The notes under the pieces are model-generated. The model ran no database searches. It was given only the letters and a program-made list of their open reading frames with translations, and had not been told where the DNA came from. The position numbers were made by a program, and so were the translations under genes. Below are positions 1 to 64,000 of a DNA stretch of 64,000 nucleotides, one piece after another (positions within the stretch are counted from its first letter, which is position 1; the number at the start of each line of letters is the position of its first letter). The stretch comes from Salinarchaeum sp. IM2453 (lineage in GTDB: Archaea > Halobacteriota > Halobacteria > Halobacteriales > Salinarchaeaceae), in assembly GCF_019693215.1 (NCBI RefSeq), contig NZ_CP081183.1, positions 1,367,226-1,431,225 of the forward strand. The letters are read 5' to 3'.

Positions 1-475
1 CCTCTTTGGCACGGCGGCGGCAGGCGTCATCTAAACTCTGATTCCAGGCGTCGACCAACTGGACGATCTTCTTCATTTCGTCTGCAAGTGCCTTGTATTC
101 TTTTTCTTGGCTCAATGCTCGAAAAACAGATACACGATCGATATTTGTCGTTGATAATATCGTCAGGTGAGTCACAAACAAATGCATTCGATCTCCCATC
201 TCTGCTTTCCGCTTGTTCTCAAGCAATTTCGGATAGACTAAGACACTGAATACTGCCAGTAGTCCAAGTGCTGGAATTGGGATACGAGCTAGCAGTGGAA
301 GTGGGGCAACAATGGCCGCACCAATCGTTCCGATAAAGAATACCAGTGATGGCAATACATACAAGAGGAAATACCGTCGAACTGGTATCTCCATGGTCCG
401 ATACGCATCAGCAACTGAAGCTACGCTTAGTGCGAGTGTTCCTTTTGAATCGTCTTGTGATGTCGTTGTTGCCAT
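1..475 (-). CDS. arlJ: Archaellum platform membrane protein ArlJ (FlaJ), 5' part
   Basis: This is the N-terminal ~158 residues of the archaellum membrane platform protein, the TadC/PilC-like partner of the ArlI motor ATPase. The gene runs off the left edge. The ATG at 475-473 overlaps the arlI stop by one base (TAATG), which indicates translational coupling. Two hydrophobic segments are visible at about residues 35-58 and 62-82, followed by a charged cytoplasmic stretch, as expected for the N-terminal half of the family. Identity rests on these features and on the fixed arlH-arlI-arlJ order. The rest of the protein cannot be seen. Confidence 0.9.
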   Translation of the reverse strand, partial: MATTTSQDDSKGTLALSVASVADAYRTMEIPVRRYFLLYVLPSLVFFIGTIGAAIVAPLPLLARIPIPALGLLAVFSVLVYPKLLENKRKAEMGDRMHLFVTHLTILSTTNIDRVSVFRALSQEKEYKALADEMKKIVQLVDAWNQSLDDACRRRAKE

Positions 476-2148
476 TAGTATTCACGAGCAATTCCGAATG
501 GTAGCCCCTCGATTCCATCTCGCTGGAAGGTTTCAATTGCTTCGTTCACCTCATGGTATCCAAGAATATTCTCTTCGACCATCCGTTCGATGACTTCTGC
601 TCTGAAGTCTAATTCATCGTATATTTCGCGCGTGTCTTCGTAACCTAATAACGTTGCAATCTGTTCTTCAAGAACATATGAATTGTTTCGTCCTTGGAAG
701 ATGATCTCATCACGAGCTGGGTCCCAGTAGAATGACTGACGAGTTACGACACCATCCATCTCTTCGGAATATCCTTCGATTTCCTGTACAGACGTGACCC
801 GTCGTAGAACGTCGTCTCCCTGCTTCACTCGGTTCTGGAAGAGCGCGATATCCGCGTTATCCATGAATGTCTCTGGTACATTAATTGGATCACCAGTAAA
901 CCGCTGAATCATCGATACAATATCACTGGCGTGGAATGTCAACATTACTGGGTGTCCGGTTTGTGCAGCCTGGAACGCCATACGTCCTTCTTCTCCTCGC
1001 ACTTCCCCAACAATAATGTATTCTGGCCGCGATCTAAGTGCTGCTTCAACCAGATCGAACATATCTACGTCAGCACTGTCATCGCCGCTTCCCTCACGAG
1101 TTTTGAGCTGCTGCCAATTATCATGAGGCGGTAACACTTCGAGTGTATCCTCAGCTGTGTATATCTTTGAGTCGCGAGGAATAAACGACATAATCGCATT
1201 CAGCGTTGTTGTCTTTCCTGACGCTGTTTCTCCCACAACGAAGATTGTCTGTTCGTTCTCTAATGCCAGCCACAGGTATGCTGCTAACTCTGGGGAGAGA
1301 GTTCCCCACTTTGTAATCTGCAAGACAGAAAGTGGAACTTCATCACCTTGTCGGATTGTCAGACTTGATCCCTGTACGGAGACATCATCACTGTAGATAA
1401 TGTTGATACGTGAACCATCCGGCAATGTTGAGTCAACAATTGGATCTGAATCGCTCAATGGATCTCCAATCCGTTCACCCATATTTCGTAGCCAGTTATC
1501 ATATCTCTCTTCGCTTTCCCACTCAACGGTCGTCTCAAGCAGCCCAAATGTATCATGGTCAACGTAGCACTGCTGTGGTCCAACAACATGAATATCTTCA
1601 TTTGATGGGTCTCGCATAACGGGCTCAAGCGGACCATATCCAGCAATATCACGTGTTAACTGATACCGAAGATTCTCATACGTCTGCTCTTCAACGGTGG
1701 TTCGACCGATCCCAAGTGCATCTAACAGCCTATTCAGACTCCGCCCATCACCGTTGCTCTTGACCTGGACTGTTTCCTCTAATAGCTCTTTGATTCGCTC
1801 ATCATACTCATCATTCGTCGATGGTGCTGGCTTATTCGCCGATAAATCAAGCAATCGATCTCTGATTTTATCATACAGCGTTTTACCTTCACTATTTAAC
1901 GTTGGCTCAATCGCATAGTACTGTGTATCACGTCCAACGTCTCCGTGAATATGAGAGAATATCGGACCATCAACGGAATATAAGATATTTGGATGGTCTA
2001 CTTCGTGATCTGATTCAGGCTCCTCAACATACTTCGGAAACTCACCAGTAATTCGTCGGAACTGCTTGAGATGTTGAGCGAGATGTGGTCGACGTGCCGC
2101 TTCTCGTTTAAGTTCCGGCGAAATACTTCGAGTTCCGTGTTCTGTCAT
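475..2148 (-). CDS. arlI: Archaellum motor/assembly ATPase ArlI (FlaI)
   Basis: 557 aa type II/IV secretion-superfamily ATPase that powers both assembly and rotation of the archaellum on the cytoplasmic face. The N-domain holds the family signature IAGYGPLEPVMRDP (about residues 168-181). Walker A GETASGKTT lies at about 306-314, followed by the ASP/His-box region (EVRGEEGRMAFQAAQTGHP). The length is normal for haloarchaeal ArlI, with the usual N-terminal extension. It lies 11 bases downstream of arlH and overlaps arlJ by one base, so arlH-I-J form one translational unit. Confidence 0.96.
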   Translation of the reverse strand: MTEHGTRSISPELKREAARRPHLAQHLKQFRRITGEFPKYVEEPESDHEVDHPNILYSVDGPIFSHIHGDVGRDTQYYAIEPTLNSEGKTLYDKIRDRLLDLSANKPAPSTNDEYDERIKELLEETVQVKSNGDGRSLNRLLDALGIGRTTVEEQTYENLRYQLTRDIAGYGPLEPVMRDPSNEDIHVVGPQQCYVDHDTFGLLETTVEWESEERYDNWLRNMGERIGDPLSDSDPIVDSTLPDGSRINIIYSDDVSVQGSSLTIRQGDEVPLSVLQITKWGTLSPELAAYLWLALENEQTIFVVGETASGKTTTLNAIMSFIPRDSKIYTAEDTLEVLPPHDNWQQLKTREGSGDDSADVDMFDLVEAALRSRPEYIIVGEVRGEEGRMAFQAAQTGHPVMLTFHASDIVSMIQRFTGDPINVPETFMDNADIALFQNRVKQGDDVLRRVTSVQEIEGYSEEMDGVVTRQSFYWDPARDEIIFQGRNNSYVLEEQIATLLGYEDTREIYDELDFRAEVIERMVEENILGYHEVNEAIETFQRDGIEGLPFGIAREY

Positions 2149-2159
2149 GGTTTCACTTT

Positions 2160-2924
2160 TTATGCAACACTACGATTTTCAATAACAATCCCAACACCGG
2201 ATCGAACTGAATAGCCAACGGTGTCTCCCACTTGCTCGCCCATTCCGGTAAATCGCTTGACGGAGATATTACGTCGAACCTCATTTCCAACTTCGATCAT
2301 CTGCAACTGAAAATAAACATCAGCGATTGAACGAAACGGACCCATCACATCATCATCAACTGTCGTTGGGTCAACCGTCAAGATCACGATTTTACCCTTT
2401 GCAATGATATCGCGGAAGAAGTCAATAATTTCCAATGCTGCCTGCCGTTCTTCGCCCTCCCGAACGAGCTCTTCGAAGTTTGGGTCATTTCGAAGAACCG
2501 CATCGAATGTATCAATCATGACCACATCTGCTTCCCACATCGCTTCAGCTTCCATCAAGCGTTTAAACAACTGCATTCGCTCACTCTCGTCATCACTGCC
2601 CCGGAGTGTATCTGATGTGTCAATATCTCCATGGAGGAAAAGAATATTTTCATCCAGAAGATGTCCCTCCATGTTGTAATCGAGCGAGTGCATTTGGTCC
2701 ACAAACCCACGCGTTGTCAACTCTGTTGAAAGCAATGTTACTGTATTTCCCTCTTCACACATTCCATACGAAAATCGCTGGGTAAGTGCACTTTTCCCAG
2801 CACCATATTCTCCTTCGATTAAAACAATACTTCCTCGTGGAATCCCTCCACCGAGCTCTGAATTAAGCCGATCTCTATTATCAAGCCCAAGCGAAATCAA
2901 TTCTCTTCCTGTTGTTGAACTCAT
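2160..2924 (-). CDS. arlH: Archaellum KaiC/RecA-like ATP-binding protein ArlH (FlaH)
   Basis: 254 aa RecA/KaiC-fold protein. ArlH sits under ArlI-ArlJ inside the motor, and its nucleotide binding regulates the motor. A good Walker A (EGEYGAGKSAL, about residues 37-47) and a Walker B-like VVMIDTFDAVL are present. No long extra domains are seen, and the length is typical. Its ATG (2924-2922) overlaps the arlG stop by one base. Confidence 0.95.
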   Translation of the reverse strand: MSSTTGRELISLGLDNRDRLNSELGGGIPRGSIVLIEGEYGAGKSALTQRFSYGMCEEGNTVTLLSTELTTRGFVDQMHSLDYNMEGHLLDENILFLHGDIDTSDTLRGSDDESERMQLFKRLMEAEAMWEADVVMIDTFDAVLRNDPNFEELVREGEERQAALEIIDFFRDIIAKGKIVILTVDPTTVDDDVMGPFRSIADVYFQLQMIEVGNEVRRNISVKRFTGMGEQVGDTVGYSVRSGVGIVIENRSVA

Positions 2925-3412
2925 TATTCACTCACCCGAAATTGGATATTTTCTTCATGGCCGTTAATTGTCACATGTACTGAGACATCTTCCCCTGTCT
3001 CGAGATTAAGATCATCGTCAATTGTCTCATCAATTGTTATGATAGCAACTGATCCTGTCTCCCAAATTATCTCGTCACCTTCTGTTGGTTCGACATCGAA
3101 ATTCTCTGCCAACCGTCCATCTACCAGTATAGATATCTCTTGTTCATCAGCAACCAATTCTGTCGATCCGATGTTTTTCAGTAATAGCTCTACCTCATCA
3201 CCGTCATCGTTTAATTCATATAACTCCTCTTCAGCATTCGGATCACTGATTATCTCAAAGTCTGTCTCAATCTGCTCACTTGTATCTGCGCTCCGATCAG
3301 CAATTGAATCCCCTACTTGGCCAACGCCCGCAACGAGAACTCCTGCAACTCCCGCTGCAACAACCATACTTGCAATAAACATAATCGCATGCGAAACAGA
3401 CACTCCCGACAT
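2924..3412 (-). CDS. arlG: Archaellum stator protein ArlG (FlaG)
   Basis: 162 aa protein with one N-terminal hydrophobic helix (about residues 8-28) followed by an acidic, beta-rich extracytoplasmic domain. This is the class III pilin-like layout of ArlG, which with ArlF forms the stator contacting the S-layer or periplasm. Its start is directly adjacent to the arlF stop, and its end overlaps the arlH start by one base. Assignment rests on topology, size and position between arlF and arlH. Sequence conservation in this family is low. Confidence 0.88.
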   Translation of the reverse strand: MSGVSVSHAIMFIASMVVAAGVAGVLVAGVGQVGDSIADRSADTSEQIETDFEIISDPNAEEELYELNDDGDEVELLLKNIGSTELVADEQEISILVDGRLAENFDVEPTEGDEIIWETGSVAIITIDETIDDDLNLETGEDVSVHVTINGHEENIQFRVSE

Positions 3413-3826
3413 TTAATCCACCTCCGTTCTGTCGAGAATTCCTGTCTCGGTTACAATAGTAACCCGGTCGCCATCCTGATCGACTGTAAACACGGCTGTT
3501 TCTCCCGGAAGCCAGAGATTTGTCTCTTCATTCCCGTTTACGCTTGTGCTTGTTGGATCAACGACCTCTTCATCAACAACGACAGTTGTCTCATCAAGCT
3601 TTAGCCCAATATCTCCATCATTTTTTACTTCTACCGTGTCTTCATCGAGTTCTACCTTTTCAATCTCAACCTCTGTGCTCTGCTGTTCAAGTAATCGATC
3701 TGCTCGCTCCTCTTCTGCATCAGAGATCATTCCGTAGCTGTTTGCAGCAACGGTAAATGCTGACCCAAATGCGATGAACAGTCCAAGAAATATAATCGCG
3801 GTTGCTCCACTAACACTAAATCCCAC
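3413..3826 (-). CDS. arlF: Archaellum stator protein ArlF (FlaF)
   Basis: 137 aa protein with a single N-terminal transmembrane helix (about residues 5-28) followed by a short acidic, beta-strand-rich domain. In characterised archaea the FlaF soluble domain binds S-layer protein and anchors the rotating filament. It overlaps the upstream arlCE-type gene by 11 bases and abuts arlG. The call comes from size, topology and the conserved arlF-G-H-I-J order. Confidence 0.86.
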   Translation of the reverse strand: MGFSVSGATAIIFLGLFIAFGSAFTVAANSYGMISDAEEERADRLLEQQSTEVEIEKVELDEDTVEVKNDGDIGLKLDETTVVVDEEVVDPTSTSVNGNEETNLWLPGETAVFTVDQDGDRVTIVTETGILDRTEVD

Positions 3827-4886
3827 TAGAACTCACCTCCGAGGATTGCGTTTCTTTGATTGTTCGAATATATCGGAGACTGCGTACATGATCTGTAACC
3901 GATAATTGGTTTTGTAACTTGACTTCGGTTCCAGATACTGCCTCTGGTAGGCCATCAAGATACGCGTGTAATTGATCTCGAACAGCGGGAGAAATCCAAC
4001 CGGTTTTCGCATATAGCGTTAATGTGGCAGCTGTTCCGGCTCTTCCCCAGTTACTTGTTAACCAACCAAGCCACTCAATAACGTACCGTTCCACAGCATA
4101 CCCTCCGTCAATTTGCTGAAGATATGGCTCACTATCACCAGCGTACACAGGCAGCCCATGCTTGCTCTTGGGAAGAACTAGTTTTTTAAACTCAAACGCG
4201 CCGTGCGTCTCATCTTCAACTTCTACCGACTGGCTGTCTTTGTCCCTTTCTTTTGACTCAGTTGTTCCAATATACCCGTTTTCTTCATCCACTCTCTGTT
4301 CTACCGTGTCAAGTATATTGGTCGACTGCTGTGGTATTGACCCTTCTTTGCTTGGATCATCACTAATAACCACCCGAGCTGGCTGTCCAACAACGTCACC
4401 GATCTTGTATCCTGGTTGTTTTATTTCGAGAATCTCACCGTTAGGACGCTTGCTTGATTTGATTCCATGAACCATATGAGTTTTATCATCAACCATCTCT
4501 CCAACTTCTGGCTCAATCATTTCAACGCCTGCTCGTTTAAGCCCAAGATCCAACCGCTGTAAGCGTATGTCAAGCTCTTCAGCGGTCATTGAGCCATTGT
4601 TTTTTATCGCTGTCCAGAGTTCATTTCGAATACTAACCAACCGATCAACTGCCTCTTCAGGTGACAGATCAGCTGTCTCGTCGATATCCTGTAGTTTCCC
4701 CCGCTCTGTACTATCCTCCATCATCTCCTCATCTGACTCATCAATACTGTATTCACCAATAATCAGCCCCTCTTCTAAGCCATCATTGTCTTCTTCCTTG
4801 TCGCCCTGCTGGCGCAGCTGCGTGGCTAGCTCCGACAGTGACGCTTGCTCACGAACCTTATCAATTGAGGGGCTGAATGATAACAT
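3816..4886 (-). CDS. arlCE: ArlCE/D-type archaellum protein with an embedded GrpE-like domain
   Basis: 356 aa soluble protein. The C-terminal third (about residues 245-335) is a FlaD/FlaE domain, with the characteristic VIEWLGWLTSNWGRAGTAATL stretch split around about residue 270, as in the cytoplasmic ring proteins that connect the motor to chemotaxis signals. Residues about 78-176 resemble the dimer-helix end and beta-wing of GrpE: the segments GVEMIEPEVGEMVDD, ILEIKQPGYKIGD and PARVVIS follow the GrpE order of GVE-x-I, D-x3-H, E-x-Q-x-GY and A-x-V-x-V. The first ~75 residues are acidic and probably disordered. Gene order (just before arlF) supports the symbol, but it could equally be labelled arlD. 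Confidence 0.82.
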   Translation of the reverse strand: MLSFSPSIDKVREQASLSELATQLRQQGDKEEDNDGLEEGLIIGEYSIDESDEEMMEDSTERGKLQDIDETADLSPEEAVDRLVSIRNELWTAIKNNGSMTAEELDIRLQRLDLGLKRAGVEMIEPEVGEMVDDKTHMVHGIKSSKRPNGEILEIKQPGYKIGDVVGQPARVVISDDPSKEGSIPQQSTNILDTVEQRVDEENGYIGTTESKERDKDSQSVEVEDETHGAFEFKKLVLPKSKHGLPVYAGDSEPYLQQIDGGYAVERYVIEWLGWLTSNWGRAGTAATLTLYAKTGWISPAVRDQLHAYLDGLPEAVSGTEVKLQNQLSVTDHVRSLRYIRTIKETQSSEVSSSGI

Positions 4887-5009
4887 ACTATATTTAATGT
4901 GCGAAATCTCCGATAGTCAACTCTCTGTGCTATATTAAGCGGTATATCGGCATAAGTCTGTACTTGATTATCGAATCTGAAAACTGGCCTCAACCAGAAA
5001 TGCTTCTTT

Positions 5010-5597
5010 TTATTTCTGTGGTGGGAAATTGAATGCTCCATCTTCCCTCATCGTGATCAACAAATCAGCGATTGTATCATCCGTTGAAAGTCCATTATCA
5101 ACAAGATACTGTTCAAAGCTTTTTACTGGATACTGGACTGAAACATCAGATTCTGAAAGCAAGATTCCAAGCACTTCTCCTGGGCTCATCTCTGAATCGA
5201 GATTCTTTGCGTACCACGCAAGGAGATTATTAAATGTCGTTGTAACGTCATCTGCGTATAGCCGGTGATGGTCGACTGAGTCTCCATACTTTACTGAAAT
5301 TCGATAACCAAATTCTGTCGGTATGTCTCGTAATTCTGCTTCTACCTGTGATTCGATGTTAGCTTCCCCGATTTTGCTTGCTGTACTCGATTTACTGTCT
5401 CGGCTAATATGTGTACGTTGCTCTGATTTTTTATCTTTGTTTACAGCTTTTTCTGGCACATCTGGCTTGCTTCCATCGGTTGAGACAACATATCTTCCCT
5501 CTTCAATCTCTTCGACTTCCTCCTTTTCAGACAGCCGAAGCTCATCCGGTGAGAGCACACCTTCTTCATCGGGGTCTGGATTCCCCGGCGGACTCAT
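5010..5597 (-). CDS. Uncharacterised archaellum-cluster protein
   Basis: 195 aa acidic protein in the position where many haloarchaea carry arlD. I see no FlaD/E domain in it. The first ~60 residues contain a short conserved-looking segment (VLSPDELRLSEKEEVEEI) followed by a low-complexity charged linker. The C-terminal ~105 residues look folded (ELRDIPTEFGYRISVKYGD onward). The N-terminal pattern resembles what I remember as a haloarchaeal DUF7500-type family, unchecked. It lies 123 bases upstream of the arlCE gene on the same strand. No function is proposed beyond an accessory role inferred from location. Confidence 0.75.
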   Translation of the reverse strand: MSPPGNPDPDEEGVLSPDELRLSEKEEVEEIEEGRYVVSTDGSKPDVPEKAVNKDKKSEQRTHISRDSKSSTASKIGEANIESQVEAELRDIPTEFGYRISVKYGDSVDHHRLYADDVTTTFNNLLAWYAKNLDSEMSPGEVLGILLSESDVSVQYPVKSFEQYLVDNGLSTDDTIADLLITMREDGAFNFPPQK

Positions 5598-5691
5598 AGT
5601 TTATATTGAGGGATACCAGCGTATAACAGTTATTCTAAAATTAATCATTACTCCTACATGAATCAGTATAATTGATGCTTGATATCCGTTA

Positions 5692-6051
5692 TTACACTCT
5701 ATCTTCCGTTGTCTCGGGACGTTTAAGATCGCTCCAAACATCGACTAGTTTATTTTTTGCTTCTGTCCGCTCTGTAACTTCAAGCACAACCTCGCCTTGC
5801 TTGAATTTCATTGAAAACCCATCAACACTTCGTCGATATACCGTTCGCTGCCGTCCCTCTTCAGAGAATTCTTTGCCTTCTTCTTCAAGCAAGCCCATCT
5901 CTACTAATTCCTCAACTCGCCGATAGCTAGTCGCAATAGGAATATCAAGTTCTTCACTTAATTCTTGAGCTGATTTGGGCTCATATGTCCGCTGGAGTAT
6001 CTCTGGGTTGTATTTGTTCCCGAGTACTTCCAGCAGTTCGCCCGGCTCCAT
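5692..6051 (-). CDS. Winged-helix (ArsR-like) transcriptional regulator next to the archaellum genes
   Basis: 119 aa protein with a clear winged helix-turn-helix. PKSAQELSEELDIPIATSYRRVEEL is the HTH region (about residues 26-50), followed by a wing (GLLEEEGKEFSEEGRQRTVYRR) and a short C-terminal beta segment. It lies at the upstream end of the archaellum cluster with the same orientation and with gaps of about 94 bases on both sides. Similar single-domain regulators near archaellum loci control archaellin transcription in some Euryarchaeota. A role for this copy is inferred from position only. Confidence 0.85.
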   Translation of the reverse strand: MEPGELLEVLGNKYNPEILQRTYEPKSAQELSEELDIPIATSYRRVEELVEMGLLEEEGKEFSEEGRQRTVYRRSVDGFSMKFKQGEVVLEVTERTEAKNKLVDVWSDLKRPETTEDRV

Positions 6052-6144
6052 ACCGCTCTATATAATATCCAACACAAAGACTCCATCGCTTTCCATTGTG
6101 CTTTTTCAGCGATGAAAATAGCAATAATCACAAATGAAAACGTA

Positions 6145-6711
6145 TCAATCAGTGGATTCAATCATATTCTCAAGACCAAATTCCGAAGCCTGCTCTCGTG
6201 CTTGTTCCCGTGCGTCTGATTGAATCTTATCTATCCGACTTTCATCCTCAAAAAACGATGATAATCCGTCATTACCTGTTGTCGATGCTGTTAATCTATC
6301 ATTATTTGCTGCCGATCTTGATTCAATATTGTTTCTTTCTCTAAGTTCTTCAGCCAGACTTTGGTCTCGAATGAATTGTTCTATGATCAGCGTTAGCGAC
6401 AATTCCGCCTTTTCGGTGAGTCCCGTAATTTCTGTCTTATCTGCTTGATAGAGCATAATATGATATGGTCCAATATCTGGGATTCCCTCAAGTGCCTCTC
6501 TGCCGGTCTGCCCTGTTCCTGTCTGATACGCTGCTCGAGGTATACCTCGCTCTATCACAATGATATTTCGACCAGTTGTTTCTTCCAAAACTGCTCCACT
6601 AGCTTCAATCTCGATATACCCTGTTCTACTTTCCTCAATACAGTCTTGAAAGATTGATTCAAGTGAATTGACCGTCTGTGATCGGAGTAGTTGACCCTCC
6701 GGTAGTCTCAT
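6145..6711 (-). CDS. Uncharacterised protein translationally coupled to a ParA/MinD ATPase
   Basis: 188 aa protein. Residues about 10-90 form a small alpha/beta domain with the pattern 'G-x-I-x-I-E ... I-V-x-x-x-G-x-P-x-A ... G-x-E-A-L', which resembles DUF4388/PATAN-type effector domains by eye only. The C-terminal half is charged and helical. Its start codon (6711-6709) overlaps the ParA stop (ATGA), so the two are co-translated and probably act together. In the sampled haloarchaeal gene order this pair lies between archaellum and cobalamin genes. Function unknown. Confidence 0.75.
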   Translation of the reverse strand: MRLPEGQLLRSQTVNSLESIFQDCIEESRTGYIEIEASGAVLEETTGRNIIVIERGIPRAAYQTGTGQTGREALEGIPDIGPYHIMLYQADKTEITGLTEKAELSLTLIIEQFIRDQSLAEELRERNNIESRSAANNDRLTASTTGNDGLSSFFEDESRIDKIQSDAREQAREQASEFGLENMIESTD

Positions 6712-7481
6712 GGTGGCTCAGGAATGACTGCACTTCGAAACCGATCAGCAACCGCTGCGGCCTCTCGATCCTGAATCTCAATTTTCTCTGCAGCCTTTCG
6801 ATACTGGTTCGATACCGGTGCATCAGGGGCGTATGCAAGTAATGGTTTTCCAGCCTCTCGTGCTGCTGCAATAGTTTCACTTTCTGGAATCATCCCAAGT
6901 ATCGGTCCATCAAAATAGCGCTCCGTTTGCTCTTGAATTTCTGTTACGGACTCTTGATCTGTGACTCGGTTAAACAATACACCTGCGTTTCCGGTACCGT
7001 ACGCAGACGCGTATTCTTGAACCTTCAATCCATCACTAAGCGACGGTACTGTTGGTTGCAGCACAGTTATTGTTCGATCGGCAAGCACAATCGGCAGTAC
7101 AGCACTCTTTGAACCAAGCGTTGCTGGTGCATCCAGTAAGATCACATCTGTCTGCTCACTCAGCTCAACAATCACCGATTGTAGTAACTCCGGATTTGCT
7201 TCCTTAAACCCATCCAGATTAGTACCACACGGTAATACATGCATCCCGAACTTGTCATAGATTGCCTCCTCAAGTCCAACATCGGACTTCTCAATTAACA
7301 GGTCATGAAGTGTGACATCAACATCAGCCAGACCAGTATGAAATAGTAGATTAGCCATTCCGGTATCTGCATCAACTACTGTTACATCGTAATCTTCAGC
7401 AAGGGCCATCCCAAGTGCAAGTGTGCTTGTTGTTTTTCCAGTTCCACCCTTCCCACTTGCAACAGCAAACACCTCTACCAT
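6708..7481 (-). CDS. ParA/MinD-family ATPase
   Basis: 257 aa P-loop ATPase with the deviant Walker A of the ParA/MinD class (GKGGTGKTT, residues 10-18), switch I (VVDADTGMANLLF) and Walker B region (VILLDAPATLG). Such proteins dimerise on DNA or membrane to position cargo. No C-terminal amphipathic membrane-targeting helix of the MinD kind is obvious, although the last ~20 residues are partly helical. The following gene overlaps by four bases. The closeness to archaellum genes invites a role in polar placement, but this is inference. MinD4, the known haloarchaeal motility-linked homologue, is much longer. Confidence 0.9.
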   Translation of the reverse strand: MVEVFAVASGKGGTGKTTSTLALGMALAEDYDVTVVDADTGMANLLFHTGLADVDVTLHDLLIEKSDVGLEEAIYDKFGMHVLPCGTNLDGFKEANPELLQSVIVELSEQTDVILLDAPATLGSKSAVLPIVLADRTITVLQPTVPSLSDGLKVQEYASAYGTGNAGVLFNRVTDQESVTEIQEQTERYFDGPILGMIPESETIAAAREAGKPLLAYAPDAPVSNQYRKAAEKIEIQDREAAAVADRFRSAVIPEPP

Positions 7482-7649
7482 TATGCTGGTGTAATTACTT
7501 GCATGCTAAAACAGTACTGAAAAATTTGCATCTCATCCGCTATGTTTTCTTTGAGGATTATGATGTGAACTGCTCCGGGTCCGATCCCCGAGGCACTCTG
7601 CCTGCTTTCTCTGTAGATATAACACACTCGTTACCTATCCATGAGGTAG

Positions 7650-8255
7650 TTACTCTTGAATCTTCGGAACGGTGCCATTTGGATGTAACCGCTCAGCGAG
7701 CGTAATATCTGTTGGCCGATTGACATTGACCGCTAGTCTGACATCGTGGCTTGTGTATGTCCGACTTTCATACATTTTCTCATCGACTACGTTGATTCCG
7801 GCTGGAATGTAACCCTCACTAATAACCCGATCGTCAACGCTTGCACCAATTAGATCCTTGATTTCCACTGGAACAACTGTAGTTACTGTCTGACGGTTTC
7901 TGGCCCAGTCCCTCTGAAGACGATCAATGACATTACTTGTGACAAGCGGAATATCGGATACAACAGTCAGTACAGGCGGAGATATTTCCTCAAGTGCTTC
8001 CTGTACATCTGCAACGTATCCTCTTCCTGCTGTCTCAATCGTCTCGACGCTATGCCGGTGTTCGAGGTAGGACTTTGTTTCTGGTGTATGTGAAGTGACC
8101 ACTCCGTATACAGAATTGACTGCACTATTTTCTAGTGCTGACAACACATGTGACACCATTGGCTTATCCGCAATTGTGACAAGTGGTTTTTCTCGATTAA
8201 CCGCCAATCGGGTTCCTTTCCCTCCACACATCAGCAAAGCGGTCAAATCATTCAT
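7650..8255 (-). CDS. cobY: Adenosylcobinamide-phosphate guanylyltransferase CobY
   Basis: 201 aa nucleotidyltransferase that transfers GMP to adenosylcobinamide phosphate, replacing bacterial CobU in archaea. The N-terminal GTP-binding loop is clear (LLMCGGKGTRL, about residues 7-17), followed by EKPLVTIADKPMVSHVL. It is first in a minus-strand run with cobS, cbiB and a HAD gene, which fixes the pathway. The general NTP-transferase fold alone could also fit MobA-like enzymes, but context decides for CobY. Confidence 0.9.
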   Translation of the reverse strand: MNDLTALLMCGGKGTRLAVNREKPLVTIADKPMVSHVLSALENSAVNSVYGVVTSHTPETKSYLEHRHSVETIETAGRGYVADVQEALEEISPPVLTVVSDIPLVTSNVIDRLQRDWARNRQTVTTVVPVEIKDLIGASVDDRVISEGYIPAGINVVDEKMYESRTYTSHDVRLAVNVNRPTDITLAERLHPNGTVPKIQE

Positions 8256-8342
8256 CGCTAATGTACTATACTACATTCTCCTCCCTTTATGTTATTTCGG
8301 CCGTTATACGGGAAACAGTGTCACCAGTTGCGGTCACTCATG

Positions 8343-9104
8343 CTATACTCCGGCACTAACAAGCAGTATCCCGACCTGCAACCCTGTTACTCTTGCAATT
8401 TCATTACTTGCCCCAAAGATGTCTCCGCTGATTCCTCCAAACGTCTGATTTGCCCACCGGTATATTACTGCTGTTGTTAGCACGATTACTCCGATAATTA
8501 GTAGACTGACGTACGGCACTGCAGATACCAGTATCACTGGAACTGTTCCAAGCAGCGGGTACAGACTTTCAACCGGTCGGGACATCGATGTCAGTGCAGA
8601 CCCCAGTCCCTCATGTGCAGATGAGCCAATACAAGCCAGTATTGCCATCGACAGTTTTGCTCCAACTTCAGCTGTCAATACAATCCATATTGCCGTCTGT
8701 GTCTTTATCTCAGTCAGAGCAACCCCCGCTGTTCCTAGCCCGAGAATTACGAGCCCAACGGCTACTATCCCCCCAACTCCCGTAGCTGTATCCTTCAAAA
8801 TATCGCGTTTCTTTTCTGTTTCCCCATGTGCTACTACTGCGTCACCACAATCAGCAACGCCATCTAGATGGCTAATTCCAATCAATACCACAATCGTAAG
8901 CGGAAAAACAAAGCCCATCATTGTTGCTGGAATCGGCAACGTGATGATTCCAGCAAGAATGAGACCAACTGCGTACCCAACGACAACAATTGAAACTGGC
9001 TCCCGTCGAAAGGCATCCCAAGCGGCCTCAGACCGCCCAACTGGCGCGTGTGTCAGATAACCAAATCCACCAGCAACTGCCAGTAACCTCTGTTTTACAT
9101 CCAT
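8343..9104 (-). CDS. cobS: Adenosylcobinamide-GDP ribazoletransferase CobS
   Basis: 253 aa integral membrane enzyme joining adenosylcobinamide-GDP and alpha-ribazole (phosphate) to give cobalamin (phosphate). The signature LDGVADCGDA with conserved acidic residues lies near residue 80, followed by several hydrophobic segments. I chose the ATG at 9104 (MDVKQRLLAV). The reading frame stays open upstream, but that extension runs back inside cbiB and has no membrane-protein character. The chosen start overlaps the cbiB stop by 10 bases. Confidence 0.9.
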   Translation of the reverse strand: MDVKQRLLAVAGGFGYLTHAPVGRSEAAWDAFRREPVSIVVVGYAVGLILAGIITLPIPATMMGFVFPLTIVVLIGISHLDGVADCGDAVVAHGETEKKRDILKDTATGVGGIVAVGLVILGLGTAGVALTEIKTQTAIWIVLTAEVGAKLSMAILACIGSSAHEGLGSALTSMSRPVESLYPLLGTVPVILVSAVPYVSLLIIGVIVLTTAVIYRWANQTFGGISGDIFGASNEIARVTGLQVGILLVSAGV

Positions 9105-10012
9105 AGTATCACTCCATAAATAATTCCAATAGCGTATGCAAGTATGCCAGCTCGCTGTACTAACTGTATTCCTTTCTGTGCTTGCTCGGTTGTTGGGAGA
9201 GACGCAGTTGGATTTAACGTGTATGCATCTGGTTTTGACAGTTGCACATGAAGAGCTCCCGCTATTGTACCCATCGGCCAGCCTGCATTCGGTGAGTCTG
9301 GATGTTGTGCCCACCGCCGTGCAGTTAAAACTGGATCCGGCGTTCCAGCACTCACTGATAATAATCCTGCACTTAATCTAGCTGGTAGCCACATCGTAAG
9401 ATCATCTAGCCGCGCTGCTGCTGTTCCAAGTTCTTTGTGCTGGTACCCAAGCATAGAATCCATAGTGTTGATCGTTTTTACCCATACCGCTGCAGCACCA
9501 CCTAACGACAACGATACTGGAGCAATAATCATAAACGCCAGTAGGGGTGCAATAAATCCATCTGCATAATTCTCAGCTGCACTTTCAACCGCTGCACTTC
9601 GTATCTCAGCTGGAGAAAGACTTGATTTCTCTCTCCCAACTAACGTAATCAACTGTTCCCGTGCCTGTTCTGTATTAGTATCACTCTTGACAATAATTCT
9701 GTTTGCACTGTCAATTAATCGACGAAGACTAATCATCGTAAAAAGCAGCCCTCCGCACAGAACTATTGTGAGATTTCTACTTACCGTTGATAATCCTGTA
9801 AGTAATGCCCATACTACCCCGCTTGTCACTAGTGGCGTTATGATGGAAAGAATCCCACCAACAAGCAGTGGTCGCTGCCAATCTCGATCAAGATAAGCGA
9901 TAACCGATCCAATCCATGCAATCGGATGGATTGCTTCTGGGGGCTCTGCCCATATCCAATCTAATGTCGCTGCAATAATGAGAACAAGAACAATTGGTGC
10001 AAGGTCAATCAT
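9095..10012 (-). CDS. cbiB: Adenosylcobinamide-phosphate synthase CbiB
   Basis: 305 aa polytopic membrane protein that amidates adenosylcobyric acid with aminopropanol (phosphate). Family features are the N-terminal DWIWAEPPEAIHPIAWIG segment, the central SAAENYADGFIAPL motif and GWPMGTIAGAL near the C-terminus. Length is normal. It overlaps the upstream HAD gene by 8 bases and the downstream cobS by 10, so the three are coupled. Confidence 0.93.
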   Translation of the reverse strand: MIDLAPIVLVLIIAATLDWIWAEPPEAIHPIAWIGSVIAYLDRDWQRPLLVGGILSIITPLVTSGVVWALLTGLSTVSRNLTIVLCGGLLFTMISLRRLIDSANRIIVKSDTNTEQAREQLITLVGREKSSLSPAEIRSAAVESAAENYADGFIAPLLAFMIIAPVSLSLGGAAAVWVKTINTMDSMLGYQHKELGTAAARLDDLTMWLPARLSAGLLSVSAGTPDPVLTARRWAQHPDSPNAGWPMGTIAGALHVQLSKPDAYTLNPTASLPTTEQAQKGIQLVQRAGILAYAIGIIYGVILWM

Positions 10013-10637
10013 TCAGCACTTCGGGAACCTCTTTGATGTTGTATTCGGTAAGCAGTATTGCTGTTCCACCGACATCTTCAATTCCACCATCTGCATCTGG
10101 GGTGTCTCCGACATGGATTAGTTCTGATGGCTCAACACTTAGTTCATCGGCGACTTTGTGGAATATCTTCGGATGGGGCTTCCTCCACCCAAATTCTGAA
10201 CTGGAAATTACAACATCAAACACATCGATTGAGATATCTGATCGCCGTATACTTCGGTCAACTAGTCCTGGTATCGTGCAGTTCGAACAAACCGCGACTG
10301 GACCCTGTCGGTTAGCCCAGCGAACTATATCTCGTGCATTTGGACGTGTGTACACCTTGGGGTCGAATGCTTCCTGTAATGCCTGATCTACCTGAGATTC
10401 TTCGGCCTGTACTCCTCTGCTCTCTAGTGCAGCTTGAACGTGTTCTTTTAGGGATATTTCAGCACCTTCTGGTTTAGAAAGATGATGCTCCCAGTAGGCG
10501 TCTTTCCAATCACTCGGGACAGAAACACCAGAGCTTTTTAGCCCATCCTTTACAGCTGTAGACGGCTCTGTTGGACGGTCGGCTTCAATAAGAGTCCCAA
10601 ATAGATCAAACGAAATTGCCACTATAGTTGGATTCAC
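10005..10637 (-). CDS. HAD-superfamily hydrolase coupled to cobalamin genes
   Basis: 210 aa HAD-fold protein. Motif I is SFDLFGTL (nucleophile Asp11), motif II is CSNCTIP, motif III lies in RKPHPKIF and motif IV is HVGDTPDADGG. The second motif I Asp typical of phosphatases is replaced by Phe, as in haloacid-dehalogenase-type members, so a phosphatase role is not assured. The gene overlaps cbiB by 8 bases, suggesting a part in the same pathway. The substrate cannot be read from the sequence. Confidence 0.85.
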   Translation of the reverse strand: MNPTIVAISFDLFGTLIEADRPTEPSTAVKDGLKSSGVSVPSDWKDAYWEHHLSKPEGAEISLKEHVQAALESRGVQAEESQVDQALQEAFDPKVYTRPNARDIVRWANRQGPVAVCSNCTIPGLVDRSIRRSDISIDVFDVVISSSEFGWRKPHPKIFHKVADELSVEPSELIHVGDTPDADGGIEDVGGTAILLTEYNIKEVPEVLND

Positions 10638-10699
10638 CTATAATTACTTGAACATCCCGATTATCCACTGGTTGACTGAAAAAGAAGAGCTATACTGTC

Positions 10700-11275
10700 T
10701 TATTCGCTGTACCGCCATTCACCGCCGATTGTATCCCTTGTGTAGGACTCATATTCTGTGTCCTGAAAAACAGTTACTCGACCGCTTTCCTCGCTCAGTG
10801 TGACCGTTGCAACAACCTCTTCACGAGCGGACGTATCGAGCGCGCTCATATGCCGTGCTCCCATCCAGTCGTCATATTCTATTGATTCTAAGTTAATATC
10901 TGAGCTGATATCATCGGAACCTAAGTCCTTGAGTCGAACCATCTGTTTTTGAATATATCCATCAACTGTAACTACAACCGCCCCATCTCTTTCCATTGCA
11001 GCGTCCTGAGCAGCCTCAAAAAAGGCATCTTCACTTTCTGTCACCAATTGACAAATCTCAATCGGCCACTGATTTTCCCCCATTGGATCAGCAAACGATT
11101 CTATTGATGTCCCGGCAACAATAACAAAATACAATCCTGGACCTTGCACGTAGGGTTCGTCCCAGCGTTTAAACTCAAAACTAATACTCTCTGTGCAGAA
11201 TGTGATAACGTCAATCAACTCGGTCACTTTTGGATGATCCGTGTACTGTATTGATAGCGCGTCAGGTTCTGCCAT
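10700..11275 (-). CDS. dacZ: Diadenylate cyclase DacZ (DisA_N domain), c-di-AMP synthesis
   Basis: 191 aa single-domain protein with the DisA/DAC catalytic motifs: DGA at residues 97-99 and RHMSA at 141-145, matching the DGA and RHR/xS signatures of enzymes that condense two ATP into c-di-AMP. The archaeal form has an N-terminal part of its own rather than a DNA-binding domain. I chose the ATG at 11275 (MAEPDALSI), preceded at short distance by GGCGAG, over the ATG 27 bases upstream. The nearby genes are an acyl-CoA ligase and an RCK-domain antiporter. The family is known from Haloferax DacZ. Confidence 0.85.
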   Translation of the reverse strand: MAEPDALSIQYTDHPKVTELIDVITFCTESISFEFKRWDEPYVQGPGLYFVIVAGTSIESFADPMGENQWPIEICQLVTESEDAFFEAAQDAAMERDGAVVVTVDGYIQKQMVRLKDLGSDDISSDINLESIEYDDWMGARHMSALDTSAREEVVATVTLSEESGRVTVFQDTEYESYTRDTIGGEWRYSE

Positions 11276-11354
11276 AATCTCGCCTTGTATAGAACTACGC
11301 ATCGGGGGAGTAAAACACCTGACGGGCGAGAAATGATAAATATATGGTATTTAG

Positions 11355-12965
11355 CTATCCTTGACCAACCATTGCATCTTCTTCATCCCACTCTTGTTCA
11401 CGGAGCTCATATTTCTGAATTTTACCTGTTGCAGTCGTTGGAAGTTCTTCGACAAATTCGACCCGGCTAACTGCCTTAAAGCTCGCAAGACGATCTTTAG
11501 TGAAGTCTATCAGATCCTGTTTTTCTACATTCGGATCGTCTGGATCCCCTGACTGTGGAACAACAAATGCCTTCGGTGTTTCTCCCCATTCTTCACTTGG
11601 AGATGGGATCACCGCAACATCGGCAACTGCTTCGTGCTCAAAGAGCGTATCCTCAAGTTCGATCGAAGAGATGTTTTCACCCCCCGAAATAATAATATCC
11701 TTTTTTCGATCTTTGATAGCGATCATTCCATTTTCATCAACCGTTGCGAGGTCTCCCATATGGTAATATCCTTCAACACGGTCGTTAAACGCTTTTTCCG
11801 TCGCCTCTGGCTTGTTCCAGTATCCATCCATCACTTGGTTACCTCGAACAACAACTTCACCAATGGTCGCATCATCCCATGGAACATCATTGCCATCTTC
11901 ATCAACAACACGCACGTCCGTTCCAAGGACGCCCATACCCTGTCGTTTCTTTAGCGAGAGTTTCTCTTCTTCGCTGCCGATACGTTTTGGGTCGGACAGC
12001 GTAATAAGTGGTCCCGTCTCTGTCGCACCGTACAGATGCTTTAGATCCCAACCAAAGTCTTGTTCGACTTTTCGAATTGTTGCTTCTGGTGGAGCAGAAC
12101 CTGCGGTTGTAACGCGCACTTCATTTGAGCCTTGCATTTCGGGCTCGTTGTTATCCTGATAATGTTCAATTAACTGATTAAGCACTGTTGGTGCTGCACA
12201 GAGGAATGACACATTCTGCTCTTGAATTGTATCAACAATCCATTCAGCGTCAACACCTCGAGTACAGACGTGTTTGGCACCCATACCTGTAACTGCATAG
12301 ATATGACCCCAACCGTTCACGTGGAACATCGGCAGTGTCCACAGATAGACATCGTCACTGGTGAGCTCATGGTGAATAGCGATTAAATACGCATGTAGTG
12401 TCTCGGTCCGATGCGTTCGCATCACACCTTTCGGATCTCCGGTAGTTCCTGAAGTATAATTGATTGTTATTACTTCATCTTCTGACATTTCTGGTCGGCT
12501 GTACTCCGGTTCAGTCTCTCTGACTATTGTCTCAAAACTTTCCCAATCTCCATCGACTGCTTCTTCGTCATTTGTGATGAATATCTCCGTTGGGACTTCA
12601 TCTCGGATTGCTTCGATTTTTTCTGCATAATCATAATCCGCATAGACTGCATCAACTTCAGCATCAGAAAGAATGTATTCGTAATCTTCTGAAGTTAATC
12701 GATAATTGAGTGGTGTGTGAACTGCTCCAAGCTGCATTGAGGCATATGCTGTTTCAAGATGATAATGTGTATTTGGGTCAAGAACTGCAACCCGGTCCCC
12801 TTTCTCAATCCCACGTTGTTCCAATGCAGCTGATAACCGGTCAACTCGATCACCTAATTCGCTGTACGTGTACTCTTCACCAGTGGTTGCAACTGTTGCA
12901 ACCTCATCTTCATAGTACTTCCGCGCCCGATCCAAAAAGTCAACAGTTAGTAATGGTTTTTCCAT
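11355..12965 (-). CDS. Acyl-CoA synthetase (AMP-forming, fatty-acid-CoA ligase family)
   Basis: 536 aa ANL-superfamily enzyme. The phosphate-binding loop YTSGTTGDPKG, the adenine motif YGATETGP, the hinge region KDIIISGGENISS and the C-terminal catalytic Lys motif TATGKIQKYELR are all present and in order. It activates a carboxylic acid to its CoA ester. The sequence is closest in character to medium/long-chain fatty acid or related ligases, but the acyl substrate cannot be decided. It stands alone, divergent from the antiporter gene and separated from it by an A+T-rich spacer. Confidence 0.9.
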   Translation of the reverse strand: MEKPLLTVDFLDRARKYYEDEVATVATTGEEYTYSELGDRVDRLSAALEQRGIEKGDRVAVLDPNTHYHLETAYASMQLGAVHTPLNYRLTSEDYEYILSDAEVDAVYADYDYAEKIEAIRDEVPTEIFITNDEEAVDGDWESFETIVRETEPEYSRPEMSEDEVITINYTSGTTGDPKGVMRTHRTETLHAYLIAIHHELTSDDVYLWTLPMFHVNGWGHIYAVTGMGAKHVCTRGVDAEWIVDTIQEQNVSFLCAAPTVLNQLIEHYQDNNEPEMQGSNEVRVTTAGSAPPEATIRKVEQDFGWDLKHLYGATETGPLITLSDPKRIGSEEEKLSLKKRQGMGVLGTDVRVVDEDGNDVPWDDATIGEVVVRGNQVMDGYWNKPEATEKAFNDRVEGYYHMGDLATVDENGMIAIKDRKKDIIISGGENISSIELEDTLFEHEAVADVAVIPSPSEEWGETPKAFVVPQSGDPDDPNVEKQDLIDFTKDRLASFKAVSRVEFVEELPTTATGKIQKYELREQEWDEEDAMVGQG

Positions 12966-13177
12966 ATATTTAATCCCACATGATTGTCCATATTGTTTAT
13001 TTGAATATCTTTCGATGAGAAAAGAACCAGAATATGGTTAACTATATCATTATTAATCATGCCTTGGGGTAATAATTTTAATATTCTTCATGGAAATTGT
13101 ATGTTAGCATCTATTTTATTGAACGCTCAGGTGTGATTGAATCGACACCATCAAATAACATAGTATATATTCCATAT

Positions 13178-15043
13178 ATGACGATGGATTTACTTGCTGC
13201 AGTTGCACTTATTCTTGCTCTTGGCGTCGCGTCTCGCATTTTAGCTGATCGGCTTCAAATCCCAAGTGTGCTTTTTCTTATTGTCGCTGGTGTTGTTATT
13301 GGCCCCGAAGTTCTCGGTCTAGTCTCGTTTGAGACCTTTGAAGGTGGACTCTCCGCGATGGTTGGTGTCGCAGTCGCAATTATTCTCTTCGAGGGAGGAT
13401 ATCATCTTGAACTCAGTAAACTCCGCGAAACTCCAACTGCGACTTTCAAATTAGTGACCGTTGGTGCGTTGATTACGTGGCTTGGAACCGCTCTGGCAGT
13501 TACTCTCTTTTTGGATGTTGGATATGAAACTGGGCTACTGATTGGTGCACTACTTATCGCGACGGGACCGACTGTTATTGGTCCGATTCTACAGGTTGTC
13601 CCTGTCCGAAACCATGTTGGATCAATTCTGGAAAGTGAAGGTATTATTAATGATATTACCGCCGCTATCTTAGCAGTTGTTATATATGAAGTGCTGGTTC
13701 ACCCAGACGGCGCCGGAAGCTTGTGGCTTCTTGTTCCGGAGTTTCTTCTCCGGTTGATTGTTGGCCTTGGAATTGGCGTTGCTATCGCTGCCTCCGTTTG
13801 GTATCTGCTAAAGAATGTTTCACTCGTTCCTGATGCTGCTCCATTGCATGCACGGTTGATTGTGCTTGCCGCTATTATTGTTGCGTACGGTGGTGCAGAG
13901 ACAATTCTAGCAGAGACTGGTATCGCTGCTGCCGCCGCTGCTGGTTTTGTTCTTGGGAACGTTGATCTACCTCACCACGAAGAAGTTATTGATTTCCTTG
14001 ATGACCTGTCAGTAGTTGTACTCTCATTTATTTTTGTTGCCCTTGCTGCACTGATCAATGTTGATGACATCATTGAACTCGGTCTTCCTGCGCTTGGAAT
14101 TGTTATTGCTGTTGTCTTTATTCTTCGACCGCTGGTCATTGCGATTTCAGCAACAGGAGAGCGCTTTACAAGTAATGAAAAGCTCTTCCTTAGTGCGGTT
14201 GGCCCTCGTGGTATCATTCCGGCCGCTGTTGCAACACTATTCGCGGTTGAGTTAGAAACTGTCGGACAATTTGATACTGCTGGTGCACTTGCTGGAACAG
14301 TCTTTTTAATTATCTCGGTCACCGTCGTTCTACAAGGCGGATTGGCCCGAAATATCGCTGAACGATTAAATGTGATACCTATGCATACAATTATTGTTGG
14401 CGCAGGGCGCGTTGGAACTGCCCTCGCCGAACGGCTTGAACGAGACGGAGAGAATGTAATTATGCTTGAGAAAGATCCAGAAGCAGCTGAGAAAGCCCGT
14501 GACCGCGGGTTGCGTGTCATTGAAGGAGACGGCACCGACGCGGACGATCTCCAAAAAGCTGAAATTGGCAATGCGAAGACCTTCGTTGCCGCTACCCCAT
14601 CTGATGATGTAAACCTCCTTGCCTGCCAACTGGCAAAAACACGGTTCGATATGACAAAGGTTGCCTCTCGAGTTAACCAACCTGGGAATGTCGAAGCGTT
14701 TGAGTCAATGGGTGTGCGGACAATGGACGTCTCAATGGCAACAGCGTGGTCTCTTGAAAATGTGCTTGAGCGCCCAGCACTGTCTCAATGGATGAATGAA
14801 CTTGGCCGCACTGGAGATGTTCAAGAGATTGCTGTCACATCAGAAGAACTCATCGGCAAACCGATTTCTGAGATCAACAAACGAGTTCCGGAAGGTTGTA
14901 TCGTTGGGCTGGTAACTGACAAGGAAGGTAATTCACATGTTCCAACTGGCGATCAAACAATCGAACGCGGCGATCATATAACGTTCATTGGAGAGACTGA
15001 GGCGGTTGACAAAGCTGTCAAGCGCTTCCACCCTCACGAATAA
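13178..15043 (+). CDS. CPA-type cation/proton antiporter with C-terminal RCK (TrkA) domains
   Basis: 621 aa from the chosen ATG at 13178 (a second ATG follows at 13184). The upstream in-frame extension to 13097 is not hydrophobic in the family manner. Residues 1 to about 390 form a 12-13-helix Na+(K+)/H+ exchanger domain. An RCK_N/TrkA-N Rossmann domain begins near residue 402 (IIVGAGRVGTALAERL), and an RCK_C/TrkA-C domain occupies about 550-621 (LIGKPISEI ... RGDHITFIGE). It probably exports Na+ or K+ in exchange for H+ under ligand control. The ion cannot be assigned by eye. Confidence 0.9.
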   Translation: MTMDLLAAVALILALGVASRILADRLQIPSVLFLIVAGVVIGPEVLGLVSFETFEGGLSAMVGVAVAIILFEGGYHLELSKLRETPTATFKLVTVGALITWLGTALAVTLFLDVGYETGLLIGALLIATGPTVIGPILQVVPVRNHVGSILESEGIINDITAAILAVVIYEVLVHPDGAGSLWLLVPEFLLRLIVGLGIGVAIAASVWYLLKNVSLVPDAAPLHARLIVLAAIIVAYGGAETILAETGIAAAAAAGFVLGNVDLPHHEEVIDFLDDLSVVVLSFIFVALAALINVDDIIELGLPALGIVIAVVFILRPLVIAISATGERFTSNEKLFLSAVGPRGIIPAAVATLFAVELETVGQFDTAGALAGTVFLIISVTVVLQGGLARNIAERLNVIPMHTIIVGAGRVGTALAERLERDGENVIMLEKDPEAAEKARDRGLRVIEGDGTDADDLQKAEIGNAKTFVAATPSDDVNLLACQLAKTRFDMTKVASRVNQPGNVEAFESMGVRTMDVSMATAWSLENVLERPALSQWMNELGRTGDVQEIAVTSEELIGKPISEINKRVPEGCIVGLVTDKEGNSHVPTGDQTIERGDHITFIGETEAVDKAVKRFHPHE

Positions 15044-15212
15044 CTTCAGTACCTATTCGAATTTTCAGGCTAAGTTTTTACATCGAGTCCTTTGCCTACA
15101 TCCGTTGCTTCTGGATGATCAAACTACTACACACACTGTCTCTGATTTGCAACTACCGTGTCACATGTAGTAATAAGAAGTGTCTGTCGAAACGACCTCA
15201 GGTAAAATGAGT

Positions 15213-15285
15213 CCGCCCTCCCCGATTTGAACGGGGGACAAGTCGATCTACAGTCGACTGCTCTACCAGTCTGAGCTAAGGGCGG
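15213..15285 (-). tRNA. tRNA-Tyr (GUA)
   Basis: 73 bases that fold into a full cloverleaf: acceptor CCGCCCT/AGGGCGG, D-arm GCTC...GAGC, anticodon stem GTCGA/TCGAC with loop CTGTAGA (anticodon GUA at positions 34-36) and T-arm CCCCG-TTCAAAT-CGGGG. No CCA is encoded and no intron is present. Confidence 0.97.
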
Positions 15286-15434
15286 TCGATTTGATGTAGA
15301 TGCTTGCATGGATTAAACGTTACTTTTTCGCTCTGTCACACACACGTCAGACACAGCCGGGAATACTAAGTAGATGCTTCCACAATTAAACGACAAATAG
15401 ATACTTATCATCCAATCCCTCACAGTGGTTATTC

Positions 15435-15974
15435 ATGAGCAAAATTACGTTCCGAGCCGATCAAGAACTTATCGACGAGCTTGAACGGTTTGACGCGTCA
15501 AAGAGTGAGATTATGCGTCGAGCCTTACGAGCTTACTTGGACTCACATCCGCAATCAGATCCATCCACTTACGACGATTCTCAGATTAAAGATGATACTA
15601 TTGATGGTATGATCGCAACCAGGGTTGACGAATTAATTAAAGAGCGCCTTGGACAGCCAACAACGTCACCACAGGATGTCAACATTAATATTTCGTTAGA
15701 TGCCGAATCAGAACGTGTTACATCTGTAGACGCTTCGCGTAAGACAGAGCAAGTTTCTTCTCAAACTCCGTCTGACAAATCATCGACTTGTGACCAGTGC
15801 GGTGAATTGGTCGACGATGATCACGTATACTGCCCAAATTGTGGAGAAAAAGTCTCACAGCGTGTTTTCTGCGAGTGTGGGGATGAACTTCGTTCTGACT
15901 GGGGATTTTGCCCAAGTTGTGGACGACGTACGCCAGCTGCCGATGTTCTTGACCCATCTGACCAATTTGACTGA
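15435..15974 (+). CDS. cdrL: Ribbon-helix-helix / double zinc-ribbon regulator CdrL
   Basis: 179 aa. Residues 1-40 form a CopG-like ribbon-helix-helix (ITFRADQELIDELERF ... SEIMRRALRAYL). A middle linker follows, and then two zinc ribbons (CDQCGELVDDDHVYCPNCG and CECGDELRSDWGFCPSCG). This matches the long 'cell division regulator' encoded upstream of cdrS-ftsZ2 in haloarchaea, which is reported to regulate that operon. The assignment is from memory of the family and the conserved position. It is separated from cdrS by about 170 bases containing a promoter and an inverted repeat. Confidence 0.82.
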   Translation: MSKITFRADQELIDELERFDASKSEIMRRALRAYLDSHPQSDPSTYDDSQIKDDTIDGMIATRVDELIKERLGQPTTSPQDVNINISLDAESERVTSVDASRKTEQVSSQTPSDKSSTCDQCGELVDDDHVYCPNCGEKVSQRVFCECGDELRSDWGFCPSCGRRTPAADVLDPSDQFD

Positions 15975-16009
15975 CATTGTTTGCACTTTTGTCATACAAT
16001 ACCCGTAAG

Positions 16010-16143
16010 ATTTAATAGCGGTGGCACACAGTATCAAACTGCGTAAGACGACCGTCTTACACGGTGCGGTGCCCTCCAAATGTCGCCGTGCCGTCATGCG
16101 GTCCCGTGTCTAACGCGGTGCGCAACAAAAGGGGAGATTAACT
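16010..16143 (+). promoter_or_regulatory. Promoter and ~100-base leader of cdrS-ftsZ2 with inverted repeat
   Basis: A TATA-like TTTAATAG lies at about 16012-16019, which would place transcription start near 16040. A perfect inverted repeat with 8-base arms and a 2-base spacer (GTAAGACG/CGTCTTAC, 16043-16060) then follows right at the expected start, with a GC-rich stretch to about 16125 and AGGGGAG just before the ATG. It could be a dyad operator for a ribbon-helix-helix protein (CdrL or CdrS) or an RNA hairpin in the leader. The positions of the promoter and start are inferred. Confidence 0.55.
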
Positions 16144-16323
16144 ATGGAACGTGTGACACTTCGAATCCCGAAACAGCAAATTGAACAGGTTGAACAGATG
16201 GTTGAAACCGGCCAATATCCAAACAGAAGCGAAGCAATTCGAGCTGCCGTCCGTGATATGATTGAGGAAGAAGCAGACCGTGCGCAAGATGGTAACCGAG
16301 ACCATTCATTTGTGAGGGCGTAA
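16144..16323 (+). CDS. cdrS: Small ribbon-helix-helix cell-division regulator CdrS
   Basis: 59 aa protein, almost entirely one ribbon-helix-helix domain ([19 protein letters not shown] ... [15 protein letters not shown]). RHH proteins dimerise and bind DNA through the N-terminal strand. In Halobacterium the equivalent short gene, co-transcribed with ftsZ2, controls cell division (CdrS). The ATG at 16144 follows AGGGGAG by seven bases, and the stop at 16321-16323 lies three bases before the ftsZ2 ATG, so the two genes form one operon. Confidence 0.9.
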
Positions 16324-16326
16324 ACA

Positions 16327-17490
16327 ATGCAAGACATCGTCCAAAATGCACTCAAAAATGCTGAACAGGAAGACCGTGACGTTGACGTAGATAGTGATGA
16401 ATTTGGAGATCCGCGCATTGTAATCGTCGGTTGTGGTGGTGCCGGTAACAACACGGTTAATCGTCTCTACAATATCGGTGTCGATGGTGCTGAGTCTGTT
16501 GCTATTAATACTGATAAGCAGCACCTTCAGATGATCGAGGCAGACACGAAGATCTTGATTGGCAAATCACTGACCGAAGGTCTCGGTGCCGGTGGTGATC
16601 CATCGATGGGCGAGCGTGCTGCGGAGATGGCGCAGGGGACAATTAAGGATGTCCTCGGTGAAGCAGATCTTGTGTTTGTCACTGCTGGTATGGGTGGCGG
16701 AACAGGAACTGGTGCTGCCCCTGTTGTCTCTAAGATTGCAAAAGAACAGGGCGCAATAGTTGTTGGAATGGTTTCTACCCCATTTAACGTTGAGCGTGCC
16801 CGAACCGTCAAAGCGGAAGAGGGGCTTGAACGTCTCCGAGACGAAGCTGACTCCATTATTGTTCTGGATAACAACAGACTGCTTGACTACGTGCCAAACC
16901 TTCCAATTGGAAAGGCGTTCTCCGTGATGGATCAGATTATTGCTGAAACTGTCAAAGGCATTTCTGAGACAATTACCCAGCCAAGCCTGATCAATCTTGA
17001 CTATGCCGATATGACGACGATCATGAATCAGGGAGGTGTAGCTGTCATGCTTGTTGGTGAAACTCAAGACACCAACAAGACAGAGGAAGTTGTCAATGAT
17101 GCAATGAACCATCCGCTCCTTGATGTTGATTATCGCGGTGCTTCCGGTGGTCTAGTCCATATTACTGGTGGACCTGACCTTACCCTCAAGGAAGCAGAGG
17201 GAATCGCTGATAACATTACTGAGCGACTGGATGCAAGTGCGAACGTTATTTGGGGAGCTCGTATTCAGGAAGAGTACAAAGGTAAAGTCCGTGTTATGGC
17301 AATTATGACTGGTGTTCAGTCTGCTCAGGTTCTTGGTCCCTCAACCCAGCGTCAGGCAGATCGATCTCGACGCGAACTTGAACAGACAAATAGCGGCGCT
17401 AATAACGGCTCCGGTCTTCGTGGCAAAGCACAAAGCGATGGTGGTCGTAGCGAAGTCGAGAAGCACAATGGCGTTGACGTTATCCGGTAG
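16327..17490 (+). CDS. ftsZ2: Cell-division tubulin homologue FtsZ2
   Basis: 387 aa GTPase. The nucleotide-binding [13 protein letters not shown], the tubulin signature [12 protein letters not shown] and the T7/synergy-loop region ([15 protein letters not shown]) are intact. The C-terminus is a polar low-complexity tail ending in a short conserved-looking segment. Haloarchaea have two FtsZ paralogues, and FtsZ2 is required for constriction. The immediate cdrS neighbour identifies this one as FtsZ2 rather than FtsZ1. Confidence 0.96.
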
Positions 17491-17493
17491 CGC

Positions 17494-18489
17494 TTATTGA
17501 TCGCTTTCAACTACCGTTTTTCGATTCCCATTAATTGCATCGAGGAGCGAACACGTTCTACAAACCTCTCGCTCTGTTGGATTTCCACAACGCCTACATT
17601 CTGTTGTGGATTCCTCTGAGTTGTCTGACATTTCTTCCTTGGCCGCCAGCTGGGCAAGTTTCTCATATCCTGCCATAATTGAGTGTCTAGTGCCCGGATG
17701 ATCTTCTTCGAGCTGATATAGAAGTTCTTGAACTTCTGCTCGAAATGATTCCTCTGCATGCGGGCACTCAGTAATGTGTGCAGGTAACCCCTGAAGATGA
17801 GCGTATAACGCAACTTCCTGTTCTGGAATATCCCGTAGTGGCTTTACCCGCGGAATAAACAAATCATCTCTAGGTCTTTCACCAACTGCACCCAGTGATG
17901 CAGAGAAATGTTTGGCAATTTGATTAACATCTCCTTCAAAAATATTCATCAGCGCCGTCTCTGCTTCATCGTCAAGATTGTGTCCTGTAAGTAGTAAGTC
18001 TGCATCGAGTTCATCAGCATATCGTGTCAGTACGTCACGACGTAAGACACCACAATATGCACAAGGCGCCATGTTTTCTGGATCATCCGCTGCGACTTCA
18101 TCCATTTTCACCCCATACTCATCGTTGTATGACACAAGTACATGCTCGATATCAATATCTTCGGTCAACTCTTCACAGGCAGAGACGCTTTTGTCACGAT
18201 AGCCCTCAATTCCTTCATGAATTGTTAGTGCAATTAGCTTAATCCGTGGATCCTCAGCGAACGTTTCATGAAGAATTTTGGTTAATACAACACTGTCCTT
18301 TCCTCCTGAGAGCCCAATAAGCCAGTGCTGTTGATTCTCTGGCGTTGCCCTTTGATCGACCATATTGTCTTCACGAATTCTACTTTTGACTCGACGTTCG
18401 ACTGACTGAATAAAATGTTGCTCGCAGAGGTGAGCACCTGAATATGCGGTATGTATTACAGCCTCTGCTTCGCACCGATCACACTGCAT
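17494..18489 (-). CDS. ncsA: tRNA 2-thiolation protein NcsA (TtuA/Ctu1 family)
   Basis: 331 aa PP-loop adenylase for 2-thiouridine formation at the wobble position of tRNAs, working with SAMP ubiquitin-like sulfur carriers. A zinc-binding N-terminus (C3-x2-C6 and later CEQH), the PP-loop SGGKDS (residues 61-66), a central CAYCG motif and a C-terminal zinc ribbon (CRRCGNPTEREVCRTC) are all present. It is convergent with ftsZ2, the two stops lying three bases apart. Confidence 0.9.
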   Translation of the reverse strand: MQCDRCEAEAVIHTAYSGAHLCEQHFIQSVERRVKSRIREDNMVDQRATPENQQHWLIGLSGGKDSVVLTKILHETFAEDPRIKLIALTIHEGIEGYRDKSVSACEELTEDIDIEHVLVSYNDEYGVKMDEVAADDPENMAPCAYCGVLRRDVLTRYADELDADLLLTGHNLDDEAETALMNIFEGDVNQIAKHFSASLGAVGERPRDDLFIPRVKPLRDIPEQEVALYAHLQGLPAHITECPHAEESFRAEVQELLYQLEEDHPGTRHSIMAGYEKLAQLAAKEEMSDNSEESTTECRRCGNPTEREVCRTCSLLDAINGNRKTVVESDQ

Positions 18490-18566
18490 CTATTTGTTAT
18501 CGAGGTTTGGATTGGAATACGGAAAAACACCACGCTATTGAGGATGTATAAATTGCATGCTGAGTA

Positions 18567-19106
18567 TCAATGTAATGTTCCTTCTCTTACGTGGTCATCA
18601 TACGCAAACAATGCGTATCCTACCTCTGCGGTTGAGTATCCGGTATTAGTTGCTATATCCCGTATTGGCTTTATCATCGTAACATAATCTCCGGCGTCGA
18701 AATGTTCTTTTCGCCCGTCTAAGAAGTCTAATCGGTCCAGTGATGCCCAGACACGAGTGTCGACAACTGCATGCTTTTCTGGATTCAATGCCGTCAGAAC
18801 ACATGACGCTGTCGGCGCTTTGAACCCCTGTAGACCTGTTAGTAGATGAATCTTCGAAAAATCACCATTGACGTTTCGGACATTTTTGGTAACCTCGATA
18901 CATCGATCTGCAGGATTCTTTTCAACGTGATACGCACTTCGCGTTGATGACTCATATGCGATGTCATACAACTGATTACGGCTTAGATATCCTTGCTTTC
19001 GATATTTGTCTCCAAAGTCTTGTAGCTGTTCTGGCAATACACCTTGTGTTTGTTCGTATCGATCAAGATTCTCTCGTACGAAGGCTTTCAGGTCATCTAC
19101 TGTCAT
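18567..19106 (-). CDS. Conserved protein with HhH-GPD-like C-terminal pattern
   Basis: 179 aa protein that I cannot assign to a named family. The central segment LLTGLQGFKAPTASCVLTAL followed by AVVDTRVWASL resembles the helix-hairpin-helix plus catalytic-Asp region of HhH-GPD DNA glycosylases (pattern G-x-x-x-K-x-A-S ... V-D-T-R-V). The N-terminal half is helical and charged. The resemblance is by eye and could be convergent. Its start overlaps the stop of the upstream membrane protein (ATGA). Confidence 0.7.
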   Translation of the reverse strand: MTVDDLKAFVRENLDRYEQTQGVLPEQLQDFGDKYRKQGYLSRNQLYDIAYESSTRSAYHVEKNPADRCIEVTKNVRNVNGDFSKIHLLTGLQGFKAPTASCVLTALNPEKHAVVDTRVWASLDRLDFLDGRKEHFDAGDYVTMIKPIRDIATNTGYSTAEVGYALFAYDDHVREGTLH

Positions 19107-19564
19107 GCTTGAACAAAAAGCAACATACAGATTCCAACGGTAATAACATACACGCCAGCCGAAATCATCCAGCTTCGTTTGATATCGCCAACACGTTGTG
19201 CAGTGAGTCCCCCTACGTGAGACAGCGGTCCAAGAAAGAACACGCCAATCATCAGTCCGAACATGATCGTCCCTGCTCCGGCTAGTGCTAATAGACTCAT
19301 CGTTGTACTGTCTGGAACAATCATACTCAGTAGTGCAAAGACTCCCAAATACACAACACCAGCTACCGTTCCAGAACCATAGTGAGCAAGTACAACAGGT
19401 CCTCGCTCAACGTCTTCTGGCTTGTTTCCACTCACTGCAGCAGCGGCAATTGCTGGCGGCATTCGACCCTCTGGCAGTCGATCCATCGCAAAGTCCATAA
19501 TCGTAGTTGCAATCAGACCGAAAACTGCTGCAACAAAAACCACCAACGGGTGTAGTAGTTCCAT
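19103..19564 (-). CDS. Small four-helix membrane protein
   Basis: 153 aa with four hydrophobic segments (about residues 5-25, 70-90, 92-115 and 130-150) and a conserved-looking cytoplasmic loop DRLPEGRMPPAIAAAAVSG between the first two. I do not recognise a named function. It is coupled to the downstream HhH-GPD-like gene by a 4-base overlap. It begins beside the IS-relic region at 19620-20283. Confidence 0.75.
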   Translation of the reverse strand: MELLHPLVVFVAAVFGLIATTIMDFAMDRLPEGRMPPAIAAAAVSGNKPEDVERGPVVLAHYGSGTVAGVVYLGVFALLSMIVPDSTTMSLLALAGAGTIMFGLMIGVFFLGPLSHVGGLTAQRVGDIKRSWMISAGVYVITVGICMLLFVQA

Positions 19565-19629
19565 TTACCGTCACTCGATAGCCTAATCAGTTGTATGTTC
19601 CTATTTCCTTTTTTAGCTGATTGCAGGCG

Positions 19630-19705
19630 CTAAGCCCCCTTCCTCAACGAGCACCGCAGTCCGCATCAGCGGACAAGGAGCGCAGGAGGGAGGGGATATA
19701 GCGCC
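19630..19705 (+). mobile_element. Relic right end (omega-RNA-like hairpin) of an IS1341-type element
   Basis: A GC-rich stretch whose left arm CCCCCTTCCTC is followed by AACGAGC and whose right arm is GGAGGGAGGGG at about 19684-19695. The same plan (pyrimidine arm, CTCA-CGAGC, purine arm) recurs at 19954-19993 and 60786-60826. Such hairpins are the 3' ends of haloarchaeal IS200/IS605-family tnpB elements and of their guide RNAs. No tnpB coding sequence precedes it. Confidence 0.45.
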
Positions 19706-19768
19706 GTCTTCGATTCACTTCCACTCTGTACCGGGTATGTATCATACTGCCAGTCGAAGACTGGAAGT

Positions 19769-20001
19769 GTGATGGTAGTTACTCATCGTCTCGGCTTAGA
19801 GCCCGACAAGAAAGGCGGTCGAGATGAATCTCGCCATCACCACCGAGTAGGAGTGGGACACTCCGAATCCACGCCTCTGGAGACTGCGCTCCCTGCGCGG
19901 ACTGTCGGCGCAAACCGACCATCCGTGAAAAAGTGTGTCGCGGAACGAGGAAGCCACACCCTCAGCGAGGCCGTCAGGCTAAGCAGGGTGGGGTAGTTCA
20001 C
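19769..20001 (+). pseudogene. Relic of a TnpB C-terminus plus element right end
   Basis: The translated tail VGHSESTPLETALP... is typical of the C-terminal extension of haloarchaeal TnpB proteins. The upstream zinc-ribbon and RuvC parts are absent or frameshifted. It runs straight into a right-end hairpin (arms CCACACCCT at 19954-19962 and AGGGTGGGG at 19985-19993) ending in TAGTTCAC near 20001, like the right ends of living elements. Only the last tens of codons survive, so this is a dead fragment. Confidence 0.6.
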
Positions 20002-20044
20002 AAAGTAGCCTTGGTATGGTATTATAACACTTTGAGATGTCTAG

Positions 20045-20283
20045 TTTACCAAGCCCTGAGGTCAACTGCCTCGGGACCAAGTTCCGAGACTTGATACTGG
20101 ACTTCCGTTATCTCCGAATAACTCGGCAGGCGTGAAGTCACCACTCACGTCCACTGTCTCTGACTTGAGGGCCAGACGACCGTTGGCCCATCTACCGCCA
20201 GACATTCGCCCGCGGTGATGCTCCCGCCATATCTGGAAGTGATTTTCTCTGCCGCATTGTAACCTGTACTTATCTCGTACTCA
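20045..20283 (-). pseudogene. Relic TnpB C-terminus on the opposite strand
   Basis: Reading the minus strand gives EYEISTGYNAAEKI, equivalent to the S-ADYNAA-x-NI catalytic-Asp end of TnpB. After a frameshift it gives LALKSETVDVSGDFTPAE, the normal tail of another haloarchaeal TnpB subgroup, with a stop at 20064-20062. The region CCCGAGG ... CCTCAGGG just around the stop looks like its right-end hairpin. It lies tail-to-tail with the plus-strand relic and abuts the stop codon of the next pilus-cluster gene. Confidence 0.65.
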
Positions 20284-20784
20284 CTAGCCTTTGGTTTCGA
20301 TAATGGTGGTAGTCTTGCTTGTTGATGTCGATGTTGTAACGTGTATATCGACTCCGATGCCAATGATTTGATCTTGTTTTGCTTCCCGAGTGATAACCCC
20401 GTTAGATGTCGAGATATCAGGCGATTTTTCTGTATTATATTTCTCGACTGCAGTCGTTGCAGCCGTGTTATTTCTCGTTATTCGATATATCACTGAGCTA
20501 TCTTGCTTACTTTGCTCAATTGTATCTACTTTCTGATCAAAATCTTTGATAAACTGTTCTGTAGTATTTTGCTGGTTGCTGTGTGTTACGTTCACTTTCG
20601 CTTGATGGGCTGCCATCTCCACTGCTTCCAGTGCGTCAGATCCTGGTTGCTTTTGGTTAACTTGCTGATCACCGGCATATCCGAGTTGGATGTATGCCAT
20701 AAATATCAAGACCAATGCCACGGCAACAACGCCGGAGGTAAGTAGTACGAGCTGTCCTCGGGACCGATTGCTGTGACTATACAT
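20284..20784 (-). CDS. Pilus-cluster single-helix protein (DUF7261-like)
   Basis: 166 aa with an N-terminal charged segment followed by one hydrophobic helix (RGQLVLLTSGVVAVALVLIF, residues 9-28) and a polar extracytoplasmic domain rich in Asn, Gln and Thr. The RGQ-start of the helix is what I remember for DUF7261. It is the last gene of an overlapping minus-strand run with the pilus ATPase and platform, overlapping the previous gene by 8 bases. It is probably a minor pilin or pseudopilin. Its stop codon is immediately followed by a TnpB relic, so its extreme C-terminus may not be original. Confidence 0.75.
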   Translation of the reverse strand: MYSHSNRSRGQLVLLTSGVVAVALVLIFMAYIQLGYAGDQQVNQKQPGSDALEAVEMAAHQAKVNVTHSNQQNTTEQFIKDFDQKVDTIEQSKQDSSVIYRITRNNTAATTAVEKYNTEKSPDISTSNGVITREAKQDQIIGIGVDIHVTTSTSTSKTTTIIETKG

Positions 20785-21175
20785 AGTAAATATTCACCTC
20801 TATTTCGCCATGAGGCGTGACTTGTGTTGCCGTCCCGACGTCCGCTCTTGGCGGGGGTATATCTCCAACCGTTCCGTATGGTGTCTTCACATAATATTTC
20901 ACTTGCTCTGGGAGCATTGATGAGATCCGTTTATCAATGTCTTCTCGCTGCTGTTCGAACGTATCTTGAGAATCTATGTGACCAATCGCGGTTGTGTTTT
21001 CTCCTCCCGTCGCTGCTATCACTGTTGCAGTGTCATCTGCATATATCTCTAGCTGCGGACCTTCTGTCCCTGTTCCCAGGAAGTTTATTGTGATAAGTGT
21101 TAAAATACTAAAAATGAGCAATATTCCAATCCCGACTTCTAGCATTGGAATTGATAGCCGACCTCGGTTATTCAT
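20777..21175 (-). CDS. Pilus-cluster single-helix protein (DUF7262-like)
   Basis: 132 aa with NNRGRLSIPMLEVGIGILLI at the N-terminus: a short basic leader and then a hydrophobic helix with a Glu near its start, as in type IV pilin-like proteins. The rest is a small soluble domain. It overlaps its neighbours by 4 and 8 bases. The pilin-like role is inferred from topology and operon. The family number is from memory. Confidence 0.72.
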   Translation of the reverse strand: MNNRGRLSIPMLEVGIGILLIFSILTLITINFLGTGTEGPQLEIYADDTATVIAATGGENTTAIGHIDSQDTFEQQREDIDKRISSMLPEQVKYYVKTPYGTVGDIPPPRADVGTATQVTPHGEIEVNIYYV

Positions 21176-21780
21176 TTGTCTACCTCCACAGTCACACTTA
21201 GTATTCGCTCTGTCTTCGTCGTCTGATAGCTAACAGTTAGATTACCTTCTGTTGCCGTAACTGTTGATGCTGATGCTGCCGATAATGGAACTGTATAATT
21301 GCCGGTAAGTCCGGTCTTATTTTGTAACGCAGTCCTGTTATCCACCAATACTTTCTCTGCCCCGTTGACATTAATTATACATGTCTGTACCCCCTGTGGA
21401 ATTGATAATTCTGATCCTGTTTTCGTCTTTTTCTCTTGATCGACAACTATTCGGTTTACTGTCGTTCCTTCTGTCACCGTCCCAAATGCGTACTGTTTCT
21501 TACCATCAACTTGAACTTCTACACCACTTACCTCGGAACGAAGAGGTTCGACTGCTTGCTCACTGTACACATCAATCTGGCTAGTGTTGAGATACGGAGT
21601 ACTACCTTCAGGGGACGCCACTATTTGATCACTGTACGCTTCAGCAAGCTGCTGTTCAGATGCATCTCTGTCTGCTGTAGAGAAGGCAACATCCGCAACT
21701 GTAATCGTGCCGCCAAGCAGCAGTGTTAATACAATCAGTGCGGTTGTCAGTGTCAGAATATTTGTCCCCTCACCGATCAC
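21172..21780 (-). CDS. Pilus-cluster single-helix protein (DUF7263-like)
   Basis: 202 aa with one N-terminal hydrophobic helix (residues about 7-32) followed by a beta-rich, polar domain with many Thr and Val and several N-x-S/T sequons (possible N-glycosylation sites). It is coupled by a 4-base overlap to the next gene and an 11-base overlap to the previous one. I infer an exported subunit of the pilus-like machine. Confidence 0.72.
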   Translation of the reverse strand: MIGEGTNILTLTTALIVLTLLLGGTITVADVAFSTADRDASEQQLAEAYSDQIVASPEGSTPYLNTSQIDVYSEQAVEPLRSEVSGVEVQVDGKKQYAFGTVTEGTTVNRIVVDQEKKTKTGSELSIPQGVQTCIINVNGAEKVLVDNRTALQNKTGLTGNYTVPLSAASASTVTATEGNLTVSYQTTKTERILSVTVEVDK

Positions 21781-22231
21781 CGTCTTTCACCTCCGAGCAA
21801 TTTAGAAGTTGTATGCGATACTCTTCTCCATGTGTTCTGATCTTAATGATTGTCTGTTCTGTACTATTCCAGGTCCCTGTAGCGTTGATCTGATGTTCTG
21901 GGCGTGTAAGCGGATGCGTTATACTCCCAACTTCAGAGTGTTGAATTAAGTGTACTTTTCCTTGATTGACCTGTATTTTGTATGGTTCATTCTGGATTGT
22001 TTTTGGAATGTCTACATGAATAATCGCTGTTGTGTTTTCGGCCGTTATAGACTCAATCTCTCCGGACACCTCTGCTGTTACCCGCTCAGCAGTTGCTGAT
22101 CCTGCTTCATCTTGAAACTCCGGAACGACAGTTCCGAACAGTACAGGGATTACGACGGCAAGATATAATATAATAACAGCCATCTCCGTCATTCGTCCAA
22201 CAACTGCTTTCGCCTGGATATCTCTCCTCAT
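21770..22231 (-). CDS. Pilus-cluster single-helix protein (DUF7266-like)
   Basis: 153 aa with the N-terminal pattern RRDIQAKAVVGRMTEMAVII: basic residues, then A-V-x-x-R-x-T-E and a hydrophobic helix, which is close to the G-x-x-x-x-E layout at a pilin processing site. The remaining ~110 residues are soluble and beta-rich. The start overlaps the upstream stop by 4 bases. Probably a prepilin-type subunit; processing is inferred. Confidence 0.72.
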   Translation of the reverse strand: MRRDIQAKAVVGRMTEMAVIILYLAVVIPVLFGTVVPEFQDEAGSATAERVTAEVSGEIESITAENTTAIIHVDIPKTIQNEPYKIQVNQGKVHLIQHSEVGSITHPLTRPEHQINATGTWNSTEQTIIKIRTHGEEYRIQLLNCSEVKDGDR

Positions 22232-22959
22232 TGTTGTTCCTCCAGTGTTATCTCATGGATCAGAACCTCAGATGGTCTTTCTTGATCTAACTGTGCAACA
22301 ACGCTTGGATATTCATCATCTCCAAACCGTAACTCTGTGACTGAGTCAAATCCTCGTGTAGCCAAGTATTCACTCCATAGATCTGGATATCGTGTCTCAA
22401 TGGCTACTTTTCGATCTCTCGTACTGAGATTATAGCGCTCATAATCATTACTCACCTGAAGTTCTAACAGAGAATTCGTATTATCAGAGGTCTCTACAGC
22501 TGATAGATCCGTTAGCGTGATTAATTCGTGTGTACCAAAATCTGGCGTAATTTGTGGGGGTTGATACATTGAAGCCCCCGACCGTGTCTCAAGTATGACT
22601 GCTCCCGTGCTCGCTGTTACCCCGTGGTTGTCTAACTGATACTGTAGTGCTTCTCCATCGTGTCTGTAAAGTACATTTGCTGTTCGATCATCACTGTCAT
22701 CTTTAGTCCCATCAAGTACCCGAATAGTTCGAGGTTCTGATTCAATCTCACCATCACCTATGTTTATCGTATGATGCTGCGGGCCTGTCTGGTCTGGGGA
22801 CAGTACTTGACTTATCTCATCAGCGATGCGTTCTGAATCTGCTGTTGTCGCTCCCGTATGAATTATCACACTAATCCCGACAATTAACCCACTAAGACCA
22901 ATTACCGTCAACACAAGTAATACCACGAGCCCAAACGACCGTAGTGGTACATCACTCAT
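22228..22959 (-). CDS. Pilus-cluster single-helix protein with large soluble domain
   Basis: 243 aa from the ATG at 22959 (MSDVPLRSFGLVV). The frame is open further upstream, but that part is a Cys-rich read of the preceding gene. The chosen start overlaps the platform-protein stop as ATGA. A hydrophobic helix spans about residues 8-33, and the rest is an acidic soluble domain. It is the first of five small exported-looking proteins after the pilus platform gene. No known family name can be given with confidence. Confidence 0.75.
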   Translation of the reverse strand: MSDVPLRSFGLVVLLVLTVIGLSGLIVGISVIIHTGATTADSERIADEISQVLSPDQTGPQHHTINIGDGEIESEPRTIRVLDGTKDDSDDRTANVLYRHDGEALQYQLDNHGVTASTGAVILETRSGASMYQPPQITPDFGTHELITLTDLSAVETSDNTNSLLELQVSNDYERYNLSTRDRKVAIETRYPDLWSEYLATRGFDSVTELRFGDDEYPSVVAQLDQERPSEVLIHEITLEEQQ

Positions 22960-24749
22960 ATTACACCAACCCCCGCAAAAACAGTATAGCACACAAGCAC
23001 AAGCAACCCGGAGTGCAATAGAGCAACATATCGATCTTGACTTGCAACCCCAGCAAACCAACCACAAGTGATCATTGTCGCTTGAGTAAGAATATAGAAT
23101 TGTTGTTTCATCCCATCCTGATCAATGCCTCTTTGACCGACAGCAATCGTTGGGTCAGCTTCCGCCACTGCTGTTACCTGCGTAAATCCTTCAATAATGT
23201 ATTGATTCACTGCTACAACAACGACGATAATTAACAGAGCTGTGGCCCATCCAATAGCAATGTATACCTGCATCGATTCTTGGAGTGATCGCTTTTCTTG
23301 ATAGAGGCGCCCAACCTCTGTTTCAAGTGCATCAAAAATCTCTTCGAAATTACTTCCAGCTGCTAATGCCCCAGATAGAAGGTCAACTGTCTGCCGTGCA
23401 AGCGCTGTTCCAATTTGATTTCCAAAACGATCCAATGCTCCGTGCTGGACGCTTCCTTTGTGCGTGGTTAACTGCGTGTTAAACGCTAGGTCTGAAATCT
23501 CCGTTTTGATTGGCGGTTGTCCAATTTCTCTTGCCTCATATTCAACCGCCTTTGGAAATGGCCTACCAAGATTAATGTGTCCAGCAACAGCGTGGATAAA
23601 TTCTTTAAGTTCCCTATCTTTAGCGTCATCAATTCGCTTTCGTCGTATTGCTACTGCTCCAATTGGAAGTGCCCATATACTGTATACTAATGTAGCTGTT
23701 GTACCCGAAATCCCACCAACCATCCATAGACAGCTCCCAAGTATGACCGCTACTGGGGTCCAAACAACCAAGGCACTGGCTGGATTCTCTGAACTATCAT
23801 TAATAATATCCCAGGTTCCTTCTGGTCGATCAAATGACCGTAACTGTTCCGGCGGTTTGAGTGTCTCAACTGTTAATATTATCACTACACCAATGAAAAT
23901 GATACTAGCTGCCCCACCGTATATGAGGAATGTCTGTAATGGTATTTCTCCAACTGGTGTCATTACTAACTGGTTTAATCCGGCTGTGAGCACACTCAAT
24001 ACAGAGATAACAATCACAAATAATGCAGGTAGTACGAGTAGTATCACGAATAACTCAGCAACCAATTCAAGCAAGCCATGTCGTCGCTTCCGGTTTTGGG
24101 ATCGCCGGTGACTGAGCATTTGTGCCTCCGTCTGCAGATATGACTGTAACTCCTCGTCGCCTTGCTTGGCATGGTCATGTAACTTAATCAGGAACGGTCC
24201 AAGAGCATCTGACGGTGTATCTCGCGCGACGGACCGAATTGCTTTATCCAAGTTTCCGGTCAACGAAGCTCTATTGAGAACCGTTTGAACCTCAGTTGCT
24301 GTCTCTCCGTACACTTGATCGTTTTTTGCAACGTTTTGAAGCATGTCTTCCAGCTCAAGATCTCCTGTTGCGAGTACGCTAAGATATCGTGCAGCACCTG
24401 GCAATGTACGGTCGATATCCACTCGCCGTGCTGTTTCACGCCACCGAAGGTATTGGTGACCTAATTTGACTGTCCCATATTTACCAATGATACCAAGCCC
24501 TACACCGACCACAAGTTGTGTTAACTGCAGACCACTGATCACCGCTGTTGATCCAGTGATTACCAAGAAAATTACCCATGAAACGGCATACACCCAAGAG
24601 ATATATGCTTCAAAACTACAATCAAGCTTCGCCCTTCGAAATAAATCCTGATACCGAGTATGTCGTGGTTGTGCTGCGTGTCTTGCGAATAATTTACGAA
24701 CCTTTTGTTCACTTCGGTTCTTAGCGTTCTGTCTAAATTCGTCGCTCAC
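22956..24749 (-). CDS. Type II secretion/pilus assembly F-family membrane platform (TadC/PilC-like)
   Basis: 597 aa polytopic membrane protein with two T2SF-type cytoplasmic domains. The first contains RTLPGAARYLSVLATGDLELEDML and the second FIHAVAGHINLGRPFPKAVEYE (these are runs of family character around residues 100-130 and 370-400). Hydrophobic segments flank each domain. It is the partner of the ATPase encoded immediately upstream (4-base overlap). The duplicated layout and size are typical of haloarchaeal PilC-type platforms. Confidence 0.88.
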   Translation of the reverse strand: MSDEFRQNAKNRSEQKVRKLFARHAAQPRHTRYQDLFRRAKLDCSFEAYISWVYAVSWVIFLVITGSTAVISGLQLTQLVVGVGLGIIGKYGTVKLGHQYLRWRETARRVDIDRTLPGAARYLSVLATGDLELEDMLQNVAKNDQVYGETATEVQTVLNRASLTGNLDKAIRSVARDTPSDALGPFLIKLHDHAKQGDEELQSYLQTEAQMLSHRRSQNRKRRHGLLELVAELFVILLVLPALFVIVISVLSVLTAGLNQLVMTPVGEIPLQTFLIYGGAASIIFIGVVIILTVETLKPPEQLRSFDRPEGTWDIINDSSENPASALVVWTPVAVILGSCLWMVGGISGTTATLVYSIWALPIGAVAIRRKRIDDAKDRELKEFIHAVAGHINLGRPFPKAVEYEAREIGQPPIKTEISDLAFNTQLTTHKGSVQHGALDRFGNQIGTALARQTVDLLSGALAAGSNFEEIFDALETEVGRLYQEKRSLQESMQVYIAIGWATALLIIVVVVAVNQYIIEGFTQVTAVAEADPTIAVGQRGIDQDGMKQQFYILTQATMITCGWFAGVASQDRYVALLHSGLLVLVCYTVFAGVGVI

Positions 24750-27007
24750 GCTTTCTCCCCCGAATTCATCCGCTGTAATCGCTCTACTGTTGCTGTTTCA
24801 TCTGTCTGTAAATCCGCAAGAAATTCAAACAGTGTCTTGAAATCGCTAATATTACTTCTCGTGAGGTAGTTGGTGTAGCGGAGTTTCTTGTGAAACTCTG
24901 CTTCGACAGCCTGCACTGATCGATCAGTTTGGTCTGCAATCTGATGAAATATCCGCATGTCACAACTTGGCTCATCCGTGTTTGCTCCAGCGTGTTCCAC
25001 TTTATCTGCTGGTTCAAATGCGGAATGGCGTAATCGAGGCTCAGGTTCTTTTGTTGAGGTTTGGACCGGCTTCTGATCACCTAGTTGAGGATGTGAATAG
25101 GCAAATCGGAATGCACCTTCTTCGTCACGAATACATATCCGATTCCAGCATACTCTGGTCTCTCCTTTGACAATCTCTCCTCCGGGTCCGTCAACAGCTT
25201 CGAACTCGTTCGGGTTCAAGAATTCAATTACCTCTCCTACATACCGTTCACCATCGATATGACGGGGGAATACCACAAGATCAATCTCTTGTAGTAAGTG
25301 TGGGGAAATCCCTTGTTCAACCATCCTATTCACCAGTGTTTCTGGATCATCCGCGTGAACTGTTCCAATCAATCCATGGCCAGTATTGATAGATTCAGCA
25401 TATGTTCTGAAACTTTCTGGTGTATTAATTTCTGCAATTATCTCGACATCCGGATTTAGATAGTTACACTCCGTCATTAGTGACGCCATCGTAATATCTT
25501 CTTGATCCGGACCATACTCTTTGGTTGATAGTTCAACTCCTGTTTCATGTGGCAGCCGTACTTCTCGAGAACCTCCATCAATTGCTATTGCTCGATCGTC
25601 AAACCGAATAAACGGCATATGAGCGTTCATCAGGGTCGTCTTTCCGACTCCTGTCGATCCAGAGTATAATATTACTCCACGATGCTCATGTAGCATCCAC
25701 AGAAGTGCGACAAGCTCCTGTGGCATGGTATCTTGCTGAATTAAGTCAATCGGTGTCAGGGATCTGAATGCCTGCTTTCGTATTGAAACGTGAGGCCCTC
25801 CTTCACTGATCACTGGAAGACCAACTGCACAACGAATTGTGACATCATCCTCTACTTCTGCAGGCTCTAGGTTGACCTTGGCACTGGGATTTGATGCGGT
25901 CAATTCTGCTCCGTCTGATGCAGCAATCTGAGTTACAATGTTTGTAAACTCCTGCTCATCATCAAACTGCAGGTTTGTTGGAATTCGCTTACCTTCAGCG
26001 ACTGTCGTTCGGGGAACTACCTTGATACGTTCTCCAACTTTATTCGCTTCAATATCTTCCAATTGTGGATCTCGAATTGGAATTGTCAGCTTTCCCTCCC
26101 CAATAAAATCTCGGAGGATGTAATAGACCAATGCACTGATCCTTTGTTCTGACAATTCTGGATCCTCCGCGTCGGATTTAGGTCCAGAAGCAGCAATCAA
26201 CGATTGAATCCGTCTTCGAATTCCGTCTGTTGTACTTTGGCTTTTATTTAACTGTCTGAAAATATCACGTGCTTTTGTTTTGATGTATTCTGTTCGATCC
26301 TCGATTATACCATCGACGCTTGTCTTCCAAATTCGGTCTTTGCATTCTTCGATCAACCTTTTTTCTCGCTCTTGTAACGTTGGCTCTCTGACTGCGTATT
26401 TGATCGTGAACGTGTCTCTTCCAATTATTTGCTCTTTATAAATGACAACCGGAATTTCGTAGTCACAAAAATCAACTGTGTAACTTGCTAGTTGCCTACT
26501 AAAACACCGGCTAATATATGTGTCCGTTGAGCTAAACTCAGTCTCAACTGGTGCATATCGTTCTGTCTGCACAAACAGTGTCTTATCATCGACATCCGCC
26601 ATCTTGATGTTCTGATCGATTGCTAATGGAGTGACTTCACCTACTGCATATCTATCTCGAAGGGCAAAATATCGTAAGCGACGCTGGGCTGCTGGTTCAT
26701 AGTTACGAATTCGTTGTTTGGTTGCTTCGTTTAGTTCCGTCTCTGTCATCCGCTGCTCAATTCCTTCTTTGGTTAGTGGCCGACCTCGAAGAGAATCCTC
26801 AGTACCTGATTCTAAACTGTTGACCCACTCTCTTTCTTCGTTGGTTAGTAACGGCTCACGAACATTGTACTGAATCCCTTCATTATCCTGTCTAATCGTA
26901 ACAACGGTTCCTGAGACTAATTCGTACTGTTCCAAAATATTAGGTGCGTACCATGCCTTACGGCTTTCTGGGGGCTCCGGCGGGGGAACTGTCACCGGCA
27001 ACTGCAT
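24746..27007 (-). CDS. Type II/IV secretion-system ATPase (PilB/TadA-like)
   Basis: 753 aa ATPase that would drive assembly of the adjacent pilus-like machine. Walker A SGSTGVGKTT lies at about residues 449-458. An Asp-box (EIIAEINTPESF) and His-box (INTGHGLIGTVHADDPE) follow. The N-terminal ~440 residues are long and contain a repeated element, Y-x-VREP-x-L followed by a run of Glu/Arg, at about 48-66 and 205-223. The C-terminal ~150 residues are an extension after the catalytic core. This first gene of the operon starts after a non-coding region with no obvious gene. Confidence 0.9.
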   Translation of the reverse strand: MQLPVTVPPPEPPESRKAWYAPNILEQYELVSGTVVTIRQDNEGIQYNVREPLLTNEEREWVNSLESGTEDSLRGRPLTKEGIEQRMTETELNEATKQRIRNYEPAAQRRLRYFALRDRYAVGEVTPLAIDQNIKMADVDDKTLFVQTERYAPVETEFSSTDTYISRCFSRQLASYTVDFCDYEIPVVIYKEQIIGRDTFTIKYAVREPTLQEREKRLIEECKDRIWKTSVDGIIEDRTEYIKTKARDIFRQLNKSQSTTDGIRRRIQSLIAASGPKSDAEDPELSEQRISALVYYILRDFIGEGKLTIPIRDPQLEDIEANKVGERIKVVPRTTVAEGKRIPTNLQFDDEQEFTNIVTQIAASDGAELTASNPSAKVNLEPAEVEDDVTIRCAVGLPVISEGGPHVSIRKQAFRSLTPIDLIQQDTMPQELVALLWMLHEHRGVILYSGSTGVGKTTLMNAHMPFIRFDDRAIAIDGGSREVRLPHETGVELSTKEYGPDQEDITMASLMTECNYLNPDVEIIAEINTPESFRTYAESINTGHGLIGTVHADDPETLVNRMVEQGISPHLLQEIDLVVFPRHIDGERYVGEVIEFLNPNEFEAVDGPGGEIVKGETRVCWNRICIRDEEGAFRFAYSHPQLGDQKPVQTSTKEPEPRLRHSAFEPADKVEHAGANTDEPSCDMRIFHQIADQTDRSVQAVEAEFHKKLRYTNYLTRSNISDFKTLFEFLADLQTDETATVERLQRMNSGEKA

Positions 27008-27177
27008 AATTGAACGGTGATTATTTTCTGACTTAATTCAACTGAAATTAACTGAGAGTCTTTTTATTTCGGTGTAACCGTTTTCTTGATCTCCTGTTCT
27101 GTCGGCCCGTTGGTCTCGGCTAAATATTCGCTATTTGACGCTTATAACATGGTTAGAGTCCGTTGTTGATTGAGGAA

Positions 27178-27243
27178 GGGGACTCCGCCTCGTAATTAGT
27201 TGAACTCCCGGCGTGATTCAGATAAAAGAGTAACTCAACTACC
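27178..27243. repeat. Diverged short repeat, copy 1 (partner at 34968-35032)
   Basis: The run GGGACTCCGCCTCG with the following TAGTT, TTCAG and AAAAGA blocks recurs in the same order and spacing at 34968-35032 (GGGAATCCGCCTCG ...). No reading frame is conserved. It is probably debris of a mobile element end. The strand is not assignable. Confidence 0.45.
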
Positions 27244-27325
27244 TCTGCCTTTCAAACACATCCCTGTGACAACACTCTGGAGTATAAACGTTTCTTTTCA
27301 CGAGCCAACGTATCACACATGATCA

Positions 27326-27475
27326 ATTAAACTGGTTTCGAAGGAGGAAGAAACTAGGAATGCGATACAAACCACAAACAATCACGATGATGCTAGTACG
27401 ATCTAACTGCGCGTCGAATGACCTCAATACCCATCTCCGTATCTATGGAATTGGGTCAGAGACATGTATTAATAA
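27326..27475. repeat. Diverged ~150-base repeat, copy A (partner at 61048-61195)
   Basis: By eye this region aligns over about 140 bases, with only small gaps and mainly transition differences, with 61048-61195. Shared blocks include AATTAA, TTCGAAG, AGGA-TG-GA-ACA, ATGATG/ATGGTAGTACG-type runs, and ATCTATGGAATTG versus ATCCACGGAGTTG. Both copies carry stop codons in every frame. It could be a decayed gene or a mobile-element segment. Confidence 0.5.
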
Positions 27476-27548
27476 TGGTAATTGGGTTAATAAAACAAGA
27501 GACCGAAAGTGAAAGCTATAAACTGTCCAGCACCCCAGTTACTATTAA

Positions 27549-27633
27549 GCCGAGGTAGCCTAGCCTGGCCAAGGCGCCTGCCTCGAGAGCAGGTGTCCGA
27601 GAGGACTCGGGAGTTCAAATCTCCCCCTCGGCG
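27549..27633 (+). tRNA. tRNA-Ser (CGA)
   Basis: 85 bases with acceptor GCCGAGG/CCTCGGC, anticodon stem CCTGC/GCAGG with loop CTCGAGA (anticodon CGA), a long variable arm (TGTCCGAGAGGACTC, as in serine tRNAs) and T-arm GGGAG-TTCAAAT-CTCCC. The discriminator base is G. A TATA-like box lies about 30 bases upstream. No CCA is encoded. Confidence 0.96.
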
Positions 27634-27952
27634 CTCACTTTACTGACAATTCTAAGTTTGTAGCACTGCTCCCCGTCCTAATTTCCAGTAGCTATGTAAA
27701 CATAACATCATAAAAACCCAGAGTGCTGCAACACTTATCCTATACTTCTCGGAAGTTATTAGATGCTATTCTGTCCCCGAAATTCGGTAGTCTGCTGACA
27801 CAAGAATAGTAATCGACAATCGGTATACAGGTGCCACGAGGGTTATCGCGGAGAAAATAACGATGCAACACGTAGGATCTCAATATTATCTGCTCTGATA
27901 ATCGGTACCCCAATCTTATGTACTTGATTTTGCGAGTTTAGAATGTGAATAA
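27634..27952. other. Intergenic stretch with no recognised feature
   Basis: 319 bases between tRNA-Ser and the small membrane protein gene. I see no open frame with coding character, no hairpin that stands out and no relation to the other repeats in the window. Confidence 0.4.
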
Positions 27953-28222
27953 ATGATAGACGCTGGCTATCTGCTGCTTACTGGAATTCTTATCACGATT
28001 GGCATCTATGTTGCTGGAATCGCCTTACGAGCATACTTCCGTACTTCTCGACAAGAAATGCTCTATATATCTGCTGGATTTGGCCTCATCGTTTTCGGGG
28101 CGTTTGTCGCAACGGTAGGCACATTTCAGGGCCTTGACCGACCGCAAACGGCTCTTTCCGTGCAGTTTCTCCCAATGACAGCAGGTATGCTGTTTATTCT
28201 GTACAGTATTCATCCTGAGTGA
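27953..28222 (+). CDS. Small three-helix membrane protein (DUF7521-like)
   Basis: 89 aa, nearly all hydrophobic, with three predicted transmembrane segments (about residues 6-28, 38-60 and 68-86) joined by short polar loops (ALRAYFRTSRQEM between the first two). The shape and the R-x-S-R-x-x-M loop recall a haloarchaeal small-membrane family I remember as DUF7521, often found near regulators. It stands alone about 90 bases upstream of the PEP carboxylase gene. Function unknown. Confidence 0.7.
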   Translation: MIDAGYLLLTGILITIGIYVAGIALRAYFRTSRQEMLYISAGFGLIVFGAFVATVGTFQGLDRPQTALSVQFLPMTAGMLFILYSIHPE

Positions 28223-28311
28223 CTTTCCTAACTATCTTTTCTACTCTTTAGAAATTATAGCGAATAATATAAGGGAGTGGGATTTGTAACAGTGTTCGGT
28301 AGAGTGATAAC

Positions 28312-29790
28312 ATGGTACAAATACCACGGACTATGAGTACCCAACATCCTGACAACGCAACTCCGCCATTTTTTGCTGAGGGGCCTGTCACTGAAGGGGA
28401 AGATGAAATTCAGGAAGCTTACTATATCTACTCACATTTGGGATGTGACGAACAGATGTGGGATTTTGAAGGGAAAGAGGGAGACGCTTATGCGGTCAAA
28501 AAGCTCCTGTCCCGATATGATGACTATTTTGAGTCAAATATTCTCGGTAAAGATCACCGGTTGACGATCCGGGGACCAAATCCCGATGTTGAAATATCCG
28601 AGGCGAAGATTTTACTCGAGATTTTGGATAGTATCCCTCGTTCATACGATGCGGCTAAACTGTTCTATGAGGATGCTGGGATTGATCCGACGCCTCCAAT
28701 CTTTGAGGTTATCATTCCAATGGTCACAAACGCTACGCAACTTGACTTGGTCCACGACTATTATCAGGAGCAAGTTGTTGGACAGGCAGACCACACATTG
28801 GCTGATGGCCGGACTGTCTCTGATTGGGTGGGCGAGTTTATGCCTGAGGAAATCTCTGTGATACCTCTGATTGAAGATCGAGAGAGTATGCTATCAGCTC
28901 ATGAAATTGTTGAACAGTATATCGAAGGCCGTGATGTCGATCACCAACGTGTATTCCTTGCCCGTTCAGACCCAGCGATGAACTATGGCTCACTGGCAGC
29001 TGATCTTATCAATAAGGTCTCGCTTCAGCGCCTCTATCAGATGGCTATGACGACAGACACTGAAATTCACCCAATATTTGGTGCTGGCTCTGTCCCATTC
29101 CGCGGTAACCTCTCTCCACATACTGCACATGACATCGCGGCGGCGTATCCAGAGGTTGAGACGTTCACCATCCAGTCTGCATTTAAGTACGATTATCCTA
29201 TCTCTGAAACACGAGAAGGGATTGAAGCTCTTCACTCTGCAGACCTTGGTCGACGCCCTCCTCGAATCGATGAGGACCGGGCACTTGATGTTATTGATGA
29301 TACGGCCGAGCATTACTCACGACAAGTAAAATCCATTGAGCCGCTTGTCAATCGTCTTGCTGAAAATATTCCAAGCCGACGATCCCGAAAGCTTCACGTT
29401 GGTTTGTTTGGATACTCCCGAGAAGTTGGGGAAAGTTCACTTCCTCGCGCGATCACGTTCACTGCAACATTATATAGTGTTGGTTTTCCGCCATCTATCA
29501 TGGGTCTTTCTGGACTCTCTGACGATGATCTTGATTTTGTCGAAGAAGTGTTCCCACAGTTCTTCCCGAACTTAGAACGTGCTCTGCAATATTACAATCC
29601 ACGTTCGCTTGAAGTGGTCGACATCCCAGAGGAAGATGTCGAAGCTGCGCTTGATCTCGTTGATTATGATCCTGATCCTGAACATCAGAGTGCCACCGAT
29701 GCTGTTATCGATGGACTAACCGCAAGCAGCGATCATAAAATTGAGAACGATATTGTTGAAGCGGCCCGTATTCGTCGGTTCCTCGGCTAG
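28312..29790 (+). CDS. ppcA: Phosphoenolpyruvate carboxylase, archaeal type (PpcA)
   Basis: 492 aa enzyme adding bicarbonate to PEP to give oxaloacetate. It belongs to the short archaeal class, not the ~900 aa bacterial one. The diagnostic N-terminus IPRTMSTQHPDN is present right after the start, and the family's FGAGSVPFRGNL and GLFGYSREVG active-site segments are intact. Length is normal. It is convergent with the citramalate/isopropylmalate synthase gene, and its product oxaloacetate feeds amino-acid synthesis. Confidence 0.95.
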   Translation: MVQIPRTMSTQHPDNATPPFFAEGPVTEGEDEIQEAYYIYSHLGCDEQMWDFEGKEGDAYAVKKLLSRYDDYFESNILGKDHRLTIRGPNPDVEISEAKILLEILDSIPRSYDAAKLFYEDAGIDPTPPIFEVIIPMVTNATQLDLVHDYYQEQVVGQADHTLADGRTVSDWVGEFMPEEISVIPLIEDRESMLSAHEIVEQYIEGRDVDHQRVFLARSDPAMNYGSLAADLINKVSLQRLYQMAMTTDTEIHPIFGAGSVPFRGNLSPHTAHDIAAAYPEVETFTIQSAFKYDYPISETREGIEALHSADLGRRPPRIDEDRALDVIDDTAEHYSRQVKSIEPLVNRLAENIPSRRSRKLHVGLFGYSREVGESSLPRAITFTATLYSVGFPPSIMGLSGLSDDDLDFVEEVFPQFFPNLERALQYYNPRSLEVVDIPEEDVEAALDLVDYDPDPEHQSATDAVIDGLTASSDHKIENDIVEAARIRRFLG

Positions 29791-29844
29791 TTCCAGATCT
29801 CTGTACTTATAAAGGAACACAAATACTTGAATTGTCTTTTATAT

Positions 29845-31407
29845 TCAGTCGTCAGCTACTGTCAATGTCGGATCATCGGCAGTGGCTAATAATCGATCAA
29901 GTGCCCGAACCATTGCTTCCACACTAGCGACTGTAATATCTGTATCGCTTTTTGCCACGGTCACTGACTGATCTCCACGTGACATCTCTACTTCTACAGT
30001 GACGACTGCATCTGTCCCTCCTGTAATAGCATCGACATGATATGACTCAAGCGTTGCAGTTCCTTCTCCAAGTGCTTGCCTGGCTGCTGAAACCGCTGCA
30101 TCGACTGGACCAGTTCCTGTACCAGACGCAACAAGCTCTTCACCATTAACCGAAAGCCGAACACTTGCCGTTGGTGTACCGCCGCCACTGGCAGCCGTGA
30201 TATCAAGCAACTCAACACGGCGTTCGTGTTTTTCGGCAGTGACCTCTTCTGCAATCTGAAGTAAGTCGACATCGGTTACGCGCTTACCTCGGTCACCTAA
30301 CTCTTTGACTTGGCTTACAATCTCATCAAGTTCTTCATCGGTGACATTCCACCCATGTTCCTCCAGTGCCGCTCGAGCTCCAGCCCGTCCTGTGTGTTTA
30401 CCAGCGACCATACGGCGTTCTCGTCCAACCTTTTCAGGTGGATAAGGTTCGTACATCGCTTCGTCTTTGAGTGTTCCATCAGTGTGGATGCCTGACTCAT
30501 GTGTAAAGGCGTTCTCACCGAGGACAGCCTTGTTCGGAGCCAATCCGATGCCAGTCGCTTGACTGACTGTTCGTCCCAGTTCATACAACATCTCGGTTTC
30601 AACTACCTGCGTGTCATACACGTGATCAAGCGTTATTGCCATCTCTTCCAGTGCCACATTTCCTGCGCGTTCGCCAATTCCATTGACTGTTGCATGTACT
30701 GTGTCTGCCCCGGCGGCTAATGACGCCAAGGCGTTCGTCATCGCAAGGCCAAGGTCATCGTGTGTATGTGTGCTTGTTGGCCCAATCTCAGCCAGCCGTG
30801 ACACTGCCCTGTATGTTTCTTCTGGGCCAGCATGCCCAACCGTGTCAGCGAAGCAAATTTGGTCAGCCCCAGCACTGTACGCGGCGCCCATCAACTCCTC
30901 TAAAAACGAGAAGTCTGATCTAGATCCATCTTCCCCTATGACTTCAACCCACAATCCATGATCTTTCGCATAGTCGACTAGCTCCTCAGTTTTGGCGACT
31001 GTTTCTTCGCGGCTTGACCTGATTTTTTTCTCTATATGTCGGTCACTTGCTGGGACAACAAGTTCTACACCATCAACTCCTGCGTCAAGTGCCAGATCAA
31101 TATCTGATTTAATTCCCCGAGCAAAACTTGTTACTCGGGCATCTAAGTTCAACTCAGTCACGCGACGAATTGCTCGCCGTTCCCCTTCACCAGTACATGC
31201 AGACCCAGCTTCAATAATATCAACGCCTGTTTCATCCAGCTTTCGCGCAATCTCAGCCTTTTCATCTGGTGATAATGATACACCTGGGGCTTGTTCACCG
31301 TCCCGCAGCGTTGTATCAAGAACGTTGTATGTGACTTCGTCGCTCGATTCGACTAATGATTCGAAGGAAAAGTCGTGATGTTCTGGGCTTTTACCCGTGA
31401 ATTTCAC
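29845..31407 (-). CDS. LeuA-family acyl transferase: (R)-citramalate synthase or 2-isopropylmalate synthase
   Basis: 520 aa. The catalytic TIM barrel begins with LDTTLRDGEQAPG (metal-binding Asp), has the THTHDDLGLA HxH metal motif and GIGERAGN, and ends in the NAFTHESGIHTDG segment. A C-terminal ~130-residue LeuA allosteric domain follows (ASVRLSVNGEE ...). Haloarchaea have two paralogues, and the SPDEK-x-EIA-x-KLDE-x-GVD pattern seems closer to the citramalate synthase type (CimA). The start is the GTG at 31407, since no Met occurs for over 100 residues. That GTG lies inside a palindrome (see leader entry). Confidence 0.88.
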   Translation of the reverse strand: MKFTGKSPEHHDFSFESLVESSDEVTYNVLDTTLRDGEQAPGVSLSPDEKAEIARKLDETGVDIIEAGSACTGEGERRAIRRVTELNLDARVTSFARGIKSDIDLALDAGVDGVELVVPASDRHIEKKIRSSREETVAKTEELVDYAKDHGLWVEVIGEDGSRSDFSFLEELMGAAYSAGADQICFADTVGHAGPEETYRAVSRLAEIGPTSTHTHDDLGLAMTNALASLAAGADTVHATVNGIGERAGNVALEEMAITLDHVYDTQVVETEMLYELGRTVSQATGIGLAPNKAVLGENAFTHESGIHTDGTLKDEAMYEPYPPEKVGRERRMVAGKHTGRAGARAALEEHGWNVTDEELDEIVSQVKELGDRGKRVTDVDLLQIAEEVTAEKHERRVELLDITAASGGGTPTASVRLSVNGEELVASGTGTGPVDAAVSAARQALGEGTATLESYHVDAITGGTDAVVTVEVEMSRGDQSVTVAKSDTDITVASVEAMVRALDRLLATADDPTLTVADD

Positions 31408-31470
31408 GGCCAGCCGCCTTGCGGCGACTTCCTCTATCCTCCGAGGAATTCGTTCCTCTCATAGGTATAA
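31397..31470 (-). promoter_or_regulatory. Hairpin-rich leader and start region of the leuA-family gene
   Basis: Reading 5' to 3' on the minus strand: a TATA-like CATTATACC at about 31470-31462; a perfect 6-base hairpin with a TTCG-type loop (GAGGAA/TTCCTC, 31458-31443); a hairpin of GCCGC/GCGGC (about 31427-31413); then the palindrome CCGTGAA-x-TTCACGG (31411-31397), which contains the GTG start. The start codon would be paired if this palindrome forms in the RNA. The transcription start is unknown, so the first hairpin may lie upstream of it. Confidence 0.45.
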
Positions 31471-31603
31471 TGATTGTTGATAAGGAACATGATAAATCTC
31501 ACGGTTGTAACTCAAAATATCCCAATATCCATTAACTATTGGTGACACCCAGAGTACAAATGTGTGTAATCGTCTCGATTCAGGTCTGATACAGACTTGG
31601 AAA

Positions 31604-31954
31604 TTATTCTTCTACAGTAATCTGATCCCCTGGCATAACAGCTGTGGCTGTCTGCGGAGGTAACTCAATGACCATGTCTGCAGCTTCTCTCCCAATCCCG
31701 GTCCATGGTGGCAGTGTCTTTACCGCATTTACTGTGCCATCTTCAACCCAAAGAACATCAAGTGCTGTCCGCACTCCGATCATGTGTATTGTTCGAGGCT
31801 TTGTCTTGTTAAACCGAAACATGAGCGCGTAGCCTTCTGGCAGATCTTTCTTTCCCATTAGTCCGATTGCTTTTTTCAAAAATGTATTTGCTATCTCCAC
31901 ATCAGTGGCAAGTGATATTTTCTCACCTTCTTTCGATTTGTGTTGTAATTTCAC
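31604..31954 (-). CDS. DUF192 family protein
   Basis: 116 aa from a GTG at 31954 (VKLQHKSKEGEKIS). The protein has the DUF192 core: ATDVEIANTFLKKAIGLMGKK, the aromatic-rich YALMFRF, IHMIGVRTALDVLWV and a GDQITV ending. No signal peptide is visible, and the start matches where haloarchaeal DUF192 proteins begin. The frame is open well upstream to 32266, but that part translates a TnpB relic, so it is not part of the gene. The function of DUF192 is not established. Confidence 0.82.
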   Translation of the reverse strand: MKLQHKSKEGEKISLATDVEIANTFLKKAIGLMGKKDLPEGYALMFRFNKTKPRTIHMIGVRTALDVLWVEDGTVNAVKTLPPWTGIGREAADMVIELPPQTATAVMPGDQITVEE

Positions 31955-32010
31955 AACTTGTATGTTTTCGTGCAGGATTCTTAGCGTTTTGTTCACCTCA
32001 GTATTGCATT

Positions 32011-32515
32011 TTGACCTCCTCCCACGGCCTTCAGCCGTGGGATTCCTCGGTGGGTGACCCAGCCAGTCTCGAATCTGAGGCAAGGTTCCCACGCTCACGC
32101 GTGGTACTCCGGTTCGTGGGCTCCTCTTTGGTTGCATGATCACGCTATCGCCAGCAGTGGTCGTCCCACTCAAGGTGAGGCACCTTGCAGTGTCCCTTAT
32201 CAGGGCCGTTCTGACCCGAGTCCACAGGCCGCACCATCGGCCGTGCTCCAGTCTCAACATTGCCATCCTCTCGCTTTGTAGGAGATTTTTACTTCAAACC
32301 ACATCGCTATGATCTTCAACAGCTACACGAGTCGCACTGGAACACATCGCCGTTGCGCGAGACGTGTCTCTTTTCAGCGCACCGTGGGCACTGACTGGAC
32401 GTGCCTGCTTCTGATGCTTCTTCAACGCTGATTCCACACCCATCTTCAAGCACGGGTTGTATCCTGCGACAGAAACGAGCGCGCGCCACCATGCGTCCCG
32501 ACAGTTGACTACACC
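32011..32515 (-). pseudogene. Decayed tnpB (IS1341-type) with right-end hairpin
   Basis: On the minus strand the region around 32340-32480 translates to GISVEEASEAGTSSQCPRC ... VFQCDSC, the zinc-ribbon part of TnpB, with frameshifts and a stop on both sides. Further down, at 32028-32041 and 32021-32034, lies a right-end hairpin with perfect 8-base arms (CCCACGGC/GCCGTGGG, 32021-32041), followed on the minus strand by GGAGGTCAA ending near 32011. The N-terminal and RuvC parts are missing. The region is noticeably GC-richer than its surroundings. Confidence 0.75.
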
Positions 32516-32554
32516 CGAAAAAGCCTAACAGGCTAACAGTGTATAGAGGACACA

Positions 32555-33058
32555 ATGGCTGAACGGTCTGTGGGGACTGATTCACCGTATACGTACGTGG
32601 AGCGATGTGACCATGTCACCGACGATGGTAAGTGCCGTTTTGCGTTTGAGGAGTTTGAATCGGATCCAACGTTTGCTAAACGCCTCCGAGATGATGGGTA
32701 TCGGTGTCCAGCTGTTGATCCTTCTTCCTCTTGGACATGGAAAGACTGCCCTAATCTTCAGTCGACTACCTCCTCACAGGAATGTGTTCGCTGTGGAATA
32801 TCTGAACGAAGAGACGGCTATCATGGTGACCATCCAATTATCGAAGAACATCATCTGCTCTATCCACAAGAATCAGGTCACGAAGTAACTGTTGCTGTCT
32901 GTCGCTGGTGTCATGCTAAAATCCACCAGTCGGGCAAATCTCTCGCTGACGATGCTGATCCTGCTTCTGAGGCGCTTGCTCTTCGAGATGACCGGTTGGA
33001 TCAAGAATCTGAGGAGTTGTCATTTGAGACTGCCGCAAAACGTCGGCAACAAGAATAG
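32555..33058 (+). CDS. Cys/His-rich HNH-like protein (DUF7097-like)
   Basis: 167 aa. Two Cys pairs are visible: C18 ... C27, and a C-terminal half with ECVRCGISERRDGYHGDHP, EEHHLL and CRWCHAKIH, which is the Cys-x2-Cys ... HH ... Cys-x2-Cys ... H pattern of an HNH nuclease or treble-clef zinc domain. The N-terminal 70 residues have CDHV, CRF and CP motifs of their own. I remember this type as a conserved haloarchaeal family, uncharacterised. Nuclease activity is possible but not shown. Confidence 0.75.
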   Translation: MAERSVGTDSPYTYVERCDHVTDDGKCRFAFEEFESDPTFAKRLRDDGYRCPAVDPSSSWTWKDCPNLQSTTSSQECVRCGISERRDGYHGDHPIIEEHHLLYPQESGHEVTVAVCRWCHAKIHQSGKSLADDADPASEALALRDDRLDQESEELSFETAAKRRQQE

Positions 33059-33123
33059 TGATCGGATAACTGATGCTCAAATTTTCCACTCTTGATGCTC
33101 TTTCTCTCTGTTCACAGAGATGA

Positions 33124-33324
33124 CTATCTATTTAGTATGTCACCTACACGCCGTGGCTCGCCGGATAGATGAGGATTCTCTTCGATCATTTTTAGCACTT
33201 CGTGATCTGTAACTTCTGTGTATGATTTTTGTGTTGCCTCCTCGATAAGCTCTTTTTCTAGCCGAAAGTCAATTCCTTCGTAGACAACATCTACCCCTTC
33301 TTCATCGAATGATAATGATGTCAT
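33124..33324 (-). CDS. Small conserved protein, DUF5800 family
   Basis: 66 aa from the ATG at 33324 (MTSLSFDEEGVDVVYEG). The upstream in-frame extension is A+T-rich and hydrophobic without family likeness. The conserved-looking ends (FRLEKELIEEATQKSY and HLSGEPRRVGDIL) are what I recall for DUF5800, a haloarchaeal family of unknown role. It is divergent from ychF. Confidence 0.75.
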   Translation of the reverse strand: MTSLSFDEEGVDVVYEGIDFRLEKELIEEATQKSYTEVTDHEVLKMIEENPHLSGEPRRVGDILNR

Positions 33325-33414
33325 GCTTATTATTTGGATATCAGTAATCAAAAACAATCTGATTACCAACCAATACCGAAAGGCAGTTTGCCTCACTCTA
33401 CAGATTCTTGAGCA

Positions 33415-34593
33415 ATGATTACTGTTGCTCTTGCTGGTAAACCCAGTGCTGGGAAATCAACCTTCTTCGAGGCTGTCACTCGGGATGATGTTGATGTAGC
33501 CAATTACCCATTTACAACAATTGATGCCAATCGTGGAGTTGCTCACGTCCGGACTGAGTGTCCATGTACTGATCTTTCTGAACGCTGCAATAGCGACCAG
33601 TGTATTAATGGTAAACGCTATGTCCCAATTGAGTTGATTGACGTTGCCGGATTAGTCCCGGGGGCACATGAAGGGAAAGGGCTTGGCAATCAGTTTCTTG
33701 ATGAACTAACGAATGCAGATGTGATCATCAATGTTATCGATGCTGCTGGCGCAACAAACGCATCTGGAGAACCAGATGAAATTGGCAGTTATGATCCAAT
33801 TGATGAAATCGACTTCATCCAAACAGAACTTGTCGAATGGATGACTGACATCCTTGACCGGAACTGGGAAACTGTCGAACGACAATCTCGCTCTCCCGAT
33901 TTCTCTATTGATGATGCAATCACTGAACTCCTTACCGGACTAGGCGCAACAGAAGCGGATGTTGCTCGTTGTTTACGTGCGATTGCGTATCCGGATGACC
34001 CTCGTGAATGGGATCGAGAAACGCTTCATGCACTCGGAGCAGAGGTTCAGAAACGAACTAAGCCTATTCTCATTGCTGCAAATAAAATCGATATTGCCCC
34101 ACAAGACTATATTGAACGTCTACTTGATCTTGACCGTCAAGTTGTCCCAACAACTGCTGAAGGTGAGCTTGCCCTCAGGCGCGCGCGCGAGAACAACATC
34201 ATTTCGTATGATCCCGGTGATTCAGCATTTACTATTTCCTCTGAAATTAACCAACAACAACAAAAAGCGCTAGACGATTTGTCTGAACTCATCGATAAGC
34301 ATAACGGAACCGGTGTTCAGCGTGCGCTCAACGCGGCTGTGTACGATATTCTTGATCAAGTAACCGTATATCCTGTTGAAAACGCATCACGGTGGACTGA
34401 CGGACAAGGAAATGTCTTACCTGACGCTCACTTGCTCCGGTCTGGGTCAACGCCCCGAGACTTGGCTTATGCTATTCACAGTGACATTGGAGATGGATAC
34501 TTGCATGCGGTTGATGCTCGAGAAAATCGAGACATCAGTGATGAATACGAGCTATCAGAAGGCGATGTAATACAAATTGTTAGTACCGCGTGA
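33415..34593 (+). CDS. ychF: Archaeal YchF/OLA1-like GTPase/ATPase
   Basis: 392 aa Obg-superfamily P-loop protein. G1 is GKPSAGKST (residues 8-16), G3 lies in DVAGLVPGAHEGKGLG, and NKID supplies G4. A TGS domain forms the C-terminus (LRSGSTPRDLAYAIHSD). The family binds ribosomes and nucleotides, and this is the archaeal long form. Its stop is directly adjacent to that of the small gene at 34594 on the other strand. Confidence 0.93.
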   Translation: MITVALAGKPSAGKSTFFEAVTRDDVDVANYPFTTIDANRGVAHVRTECPCTDLSERCNSDQCINGKRYVPIELIDVAGLVPGAHEGKGLGNQFLDELTNADVIINVIDAAGATNASGEPDEIGSYDPIDEIDFIQTELVEWMTDILDRNWETVERQSRSPDFSIDDAITELLTGLGATEADVARCLRAIAYPDDPREWDRETLHALGAEVQKRTKPILIAANKIDIAPQDYIERLLDLDRQVVPTTAEGELALRRARENNIISYDPGDSAFTISSEINQQQQKALDDLSELIDKHNGTGVQRALNAAVYDILDQVTVYPVENASRWTDGQGNVLPDAHLLRSGSTPRDLAYAIHSDIGDGYLHAVDARENRDISDEYELSEGDVIQIVSTA

Positions 34594-34773
34594 TTATTGC
34601 AATTCGTGCAACGACTTAGCTACATCCGCTTGAATCCAAGCCTCTTCGACTTCTCGGTCATATATAATTGTTTCCTCATGATCTACAGCGACCGATGCGT
34701 ATCGGTCCTCATCAAGTGAAGTAGTCGGAGGCGTTTCTCCTGCATTAGTATCGTGATCAGCGTTTCCGGTCAT
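34594..34773 (-). CDS. Small acidic protein (DUF7331-like)
   Basis: 59 aa. The first ~22 residues are polar and probably disordered. The rest is a compact segment RYASVAVDHEETIIYDREVEEAWIQ that matches the pattern YDR-x-x-x-x-AWIQ-S/A-D of a small haloarchaeal family I remember as DUF7331. The ATG is at 34773-34771 and the stop touches the ychF stop. Role unknown. Confidence 0.72.
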   Translation of the reverse strand: MTGNADHDTNAGETPPTTSLDEDRYASVAVDHEETIIYDREVEEAWIQADVAKSLHELQ

Positions 34774-35110
34774 ATTCTTCAGACAGACTGTATTTGTTTG
34801 CAGTCATACTTCTATATGTGTTCCACTTTGTTAACTGTTGCCATTCCCCCTACCGTTGCATCTATCGACACTTTGTGAGTACTCATACTCAAAATAGAGG
34901 TAATTGTCGGTATCTTACTGTCTTTATGACAATTGTGTAGCTACAGTCAATTGCCCCGCGCACGGTGGGGCGGGAATCCGCCTCGCTATCTAGTTTGAAG
35001 TGAGACTTCATCAGAAAAGAACTCTCACGGTTAATGATATCCTACTCAGTGCGGGATGGAAAGTCAAGCTTGGATCAAACCTTGAGATTTAGTACTATAT
35101 GGGCGGAGTT
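34774..35110. other. Intergenic region with element debris
   Basis: No gene is seen. At about 34945-34978 a GC-rich stretch (GCCCCGC ... GGGGCGG) resembles a TnpB-element end. It continues into the short repeat shared with 27178-27243. The rest is A+T-rich and includes the start region of the small gene and the end of the aminotransferase gene. Confidence 0.45.
34968..35032. repeat. Diverged short repeat, copy 2 (partner at 27178-27243)
   Basis: GGGAATCCGCCTCG followed by CTAGTTTGAAG, ACTTCATCAG and AAAAGAACTC aligns block by block with 27178-27243. It is preceded by an inverted GC-rich motif typical of IS200/IS605 ends. No coding frame is conserved. Confidence 0.45.
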
Positions 35111-36232
35111 CTACTGAAAGTCGTTTGTTACTGACCGCATAGTTTCAATTGCTGATTTTAGATCCTCTATTCCAGTTGCATATGAAATTCGGGCCGAGCC
35201 AGTTCCATTTTCTCCGAATGCGTCACCTGGAACTACAATAACGCCGCTTTCCAGTACTGCATCAACCCATCCTTCTGGGACATTAGGCATTGCATAGAAA
35301 GCTCCTTTTGGTGTTGGCGTTTCAAGCCCCATATCTTCGAGTCCATCAAGCAAAACGTTTCTCCGTTGCTCGAACGCCTCAACCATTTCATCAACCGGGT
35401 CTTGCGGGCCTGATAGTGCTCCTTCAGCCGCATACTGCGCTGGGGCACTTGCACATGCCTGTGCGTATTGGTGTACTCGAAGCATACGCTCAATCCGACG
35501 TTCTGATCCAAGCACCCATCCAAGACGCCAACCTGTCATTGAGTATGTTTTTGAACACGCTGAAACTACTACGACATTGTCTGATTCCGAAAACTTCAGT
35601 GGTGAGCAGTGTTCTCCTTCGAAAACAATATATTCATATACTTCATCTGAAAGGCAGAGAACGTCATACTCGTCTGCGATTCGGGCGAATTCTTTCATGT
35701 CTTCCTTTGTCTGCACGGCCCCAGTTGGATTAGCCGGACTATTAACAATGAACGCAGCTGTGTCCTCCGTAATTCGCTCCTCAACCGTGGATGGATCAAG
35801 CGTGAGGTCATCCTGTAATTCTACCGGAACAGGATTACCGCCAGCAAGTTTCGTTAGTGCACTGTATGATACAAACCCTGGGTCAGGGATCAACACTTCT
35901 TCTCCAGCGCTCACGTGTGCTTCAAGAGCAAGATGTAGTGCTTCGCTGCCACCGGATGTAGCAATAATTTGCTCTGGATCAATCGTTAGATTCCGATCTT
36001 CTTGATACCGTCCGGCGATTGCTTTCCGAAGTGATTGTGTTCCTTTATTTGAGGTATATCCGTCTACTTTCTTCTCTTTTATTGCCTGTAAGGCTGCTTC
36101 TCTAGCGTGTTCTGGTGTAGGAAAATCCGGTTGTCCAAGTCCCAGATTAATTGCATCGTCGCTCGCTGCCTCGAATACTTCTCGGATTCCGCTGATTGAA
36201 ACTTGCTCGACGCGATCTGAAAATCCTGCCAT
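35111..36232 (-). CDS. PLP-dependent class I/II aminotransferase (aspartate-type)
   Basis: 373 aa fold-type I aminotransferase. The substrate-binding NLGLGQPDFPTP, the NSPANPTG motif, the PLP Lys motif SACSKTYSMTGWRLG and the C-terminal Arg region (ARISYATG) are all intact. The sequence best fits archaeal aspartate/aromatic aminotransferases (AspC-like), interconverting oxaloacetate and aspartate. Exact specificity is not readable. It is a single gene, upstream of and divergent from the ribosomal block. Confidence 0.9.
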   Translation of the reverse strand: MAGFSDRVEQVSISGIREVFEAASDDAINLGLGQPDFPTPEHAREAALQAIKEKKVDGYTSNKGTQSLRKAIAGRYQEDRNLTIDPEQIIATSGGSEALHLALEAHVSAGEEVLIPDPGFVSYSALTKLAGGNPVPVELQDDLTLDPSTVEERITEDTAAFIVNSPANPTGAVQTKEDMKEFARIADEYDVLCLSDEVYEYIVFEGEHCSPLKFSESDNVVVVSACSKTYSMTGWRLGWVLGSERRIERMLRVHQYAQACASAPAQYAAEGALSGPQDPVDEMVEAFEQRRNVLLDGLEDMGLETPTPKGAFYAMPNVPEGWVDAVLESGVIVVPGDAFGENGTGSARISYATGIEDLKSAIETMRSVTNDFQ

Positions 36233-36394
36233 ATATGATAACTGCTTGCCTGTCCAATCAATGTTTATCCTCTGTATCCGGTAAAATCATGTCTGTTAAC
36301 CGCTCACACTCTACGATATTACCGCTATGTTTTTATGATCACGTCTGGAATCATATCGATACAGTCTAGTGGCGAGGCGTGAAAGTGCAACGGC

Positions 36395-37228
36395 GTGACA
36401 GTCAGTATACTCATTCCATCGTCCCTTGTCCGCGAAACCGAAGACAAGCGCGAGGCAACTCGCAAACTCGGTACAATCGCGCGGGCAGCAACAATATTTC
36501 GCGTTGATCAAGTAATCATCTTCCCAGATCGGGAAGGCGAGAAATATTGGGGCGGTGGGTTCGTTGAAACTGTCTTGCGGTATGCCGCGACGCCTCCAGA
36601 CCTCCGAAAGGAGGTATGGGGTACGCGGGACGAACTGGAGTATGCGGGCGTTTTGCCGCCGCTTCACGCCTTGTCGCAGACCGGCTCTGGATCAAGTGAT
36701 CCGGGGTCGTTAAGACAGGGAATCGTGACCGAGGTCGGACCTGATGGGCGCGTTCGGGTCAATTGCGGCCTGCAACACCCGATCTCGCTCCCCGTGCCGT
36801 CAAAAATGTCGGTACAGGAGGGAGAGCGCGTAACCGTCAGGGTCTCTTCGCGACGACCCGTCCGCGCGAAACTTGCTGACGAGCCCGTTTCGGGCTTTCA
36901 AGTTTATCGTGCGGACCTCCCGGAAGCTCTCAGCTGGTCCGATACGGGACTCTGCATTGCAGCGTCTCGGTATGGCCAGGATTTGACCGTTGATACTCTC
37001 GACGAGTTAACGTCGGAGATCAGCCAACGAGGTCTCACAATCGCGTTTGGCGCTCCACAGCGGGGACTTCCGGACATCTTCGGGATTGATATCGACGATG
37101 TGGCCGATGGCGACCCCGCCCAGGGGTTCGACCGATGGGTAAATACGATCCCAAATCAGGGAAGCAGAACGGTGCGAACAGAAGAAGCAATCTTCGCATC
37201 GCTTGCTTCTCTAACACTTACGGAGTGA
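36395..37228 (+). CDS. SPOUT-class RNA methyltransferase (C9orf114-like), head of the ribosomal block
   Basis: 277 aa protein with a SPOUT N-part (VSILIPSSLVRETEDKRE, IARAATIFRVDQVIIFPD) and an inserted OB-like barrel (GIVTEVGPDGRVRVNCG). The C-part has GAPQRGLPDIFGI, the knotted SAM-binding region, and ends near NTIPNQGSRTVRTEE. The family methylates rRNA, though the site in archaea is not clear to me. The start is the GTG at 36395, and the stop lies four bases before uL3. Codon choice is visibly GC-richer than in the rest of the window. Confidence 0.85.
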   Translation: MTVSILIPSSLVRETEDKREATRKLGTIARAATIFRVDQVIIFPDREGEKYWGGGFVETVLRYAATPPDLRKEVWGTRDELEYAGVLPPLHALSQTGSGSSDPGSLRQGIVTEVGPDGRVRVNCGLQHPISLPVPSKMSVQEGERVTVRVSSRRPVRAKLADEPVSGFQVYRADLPEALSWSDTGLCIAASRYGQDLTVDTLDELTSEISQRGLTIAFGAPQRGLPDIFGIDIDDVADGDPAQGFDRWVNTIPNQGSRTVRTEEAIFASLASLTLTE

Positions 37229-37232
37229 AACA

Positions 37233-38252
37233 ATGCCAGAACCAAACAGACCACGAAAAGGCTCGATGGGTTTCGGCCCACGAAAACGCGCGGAGTCACA
37301 AGTACCGCGGTTTAATTCGTGGCCGGAATCAGATGGACAGCCGACGCTACAGGGCTTCGCCGGATATAAGGCAGGCATGAGCCACGTGGTAATGATCAAC
37401 GATCGGTCGAATTCCCCAAATGAGGGAATGGAAGAAACTGTGCCGGTTACCATCGTGGAAACGCCGCCGATGCATGCGGCCGCCCTGCGGGCGTACGAGG
37501 ATACAGCTTACGGACTCCGACCACTGACAGAAGTGTGGAGTCCCGAAGTAAATGAGGAACTACGGGATGCAGTCAGCATCCCAGAGGACGCCGACTTTGA
37601 CGCCGGTGTTGGCGAGATTCAATCAGCCGTTGATGCTGGAAATGTTGATGAAGTGCGAATGATTACGCACACGAAGCCGAAGGTAGTTGACGGTGTCCCA
37701 CAGAAACGTCCACATATCATGGAGACTCGAGTTGGTGGTGGATCTATTTCCGACCGAGTCGACTACGGACTACAGTTGGTTGAAGACGGTGGTGAACACT
37801 CGATGAACGATGTGTTCCGTGCTGGTGAGTATATGGACGTTTCTGGTGTAACACAGGGTAAAGGTACCCAAGGTCCCGTCAAGCGATGGGGCGTTCAGAA
37901 ACGAAAAGGCAAGCACAAACGCCAAGGATGGCGTCGTCGGATCGGTAACCTTGGTCCGTGGAACCCATCCCGTGTTCGGTCGACAGTCCCACAGCAGGGA
38001 CAGACCGGATACCACCAGCGTACTGAGCTAAACAAGCGACTTCTCCAGATTGGAAACGGCGATGATGAGGTAACTCCTGATGGAGGGTTCGTGAACTACG
38101 GAGAAGTCGATGGATCTTATGCGCTGGTTAAAGGATCGCTGCCGGGACCGGAGAAGCGACTTGTTCGCTTCCGTCCGGCTATCCGGCCAAGTGACCAACC
38201 CCGCCTCGATCCAGAGGTGCGGTATGTCTCTACAGCATCAAATCAGGGATAA
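37233..38252 (+). CDS. rpl3: 50S ribosomal protein uL3
   Basis: 339 aa archaeal uL3, which binds the 3' part of 23S rRNA and reaches toward the peptidyl transferase centre. The basic core GKHKRQGWRRRIGNLGPWNP (about residues 225-244) and the N-terminal RPRKGSMGFGPRKR are characteristic. The length is typical of haloarchaea. It lies four bases after the SPOUT gene and three before uL4. Confidence 0.97.
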   Translation: MPEPNRPRKGSMGFGPRKRAESQVPRFNSWPESDGQPTLQGFAGYKAGMSHVVMINDRSNSPNEGMEETVPVTIVETPPMHAAALRAYEDTAYGLRPLTEVWSPEVNEELRDAVSIPEDADFDAGVGEIQSAVDAGNVDEVRMITHTKPKVVDGVPQKRPHIMETRVGGGSISDRVDYGLQLVEDGGEHSMNDVFRAGEYMDVSGVTQGKGTQGPVKRWGVQKRKGKHKRQGWRRRIGNLGPWNPSRVRSTVPQQGQTGYHQRTELNKRLLQIGNGDDEVTPDGGFVNYGEVDGSYALVKGSLPGPEKRLVRFRPAIRPSDQPRLDPEVRYVSTASNQG

Positions 38253-38255
38253 ATT

Positions 38256-39008
38256 ATGCAGGCAAAATTATATGATCTGGACGGCGAGGACGCGGGGACT
38301 GTTGAACTGCCGGAAGTATTTGAAACGACAGTACGGCCGGATTTGATCCAACGCGCTGTCCTTGCTGCCCAGGCAAACCGAAAACAAGACTACGGTGCTG
38401 ACGAGTATGCAGGCCTTCGAACCCCGGCTGAATCACCGGGAAGTGGACGCGGCATGGCCCACGTTCCACGAATCAACGGCGAAGCTGCCCGTGTTCCACA
38501 GGCAGTTGGTGGACGAAAAGCACACCCACCAAAAGCTGAGAAAGATCGCTCACTGTCTGTAAATGACAAAGAGCGAAAACAGGCAGTCCGCTCAGCTATT
38601 GCAGCAACAGCGGACACCGAAGTTGTTCGAGAACGTGGCCATGAATTTGATGATGATGTCGAAACACCGATAGTTGTTGGAGATGAGTTTGAAGAACTAC
38701 ACAAGACCCGAGAAGTTGTTGAATTCCTCGAAGAAGTTGGAATTCACGCAGATGTTACTCGGGCTGACGAAGGTCGAACCGTTCGGTCCGGACGCGGTAA
38801 GACTCGCGGCCGAAAGCAGAAGACCCCAGCGTCAATCCTCTTCGTAACTTCAAACGATGCGGGACCATCACGAGCAGCACGAAACCTTGCTGGTGCAGAT
38901 GTTGCGACCGCTGCTGAAGTTAACGCCGAAGATCTGGCGCCGGGAACGCATCCGGGTCGACTGACTGTCTATACTGAAAGTGCCATCGAAGAGGTGAACG
39001 AACGATGA
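38256..39008 (+). CDS. rpl4: 50S ribosomal protein uL4
   Basis: 250 aa. The family loop GSGRGMAHVPRINGEAARVP (about residues 64-83) and the RKTRGRKQ-type basic patch (SGRGKTRGRKQKTP) are present. uL4 lines the exit tunnel. It overlaps uL23 by four bases (ATGA). Confidence 0.96.
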   Translation: MQAKLYDLDGEDAGTVELPEVFETTVRPDLIQRAVLAAQANRKQDYGADEYAGLRTPAESPGSGRGMAHVPRINGEAARVPQAVGGRKAHPPKAEKDRSLSVNDKERKQAVRSAIAATADTEVVRERGHEFDDDVETPIVVGDEFEELHKTREVVEFLEEVGIHADVTRADEGRTVRSGRGKTRGRKQKTPASILFVTSNDAGPSRAARNLAGADVATAAEVNAEDLAPGTHPGRLTVYTESAIEEVNER

Positions 39009-39262
39009 CTGATAGCGTCATCATCCATCCACTTGTAACAGAGAAAGCGATGAATGACATGGACTTTGAGAACAAGTTGCAATTTGCTGTTCACGAGAAC
39101 GCGTCCAAACCTGAAATTGCAGACGCCGTATCTGAGCGGTTTGACGTTGAAGTAGTCGGTGTCAACGCGCATTTCACAATGGACGGCTATAAGAAAGCAA
39201 TTGTTGAACTCTCCGAAGAAGATGACGCTGCTGAAGTAGCATCCAGAATTGGGGTGTTCTAA
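39005..39262 (+). CDS. rpl23: 50S ribosomal protein uL23
   Basis: 85 aa, the short archaeal form. IIHPLVTEKAMNDMDFENKL at the N-terminus is the usual family opening, and the beta-hairpin segment VGVNAHFTMDGYKKAIVEL follows. It sits near the tunnel exit and contacts SRP and SecY. Two bases separate it from uL2. Confidence 0.96.
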   Translation: MTDSVIIHPLVTEKAMNDMDFENKLQFAVHENASKPEIADAVSERFDVEVVGVNAHFTMDGYKKAIVELSEEDDAAEVASRIGVF

Positions 39263-39264
39263 TT

Positions 39265-39987
39265 ATGGGACGACGTATCCGAGGACAACGACGTGGACGG
39301 GGCGGTTCAACATTCCGCGCTCCTTCCCATCGGTATCGCTCTGAAAAGAACCATAAAAACGCTGAAGATGCAGATCTCGTTGCCGGCGAGGTTGTTGACA
39401 TTGAGCACGATCCAACGCGTGCTGCACCAGTTGCGGCCGTTGAGTTTGAAGACGGAGACCAGCGATTGGTCATCGCACCGGAGAGTGTTGGTGTTGGTGA
39501 CACGCTTGAGGTTGGTATCTCTGCATCAATTGAGCCCGGTAACACGCTCCCACTTCGTGAGATTCCAGAAGGTGTTCCGGTCTGTAACGTAGAATCAAAA
39601 CCAGGTGACGGTGGCAAGTTCGCCAGAGCAAGTGGTGTTAGTGCTCGGCTGGTCACTCATGATCGAGATGCAGCTGTTGTGCAGCTCCCAAGTGACGATG
39701 TCAAACGCCTGAACCCAGATTGTCGGGCAACAATCGGTGTTGTCGCTGGTGGTGGCCGAACTGATAAACCAGTTGTCAAAGCTGGTAAGAAACACCACAA
39801 GGTACAGTCTCGAGCGACTGTCTGGCCACGCGTTCGTGGTGTTGCGATGAATGCCGTTGACCACCCATTTGGTGGTGGTGGCCGTCAGCATCCTGGTCGT
39901 CCAAAAAGCGTTTCCCGCAACGCGCCTCCAGGGCGCAAAGTCGGGGATATTAGCTCTCGGCGAACTGGCCGAGGGGGTAACGAATGA
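39265..39987 (+). CDS. rpl2: 50S ribosomal protein uL2
   Basis: 240 aa. It has the [20 protein letters not shown] start of archaeal uL2 and the highly conserved [17 protein letters not shown] segment (about residues 195-211) with the His involved near the peptidyl transferase region. It overlaps uS19 by four bases. Confidence 0.97.
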
Positions 39988-40409
39988 GCACGGAGTACCG
40001 AACCGGCCGCGGTGATGAGGAATTCACTTACCGTGGTTACACGCTTGATGAGTTGCAGGATATGAATCTAGAAGAAGTCGCGGAACTGCTTCCCGCTCGA
40101 CAGCGGCGAACTATCAAACGAGGCCTCGATGGTGAGCGACAAAAGCTCCTCGATGAGGCTCGGTCCACCACAGAAGAAGAATCGGCACAAGATCCGGTCC
40201 GGACTCATCTCCGGAACATGCCGATCCTGCCGGAGTTTGTTGGCTTGACATTCGCTGTCCATGATGGGCAGGAATTCAACCGCGTTAAGGTTGAGCCGGA
40301 AATGATTGGCCACTATCTCGGTGAGTTCCAGCTCACCCGACAGACAGTTGAACACGGTCAGGCAGGAATTGGTGCGACTCGATCGTCGAAGTTTGTACCA
40401 CTGAAGTGA
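39984..40409 (+). CDS. rps19: 30S ribosomal protein uS19
   Basis: 141 aa archaeal form with an N-terminal extension (about 40 residues, [20 protein letters not shown]). The core has [20 protein letters not shown] and [11 protein letters not shown]. It is located at the 30S head. It overlaps uL2, and the next gene starts 11 bases later behind a GAGGTGATC ribosome-binding site. Confidence 0.96.
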
Positions 40410-40420
40410 GGTGATCGGAT

Positions 40421-40906
40421 ATGGGAATTAATTACAGTGTTGAAACAGATCCGGAGGTCAACGCCAAAGCGATGCTCCGGGAACGGCATATCAGTCCAAA
40501 GCACAGCAAGGCAATTGCTCGTGCTATCAAGGGCATGACTGCCGGAGAGGCATACGAGTATCTTGAAGATGTCATTGCAGGCGAGCAGTCGGTACCATTC
40601 AAAGAGCACAACAGCGGTGTCGGTCATCGATCTGATATCGATGGCTGGGACGCTGGTCGATATCCTGAAAAAGCAAGTGAGGCTTTCCTTGATCTTCTCA
40701 AGAACGGCATTGCAAATGCTGACCATCGAGGATTTGACGGTGAATCGATGATCGTCTCTCACGTTGCTGCACATAAGGTAGGCGAAATCCAAGGCCGAAA
40801 GCCCCGAGCAATGGGTCGGGCATCGGATTGGAATACGCCAGAGGTCGACGTTGAGCTCGTCCTTGAAGAGCAAGAAGATGACTCCGAAGAAGGAGGTGAA
40901 GAATAA
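40421..40906 (+). CDS. rpl22: 50S ribosomal protein uL22
   Basis: 161 aa. The start follows GAGGTGATC. The core SPKHSKAIARAIKGMTAGEA and the hairpin tip GRASDWNTPEVDVELVLEE are typical, and the protein ends in an acidic haloarchaeal tail. uL22 contributes to the exit tunnel. A GGAGGTGA at 40892-40899 inside the gene serves the next one. Confidence 0.96.
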   Translation: MGINYSVETDPEVNAKAMLRERHISPKHSKAIARAIKGMTAGEAYEYLEDVIAGEQSVPFKEHNSGVGHRSDIDGWDAGRYPEKASEAFLDLLKNGIANADHRGFDGESMIVSHVAAHKVGEIQGRKPRAMGRASDWNTPEVDVELVLEEQEDDSEEGGEE

Positions 40907-41811
40907 TGGCGGATGAACAACAATTTATCCACGACGGACTGCAACGATCTCAGATTGACGAATTCTTCGATGAAGAACTTGGTCGAGCTGGATACGGCGG
41001 AATGGATGTTGCCAAGACGCCGATGGGAACTCAAATCGTCCTCAAGGCTGAAAAGCCAGGGATGGTCATCGGAAAGGGTGGCGAGAATATCCGAAAAATC
41101 ACCACCGAGCTTGAAGAACAATTCGGACTTGAAGATCCACAAGTAGATGTTCAAGAGGTAGAAGAACCTGATCTCAATGCTCGAATTGTCGCTGACCGGC
41201 TTGCAAACGCACTAGAACGTGGTTGGTACTTCCGAAAGGCTGGCCACACGACACTTGAGCGAATTATGGACGCTGGCGCGCTTGGTGCCGAGATCGTCCT
41301 ATCCGGAAAGGTAACTGGTGCTCGAGCTCGTGTCGAAAAGTTCTCTGCCGGATACATCAAACATAATGGTGAGCCAGCAGAGGAGATTGTCGACTTTGGA
41401 CAGTCTGTTGCTGTCCTAAAGCTCGGAACCATCGGTGTTAATGTCAAGATTATTCCACCGAATGCTCAGTTGCCAGACGACTTCCAAGTCGCTGAAGACG
41501 CTGATACGAGTGACCTAGAGCCGGAAGACGCTGAAGCAGAAGGTGTTGAAGACCTACTTGTCGATGACGTCGATGAAGAAGAAGTTGAAGAACTCGAAAC
41601 GGCTGCACAGGAAGCCGAACCAGAAGAAGAGCCTCCAGCTGAAGAGGTACTTGAAGAAGAAGTTGCGTCTGAAGAAGAGTTCTCTGATCCGGATCTTCCA
41701 TCCGGAGAAGAGGATATCGAAGAAGAATTGGAAGAACTCGATGAAGATATCGAAGAAGAGGCAGAGGATCTTATGAGTGACATGGATGATGAGCCAGGTG
41801 ATGCACAATGA
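40906..41811 (+). CDS. rps3: 30S ribosomal protein uS3 with long acidic tail
   Basis: 301 aa. The KH domain ([15 protein letters not shown]) and the uS3 C-domain (GRAGYGG early, [17 protein letters not shown] later) make up about the first 200 residues. The last ~100 are almost entirely Glu and Asp with a few hydrophobic spacers, an extreme version of the haloarchaeal acidic tail. uS3 lies at the mRNA entry site. It overlaps uL22 by one base and uL29 by four. Confidence 0.96.
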
Positions 41812-42014
41812 CAATCCTGCATCCATCTGAAATCCGGGACATGACGCCAGCAGAACGAGAAGCGGAACTTGAGGAACTTGAGACTGAGTTGCTCAACTCG
41901 AAGGCCGTTCAGGCCGCTGGTGGTGCTCCGGAGGATCCAGGTCGGATCAAAGAGATTCGACGAGCGATCGCACGGATTAAGACCATCCAACGAGAGGAGG
42001 GTGATCTAGAATAA
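41808..42014 (+). CDS. rpl29: 50S ribosomal protein uL29
   Basis: 68 aa, two-helix hairpin protein near the tunnel exit. [20 protein letters not shown] is a standard opening, and the C-terminus [15 protein letters not shown] is typical. It overlaps uS3 and the RNase P gene. Confidence 0.95.
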
Positions 42015-42364
42015 TGCCCCTGACTCCTGAGACGCTTCCGCGACATGAACTCATTGGCTTGCAGGTTGAGGTAGTCGATGCTGCCGATAAATCTTACATC
42101 GGAATTCAAGGAGAAGTGGTCAATGAGACAAAACAGACTCTATCCATTGAGGATGCGTCTCAGGTTTGTCAGGTGCCAAAACAATCCGTTACGTTCAAAT
42201 TCACGCTCCCAGATGAATCCGTCGAGTTCCGAGAGGACTCGAGGACCACATCCAAACTGAACGGCGAGGATGTGGCCTACGTTACGGTGGATGGCGAGCG
42301 ATTGCTCTCACGACCCGCACAACGAACGGAAACACAAGGTGATACATTATGGGAATCGGATTAG
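42014..42364 (+). CDS. rnp1: RNase P protein component 1 (Rpp29/Rnp1)
   Basis: 116 aa Sm-like/OB protein of archaeal RNase P, which trims tRNA 5' ends. The core LPRHELIGLQVEVVDAAD and IQGEVVNETKQTLSIE are family features. It is encoded between uL29 and uS17 as in other Euryarchaeota. It overlaps uL29 by one base and the uS17 start by 16 bases. Confidence 0.93.
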   Translation: MPLTPETLPRHELIGLQVEVVDAADKSYIGIQGEVVNETKQTLSIEDASQVCQVPKQSVTFKFTLPDESVEFREDSRTTSKLNGEDVAYVTVDGERLLSRPAQRTETQGDTLWESD

Positions 42365-42711
42365 ATGTAACAACCCCTCCGGAACCAGAAAACACGGAGG
42401 AATACGATTATGAGAAGTGTCCGTTTTATGGCGAGCTCTCTGTTCGGGGTCAAACCCTAGAAGGAGAAGTCGTCTCAACGGACATGGAGAAGACAGTCGT
42501 TGTAGAGCGAGAGTATGATGTCTATGTACCGAAATACGACCGGTACATGAAACGACGGTCTCGAATTCCGGCACACGTGCCGGGCGTACTTTCGGGACTG
42601 TCTGTTGGTGATGAAGTGAAGATAGCTGAATGTCGCCCGCTCTCAAAGACAAAATCGCATGTCGTTGTTGAGGTACAGTCCTCAGACGACGACAGTGGAG
42701 GTGAACAATAA
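42349..42711 (+). CDS. rps17: 30S ribosomal protein uS17
   Basis: 120 aa OB-fold protein. [16 protein letters not shown] and [15 protein letters not shown] are characteristic of archaeal uS17. It begins inside the end of rnp1, the only long overlap in this operon. A GGAGGTGA at 42697-42704 precedes uL14. Confidence 0.95.
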
Positions 42712-43109
42712 TGGAAGCAATTAACGCAGATGTAACACAGGGACTTGAGAAGGGTTCGTTGTTGAATTGCGCTGACAATACTGGAGCCCGTGAGCTTAAA
42801 GTCGTTAGTACACACGGTTACTCGGGGACACTTAACCGACACCCGAAAGCCGGGCTTGGCGACAAAATCACGGTCTCTGTAACGAAGGGTACGCCGGAAA
42901 TGCGACGCCAAGTTCTTGAAGCCGTAATTATTCGTCAGCGTAAGCCGATTCGTCGGCCAGATGGACGCCGCGTCAAATTCGAAGACAATGCAGCTGTCAT
43001 TATTGACGACAATGAAGAACCACGCGGTACCGAGATTAAAGGCCCAGTTGCCCGAGAAGTAGCGGAACGATTCGGAACTATCGCAAGCACAGCTACGATG
43101 ATAGTATGA
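42711..43109 (+). CDS. rpl14: 50S ribosomal protein uL14
   Basis: 132 aa. [19 protein letters not shown] and [18 protein letters not shown] are family signatures. It lies at the subunit interface and contacts 16S rRNA. It overlaps uS17 by one base and uL24 by four. Confidence 0.96.
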
Positions 43110-43474
43110 GCAAGCAACCACACAAACAGCGAAAAGAGGTAGAAAGCGCACCGCTTCACAAGCGGCATAAGCAGCTCCGCGCAACGCTTTCGCAGGAGCT
43201 TCGCGATGAGTATGACACACGAAGCGTCCGAGTCAATGTAGGCGACACGGTTGAAGTCATGCGTGGTGACCACGCTGGCCATGAGGGTGAAGTTGTTAAT
43301 GTCGATCTGAAGGATGCCGTCGTTCATGTTGAAGAAGTAACTGTCGAGACAGCAGACGGAGAGCAGGTTCCTCGACCTGTTGACGCATCAAATCTCCGTG
43401 TCACTGATCTCGAACTTGACCGGGATCCAGAACGTGAAGCGCGCATTAGCAGTGAAGAAGGTGAGAATGAATGA
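43106..43474 (+). CDS. rpl24: 50S ribosomal protein uL24
   Basis: 122 aa with the KOW motif ([20 protein letters not shown]). It is an assembly initiator on 23S rRNA. Archaeal length with an acidic C-terminus. It overlaps eS4 by four bases. Confidence 0.95.
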
Positions 43475-44178
43475 CTAACCATCAAAAACGACTTTCGGTT
43501 CCAAAAGCGTGGCCCGTCGACCGTAAGACGGATACTTTCACTGTCAAAGCAGATGCTGGTCCCCACGGCGAATCCGGCGTTCCGTTAGTCATTGTACTAC
43601 GGGATGTGCTCGGATATGTCGACTCTACGAAGGAGGCCAGATACGCTATTAGTGAAGGCAATGTCAAGGTCAACGGCGATGAAATTCAGGATGAAGGCCG
43701 TCCAGTTGGAATGTTCGACATCCTCCAATTCGAGGAGCGCGACGAATATTACCGTATTTTCCCAGACGAGGGCGGACGACTTTCGCTTACACCAATTGAC
43801 GCCGATGCTGCAGCAAGCAAACTCGGCCGGATTGTTGGTAAGCGACACGTTCCTGGTGGAAACACCCAGTTGACCCTTCATGACGGGCAAACGCTTCTCG
43901 TTGACTCCGAGGGGTACAGTCCGAAGGACTCTCTTGTCCTTCAGAATGATAATAACGAGATTGTAGCGCACTTCCCATACGAGGAAGGTGCACTCGTGAC
44001 ATCCGTTGAAGGAGCGCACGCCGGTCGAATTGGTGAGATAATCAATATTGAAGTAACTTCTGGTAGCGCTGACAACATTGTCGTGGTCGAGGATCTTGAC
44101 GGTGAACGCTTTGAGACAATTGAAGAATACGTTGTTGTCATTGACGAAAACTTCATCGAAGGAGGTGACGACGCATGA
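43471..44178 (+). CDS. rps4e: 30S ribosomal protein eS4
   Basis: 235 aa archaeal/eukaryotic S4e with an S4 RNA-binding part ([20 protein letters not shown]) and a C-terminal KOW region ([18 protein letters not shown]). The gene is absent from bacteria and supports the archaeal origin. It overlaps uL5 by four bases, and GGAGGTGA at 44161-44168 serves uL5. Confidence 0.95.
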
Positions 44179-44696
44179 GTGAGTCCGAATTCCACGAAAT
44201 GCGTACACCAAACGTTGAGAAAGTAGTCGTTCACATGGGTGTTGGTGAAGGAGGTCGCGAGCTAAACAATGCTGAGGAAATCCTTGAAGATGTTACTGGA
44301 CAAACGCCTGTCCGAACTCAGGCGAAGATATCTGAACCAGACTTTGACATCCGCCGGGGAGATCCGATCGGTGCAAAGGTAACCCTTCGTGGTGACCAAG
44401 CTCACGAATTCCTTGAGACGGCTCTTCCAATTGCTGATCTGTCATCTTCACAGTTCGATGAGACCGGAAACGTGAGCTTCGGAATTGAAGAACACACCGA
44501 CTTCCCGGGTCAGGAATATGATCCAAACATCGGGATTTTTGGTCTCGATGTGACTGTCAACCTGGTCCGGCCGGGGTATCGTGTCTCACAACGAGATCAG
44601 AAAACGCGATCGATTCCGTCGGATCACCGTCTGAATTCCGAAGATGCAGTTGTTTTCCTCGAACAAGAGTTCGACGTGGAGGTAACCGATGACTGA
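44175..44696 (+). CDS. rpl5: 50S ribosomal protein uL5
   Basis: 173 aa. [20 protein letters not shown] and the segment [19 protein letters not shown] are standard for archaeal uL5, which binds 5S rRNA. It overlaps uS14 by eight bases. Confidence 0.96.
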
Positions 44697-44859
44697 AAGC
44701 ACAGAAACAGGCGAAAAAGCCGCGAAGCGCACCGAGCAGCTACGGACCTGCAAACGATGTGGTCGTAAGCAGGGATTGGTTGGAAAATATGATATTTGGC
44801 TCTGTCGGCAGTGCTTCCGCGAAGTCGCCCGAGATATGGGATTCAAGAAGTACAGGTAA
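44689..44859 (+). CDS. rps14: 30S ribosomal protein uS14 (zinc type)
   Basis: 56 aa. Four cysteines in CKRCGRK ... CRQCF form the zinc site of archaeal uS14, and the C-terminus [13 protein letters not shown] is diagnostic. The ATG at 44689 overlaps the end of uL5, preceded by GGAGGTAA. Two bases separate it from uS8. Confidence 0.96.
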
Positions 44860-44861
44860 TC

Positions 44862-45254
44862 ATGACATCAGACACACCACTCAGCAACGCTCTCTCTGGG
44901 TTGGATAACGCTGAGAGCGTTGGTCACTTGACGTATACAGTATCGCCCGCCTCGAACGAGATCGGCAGCGTACTTGAGGTCCTCTACGACCGAGGGTACA
45001 TTGCTGGATTCGAGTATATCGATGACGGTAAGTCCGGTCAGTTCGAGGTCGAACTAAAAGGCGCAATCAACGAGTGTGGGCCCGTTAAGCCCCGATACTC
45101 TGTTGGTTCCGATGAATTCGAAAAATGGGAGAAGCGCTATCTCCCTGCTCGAGACTATGGTGCGCTCATCATAACGACAAGCCATGGAATCATGAGTCAC
45201 TACGAGGCTCGTGAACAAGGCATCGGAGGCCAAGTGATTGCATACGTATACTAA
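44862..45254 (+). CDS. rps8: 30S ribosomal protein uS8
   Basis: 130 aa from the ATG at 44862 ([18 protein letters not shown]). An in-frame ATG 66 bases upstream lies inside uS14 and is rejected. The C-terminus [20 protein letters not shown] is the conserved rRNA-binding part. Four bases separate it from uL6. Confidence 0.95.
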
Positions 45255-45258
45255 AACA

Positions 45259-45798
45259 ATGATTCGAACAGAACTACAAATTCCGGATGAAGTCAGCGCA
45301 GAGGTCGATCACCTTGATCTGACTGTATCTGGGCCAAACGGCGAAGTCACTCGACGACTCTGGTACCCAGATGTTTCGGTGTCCGTCGATGACAGTGCAA
45401 TTGTCATCGAGGCTGAGAGCGATGACGCCGAGTCACAGGCAACTGTAGGTACCTTCGAGAGTCACATCCGAAATATGTTTGAAGGTGTGACTAACGGATG
45501 GGAGTACGAGATGGAAGTGTACTATAACCACTTCCCAATGCAGGTTTCTGTTGAAGGCGACCAGGTAGTTATTGAGAATTTCCTTGGTGAAAAGTCGCCT
45601 CGGCACATCGACATTCACGGTGAACACACCGAAGTCGAGGTAGATGATGAGATGTTGCATGTACGCGGTCCAGATAAGGAAGCCGTTGGTCAGACAGCAG
45701 CTGACATTGAACAGATGACGAGAGTCAATGACAAAGACGTCCGTGTTTTCCAGGACGGAATTTACATTACGAAAAAACCAGGAAAAGGTGGTGCATAA
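45259..45798 (+). CDS. rpl6: 50S ribosomal protein uL6
   Basis: 179 aa from the ATG at 45259 (IRTELQIPDEVSAEVDH). The upstream in-frame ATG lies inside uS8. Two uL6 folds are visible, with NFLGEKSPRHIDI in the second and a basic end (YITKKPGKGG). The next ATG follows the stop directly. Confidence 0.95.
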   Translation: MIRTELQIPDEVSAEVDHLDLTVSGPNGEVTRRLWYPDVSVSVDDSAIVIEAESDDAESQATVGTFESHIRNMFEGVTNGWEYEMEVYYNHFPMQVSVEGDQVVIENFLGEKSPRHIDIHGEHTEVEVDDEMLHVRGPDKEAVGQTAADIEQMTRVNDKDVRVFQDGIYITKKPGKGGA

Positions 45799-46506
45799 AT
45801 GCCCGACGAAGATCTCACACAGATTAGCGGTGTTGGCGACGCGAAAGCAGAGTCGCTTCGAGAGGCTGGCTACGAGACAATTGAAGATCTCAAAGCAGCG
45901 TCTCAGGATGAACTTGCTGAAGTTGATGGTGTCGGAACGGCACTTGCTGCTCGTATTAAGGCTGATATCGGAGATATCGAAGTCTCCGAAGAGACGGAAG
46001 CCGAAATTGAGGATACTGAAGAAGATGTAGAAGAAGAGGAAGAAGTTCCAGAAGATGTCGAAACGGAACTTCAGCCACGGGGACTTGTCGACAAAACTCC
46101 TGAATTGTCTGATGAAGAAGAGCGACTCCTAAATGAACGTGCTTCGACAAGTCAGCCAAAATTCAACCGTCAAGACCACCACAAGAAAAAGCGAGTTCCG
46201 ACATCTTGGCGGCGTCCTCGTGGTGATCTTTCGAAGCAGCGACGATCCATCAAAGGCAAAGGTGACACCGTCAAGCCTGGGTTCCGAACCCCAAAGGCGG
46301 TGCGCGGCAAACATCCAAGCGGATTTGAAGAAGTGCTGATTCACACACCATCTGAGCTTGATGATATTAATCCAGACAAAGAAGCTGTCCGGATTGGATC
46401 ATCTGTTGGTGGTCGAAAGCGAGAACGCATTGAAGAACGAGCAGAGGAGATGGAAATCCGCGTTCTCAATCCAACTTACGAAGAAGTCGAGGTGACTGAA
46501 ACATGA
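45799..46506 (+). CDS. rpl32e: 50S ribosomal protein eL32 with N-terminal helix-hairpin-helix domain
   Basis: 235 aa, about twice the eukaryotic length. The C-terminal ~130 residues are eL32 ([31 protein letters not shown]). The N-terminal ~55 residues are a pair of helix-hairpin-helix motifs ([30 protein letters not shown]), followed by a Glu-rich linker. This extension is known in halophilic archaea, but its role there is not clear. Confidence 0.95.
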
Positions 46507-46982
46507 CTGATCTGAGCGCACAGAAACGTCTTGCGGCTGACGTCCTTGGCGTCGGTAAAAACCGTGTCTGGCTTGATCCAGATGCACAAGATGAGCTTGC
46601 TGATGCAATTACACGCGAAGACATCCAAGAGTTGGTCGATGATGGTACCATCAAAGCAAAATCAGCATCCGGGAACTCCCGAGGCCGAGCACGAGAGCGA
46701 GCTGATAAGCGCGCATACGGCCACAAGAAGGGGCCTGGATCCCGCAAAGGTAAAGCTGGTGCTCGTCAAGACTCCAAGGATCAGTGGCGACGAAAAGCTC
46801 GTGCGCAGCGACAGACACTCCGGAACCTCCGCGACGATGGGATAATTAATCCGTCTCAGTATCGCGAACTGTACCGAAAGTCCCGCGGTGGAGAGTTCCC
46901 AGATGTCCGTCGACTGCTGAATTACATTGAAGAAACGTATGACATTGAACTTGATCGACAATCTATTCGAGGTGACGCATAA
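46503..46982 (+). CDS. rpl19e: 50S ribosomal protein eL19
   Basis: 159 aa highly basic and acidic mixed-charge helical protein. [19 protein letters not shown] at the N-terminus and the [20 protein letters not shown] stretch are characteristic. Overlaps of four and one base link it to eL32 and uL18. Confidence 0.96.
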
Positions 46983-47533
46983 TGGCGACAGGACCACGAT
47001 ATAACGTTCCGATGCGACGGCGACGTGAGGTCCGGACCGACTACCATCAGAGGTTGCGCCTGTTGAAATCCGGTAAGCCACGTCTTGTGGCGCGTGTTTC
47101 TAACAAGCACGTCAGGGCGCAGCTGATCACTCTCGGTCAGGACAGCGACAACACCGTCGTGAGTGCATCGTCCGAAGATCTTGCAGAGCATGGTTGGGAA
47201 GCGCCGACAGGTAATCTTCCAAGTGCATATCTAACCGGCCTTCTTGCCGGCAAACGTGCACTTGAGGCTGGATACGAAGAAGCAGTCCTTGACATTGGAC
47301 TGAACAGCGCTACACCAGGAAGTAAGGTGTTCGCTGTTCAAGAAGGTGCAATTGATGCAGGACTGGAGATTCCACATAATGATGACGTGTTGCCTGAGTG
47401 GCGACGAAACCGCGGTGAGCACATCGCTGAGTACGCCGAACAGCTTGATGAAGCGTTGTACGGTGGAGAGTTTGACGCGACCGAACTTCCAGAACATTTT
47501 GACGAAATCCGAGATAAGCTACTTGAACTATGA
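46982..47533 (+). CDS. rpl18: 50S ribosomal protein uL18
   Basis: 183 aa archaeal uL18, which binds 5S rRNA with uL5. [20 protein letters not shown] and the central [20 protein letters not shown] are the usual segments. A GAGGTGA just upstream of the ATG serves as the ribosome-binding site. It overlaps uS5 by four bases. Confidence 0.96.
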
Positions 47534-48171
47534 GCACGGCACAACAGAACGACGGATGGCAGCCAACAACTCGGCTCGGCCGGAAAGTCAAAGAAGGCGA
47601 AATTGAGACCATGGAAGAGGCCCTCAACTCAGGCCTTCCAATAAAGGAACCTGAGATTGCTGATCAGCTTCTTCCTGATCTTGAGGATGAAGTGCTTGAT
47701 ATCAACATGGTACAGCGGATGACTGACTCTGGCCGACGAGTCAAGTTCCGCTGTGTCGTTGTTATTGGCAATCGCGATGGCTACGTTGGCTATGCTGAAG
47801 GCCGCGACGATCAGGTCGGGGCTGCTATCCAGAAGGCGATAGGTATTGCAAAGCAGAATATCATTTCCGTTGAGCGGGGAAGTGGGTCCTGGGAAGATCG
47901 ACCTGGTGGAACCCACTCGCTTGCACGCAAGGCGACTGGCACTGCCGGTAGTGTCACTGTCGAGCTATTCCCAGCTCCTCAAGGACTTGGCCTTGCAGCG
48001 GCGGAGACCGCACAGAAAGTTCTAGAACTTGCGGGCATTGAAGATGCTTGGACGAAGAGTCACGGCAGCACTAGAACAACTGTGAACTTCGCTAAAGCAA
48101 CGTTCAACGCTCTTGAAAACGTTTCGCGGTCACGAACACCACCAGCACGACAAAGAGAGGTGAATGAATAA
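47530..48171 (+). CDS. rps5: 30S ribosomal protein uS5
   Basis: 213 aa. The dsRNA-binding core ([20 protein letters not shown]) and the C-domain ([20 protein letters not shown]) are clear. It helps decoding accuracy at the mRNA entry. It overlaps uL30 by one base. Confidence 0.96.
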
Positions 48172-48635
48172 TGCAAGCAGTTATTCAACTTCGTGGCGAG
48201 ATTGATCTCAGTGAAGAGATGGTCGACACGCTCCGTATGCTCAACCTTCATAAGCAGAATCACTGCACACTGGTACCTGAAACCGAGAGCTACCGTGGTA
48301 TGATTACGAAGGTACATAATCACATCGCATACGGAGAACCAAGTGTTGATGCAGTTGAAATGCTGCTTACCCGTCGTGGTGAGCCCGATCAGGGCGACGC
48401 AGATATTAACGATGAGTGGGTAGACGAGAATACAGACTATGACTCCGTAGCGGACCTTGCAGAGGCACTTCATGCTGAAGAAACCACACCACAGGAACAG
48501 GGGATCTCTCCTGTATTCCGGCTTCACCCGCCTCGTGGTGGACACGATGGCGTCAAGAACCCGGTCTCTGATGGTGGACAGATTGGAGAGCATAGCACTG
48601 AGGAAATTGACGAACTCTTGGAGGCAATGCGATAA
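48171..48635 (+). CDS. rpl30: 50S ribosomal protein uL30
   Basis: 154 aa archaeal long form. The start VIQLRGEIDLSEEMVDTLRM and the C-terminal SPVFRLHPPRGGHDGVK are family features. A GAGAGGTGA at 48156-48164 precedes the ATG. Two bases separate it from uL15. Confidence 0.95.
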   Translation: MQAVIQLRGEIDLSEEMVDTLRMLNLHKQNHCTLVPETESYRGMITKVHNHIAYGEPSVDAVEMLLTRRGEPDQGDADINDEWVDENTDYDSVADLAEALHAEETTPQEQGISPVFRLHPPRGGHDGVKNPVSDGGQIGEHSTEEIDELLEAMR

Positions 48636-48637
48636 CA

Positions 48638-49123
48638 ATGACTAGTAAGAAAAAACGTCAACGCGGATCTCGAACACACGGTGGTGGCTCACACAAGAAT
48701 CGACGTGGCGCTGGCCACCGTGGTGGCCGTGGCAAAGCAGGTCGTGACAAACACGAAAAGCAGAATTACGAGCCTCTTGGTAAGCATGGCTTTACTCGTC
48801 CAGAAGCAGCACAAGATGAAGTTTTAACCGTTGATGTTCAGACACTGGACGAAGACGCTGCGCTTCTGGCTGCCGAAGATATTGCAGAGGAAACCGACAG
48901 CGGATACCGAGTTGATGCTCGAGATGTTGTGGACGATGGATATGAAGCTGACGCGGTAAAGGTTCTCGGTAATGGCCAAGTTCGATCAGAACTCACCGTT
49001 ATTGCTGATGCCTTCTCTGCCAGTGCTCGTGAACTTATCGAGTCCGCCGGTGGAGAAGCAGTCCTTTCTGATCGGGCTGAAGAAAAATCGGAAGACGTAT
49101 CTGAAAACGAAAAACAGGACTAA
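48638..49123 (+). CDS. rpl15: 50S ribosomal protein uL15
   Basis: 161 aa. The Gly/Arg-rich N-terminus (GSRTHGGGSHKNRRGAGHRG) binds 23S rRNA. The C-terminal part is a normal uL15 domain ending in an acidic haloarchaeal tail. Three bases separate it from secY. Confidence 0.95.
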   Translation: MTSKKKRQRGSRTHGGGSHKNRRGAGHRGGRGKAGRDKHEKQNYEPLGKHGFTRPEAAQDEVLTVDVQTLDEDAALLAAEDIAEETDSGYRVDARDVVDDGYEADAVKVLGNGQVRSELTVIADAFSASARELIESAGGEAVLSDRAEEKSEDVSENEKQD

Positions 49124-49126
49124 CCA

Positions 49127-50569
49127 ATGGGATGGAAAGAGGCAGCTGAACCGGCGCTTTCGCGAATGCCCGTCGTTCGCCAGCCTAAAAGCCACGTTCC
49201 ATTCCGGCGAAAGCTGGGATGGACGGCTGGCGTACTACTCCTATACTTCTTCCTGACAAACGTCGGGCTATGGGGGCTGGCTGACCAAGTCGACTTATTC
49301 GGTGAATTCCGAACTGTCCTTGCCGGTGAACAAGGATCGCTGATGCAGGTTGGTATTGCCCCAATTGTCACTGCAAGCATCGTACTCCAGTTACTTAGTG
49401 GGGCAAATCTCTTGGGTCTTGACACTACAGACCCCCGTGACCAAGTCCTTTATCAGGGGCTCCAGAAGGTCTTAGTGCTAGTTGTAACGCTATTGACCGC
49501 TATTCCGATGGTCTATGCTGGATTCCTTCAGGCTGGCTCAGTCGCTGGATTCCCTGTCTGGATGGTTGAGCTCCTGCTAGTCCTCCAGATCTTTGTTGGG
49601 GGGGCCATGATCCTGTACATGGATGAAGTAATCTCAAAGTGGGGTGTCGGTAGCGGTGTCGGTCTGTTTATTGTCGCTGGTGTCAGCCAACGACTCATCG
49701 GTGGATTCCTCAGTCTTGAAGAAGGATTCTTTGCTGACTGGTTCAGCATCCTTACTGGACAGACTGAGGTCCAGCTTACAACAAGTGAAGGTATCTGGAC
49801 ACTACTCTTTACCACTGGACAGATTGTTCCGCTACTCACGACAGTTCTAGTCTTCGTGATTGTCGTCTACTCTGAATCTGTCCGGGTGGAGATCCCACTT
49901 AGCCATGCCCGTGTCAAGGGCGCGCGCGGTCGCTTCCCAGTGAAGCTCATCTACGCAAGCGTCCTGCCGGTCATTCTGGTCCGTGCTGTACAAGCAAACA
50001 TTCAGTTCCTTGGCCAGATCATCGACCGAGTCTTTGATGGAGCGCAACCCGGGTGGATTGCTTCCTACACAGCGGAAGGCCAGATTGATGGTGGGTTGTT
50101 CTATTATTTGTCTCCAGTTTATCAGCCGGAAGACTGGATGTGGTGGACAGGACAACTTGCTGCGGATGTCCAGTGGTGGCAGGCACTTGTCCGCTTAGGG
50201 TTTGACTTCACCTTCATGATTGTTGGTGGTGCAATATTTGCCATCTTCTGGGTTGAAACGACGAACATGGGACCAGAATCAACTGCAAAACAAATCCAGC
50301 GCTCTGGTATGCAAATTCCTGGCTTCCGTCAGGACACCGGCGTCGTTGAGAAAGTCATGGAGCGATACATCCCACAAGTAACCGTTCTTGGTGGTGCTCT
50401 GGTTGGATTCCTTGCTGTCTTGGCAAACATGCTTGGCACCATTGGGAACGTCTCCGGTGAGGGACTACTCCTGACTGTCTCAATTACATACAAACTCTAT
50501 GAGGAAATTGCCGAAGAGCAGATGATGGAGATGCATCCGATGATGCGCCAGATGTTCGGCAACGAATAA
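49127..50569 (+). CDS. secY: Protein translocase subunit SecY
   Basis: 480 aa membrane protein forming the central channel for protein export and insertion. About ten transmembrane helices are visible, with a plug-region segment after the first (LFGEFRTVLAGEQGSLMQVG) and the conserved cytoplasmic RGxRF-like loop (KGARGRFPVKLIYASVLPV). It is last in the ribosomal block, as in most archaea. A T-rich run follows the stop (about 50590-50612) and may end transcription. Confidence 0.96.
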   Translation: MGWKEAAEPALSRMPVVRQPKSHVPFRRKLGWTAGVLLLYFFLTNVGLWGLADQVDLFGEFRTVLAGEQGSLMQVGIAPIVTASIVLQLLSGANLLGLDTTDPRDQVLYQGLQKVLVLVVTLLTAIPMVYAGFLQAGSVAGFPVWMVELLLVLQIFVGGAMILYMDEVISKWGVGSGVGLFIVAGVSQRLIGGFLSLEEGFFADWFSILTGQTEVQLTTSEGIWTLLFTTGQIVPLLTTVLVFVIVVYSESVRVEIPLSHARVKGARGRFPVKLIYASVLPVILVRAVQANIQFLGQIIDRVFDGAQPGWIASYTAEGQIDGGLFYYLSPVYQPEDWMWWTGQLAADVQWWQALVRLGFDFTFMIVGGAIFAIFWVETTNMGPESTAKQIQRSGMQIPGFRQDTGVVEKVMERYIPQVTVLGGALVGFLAVLANMLGTIGNVSGEGLLLTVSITYKLYEEIAEEQMMEMHPMMRQMFGNE

Positions 50570-50626
50570 CAACTTCCAACCCTATACTATTTCTTTCTAA
50601 CCATTCTTTTTGTTTGATAGCTTTAG

Positions 50627-51016
50627 CTAGATTTCTGCTACCCAAAGACGATAGTCCTCATCCTGCTCGTACACACGTTGGAAAATTATATCGATAAACT
50701 CTGCAAGACGCTGGTCATCTGTGTATCCTTGAATTCGGATATTGATTCCCTCTGCATCTTCTGGTTGCGTTTGCTCTGTAATAGAGAGTTCAGGATACGT
50801 CTCTAGCACGTCTGTTAATTGCTCTCGCTCCTCTGGAGTACAATCAAGATTCAGCAACCCATCAACCGCTCGGTACTGTACCCATGCCAGTGTCTTTTCT
50901 TCTGTTTGTTCGGCTTCAAATGTGCAATACTGACTTTCACGAACTCGATGCGCATCGATAGCCTCAACAATCAAACTCTGTCGTTCTGATGATGAGCTTC
51001 CGGCAAACTGTGACAT
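50627..51016 (-). CDS. Uncharacterised haloarchaeal protein between secY and adk
   Basis: 129 aa acidic alpha/beta protein from the ATG at 51016 ([15 protein letters not shown]). The in-frame upstream ATG adds a Cys/Asn-rich stretch without likeness to the rest. Charged helices alternate with short strands. The C-terminus [20 protein letters not shown] is helical. I do not recognise the family. It is antisense-oriented in an otherwise plus-strand region and divergent from adk. Confidence 0.7.
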
Positions 51017-51094
51017 ATTTTTTCGGTTGTTATTGTTGATACAAGTCTCCGCCGATTCGTACAAAACTATAAGGTAGTATCTATCACTCAGTAT

Positions 51095-51727
51095 ATGAGC
51101 AAACCGAAGCTCACATTGCTTGGTGCACCGGGTGCAGGTAAAGGAACACAGAGTTCAAATCTCGTTGAGGAGTACGATATTGATCACATTACAACGGGTG
51201 ACGCACTCCGTAATAACAAAGACATGGAAACAGAGTACGGGACTCCGCGTGAGTATATGGAGGCTGGTGAACTTGTGCCTGATCCTGTTGTTGACGAAAT
51301 CGTTGAAGCTGCGCTCGCTGATGCTGACGGATTCGTACTTGATGGATACCCTCGAAATCTTTCTCAGGCAGAGCACTTGGAATCGATCACTGACCTTGAT
51401 GCGGTTGTCTACTTTGAGGTAAGTGAAGATGAACTCCTAACTCGACTTACTGGACGCCGTGTCTGTGATAACTGCGGTACAAATTATCATGTCGAATACA
51501 ACCCGCCAGAAGAAGAGGGAATCTGTGATGAGTGTGGTAGCGATCTCATACAGCGTGATGATGACACAGAGGAGACAGCAAAGGAACGTCTTCGTGTCTT
51601 TGAAGAAAACACAATGCCTGTTGTTGAGTACTTTGAGGATACTGACTCGTTTGTAACTGTTGACGGTGAACAGGCTCCTGATGAAGTATGGGCCGACCTT
51701 TGTGATGCTGTAGAGGCACAGTTCTAA
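51095..51727 (+). CDS. adk: Adenylate kinase with zinc-type LID
   Basis: 210 aa. The P-loop is [10 protein letters not shown] (residues 9-18), followed by the AMP-binding TTGDALR and the [11 protein letters not shown] segment. The LID carries four cysteines in CDNCGTNYH ... CDECGS, a zinc site. It interconverts ATP+AMP and 2 ADP. The enzyme has a normal bacterial-like length, as usual in haloarchaea. It follows the secY region as in many archaeal operons. Confidence 0.95.
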
Positions 51728-51847
51728 TCGCTATCTGATCGCCAGAGGAGCACCTTTGCGGTCTTTGACCTGTCATGTAGACCGCAATCAGATTTTTTCG
51801 TAAGGAAAGCAAAAGGCTTCAATAGCGACGTTGTCTACCGTCAAATA

Positions 51848-52753
51848 ATGCCACGAACAGCTGAGAAAGTACGCAACTTGCTTGAAGATGGCGAAGAGAT
51901 GGAAGAGGCTCTTCGCACAGTGAAGCAGGCTGCGGATGAAAATGATGGAGAAGTTGCGTGGGAAGACGTTAATGAAGAGATTGATAGCGGTCAGTGGGGT
52001 CGTATCATTGAAGTTGGCATTCTCGAAAGCACGGAGAATGGTTTTCGATTTCGATACCCGGATGAAGTCGATGATATCCTTGGTGCCGATGACATTGAAT
52101 CTGCAATCGACCTTGACCTGCCGGATCTCAAATTCGGTGATACTGGGTGGACCAAGTGGGACAAGGCAGCTGCGGCTACCGCTGGTGTGATGATTATTGG
52201 ATACTACTTTGATCCTTTACAGAACCTTATCGGCGGTACTGTCGATATTTTCCTCGGACCGTTCGCTAATACGCTCCCATTTTTCATGGTGATCTTTATT
52301 GCAGCGCTGATCACGGCGCTGTTTTCAACGCTACTGTATTCACACCTTGTAGATGAAGAGATTATGGATGCATTCCGGACCCGTATGAATGCCATTCAGG
52401 ACAAAAAACAAAAAGCACAGGAAGCGGGTGATGAGGAGGCAATCGATTACTTTGAAGATAAGCAGATGGATATGATGACCGACCAGATCGAAATGTTCAA
52501 AGCTCAGTTTCGACCAATGGCGTGGATTATGCTTCTCGTCATCCCAATTTTCCTTTGGATCTGGTGGATGGCCGGACAGGGAACCATCGGGCAAGAACAA
52601 TTCGATGCTGTGTACCCAATTGCTGGTACTATCGAAGATTGGAATGACGGCATTATCGGTCCCCTACGGAGCTGGATTGTCTGGTACATCGTCTGCTCTA
52701 TTAGCCTCTCTCAAATCCTTCGGAAGATGCTCAATATCCGAATGATGCAATAA
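51848..52753 (+). CDS. DUF106/EMC3-type membrane protein insertase
   Basis: 301 aa. The N-terminal ~100 residues are soluble and acidic, with a helical element near the start (RNLLEDGEEMEEALRTVKQA). Then come three transmembrane segments (about 105-130, 138-162 and 215-240) separated by a charged coiled-coil loop (ILDKKQKAQEAGDEEA region), and a final helix. This is the YidC/Oxa1-superfamily layout of archaeal DUF106 (homologous to EMC3/TMCO1). Its place after secY and adk fits a role in membrane protein insertion. Confidence 0.86.
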   Translation: MPRTAEKVRNLLEDGEEMEEALRTVKQAADENDGEVAWEDVNEEIDSGQWGRIIEVGILESTENGFRFRYPDEVDDILGADDIESAIDLDLPDLKFGDTGWTKWDKAAAATAGVMIIGYYFDPLQNLIGGTVDIFLGPFANTLPFFMVIFIAALITALFSTLLYSHLVDEEIMDAFRTRMNAIQDKKQKAQEAGDEEAIDYFEDKQMDMMTDQIEMFKAQFRPMAWIMLLVIPIFLWIWWMAGQGTIGQEQFDAVYPIAGTIEDWNDGIIGPLRSWIVWYIVCSISLSQILRKMLNIRMMQ

Positions 52754-52847
52754 GGCAACCCGTCTTTTTTGATTTCTCTTTCCCGAATCATACCGCTTTT
52801 ACTCACTCCATGTCAAATTGATGTATAAATAATAGTGGACGCACTTT

Positions 52848-53324
52848 ATGACTGATACATCCCTCACACAATCTGAGTTCCAGCATATACGAACAACTGC
52901 AGACTATCAATTTGGCAGCGGTGCTGGTCAATCCCTTTTTCCGGACCGGACGGAATTACGTGTCCGACGAACCCGATCTGATCGCATTTCACAAGTTCAC
53001 ACTGAAGAAACCCGACTTGTTACACAGCGAACCGATGGCCGGTTTACACTTTCTGTCGCTGCTGGTCGTCGTCTTCTTGCCGCTCAGGCCCCGCTAAACA
53101 ACTGTGTTACCGTAGGCAATGAAAGCGTCCCCTATGTCAAAGATGGGAAAAATGCGTTTGCAAAGTTCGTAACGGATGTCAATGACGAGGTTCGAGATGG
53201 CGACGAGGTACTTGTCGTTAATGATGACGAACTTCTTGGAGTTGGCCGTGCAGAACTGTCTGCTGATGCAATGCGGGCATTCAAGACGGGGATGGCGGTT
53301 AAAATCCGAGAAGGATCCGGATAG
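52848..53324 (+). CDS. PUA-domain protein
   Basis: 158 aa. The C-terminal ~75 residues form a PUA RNA-binding domain ([37 protein letters not shown]). The N-terminal half is a small alpha/beta region with [13 protein letters not shown]. The architecture resembles the C-terminal half of archaeosine transglycosylase-type proteins, but no catalytic domain is present. It probably binds RNA. A TATA-like ATAAATAA lies about 25 bases before the start. Confidence 0.82.
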
Positions 53325-53391
53325 CACTGCCTCTGCATTTTTGCTACTCTTTTGCGTTAGGTATATGCCCGAGGGCCTCCTCCAACTATAT

Positions 53392-53760
53392 ATGTTCGGA
53401 GGCGGCGGTGGCGGACTAGATCCGCGCAAGATGGAACAAATGATGAAACAGATGGGAATCGATGTTGATTCTGTTGATGCAACAGAAGTAATTATTCGTG
53501 TTGATGAGGATACGGAACTTGTTTTCGACTCCCCACAAGTTACGAAGATGGACGCTCGAGGACAAAATACATACCAGGTTGTTGGTTCTCCCGAAGAACG
53601 AGACCGTACCGACACAGATACCCAAACCGAAACAGTCGACATTCCTGATGAAGATGTTGAAATGGTTGCTATGCGAGCCGATGTTGATGAGGAAACAGCT
53701 CGCGAGGCGCTTAAACAAAATGACGGCGACTTAGCTGCTGCCGTCGCTGAATTGGAGTAG
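53392..53760 (+). CDS. nac: Nascent polypeptide-associated complex protein (archaeal NAC)
   Basis: 122 aa from the ATG at 53392 ([20 protein letters not shown]). The long upstream in-frame extension is read through the end of the PUA gene and is not NAC-like. The NAC domain (about 20-80) and a C-terminal UBA ([20 protein letters not shown]) are complete. It binds emerging chains at the ribosome as a homodimer. Its stop lies one base before the GTG of trmI. Confidence 0.93.
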
Positions 53761-53761
53761 T

Positions 53762-54484
53762 GTGACCGTATTACTCGTTCGTGAGAACCGTGAATACCTC
53801 CTTAATCCTGGGGATACCCTAGAAACGGATCTAGGAATCCTTGAACTTCCTGAGGATATCTCCCCGGGAGATACTGTTGAGACACATCTGGGTAAAGAAT
53901 TCATTGCTCAACAACTTCGGGGTCCTGATCTGTTTGAGCATTTCGAACGCACCGGTGCCCCAATGATCCCGCGAGATATTGGGCTTATCCTTGGAGAAAC
54001 TGGAGTATCTACAGGCGACAGAGTCCTTGATGCTGGTACTGGGACTGGGGTGCTTGCTGCATATTGCGCGCGTTCTGGCGCATACGTGACCACTTACGAA
54101 ATTGACCAAGAGTTTGCTGACGTTGCGCGCGAGAATATGGAGCTTGGTGGAGTCTCTGATCGCGTTGATGTTCGGACAGGTGATATTGTTGATGCAGTCT
54201 CTGCAATTACTGACCAGTATGATGTACTCACGCTTGATACTGCAGATGCCCCCGAGGTAATAAAGCATGCTCCAGACGTAGTTGCTGAAGGCGGAGCAAT
54301 TGCTGTTTATACACCATTTGTTGAAGATGCTAGAAATGTCGCTGAAACTGCTAATGATGTCGGGCTACGAAATATTGAAACTGTAGAAACAATCCAACGC
54401 GAGATGGACTTTGACGATCGAGGCTCTCGTCCTTCGACCCGAGGCGTTGGTCATACAGGATATATTACCTTCGCCCGCCACTAG
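53762..54484 (+). CDS. trmI: tRNA (adenine-N1)-methyltransferase TrmI
   Basis: 240 aa SAM-dependent enzyme with the DAGTGTGVLAAYCARSGA motif I (about residues 96-113) and the TYEIDQEFADVARENM post-motif segment. The N-terminal beta-barrel extension (LLVRENREYLLNPGD) is diagnostic for TrmI, which makes m1A57/58 in archaeal tRNA. It starts with the GTG at 53762, directly after the NAC stop. The RPSTRGVGHTGYITFAR tail is complete. Confidence 0.92.
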   Translation: MTVLLVRENREYLLNPGDTLETDLGILELPEDISPGDTVETHLGKEFIAQQLRGPDLFEHFERTGAPMIPRDIGLILGETGVSTGDRVLDAGTGTGVLAAYCARSGAYVTTYEIDQEFADVARENMELGGVSDRVDVRTGDIVDAVSAITDQYDVLTLDTADAPEVIKHAPDVVAEGGAIAVYTPFVEDARNVAETANDVGLRNIETVETIQREMDFDDRGSRPSTRGVGHTGYITFARH

Positions 54485-54515
54485 TTCTTTGTAACTACAA
54501 TCAACTGGTCTCCCT

Positions 54516-55070
54516 TTAGGCTGTGTACCTAATCAACTCCAGTAATTCGTCTCTATACTGCTTTGTATTTTCGTCGAGTCCAACTAGCTCCAAGTCTGTT
54601 GGATATGCTCCTCCCGCAATAATAAACCGTTCATCTTTCCAAACGCCCGTGTATCCTTCTGCTGGTACTAACACCGTGTCACTGTTGTATCTCCCTGTAT
54701 AAGGAATGAGAGTCGCTTTTGATCCGGTGTTAACACTCATTTTCTTGGACTTTCCTGTATCAATTTGCTCGAAGCCCTGTTGCTGAAATCGTTCAGCAAC
54801 GGACTTCTTCACTTCTGATACAATCTTTGACTTGATAATTCTCCCCGCACCTGGTGGAAGTCTTGGAAAAAAGCTCAATTTTGTCGCAAAGAACACACGT
54901 GAGAGATTATCACCTGACTGTCTTTTGATTTGACTTCGTAGTCTTTCATCTTCATACACAAGTGTATATCCATCAACGTGGGCAATTTCAAGGTCGAATA
55001 GTCGTTCCTTTCCTTCGTCCGTTTTCTGCCATCCTTCAAGTTGCTCTGAAGGTACCCTCGGCTTATCCAT
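54516..55070 (-). CDS. Uncharacterised protein next to TFS
   Basis: 184 aa, not recognised. Mixed alpha/beta with a central SEVKKSVAERFQQQGFEQID stretch and a C-terminal VLVPAEGYTGVWKDERFI segment. No membrane helix, zinc site or catalytic motif is clear. It is convergent with trmI and lies 43 bases from TFS on the same strand. Confidence 0.7.
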   Translation of the reverse strand: MDKPRVPSEQLEGWQKTDEGKERLFDLEIAHVDGYTLVYEDERLRSQIKRQSGDNLSRVFFATKLSFFPRLPPGAGRIIKSKIVSEVKKSVAERFQQQGFEQIDTGKSKKMSVNTGSKATLIPYTGRYNSDTVLVPAEGYTGVWKDERFIIAGGAYPTDLELVGLDENTKQYRDELLELIRYTA

Positions 55071-55113
55071 TTGTTATCCAATAACACGTCTGGACGATAT
55101 TGAAACTAGCCTG

Positions 55114-55425
55114 TTAGTGGTCGTCTTCCCGCCACTTGTGCTCGCACTCTGTACAGACGAAAAATCGGGTCTCAGATTCGTCAGCCGCACGAATCTGTTG
55201 CATATACCAGTGTGCTCGGTTATTCCCACACTCTGGACACTCAGTCTCTGTCGTAGGCAATCCACTATCTGTCTCTCCGGTCTCGATCACTTCACTCACT
55301 TCTTGATCATCTGTTATAACGTAATCAGCGTCAGGATCTTTTGGCTGCTTGTTGCCACAGCTACTACAGATCCACAACTCGTCTTCGGCTTTCATCATTG
55401 ATCCACATTCGTCGCAGAATTCCAT
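55114..55425 (-). CDS. tfs: Transcription factor S (TFS, transcript cleavage factor)
   Basis: 103 aa. The N-terminal zinc ribbon (CDECGSMMKAEDELWICSSCG) and the C-terminal TFIIS-type ribbon (CPECGNNRAHWY ... CTECEHKW) are intact, with the catalytic acidic pair in QIRAADESETRFF. It rescues backtracked RNA polymerase by stimulating transcript cleavage. Length is normal. Confidence 0.96.
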   Translation of the reverse strand: MEFCDECGSMMKAEDELWICSSCGNKQPKDPDADYVITDDQEVSEVIETGETDSGLPTTETECPECGNNRAHWYMQQIRAADESETRFFVCTECEHKWREDDH

Positions 55426-55476
55426 ACTTACACGTAGAACTTATCGAATTTTAATTTGCTTATTTCGAAATAACTA

Positions 55477-56562
55477 CTATTCATCGTTCGAATGATGCTC
55501 ACGACTACGCTGTCGCCGCTGCTCCAATATTTCCTGGAACCTTATCCCTGGTCCTCCCGATATTGGCCAACCTTGTGTCCTCCACTGTGGAGGTTCCGGC
55601 TCAAATTCCTTACAGCTTTGTTTGCATTTCCGTGACCGCTGACAAGGTCCATAGTACTTACAATCTGGTAACATCCCGCCGGAGTATTCTTGTAACTCAA
55701 AATGTTTGCAGTCAGGTTGCATTATATCAATATATGACCGCCATCCTCGGGCATATACTCTTTCTGCAATTTCGGCTCTCTGTTGCTCTTTCCATTCGAA
55801 AGAAGCATACGAGAACTCACATGTGGGTTTATTTTGGTCGTCTGACAGATGCTTGATCCGCGTTCCTACTTGATCTACGGCTAATTGACGAGGGTACCAG
55901 TGTACTTCAGCTGTCATTTGTGATGGATTAAATGTCATTGCACCTGCTTCAACAGGGAGGTCTGCAAACAGTACTGGTTCAGTCTCATCCTCAGTTACTC
56001 GTGTTGCTACCCATGCTTCATCAGCTAGTCCTAATGCGATATCGTGTTTCAATTGGGCTGTTAGATTCTTAGCAGCACTTGCATCTAAATCCGGTTTATT
56101 TTCAATTGCAACAATCCGGTCGATCCACGACGGATACTCCCACTTTCTCCGAATCTCTATTTTGTTGCTTTGCTTTCGTGTCTCTATAGTACCCCAGTTT
56201 GCTAGCCGATGAATCTCTTCACGAATATATCGCCACGGATACTCTGGCTCCGGAAGTGCTTCTCGATACCATGCCCATGTTTGAGGTGCATTCTTTAGTA
56301 TATGCAGCTGTTGTTGGTCAAACTCTTGTGATCCAAACTTGTTTCGTTGCTGTAACTGTTCGCTGGTTGTCTTGACAAGCACAGTGTCCCAGCGGCGTCT
56401 CTTTGTTCCAATCTGTCTTCCAACGAGAAATTTCTCAGAACCGTCACGGCTTGGTGGCCAGTTTTGTTCTGCCCAAAGACAAATAGCAAGTTCAAACGAG
56501 AACTCCTGGTTCCAATCAATACGGCTACTTCTCCGCTCTTTTGTTGGGTTGTCTCTCATCAC
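55477..56562 (-). CDS. DUF5787 family protein
   Basis: 361 aa. The N-terminal EFSFELAICLWAEQNWPP and the R/K-rich segments are what I recall for DUF5787. A PD-(D/E)XK-like stretch (YPSWIDRIVAIENKPDLD, then the segment with Gln/Lys) is visible about residues 165-185, suggestive of a restriction-type nuclease fold, by eye only. A C-terminal Cys cluster (CKYYGPC-x-R-x-x-K-C-x-x-x-C) may bind metal. It overlaps the Nudix gene by four bases. Confidence 0.75.
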   Translation of the reverse strand: MMRDNPTKERRSSRIDWNQEFSFELAICLWAEQNWPPSRDGSEKFLVGRQIGTKRRRWDTVLVKTTSEQLQQRNKFGSQEFDQQQLHILKNAPQTWAWYREALPEPEYPWRYIREEIHRLANWGTIETRKQSNKIEIRRKWEYPSWIDRIVAIENKPDLDASAAKNLTAQLKHDIALGLADEAWVATRVTEDETEPVLFADLPVEAGAMTFNPSQMTAEVHWYPRQLAVDQVGTRIKHLSDDQNKPTCEFSYASFEWKEQQRAEIAERVYARGWRSYIDIMQPDCKHFELQEYSGGMLPDCKYYGPCQRSRKCKQSCKEFEPEPPQWRTQGWPISGGPGIRFQEILEQRRQRSREHHSNDE

Positions 56563-56984
56563 CGATGTTCTTTGTCAATAAACCGATGGGCCTTCTTGAA
56601 AATCTCCTTGGGACCATCTTGTGTAATCGTGTTTACTGCTTGTTCGTAATCTCTCCACTGGTGATCTCGATGTTCTTTCGATAACTCCGCGGACGCCTCA
56701 AACGACTCAGCAATAAACAGATGTACCGTTTTGTGAATTGTCTTTCCACCTGCTTGAAACACATAGCTGTAGTCCTCTCTAAATCCATCCAAGAGCCGGA
56801 ACTGTTCAATCCCAGTCTCTTCTTTTACTTCTCTGATAGCGGTTTGCTGTAGTTCCTCATCATTTTCAACGCCTCCTTTGGGAAATTCCCAGTCACCCGG
56901 CCGACTTTTCAAAAGTAAATACTCACGTTGTCCCCGGGTATCTCGAAAAAGAATTGCCCCAGCACTCGTTGCATCAACTGCCAT
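56559..56984 (-). CDS. Nudix hydrolase (diadenosine tetraphosphatase type)
   Basis: 141 aa. The Nudix box is complete (GGVENDEELQQTAIREVKEETGI, positions about 37-59: G-x5-E-x7-REVKEETG). The SAGAILFRDTRGQREYLLL start and the WEFPKGG preceding the box fit the Ap4A hydrolase/MutT-like group. It cleaves a nucleoside diphosphate linked to another moiety. It is translationally coupled to DUF5787. Confidence 0.92.
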   Translation of the reverse strand: MAVDATSAGAILFRDTRGQREYLLLKSRPGDWEFPKGGVENDEELQQTAIREVKEETGIEQFRLLDGFREDYSYVFQAGGKTIHKTVHLFIAESFEASAELSKEHRDHQWRDYEQAVNTITQDGPKEIFKKAHRFIDKEHR

Positions 56985-57290
56985 TTATCATATATAATAT
57001 ACCGACGGACAAGAGGATACCGGACTATGTGCTGTAGTTCGTATTGAACAGACAGCCTGTAGCGGCGTCGCTTTTGCTGTCGTCATTCAACACTACTGTC
57101 TTCTGCTAAATCTCTGGAAATACACCCTATATTTGACACTATCGGGGGCAGTCTGGGGTCTTATCGTCCTTAGCCGAATCCAATCTTATGCCGCTGTCCA
57201 TATATACAATGAGTGATTTAATATAGCGATATATGATTTACACGATGGCTATGGCGTCGTCTTTTTGCTGTTCTAACCCCAATCTACTGT
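56985..57290. other. Intergenic region, promoters only
   Basis: 306 bases between two divergent genes. It holds the Nudix-gene promoter area (ATATATAATATACC at about 56990-57003) and A+T-rich boxes (TATATATACAATG and TTTAATATAGCG at about 57200-57225) in front of rio2. No gene, repeat or hairpin of note is seen. Confidence 0.45.
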
Positions 57291-58214
57291 ATGGTTCAGA
57301 ACGTCGCCGGGATTATTGCTGAGCTTGAGTCTGAAGATATCTATCTTCTTTCTGGGCTGGAACAGGGGATGCGCTTCTCGGAGTGGGTGCAAAAAAGTAA
57401 ACTACCAGAGTTTGCCGGCCTTACTCCCGAAGAAGTGGACTACCGAATTGACCGGTGCTTAGACCGAGAACTGATAGAAAGAAAGACCATTCAATACGAG
57501 GGGTACCGACTCAAGTTTGAGGGCTATGACGCTTTAGCACTTCACACATTTGCAGAACGCGAAACAATCGACGGTGTCGGAACTTCTCTTGGTGTGGGGA
57601 AAGAAAGCGATGTCTACGAAGCCAGATCATACCGACCACTTGCACTGAAGTATCATCGTGAAGGGATAACGGAATTTCGGGAGGTCAATCGGGAGCGAAA
57701 TTATACTGCTGATCATGAGCATGTCTCATGGATGTATACCGCTCGCAAAGCGGCAGAACAAGAGTATGCTGCCCTTCAAGATCTCTACCCAGAGGTATCT
57801 GTCCCACGGCCAATAGACCATAATCGACACGCCATTGTCATGGAGAAAATGACTGGTGTAGAACTCTCTCAGACACAACTAGATGATGATCAAGTGCTTC
57901 CTGTACTGAGTCTCATTATTGAAGAGCTGGCTGCAGCCTATCAACAAAACCGTGTACATGCTGATATTAGCGAGTACAATATCTTTATCTCTGAGGACGG
58001 GATTACTATCTTTGACTGGCCACAGTCAGTTAGTGCTGACCACGCAAATGCTCCTGAACTACTGGAAAGGGATCTTGAGAACATCATCGGATACTTCAGC
58101 CGTAAATACCCAAACAATGTCGAAAATATTGATGTCAAAGAAGTAAAGCAGGCAGTTATCGATGACGAGTTTACTACTGTTGAGGCGTGTCAAAGTGGAT
58201 GTCAATCTGTATAG
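57291..58214 (+). CDS. rio2: Serine/threonine protein kinase Rio2
   Basis: 307 aa. An N-terminal winged-helix domain (about residues 1-85) is followed by the atypical RIO kinase domain: the glycine loop GTSLGVGKESDVYEA, the ATP Lys in PLALKYH, the catalytic loop HADISEYNIFI and the metal-binding IFDWPQSV. Rio2 acts in late 30S/40S ribosome maturation. The domain order and length are normal. Confidence 0.95.
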   Translation: MVQNVAGIIAELESEDIYLLSGLEQGMRFSEWVQKSKLPEFAGLTPEEVDYRIDRCLDRELIERKTIQYEGYRLKFEGYDALALHTFAERETIDGVGTSLGVGKESDVYEARSYRPLALKYHREGITEFREVNRERNYTADHEHVSWMYTARKAAEQEYAALQDLYPEVSVPRPIDHNRHAIVMEKMTGVELSQTQLDDDQVLPVLSLIIEELAAAYQQNRVHADISEYNIFISEDGITIFDWPQSVSADHANAPELLERDLENIIGYFSRKYPNNVENIDVKEVKQAVIDDEFTTVEACQSGCQSV

Positions 58215-58744
58215 TTCCTTAGAGTCCGAGATCGCTCTTCCTGCTAACGGATAGCTTAAGACTATTTGATGCTTACAGAGCCGAACGTCCATCTAATGCC
58301 TCACTCTGGTTTGGATTATTGGAGTCTAGCAACACTAAGTGCTAGTCACTAACTCAAATTGTTTAATTATATAACTTCTTCAGGATCCACATAAAGTCTG
58401 TATAGAGCCTTTCGCTAGGGACCACTCACACAGACCAGCTGACACAATTCTGGCTATTTTGAGAACTGACAGTTAGTTTTAGAATCCACGCTCTTCTATT
58501 TGTCTGAGCACAGTTCCAGCAAGTCCGGTGTATCCGGAACTCACATATGTAATAAATCTTATTTCGCTATATAGAACTATGACAGATGACAATAGAGTAT
58601 CCCTGTATCGAAGTGCTTAAGCGAATCTCATGGGTAAATTATAGTATCTCGCTGGAAGACGGGCACCAGCGGGCACCTGTCTCTGACAGGTCGGGATGTG
58701 ACTTCACACGGAGTTGAACCACTTGACGCCCGTGGTGATAAACT
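58215..58744. other. Intergenic region with hairpins and rpl15e leader
   Basis: No gene is supported. Sites seen are: a hairpin CTAGCA/TGCTAG with an 8-base loop near 58330; another with AGTTCC/GGAACT around inner CCGG repeats at about 58510-58540; an A+T box TTATAGTA near 58639 before the eL15 gene; and the structured leader listed separately. Confidence 0.45.
58659..58744 (+). promoter_or_regulatory. Structured leader of the eL15 gene
   Basis: Within 85 bases upstream of the ATG there is a potential closing stem (ACGGGC 58659-58664 with GCCCGT 58728-58733). Inside it lie a perfect 7-base hairpin with a 3-base loop (ACCTGTC 58675-58681 and GACAGGT 58685-58691) and a second 5-base hairpin (TGTGA/TCACA, 58697-58708). 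Ribosomal-protein leaders often bind the encoded protein for feedback. The transcription start is unknown; a TTATAG box at 58639 would place it near 58665, which could remove the closing stem. Confidence 0.45.
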
Positions 58745-59314
58745 ATGGCGCGAAGCTTCTACTCACATATCAAGGACGCATGGCAAGATCCAGACGATGG
58801 AAAGCTTGCCGAGCTGCAGTGGCAACGAAAACAAACATGGCGTGATGAACCAGCAATCAAGCGAATTGATCGCCCAACACGACTTGACAAAGCTCGTGAA
58901 CTGGGTTATAAAGCAAAGCAAGGCGTGATTGTCGTTCGAGCAAGTGTCCGGAAGGGTACTGCTCGAAAGAGTCGATTCCGTGCCGGTCGCCGATCCAAAC
59001 GCCAGGGAGTTAATCGGATCACTCGTCGAAAAAATATTCAGCGGATAGCAGAAGAGCGATCTACTCGAAAGTTCCCAAATCTACGAGTCCTCAATAGCTA
59101 CCCAGTCGGAGAAGACGGTTCGCAGAAATGGTTTGAGATCATTCTTGTAGATCCAAACCATCCAGCAATCGAGAATGATGATGATCTCAGTTGGATCTGT
59201 GATGACTCCCAGCAGGGTCGGGCTTTCCGAGGTAAGACAAATGCTGGCCGGTCAAACCGCGGACTTCGTACCCGGGGTAAAGGTGCTGAAAACGTTCGAC
59301 CGAGCCGTAACTAG
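58745..59314 (+). CDS. rpl15e: 50S ribosomal protein eL15
   Basis: 189 aa, very basic. RSFYSHIKDAWQDPDDGKLA at the start, the central LGYKAKQGVIVVRASVRKGT and the ending RGLRTRGKGAENVRPS are characteristic of archaeal eL15. It stands outside the main ribosomal block as a single gene with its own structured leader. Confidence 0.96.
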   Translation: MARSFYSHIKDAWQDPDDGKLAELQWQRKQTWRDEPAIKRIDRPTRLDKARELGYKAKQGVIVVRASVRKGTARKSRFRAGRRSKRQGVNRITRRKNIQRIAEERSTRKFPNLRVLNSYPVGEDGSQKWFEIILVDPNHPAIENDDDLSWICDDSQQGRAFRGKTNAGRSNRGLRTRGKGAENVRPSRN

Positions 59315-59376
59315 TTAGTCGTTTCGCAACCTCGCTTTTCATTACCGATTTGTACTATCAGCAAATAGTATTCCTT

Positions 59377-60717
59377 ATGCGAAATTCTCTTCCACAGTCC
59401 CAACCAGTCACTCTAACCATCGCAGGCAGTGACTCAGGAGGTGGGGCTGGCATTCAGGCCGATTTACAGGCAATTGCAGCAACCGGGGCATTTGGAACCA
59501 GTGCTATTACTGCTGTAACTGCACAAAATACACAGGGCGTTGAAGACACGCACGTTCTGCCTCCTGAACAGGTGCAGGCGCAAATCACCGCTGTACTTGA
59601 TGATTTTGATGTTGATGCAATCAAAACAGGAATGCTTGCGACTGCGGAAGTCATTGATGCCGTGGCTGATGTTGTCGCTGACTATGATATTCCAATGGTT
59701 GTTGATCCTGTTATGATCGCAGCAACTGGTGATCGACTGCTATCTGAAGATGCAGAAGATTCCTATTATACACTCTTTGAACATGCTGATATAATTACTC
59801 CTAATGCCGATGAAGCAGAAACGCTCGCTAAAACCCATATCAATGACAACGATTCAGCTATTGAGGCGGGACGTGAGCTTTTAGAGTCTGGAACTGGTGC
59901 CGTCTTGCTCAAAGGTGGACACATTGCTACTGATCCTGTTGAAGACATCCTGATCACTGATACCGATGTAACGGTCTTCACTCATCCTCGGGTTAATACA
60001 TCTGCTTCGCATGGATCCGGATGCGCTCTTGCTGCTTCCATTGCTGGACGGCTCTCCCACGGACAAGACATACATAGTGCTGTAGATGAAGCAACTAGTT
60101 TTCTTGGCCGAGCTATTCGATATCACTATGACATTGGAGAAGGGTCTGGCGCAGTTAATCATTTAGTTGATCTCCGAAATCGTGCTACCAAGACCAAGAC
60201 ACAGTCTACAGTTAGTTCTCTGGTCAACGAAATTGCTGAAATATCTCCTCGAAAACTCATCCCTGAAGTCGGAATGACTGTCGTTGGGGCAACTCCATAT
60301 GCTGAGTCTGTCGAAGATATCGCAGGTGTTGATGGTCGTATCAATCGCACAGTCAGCGGAATTTCTACCGATAGTGGTGTTCGATTTGGTGCTTCATCTC
60401 ATGCTTCACGGTTTCTCCTTTCTGCCAGGGAGTACAATCCTAACCTCCGCTTTGCACTAAATGCCCGCTATGGCTCCGATGTTATGACCGCTCTCACTGA
60501 TACTAGCTGGTCAATTGCCGAAGCCTCTCCTGTTGAGACAGACGATCATCAACAGCGGATACAACATCTGGTTGATGAAACATTTGATGACTCGACCTCT
60601 CCTAATGTCGTTGTTGACCGTGGGGGAATGTATTCCGAGCCACTTTGCTGGTTATTGACAGAGAATCCACAACCTCTCAAAGCAAACTTAGAAACTCTTC
60701 TGGCGCTGCTCAACTGA
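59377..60717 (+). CDS. thiDN: Bifunctional hydroxymethylpyrimidine (phosphate) kinase / thiamine-phosphate synthase, ThiD-ThiN
   Basis: 446 aa. Residues 1 to about 265 are a ribokinase-fold ThiD with the AGSDSGGGAGIQADLQA loop and the SASHGSGCALAAS anion-hole segment. Residues about 275-446 are the archaeal ThiN domain (VGMTVVGATPYAESVEDIAG, FALNARYG), which replaces ThiE. It makes HMP-PP and joins it to thiazole phosphate. The ATG at 59377 is chosen over an in-frame ATG 27 bases upstream because the family begins close to LTIAGSDSGG. Confidence 0.94.
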   Translation: MRNSLPQSQPVTLTIAGSDSGGGAGIQADLQAIAATGAFGTSAITAVTAQNTQGVEDTHVLPPEQVQAQITAVLDDFDVDAIKTGMLATAEVIDAVADVVADYDIPMVVDPVMIAATGDRLLSEDAEDSYYTLFEHADIITPNADEAETLAKTHINDNDSAIEAGRELLESGTGAVLLKGGHIATDPVEDILITDTDVTVFTHPRVNTSASHGSGCALAASIAGRLSHGQDIHSAVDEATSFLGRAIRYHYDIGEGSGAVNHLVDLRNRATKTKTQSTVSSLVNEIAEISPRKLIPEVGMTVVGATPYAESVEDIAGVDGRINRTVSGISTDSGVRFGASSHASRFLLSAREYNPNLRFALNARYGSDVMTALTDTSWSIAEASPVETDDHQQRIQHLVDETFDDSTSPNVVVDRGGMYSEPLCWLLTENPQPLKANLETLLALLN

Positions 60718-60749
60718 TATCTTGCCTGCTGTTACGTATCAACTGTCAA

Positions 60750-60832
60750 GACGCCTGTAGGGTTTAACTCTTACAGGCTACGTTTCCGTCCTCAAAGAGC
60801 GACCAACGGGAGCGAGTAGGGCGGGGTGAGTT
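60750..60832 (+). mobile_element. Relic right end/omega-RNA-like hairpins of an IS1341-type element
   Basis: Two hairpins in tandem: a perfect 7-base stem GCCTGTA/TACAGGC (60753-60778, 12-base loop), then CCGTCCT (60786-60792) with AGGGCGG (60818-60824), which pair with one wobble and enclose CAAAGAGCGACCAACGGGAGCG. The layout resembles the right ends at 19954-19993 and 63361-63396. No tnpB precedes it, only the thiDN stop at 60717, so it is a solo end. Confidence 0.55.
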
Positions 60833-61267
60833 TACCTGACTTTGGCAAAATTGGGAAATGCCCTTTTTTATTTTACAAAATCAGATTAATATCTTATATC
60901 TGCTCTTTGGTGTCTGGTTCATGTTGACAGGTTATTTAGAATTGTCGTGGTGTGGTCGTCGGGGATAAGAGCGACCGTCCGGCCGAGACTGCGAAAAAGA
61001 GATCAGCTGGATCGACAACCACTTGAAATACAACTTCGGGGAACTTCGAATTAAGCCGGGTTCGAAGTAGGAGGGAAACCAGGAGTGTGACACAGATCAT
61101 AAGAACATCAGAAAGATGGTAGCACGGCCTAAATGTGCCTTGGCTGCTTCGGTACCCACCCTGGTATCCACGGAGTTGAGTTTACAGAAAATTGAGCGAA
61201 TGCCACGGAGCTTGCCTCCAAGATAGCTGAGGTGTCCGCCTGAATAACAACAGCCAAATTACTAAGG
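60833..61267. other. Non-coding stretch with diverged repeat copy B
   Basis: No supported gene. The first ~200 bases hold A+T-rich sequence and a GC-rich patch. 61048-61195 is the partner of the repeat at 27326-27475. The translated frames contain stops throughout. Confidence 0.45.
61048..61195. repeat. Diverged ~150-base repeat, copy B
   Basis: Aligns with 27326-27475 over most of its length. Differences are mostly transitions, with one or two single-base gaps. One frame of this copy reads ECDTDHKNIRKMVARPKC and continues for some 20 more codons, so the ancestor may have been coding. The family of origin was not identified. Confidence 0.5.
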
Positions 61268-61846
61268 TTAGTATTCACCAAGCCGTGTTTGACCCTCACC
61301 ACTGCTAACGAGTTCTGAGGCCTTCTTTATTGTTTGATTAAATGTTTCTTGCTGACTTGGATCGTACAATGTTGCTGCTGGATGAATATTAATCAATATC
61401 CGATACATCTCTCCGTTTAACCTCGTATCGCGTACTGTCCCAGCAGCTGAGGTAACAGAAATAGACCGATCTAATAGTTGCTCCGTTGGAACTTTTCCTA
61501 ATGTCATGATAACATCTGGACTAACTACTTCGATTTCTGTAAGAAGATGGTGAAAGCAATTTTCAAGCTCAGATGTCTTCGGATTTCGGTTTCCTTCTGG
61601 CCGACAGCGAACACAGTTTGTGATGCGGATATCTTCCCGTTCGATTCCGTGTTGATTCAGACTTTGTGTTAGCACATCTCCACTTCTTCCGACAAACGGT
61701 TCGCCGTGTTTGTCCTCTTTTTCTCCCGGTGCTTCTCCAACTAATAGTAATTCTGCGTTTGGATCACCGGTTCCATTAACAATCTGGCTTCGCGATGCGA
61801 CCAGATCTGAGCAGCGTCGACAGTCTGTAACGACATGGTCATCCAT
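61268..61846 (-). CDS. Family 4/5-type uracil-DNA glycosylase
   Basis: 192 aa iron-sulfur UDG that removes uracil from DNA. The active-site GEAPGEKEDKHGEPFVGRSG motif (residues 37-56) is intact, and NIHPAATLYDP near the C-terminus is the second conserved segment. Cluster ligands are likely Cys9, Cys12, Cys78 and Cys97, whose spacing fits the family. Length is typical. It is divergent from the tnpB element. Confidence 0.93.
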   Translation of the reverse strand: MDDHVVTDCRRCSDLVASRSQIVNGTGDPNAELLLVGEAPGEKEDKHGEPFVGRSGDVLTQSLNQHGIEREDIRITNCVRCRPEGNRNPKTSELENCFHHLLTEIEVVSPDVIMTLGKVPTEQLLDRSISVTSAAGTVRDTRLNGEMYRILINIHPAATLYDPSQQETFNQTIKKASELVSSGEGQTRLGEY

Positions 61847-61949
61847 ATAGGGTAATATTGCTCTGCTTCATAAATACCTCTTTGTCATCGGTGTCGAATG
61901 TGCTTCTGGCTTGTCTGTCAGATGCTATCTTGATACAGCGAGAGAATCT

Positions 61950-61975
61950 CGGCGTTCACGCCGGGCGTGAATCGC
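61950..61975 (+). mobile_element. Left-end palindrome of the tnpB element
   Basis: TTCACGCC (61955-61962), one G, then GGCGTGAA (61964-61971) is a perfect 8-base inverted repeat. It is preceded by a GGCG that overlaps it. Such subterminal hairpins mark left ends of IS200/IS605-type elements. It lies about 100 bases before the tnpB start. The exact left boundary and the target-adjacent motif are not certain. Confidence 0.6.
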
Positions 61976-62072
61976 GTACACTCCGGGTAGACACCGGCAC
62001 TGTTCCTGCTGACCGGATATTCAATAGTGAGCCGAAACCGTTTAATCATTATACTGTCATAGGCTATGTATA

Positions 62073-63320
62073 GTGAATCTGGTCACAACACGCACCTTCA
62101 CTGCGTCACTCACCAATGACCGTGAGGGTGTTGTGCGTGACCTTGATTCACTGGCTCGTTCCGGTAGTAAAATCTGGAACGTCGCTCGGTGGACCATCAG
62201 CCGCATCTGGGACCACACCGGAACCATTCCGGATGAAGGACCGCTCAAGTCCTACATGAAAACCCAAGCGTGTTGGAAAGATTTGAACTCGCAGTCAAGT
62301 CAGGCAATCGTTGAAGAATTGGCTGGCGCTTTCCAGTCGTGGTTTGAACAGGACGACCCAGACGCCAACCCACCGGGGTATCGCAAAGATGGAGATGAGC
62401 GCCCACGTTCAACTGTTACGTTCAAAGAAGACGGCTTCAAACTCGACACGAAACACCAGCAAGTCCGGTTGTCGAAAGGGAAGAACCTGAAAGACGGATG
62501 GAGTGATTTCGTTCTCTGCGAATACGAACCCGGTCCAGACGTAGATCTGTCTGATGTAGAAACCGTACAGCAGGTCCGAATTGTCTGGAACGGTAACCGC
62601 TGGGAACTACACTTCGTCTGTAAGGTTAGCATTGATGCAGAGGACTCAGCAGGTGAGAAAACCGCAGGTGTTGACCTCGGCATCTGTAACACGGCGGCTG
62701 TCTCTGTCGGTGATGAAACGCTGTTGTATCCGGGCAACGCCCTGAAAGAAGACGCACATTACTTCCGGCAGGAAGAATACGACACAGAAGGCAAGAACGG
62801 CCCCAGCACCCATGCTGAGTGGGCAAGGCAGAAGAAATCCCGGCGACAAGAGCATTTCTTGCATGCGATCTCGACAGACATTGTTGAGCAGTGTGCTGCC
62901 CGTGGTGTTGGGACGATAGCAGTCGGTCACCCGGAAAACATTCGCGCTGATGAAGACTGGGGCCGACACGGGAACAAACGCCTGCACGACTGGGCGTTTG
63001 AAACACTGCTCAGTCACATTGAGTACAAAGCCGAAGAACGCGGGATTGGGGTTGAGCGGGTTGACGAGTACGAGTTGGCTACGTCGATCACGTGCTGTGA
63101 GTGTGGGATGAAAGCCGATTCAAACCGTGTTGAACGTGGTTTGTACGTCTGTGAGGTGTGTGGGTTGGTTGCGAATAGCGACTGTAATGCGGCTGAAAAC
63201 ATGCGAGCGACGGTAACTCCGAGTCCGTCACAGGATAGGAGTAACGGCTGTCTGGCCCAGCCATCGGTCCGCCTGTTCGACAAATCGACGGGGAGAGTCG
63301 CCCCACAAGAACAGGTATGA
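62073..63320 (+). CDS. tnpB: TnpB RNA-guided endonuclease (IS1341/IS605 OrfB family)
   Basis: 415 aa from the GTG at 62073. The N-terminal wedge/REC-like part spans about 1-190. The RuvC-type core has GVDLGICNTAAV (Asp201) and NSDCNAAENM (Asp370). The zinc ribbon is CCECGMK ... CEVCG (342, 344, 360 and 363). The middle acidic position reads GHPENIRADED (285-295) instead of the family's more usual acidic DL, so the second metal ligand may be lost or shifted. The tail SNGCLAQPSVRLFDKSTGRV is complete. No tnpA is present. Left and right element ends flank it. Confidence 0.93.
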   Translation: MNLVTTRTFTASLTNDREGVVRDLDSLARSGSKIWNVARWTISRIWDHTGTIPDEGPLKSYMKTQACWKDLNSQSSQAIVEELAGAFQSWFEQDDPDANPPGYRKDGDERPRSTVTFKEDGFKLDTKHQQVRLSKGKNLKDGWSDFVLCEYEPGPDVDLSDVETVQQVRIVWNGNRWELHFVCKVSIDAEDSAGEKTAGVDLGICNTAAVSVGDETLLYPGNALKEDAHYFRQEEYDTEGKNGPSTHAEWARQKKSRRQEHFLHAISTDIVEQCAARGVGTIAVGHPENIRADEDWGRHGNKRLHDWAFETLLSHIEYKAEERGIGVERVDEYELATSITCCECGMKADSNRVERGLYVCEVCGLVANSDCNAAENMRATVTPSPSQDRSNGCLAQPSVRLFDKSTGRVAPQEQV

Positions 63321-63360
63321 CCGTAGACCGGCAAATATCCCAACGCTTGCGGTGCGGTTC

Positions 63361-63396
63361 GGGAAGCCCCGTCGTTCACGACGGGGAGGAGGTCAC
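63361..63396 (+). mobile_element. Right end/omega-RNA hairpin of the tnpB element
   Basis: A perfect 8-base stem CCCCGTCG/CGACGGGG (63367-63374 and 63379-63386, TTCA loop) is followed by AGGAGGTCAC (63387-63396), the shared right-end terminus seen also at 32011-32041. In TnpB elements this is the 3' part of the guide RNA, whose guide continues into the flank (from about 63397). The boundary is inferred. Confidence 0.7.
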
Positions 63397-63950
63397 CTGC
63401 GAAAGCGTCGTACTGCGCTTGCTGCGAGCTTGGCAACTCGAACTGGCTCGGGCCGTCTATTCTCTCCTGTATATGCTTGTATTACTGCTGCTGTTTCATC
63501 TTGGCTGAGTCCAGCACTTCGATAAAAAATCACGTGTCCATCTGTTACTGTCTGCTTTCTTTCTGGCAGACCCTGATACCGTCTATAACGTTGCCTGAAT
63601 TCACGACCAGAGAATGCCTTTCTAAGTGGTTGCTCCAGACCTTCACTTTCTTCGTATGATAACGCAATCACTGGTCGGTCGACTTCCTCAGCGATCTGGT
63701 CCATGTCGATTATATTGTACCACGCAGGAGCAATCCCATTGATAAATATATATCGGATGTCTTCACGGTCAAGGCTCTCGTACAATCCGATTATTGCCTC
63801 AGCACTGTCCATGCCTCCAATTGTGCAGTCACCAAACTCGAACCCATCTACTGCTCGATTTGCTTGAACAACGGCACCGGCCAATGTGCTCTTCTCATCA
63901 GAGTCAGTGAATGATTCTGCGACACCGAGTGCTCGTCTCCCGCTTTTCAT
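63393..63950 (-). CDS. DUF99 family protein (endonuclease V-like), C-terminus altered by a tnpB element
   Basis: 185 aa. The family segments RRALGVAESF, DCTIGGMDSAEAI and PVIALSYEESEGLE, plus the C-terminal YTGENRRPEPVRVAKLAA, are present, so the fold is essentially complete. DUF99 is structurally related to endonuclease V. The stop codon TGA (complement of TCA at 63393-63395) lies in the right end of the tnpB element, so the last residues and the stop come from the insertion. The ATG is at 63950. Confidence 0.85.
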   Translation of the reverse strand: MKSGRRALGVAESFTDSDEKSTLAGAVVQANRAVDGFEFGDCTIGGMDSAEAIIGLYESLDREDIRYIFINGIAPAWYNIIDMDQIAEEVDRPVIALSYEESEGLEQPLRKAFSGREFRQRYRRYQGLPERKQTVTDGHVIFYRSAGLSQDETAAVIQAYTGENRRPEPVRVAKLAASAVRRFRR

Positions 63951-63956
63951 CTAAAA

Positions 63957-64000
63957 CTAGCTTGCGTTGTTTTTGATATCCTGTAGCCGGCTGATGAGTT
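63957..64000 (-). CDS. C-terminal fragment of a gene that continues past the right edge
   Basis: On the minus strand a frame enters from the edge and reads LISRLQDIKNNAS, then stops (TAG, complement of 63957-63959), seven bases before the DUF99 ATG. The position and the tidy ending next to DUF99 suggest a real gene end in the same operon. Only 13-14 codons are visible, so the product cannot be named. Confidence 0.35.
   Translation of the reverse strand, partial: LISRLQDIKNNAS

Follow-up and report, generated by a model that had tools for sequence, protein, structure and literature searches.

The archaellum locus

The window analysed here, a stretch of 64,000 nucleotides from the genome of the halophilic archaeon Salinarchaeum sp. 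IM2453 (G000), holds an archaellum (arl) operon of which all listed genes are read from the minus strand (Table 1). Directly upstream of arlF lies an ORF with an ATG start, here denoted P0001, that encodes two recognizable domains within one uninterrupted frame. The gene order DUF7500, P0001, arlF, arlG, arlH, arlI is conserved in the two genomes of the same family that were searched, both of the sister genus (G001 and G002), and the overlap between the 3' end of P0001 and the start of arlF recurs there as well. The syntenic counterparts of P0001 measure 553-556 aa, and the C-terminal third of P0001 is 35-36% identical to them in an alignment that starts at residue 231. A Pfam scan of the G001 protein yielded Arch_fla_DE and no GrpE domain; at the place where P0001 has its GrpE domain, a coiled-coil-like stretch was discerned by eye. 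Farther upstream of the arl operon (window positions 6145-7481), a gene for a MinD/ParA-like ATPase overlaps an ORF of 188 aa without a Pfam match.

Table 1. Coordinates of the archaellum genes, the domains of P0001 and the auxiliary Hsp70 pair. Positions are those of the window unless a locus is given.
Feature	Position	Strand	Basis or remark
Putative arlJ ORF, cut by the window edge	2..475	-	Named from operon position only
arlI, ATPase, 79% identical to sister genus	475..2148	-	Synteny
arlH, KaiC-like ATPase, 78% identical to sister genus	2160..2924	-	Pfam, synteny
arlG	2924..3412	-	Synteny
arlF, overlaps the end of P0001	3413..3826	-	Synteny
P0001, 356 aa, GrpE domain and ArlD/E domain	3816..4886	-	ORF list, Pfam
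Arch_fla_DE (ArlD/E) domain of P0001, residues 252-344	3855..4133	-	Pfam
GrpE beta-wing of P0001, residues 122-176	4359..4523	-	Model and alignment
GrpE Pfam match of P0001, residues 65-175	4362..4694	-	Pfam; predicted structure
GrpE dimerisation helices of P0001 (two short helices of a four-helix bundle), residues 76-121	4524..4661	-	Model and alignment
DUF7500 protein, upstream neighbour in the sister genus too	5010..5597	-	Pfam, synteny
511-aa Hsp70	L054:10835-12370		Directly upstream of the 625-aa protein, same strand
625-aa Hsp70-like protein with GrpE tail, same genome	L050:1392-3269; G000:C1:1860.9 kb		HSP70 match in the middle, GrpE C-terminal

An earlier note on this DNA had placed the ORF at the right coordinates, though without its strand, and had described the product as an ArlCE/D-type protein in which a GrpE-like domain is followed by a FlaD/E domain. 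The latter is indeed there (Arch_fla_DE, PF04659; 75.7 bits against a cut-off of 21, E 2.7e-21). The name holds for its ArlD/E part and not for its ArlC part: Pfam returned no match in P0001 to the FlaC (ArlC) coiled-coil domain (PF05377) at E<=10, and the protein is therefore of the ArlD/E type rather than ArlCE/D. P0001 shares with the euryarchaeal ArlD/E and ArlCE switch-complex proteins the ArlD/E domain, the place before arlF and the synteny, but it differs from them in having a GrpE module on the N-terminal side and no FlaC match, whereas the second ArlCE protein of the genome, at 1149 kb, shows the usual FlaC plus ArlD/E build (Pfam). As a component of the archaellum switch/ring complex, P0001 belongs to the ArlD/E type and carries this module.

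Identity and fold of the GrpE domain

The GrpE resemblance, which had been read by eye, is borne out by both profile and fold. P0001 scores 43.4 bits with the Pfam GrpE family (PF01025; curated cut-off 25.8, E 3.8e-11), and the motifs named in the earlier note were recovered as GVEMI (120-124), DDKTH (133-137), EIKQPGY (154-160) and PARVVIS (169-175). An AlphaFold2 model of residues 62-190, calculated with a mean pLDDT of 83 (above 90 in the beta-wing), retrieved GrpE or GrpEL1 as the top 12 Foldseek matches in the PDB (1e-6 to 6e-3), with the thirteenth at 1.6; at E<0.01 the model matched nothing else, including no other beta-wing family. A profile of 41 domains, P0001 included, matched the GrpE chains 4ani (2.6e-15), 3a6m (3.4e-15) and 1dkg (4.8e-13), although most of its rows are housekeeping GrpEs, so that this result backs the group more than P0001 alone. 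As a single sequence P0001 matched the PDB weakly (best 0.038), again with GrpE.

Compared with the GrpE family at large, P0001 possesses the helices of the four-helix bundle and the beta-wing, but deviates in several respects besides its fusion to ArlD/E. All its matches to the NCBIfam GrpE equivalog models (down to E 1.1e-6) remain below the cut-off, the best being 28.6 bits where 164 are required (nucleotide exchange factor GrpE), which indicates that P0001 carries a GrpE domain and is not an orthologue of the housekeeping GrpE. By alignment no counterpart was found of the long N-terminal stalk helix, and residues 62-75 of the model are non-helical. Within the wing, P0001 retains residues that are invariant across the other alignment rows, such as D133, H137, G159 and A170. 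Where E. coli GrpE has R183, a DnaK contact, P0001 carries a valine (Val165), as does its closest relative described below, whereas 33 of the remaining 39 rows have Arg or Lys. Considering the valine in both of these domains, nucleotide exchange may have been lost.

These deviations bear on the idea that the module acts at the motor as a true nucleotide-exchange factor of the housekeeping DnaK, aiding folding or assembly. The GrpE fold and a Pfam score above the cut-off would agree with it, and DnaK, DnaJ and GrpE of the housekeeping type are all encoded in the genome. We nevertheless consider it improbable, since the P0001 domain shares only 31-33% identity with the genome's own housekeeping GrpE and falls outside the housekeeping clade, and both the stalk and the R183 residue are gone. 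The same identity values and the tree argue against descent from the housekeeping GrpE.

Origin of the domain and its closest relative

The genome contains three GrpE matches: the housekeeping GrpE at 447 kb, P0001, and the C-terminus of a 625-aa Hsp70-like protein at around 1861 kb. The GrpE tail of the latter is the closest relative of the P0001 domain (52% identity over residues 69-186). The genes for the 625-aa protein and a 511-aa Hsp70 form a pair that spans 1857.8-1861.3 kb. Judged by eye, the ATPase motifs typical of Hsp70 (DLGTTNS, NEPTAA, YDLGGGTFD and VGGSTRIP) are present in the 511-aa protein, which stops short of the greater part of the lid, while NEPTAA and YDLGGGTFD are lost from the 625-aa protein; the two could work as an Hsp70 with an Hsp110-type partner. 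Only one J-domain protein passed in this genome, encoded beside the housekeeping DnaK, so the auxiliary Hsp70 pair would have to share that protein or work without any. In mortalin-GrpEL1 the stalk touches SBD-beta, and the short helices and the beta-wing touch the NBD (PMC11685456). The occurrence of a stalk-less GrpE domain alongside an Hsp70 whose lid is largely missing, as read from the two sequences, is suggestive at most.

Three genomes that belong to a different family (G109, G341 and G418) likewise encode a homologous Hsp70-like protein with a GrpE tail next to a short Hsp70 homologous to the 511-aa protein. By maximum likelihood, these tails group with the P0001 domain and the tail of the 625-aa protein in a clade (100/98) that is separate from the housekeeping GrpEs and within which P0001 and its paralogue pair at 97/53, an SH-aLRT value of 53 being weak; the tree program warns of long branches meeting. 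The tails resemble the P0001 domain in being stalk-less and in belonging to the same clade, but there the GrpE domain ends a degenerate Hsp70-like protein. Profile, fold and tree rule out a chance match as the source of the signal, and the presence of a genuine GrpE domain in an archaellum protein is firmly established.

The similarity between P0001 and its paralogue is unevenly distributed: the helices (residues 80-121) are 69% identical and the wing (122-176) 47%. An excess of helix over wing this large was found in none of 470 control pairs, which were taken from other alignment rows at comparable overall identity and are mutually non-independent. Synonymous sites are saturated (pS 0.754 in the helices and 0.773 in the wing), which does not support the idea that the helix segment was recently duplicated or overwritten by gene conversion, and pN is lower in the helices (0.202) than in the wing (0.308). 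Taken together, these values indicate that the likeness of the helices is maintained by selection and does not stem from recent copying. On sequence grounds the conservation fits a dimer interface that is common to the two proteins or still similar, with mixed dimers being hypothetical.

Distribution of the fusion

P0001 was searched in 59 relatives, in 394 genomes of the class and in 394 of the phylum, and an alignment of both GrpE domains in 394 genomes of the order. Given the overlap of these sets and handles that run up to G609, at least 600 genomes were covered. To the question, raised in the earlier note, whether homologues elsewhere have the same segment, the answer was that a GrpE and an ArlD/E domain share one ORF in the present genome only, among at least 600 genomes of the phylum and at cut-offs of 1e-13 (class) and 1e-7 (phylum), beyond which a more diverged fusion could be missed. 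A weak match in G598 that spanned both domains was found, by sequence and BLAST, to be only an ArlD/E protein. Within the literature searched, limited in papers and terms, there was no report of a fusion of GrpE to an archaellum protein. As the module is missing from the archaella of relatives, it is not generally needed.

A fusion known from one genome could be an assembly chimera or otherwise spurious, yet this can hardly be the case here. The genome is a single contig, the frame is open throughout P0001, the base composition is even along it, and the arlF overlap is the same as in the sister genus. Moreover, the two GrpE copies show 69% DNA identity over 178 bp and are far too diverged for mutual misassembly.

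Possible roles at the archaellum motor

Of all readings, the two guessed at in the earlier note still lead: a dimerisation platform and a link to a chaperone. According to the first, the module would serve structure only, as a homodimerisation element that replaces an ArlC-type coiled coil and makes no contact with Hsp70. We regard this as a real possibility, somewhat short of probable. The absence of a Pfam FlaC match from P0001, next to its retention in the other ArlCE protein, points in this direction, as do the coiled-coil-like stretch at that place in the sister-genus orthologue, the dimerisation helices being the best-conserved part, the missing stalk and the valine at the R183 position. 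However, a pure dimer clip would have no obvious need of a wing, and the wing is still constrained (pN 0.31 with saturated pS) and keeps its invariant residues. Furthermore, two independent homodimers do not predict a helix sequence in common with an Hsp70-like protein.

By a narrow margin, and in view of two bacterial precedents, we favour the alternative, in which the module would dock the auxiliary Hsp70 pair. The kinship of the module with the tail of the Hsp70-like protein and the excess of helix over wing identity between the two likewise speak for it. Active type IV pilus motors of Nostoc have a DnaK1/DnaJ3/GrpE system as interaction partner, with DnaK1 binding PilB in two-hybrid tests (PMC9239167); the core of the archaellum motor and the type IV pilus motor share homology (PMC8978795). 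StkA, an Hsp70-like protein of Myxococcus, acts between type IV pili and the Dif proteins (PMC4319316). What the cyanobacterial system and StkA/SglK have in common with the present case is an Hsp70 system tied to a motility machine based on type IV pili; the difference is that they consist of separate proteins, whereas here the co-chaperone domain lies covalently within an archaellum protein.

The reading to which we give nearly an even chance makes the GrpE module a handle for dimerisation, which would probably pair with the Hsp70-like protein and so attach an auxiliary Hsp70 system to the archaellum motor. Its partner at the four-helix bundle would be either a second copy of the module or the GrpE tail of the Hsp70-like protein, and through this contact the Hsp70 pair would reach the motor at its cytoplasmic ring. 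The Hsp70 docked there might assist in assembling or remodelling the ArlD/E-ArlH-ArlI complex, or signal the state of the motor, a role modelled on the one proposed for DnaK1 at active type IV pilus motors of cyanobacteria. Against this reading stand the restriction of the fusion to a single genome, the lack of the module in the archaella of relatives, the valine at the R183 position, and the weak SH-aLRT value and long branches in the tree. There are hints of such docking, and it is best seen as a testable guess; that the domain does form mixed dimers with the Hsp70-like protein, and that the auxiliary Hsp70 is a working part of the switch complex, we think rather unlikely.

How the chaperone meets the motor in type IV pilus motility linked to Hsp70 is, to our knowledge, not settled. 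Hsp70 systems have been tied to this motility in two bacterial groups, and P0001 would extend the link to the archaellum. As a natural fusion of GrpE and ArlD/E it names a possible contact point between chaperone and motor, open to a direct binding experiment.

Auxiliary Hsp70 loci in other genomes

The loci of the other family differ from that of the present genome in that J-domain-like and other genes adjoin. At L077 (2330-14984) and L076 (917-11007) a conserved cluster contains the same Hsp70 pair and further genes, for vWA, J-domain-like Ig-repeat, membrane and (by eye) P-loop-looking proteins; the vWA gene was seen in L077 and L086 and is not shown in L076. PADLOC gave no match among the auxiliary Hsp70 proteins and cluster proteins tested. 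Finally, a 552-aa protein of G043 (L042:2363-4018) has a divergent GrpE domain (PF01025, E 4e-18) that forms a long branch in the tree and is distinct from the housekeeping GrpE of that genome.

Follow-up and report, generated by a model that had tools for sequence, protein, structure and literature searches.

Is the gene for a diadenylate cyclase (DAC) domain that lies near a cation/proton antiporter gene in the haloarchaeon Salinarchaeum sp. IM2453 part of an osmotic signalling module, and what kind of cyclase does it encode? The window, the whole 64,000-nucleotide stretch of DNA that we analysed, holds the two genes where the original prediction placed them, less than 2 kb apart with one acyl-CoA ligase between. 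The DAC gene (10700–11302, minus strand) is a 200-amino-acid open reading frame (ORF), the likelier start of which, at 11275, gives a protein of 191 residues. The AMP-binding ligase (11355–12965, minus strand) is directly upstream and co-directional with it, and a HAD-family hydrolase (10005–10637, minus strand) and a CbiB/CobD cobalamin biosynthesis protein (9095–10012, minus strand) are co-directional downstream; ligase, DAC, hydrolase and cobalamin genes thus make up a minus-strand run in one direction. The CPA-type antiporter (13178–15043, plus strand) is divergent from the DAC and lies beyond the ligase, across a gap of 1876 bases, and the two share no operon. Its ORF extends over 13097–15043 on the plus strand (648 amino acids), and translation more probably begins at the ATG of 13178 or 13184 than at the TTG of 13097, an improbable start. 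Na_H_Exchanger, TrkA_N and TrkA_C all score above their cut-offs: the RCK_N (TrkA_N) domain spans 14390–14719 on the plus strand (residues 432–541 of the ORF), and the RCK_C (TrkA_C) domain, spanning 14822–15028 on the same strand (residues 576–644), begins exactly at the base predicted.

Just past the antiporter, 15435–17490 holds the gene for a CdrL-like ribbon-helix-helix/zinc-ribbon protein and then ftsZ. Because CdrS of Haloferax is reported to bind upstream of dacZ and ftsZ1 (PMC8406309), the closeness of the window DAC to a CdrL–ftsZ pair may be more than chance. Elsewhere in the window, searches for Rfam-type RNAs matched an L4-Archaeoglobi ribosomal leader (72 bits, 36741–36840), here in a haloarchaeal genome, a leuA-Halobacteria leader (31396–31448) and a sot0042 RNA (63211–63387).

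The cyclase had been labelled DacZ, and this part of the prediction fails. In a family relative (genome G010), DacZ has a DACZ_N domain of 175 bits and a full DAC domain of 76 bits, with an mscS gene directly downstream, and a dacZ–mscS2 operon has been reported for all halobacteria (Braun et al. 2019, PMC6741144). The window ORF reaches a marginal 27.2 bits against Pfam DAC (cut-off 27), over profile positions 50–117 only, and has no match in NCBIfam; DACZ_N (PF19294) is found neither in it nor in any of 49 aligned members of its own family, and its neighbours are the ligase and the HAD hydrolase. We therefore reject a DacZ identity on domain content and on DAC score (27.2 versus about 76 bits). 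The protein belongs to a second haloarchaeal DAC family that consists of a stand-alone DAC domain, and we regard this correction of identity as solid.

Searching genome contigs with the window DAC alone confirmed no relative; profile searches succeeded. A profile of eight short DACs found the family in 148 of 392 genomes of the order, spanning 43 of 95 genera, and in a phylum-wide draw the 28 matching genomes (of 392) all came from the same order. A search of named genomes confirmed 156 relatives, of which the 80 listed are all haloarchaeal records. Family members are 42–62% identical to the window protein (the nearest relative, in the first alignment, 62%), and Pfam DAC matches 48 of the 49 aligned. 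Many already carry the name 'diadenylate cyclase' in RefSeq, and we found no description of the family in the literature searched, which included PMC10927574, PMC12175516, PMC11434293 and PMC11078007; the Galperin 2023 survey of DAC architectures, which lies outside that search, may cover it. PADLOC assigned none of three members to an anti-phage system, and no family match occurred in the phage collection. Two unequal short DACs stand in tandem at L040 9654–10742 (genome G059) and L091 4450–5605 (G341), possibly forming heterodimers. A stop codon interrupts the short DAC of G083 (L044 9639–10196): members of the family decay here and there, in the manner of accessory genes.

Gene neighbourhoods were compared between a test set of 82 short-DAC loci (the best-scoring profile matches and those from a Pfam DAC survey, with L086 and the duplicate L084 dropped) and 56 control stretches of 12 kb, placed at random in these genomes on contigs carrying a short DAC (60 drawn, four dropped). 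Neighbouring genes were called by script and identified with Pfam, and profiles were iterated over both sets, the RCK profile from a TrkA of the window genome that is not near a DAC and the universal stress protein (USP) and CBS profiles from test loci. Within 5 kb, RCK genes occurred at 18 of 82 short-DAC loci versus 1 of 56 controls (p = 0.00066), USP genes at 26 versus 3 (p = 0.0001), CBS genes at 10 versus 1 (p = 0.03) and any of the three at 40 versus 4 (p = 9e-8), p-values that are descriptive because the domain classes were chosen after viewing the neighbourhoods and because the test loci themselves supplied the seeds for USP and CBS. MscS on its own was not significantly associated (7/82 versus 1/56 within 5 kb). 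Collapsing the DACs at 70% identity left 27 clusters, and the association survived: half or more of the members had an RCK gene in 6 clusters (p = 0.004) and a gene of any of the three classes in 15 (p = 2.6e-6), values to be read in the same descriptive way. On the DAC tree, the RCK label changes at least 10 times, with 8 changes forced by well-supported branches. The 80 named loci, which overlap with the 82 and half of which are from Halorubrum, have an RCK gene nearby in 11 cases and a gene of any of the three classes in 48. Conversely, 42 of the 82 loci lack all three classes within 5 kb, and two large groups of short DACs occupy fixed sites beside DUF790/helicase or carotenoid genes. Taken together, the association of short DACs with RCK, USP and CBS genes is solid at the level of the family. 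The linkage implied by the proposed local osmotic signalling module extends beyond this genome for RCK and Trk genes, whereas the exact order of DAC, ligase and antiporter is not conserved; the module is thus supported in part, for the family as a whole.

Some of these associations are very close. Co-directional pairs of a short DAC with Trk or antiporter genes are separated by 22–172 bases. On Halorussus and Halosimplex plasmids, an amino acid permease–USP, a DAC, trkA and trkH follow one another on one strand, the DAC abutting the permease (0 bases) and trkA lying 115 bases from the DAC. This 6.5-kb stretch is 99–100% identical in four plasmid records from the two genera, and Halosimplex aquaticum and three Halorussus plasmids share about 11.9 kb, with an antiporter gene in it, at 99.5–100%; the near identity across plasmids of two genera indicates a recent transfer of the DAC–Trk stretch as one unit. 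Plasmid pHH126 of Haloarcula hispanica N601 carries TrkA-type, DAC, TrkA_C, TrkH, USP and permease genes within 12 kb, and on two Haloarcula plasmids a cation:proton antiporter begins 22 bases past the DAC on the same strand. Across the 14 plasmid regions examined, from 25 matching records, a Trk/RCK gene or cation:proton antiporter lies within about 5–6 kb in 10, a Mg or divalent-metal transporter alone in 3, and neither in 1 (a DUF790 site).

Does the window pair itself belong to this pattern? Its nearness may be coincidental, with the DAC working with the ligase, HAD hydrolase and cobalamin neighbours or on its own, and we give this reading serious weight, if clearly short of an even chance. 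The antiporter is divergent, the gene order is not conserved, and antiporters of this family occur in nearly all genomes (357 of 392). All nine of the fetched closest antiporter relatives (67–70% identity) have no short DAC nearby, so the window pair has not been inherited as a block and a conserved DAC–ligase–antiporter order is rejected; synteny with ftsZ or other window genes was not found near the relatives either. Against coincidence, each of the two short DACs in this genome has an RCK antiporter no more than 1.9 kb away, at gaps of 1876 and 111 bases, for which random placement against the 11 RCK sites of the genome gives 0.0007, with a distance threshold set from the data and approximate extents for the RCK sites. 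The DACs nearest to that of the window in the tree (L043 and L085) also adjoin an RCK antiporter. In addition, an antiporter that shares about 53% identity with that of the window adjoins a short DAC in genomes G144 and G349 (the same genus, with identical DACs) and in G104, where the DAC lies 520 bases upstream of the RCK antiporter on the same strand (L087 289–3268), the closest analogue of the window pair.

The RCK_C domain of the window antiporter has its closest solved relative in the RCK_C domain of BusR, a c-di-AMP receptor (E 8.5e-4). Of the BusR pocket residues described in PMC8517857, I153, N157 and G180 are kept in the window domain, and seven positions are changed: G154 to S, V158 to K, H160 to V, A164 to C, T165 to I, I166 to V and P181 to D.

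An AlphaFold2 model built from 49 family sequences (pLDDT 89.6, pTM 0.86) places a complete DAC domain over residues 9–188 of the window protein. The model aligns with the DAC domains of CdaA, DacM/CdaM and DisA at Z 11.0–12.8 over 131–145 residues, versus Z of at most 3.5 for unrelated entries, and on this basis the protein is confidently predicted to have the whole DAC fold. By sequence, the PDB gave no phmmer match to the window DAC alone, and the family profile retrieved only weak DAC matches (best E 0.009). DGA and RHR are the active-site motifs of DACs (as given in PMC8573169). The window protein has the DGA motif, in which D and G are present in 49 of 49 family members and A in 47. The RHR site reads (A/T/S)(R/K)H(M/L) across the family: H is invariant (49/49), the first position (R141) holds R in 30 members and K in the other 19, and the third R is missing. 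S161 and G165 are likewise invariant in all 49. In the window protein the site is RHM, which need not be a sign of inactivity because haloarchaeal DacZ also has RHM, as G(T/A)RHMA in 19 of the 19 sequences parsed, these being the sequences caught by the pattern among 30 loci, a comparison set outside which HVO_1660 lies.

A degenerate DAC, one that binds c-di-AMP or ATP without making it and acts as a receptor, buffer or partner subunit near transporters, could account for the divergent sequence, for a Pfam match limited to the second half of the domain, for the K at the first RHR position in 19 of 49 members and for the unequal tandem copies in G059 and G341. We consider it unlikely, given that the active-site D, G and H are invariant in 49 of 49 members, that the entire DAC fold is predicted to be kept, and that no other DAC was found in the window genome to supply the ligand.

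In Haloferax volcanii, dacZ is single and essential according to Braun et al. 2019 (PMC6741144). Pfam DAC matched 144 of 146 genomes of the order and all 122 of good quality, and full DacZ (best E about 5e-19 or better) was present in 121 of those 122, the exception being the window genome (G000; one contig of 2,656,678 bases, 98.55% complete). Its sole Pfam DAC match is the window short DAC, and a DacZ query finds only the second short DAC (C1:2156342–2156869), which the family profile places in the short family. PF19294 has no match in the contig; it scores above cut-off in 38 of 40 genomes, relatives of this one included, the other miss being a genome that is 59% complete. Nor does G000 have an mscS2 orthologue (best match 25% identity). 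In relatives G010 and G026, adk lies two genes upstream of dacZ–mscS2, which directly follows an EMC3/TMCO1-like gene. The window has adk (51095–51727, plus strand) and the EMC3/TMCO1-like gene (51848–52753, plus strand), and at this site (51095–52753) no dacZ was found, the sequence running straight on to other genes; the site may be specific to these two relatives. The window genome thus seems to be without DacZ, apparently through loss, and has two short DACs in its place. That DacZ is present in the organism and missing from the assembly is improbable: a single contig at 98.55% completeness leaves room for a further unassembled replicon or a gap, but the 2.66 Mb hold no match to DacZ, DACZ_N or mscS2, and the adk–EMC3 site is continuous without the dacZ–mscS2 pair that two relatives have there.

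Our preferred reading, which we put at about an even chance, is that short DACs are a second haloarchaeal DAC family that makes c-di-AMP and is coupled to the transport of cations, mainly K+. CBS domains are a c-di-AMP receptor fold. RCK_C in bacteria (PMC8517857) and the USP domain of KdpD (PMC8214093) are proven receptors, and the c-di-AMP targets of Haloferax are called unknown in PMC8406309; the literature searched named no archaeal receptor. We infer, as a hypothesis spanning catalysis, product, receptor binding and the window antiporter as a target, that the short DAC would most likely dimerise head to head and join two ATP into c-di-AMP, by analogy with other DAC domains. The product could then bind the RCK_C, USP or CBS domains that co-encoded transporters and their partners carry, and so adjust the uptake or efflux of K+ to the salinity outside. 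In the window genome, where DacZ is apparently lost, all c-di-AMP would come from the two short DACs. A broader and more tentative proposal, which we hold at clearly less than even strength, is that haloarchaea possess a second, mobile c-di-AMP system, in which compact cyclases travel with the K+/cation transporters and USP, CBS and RCK receptors that they control, as self-contained salt-response cassettes, and that in this lineage it has replaced the otherwise universal DacZ, essential in Haloferax.

The position of short DACs beside K+ and cation transporters is a strong lead for potassium control in haloarchaea. Should the enzymes prove active, every cassette would join a cyclase to candidate receptors, giving a list of protein pairs that can be tested directly. 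A haloarchaeon without DacZ would show that an essential enzyme can be replaced, and would offer a natural background for telling apart what each DAC family does.

Several known systems resemble parts of this one. We know of no bacterial case of c-di-AMP control of RCK_C transporters in which the cyclase is encoded with the transporter. The window resembles the bacterial control of RCK_C transporters (KtrA, CpaA) and of BusR in having an RCK_C domain, here near a DAC-domain protein, and BusR offers the best solved match; unlike in those proteins, the window RCK_C is a candidate receptor proposed from sequence, with a pocket only partly kept. The KdpD receptor finds a parallel in the USP proteins that are frequent short-DAC neighbours, although these stand alone or are fused to amino acid permeases instead of a histidine kinase, and their binding of c-di-AMP is putative. 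The DAC domains of bacterial CdaA/DacA, CdaM/DacM and DisA have the same predicted fold as the window DAC, which differs in having no membrane segment or DNA-binding domain and in being 16–24% identical over aligned residues. From haloarchaeal DacZ (the HVO_1660 type, DACZ_N plus DAC, in an operon with mscS2), the window protein differs in having no DACZ_N, in its length (191–200 amino acids), in an identity of about 20%, in a patchy distribution and in standing outside an mscS2 operon; yet both have a DAC domain with DGA and a GxRHM-type site, a haloarchaeal host and a neighbourhood tied to osmotic channels.
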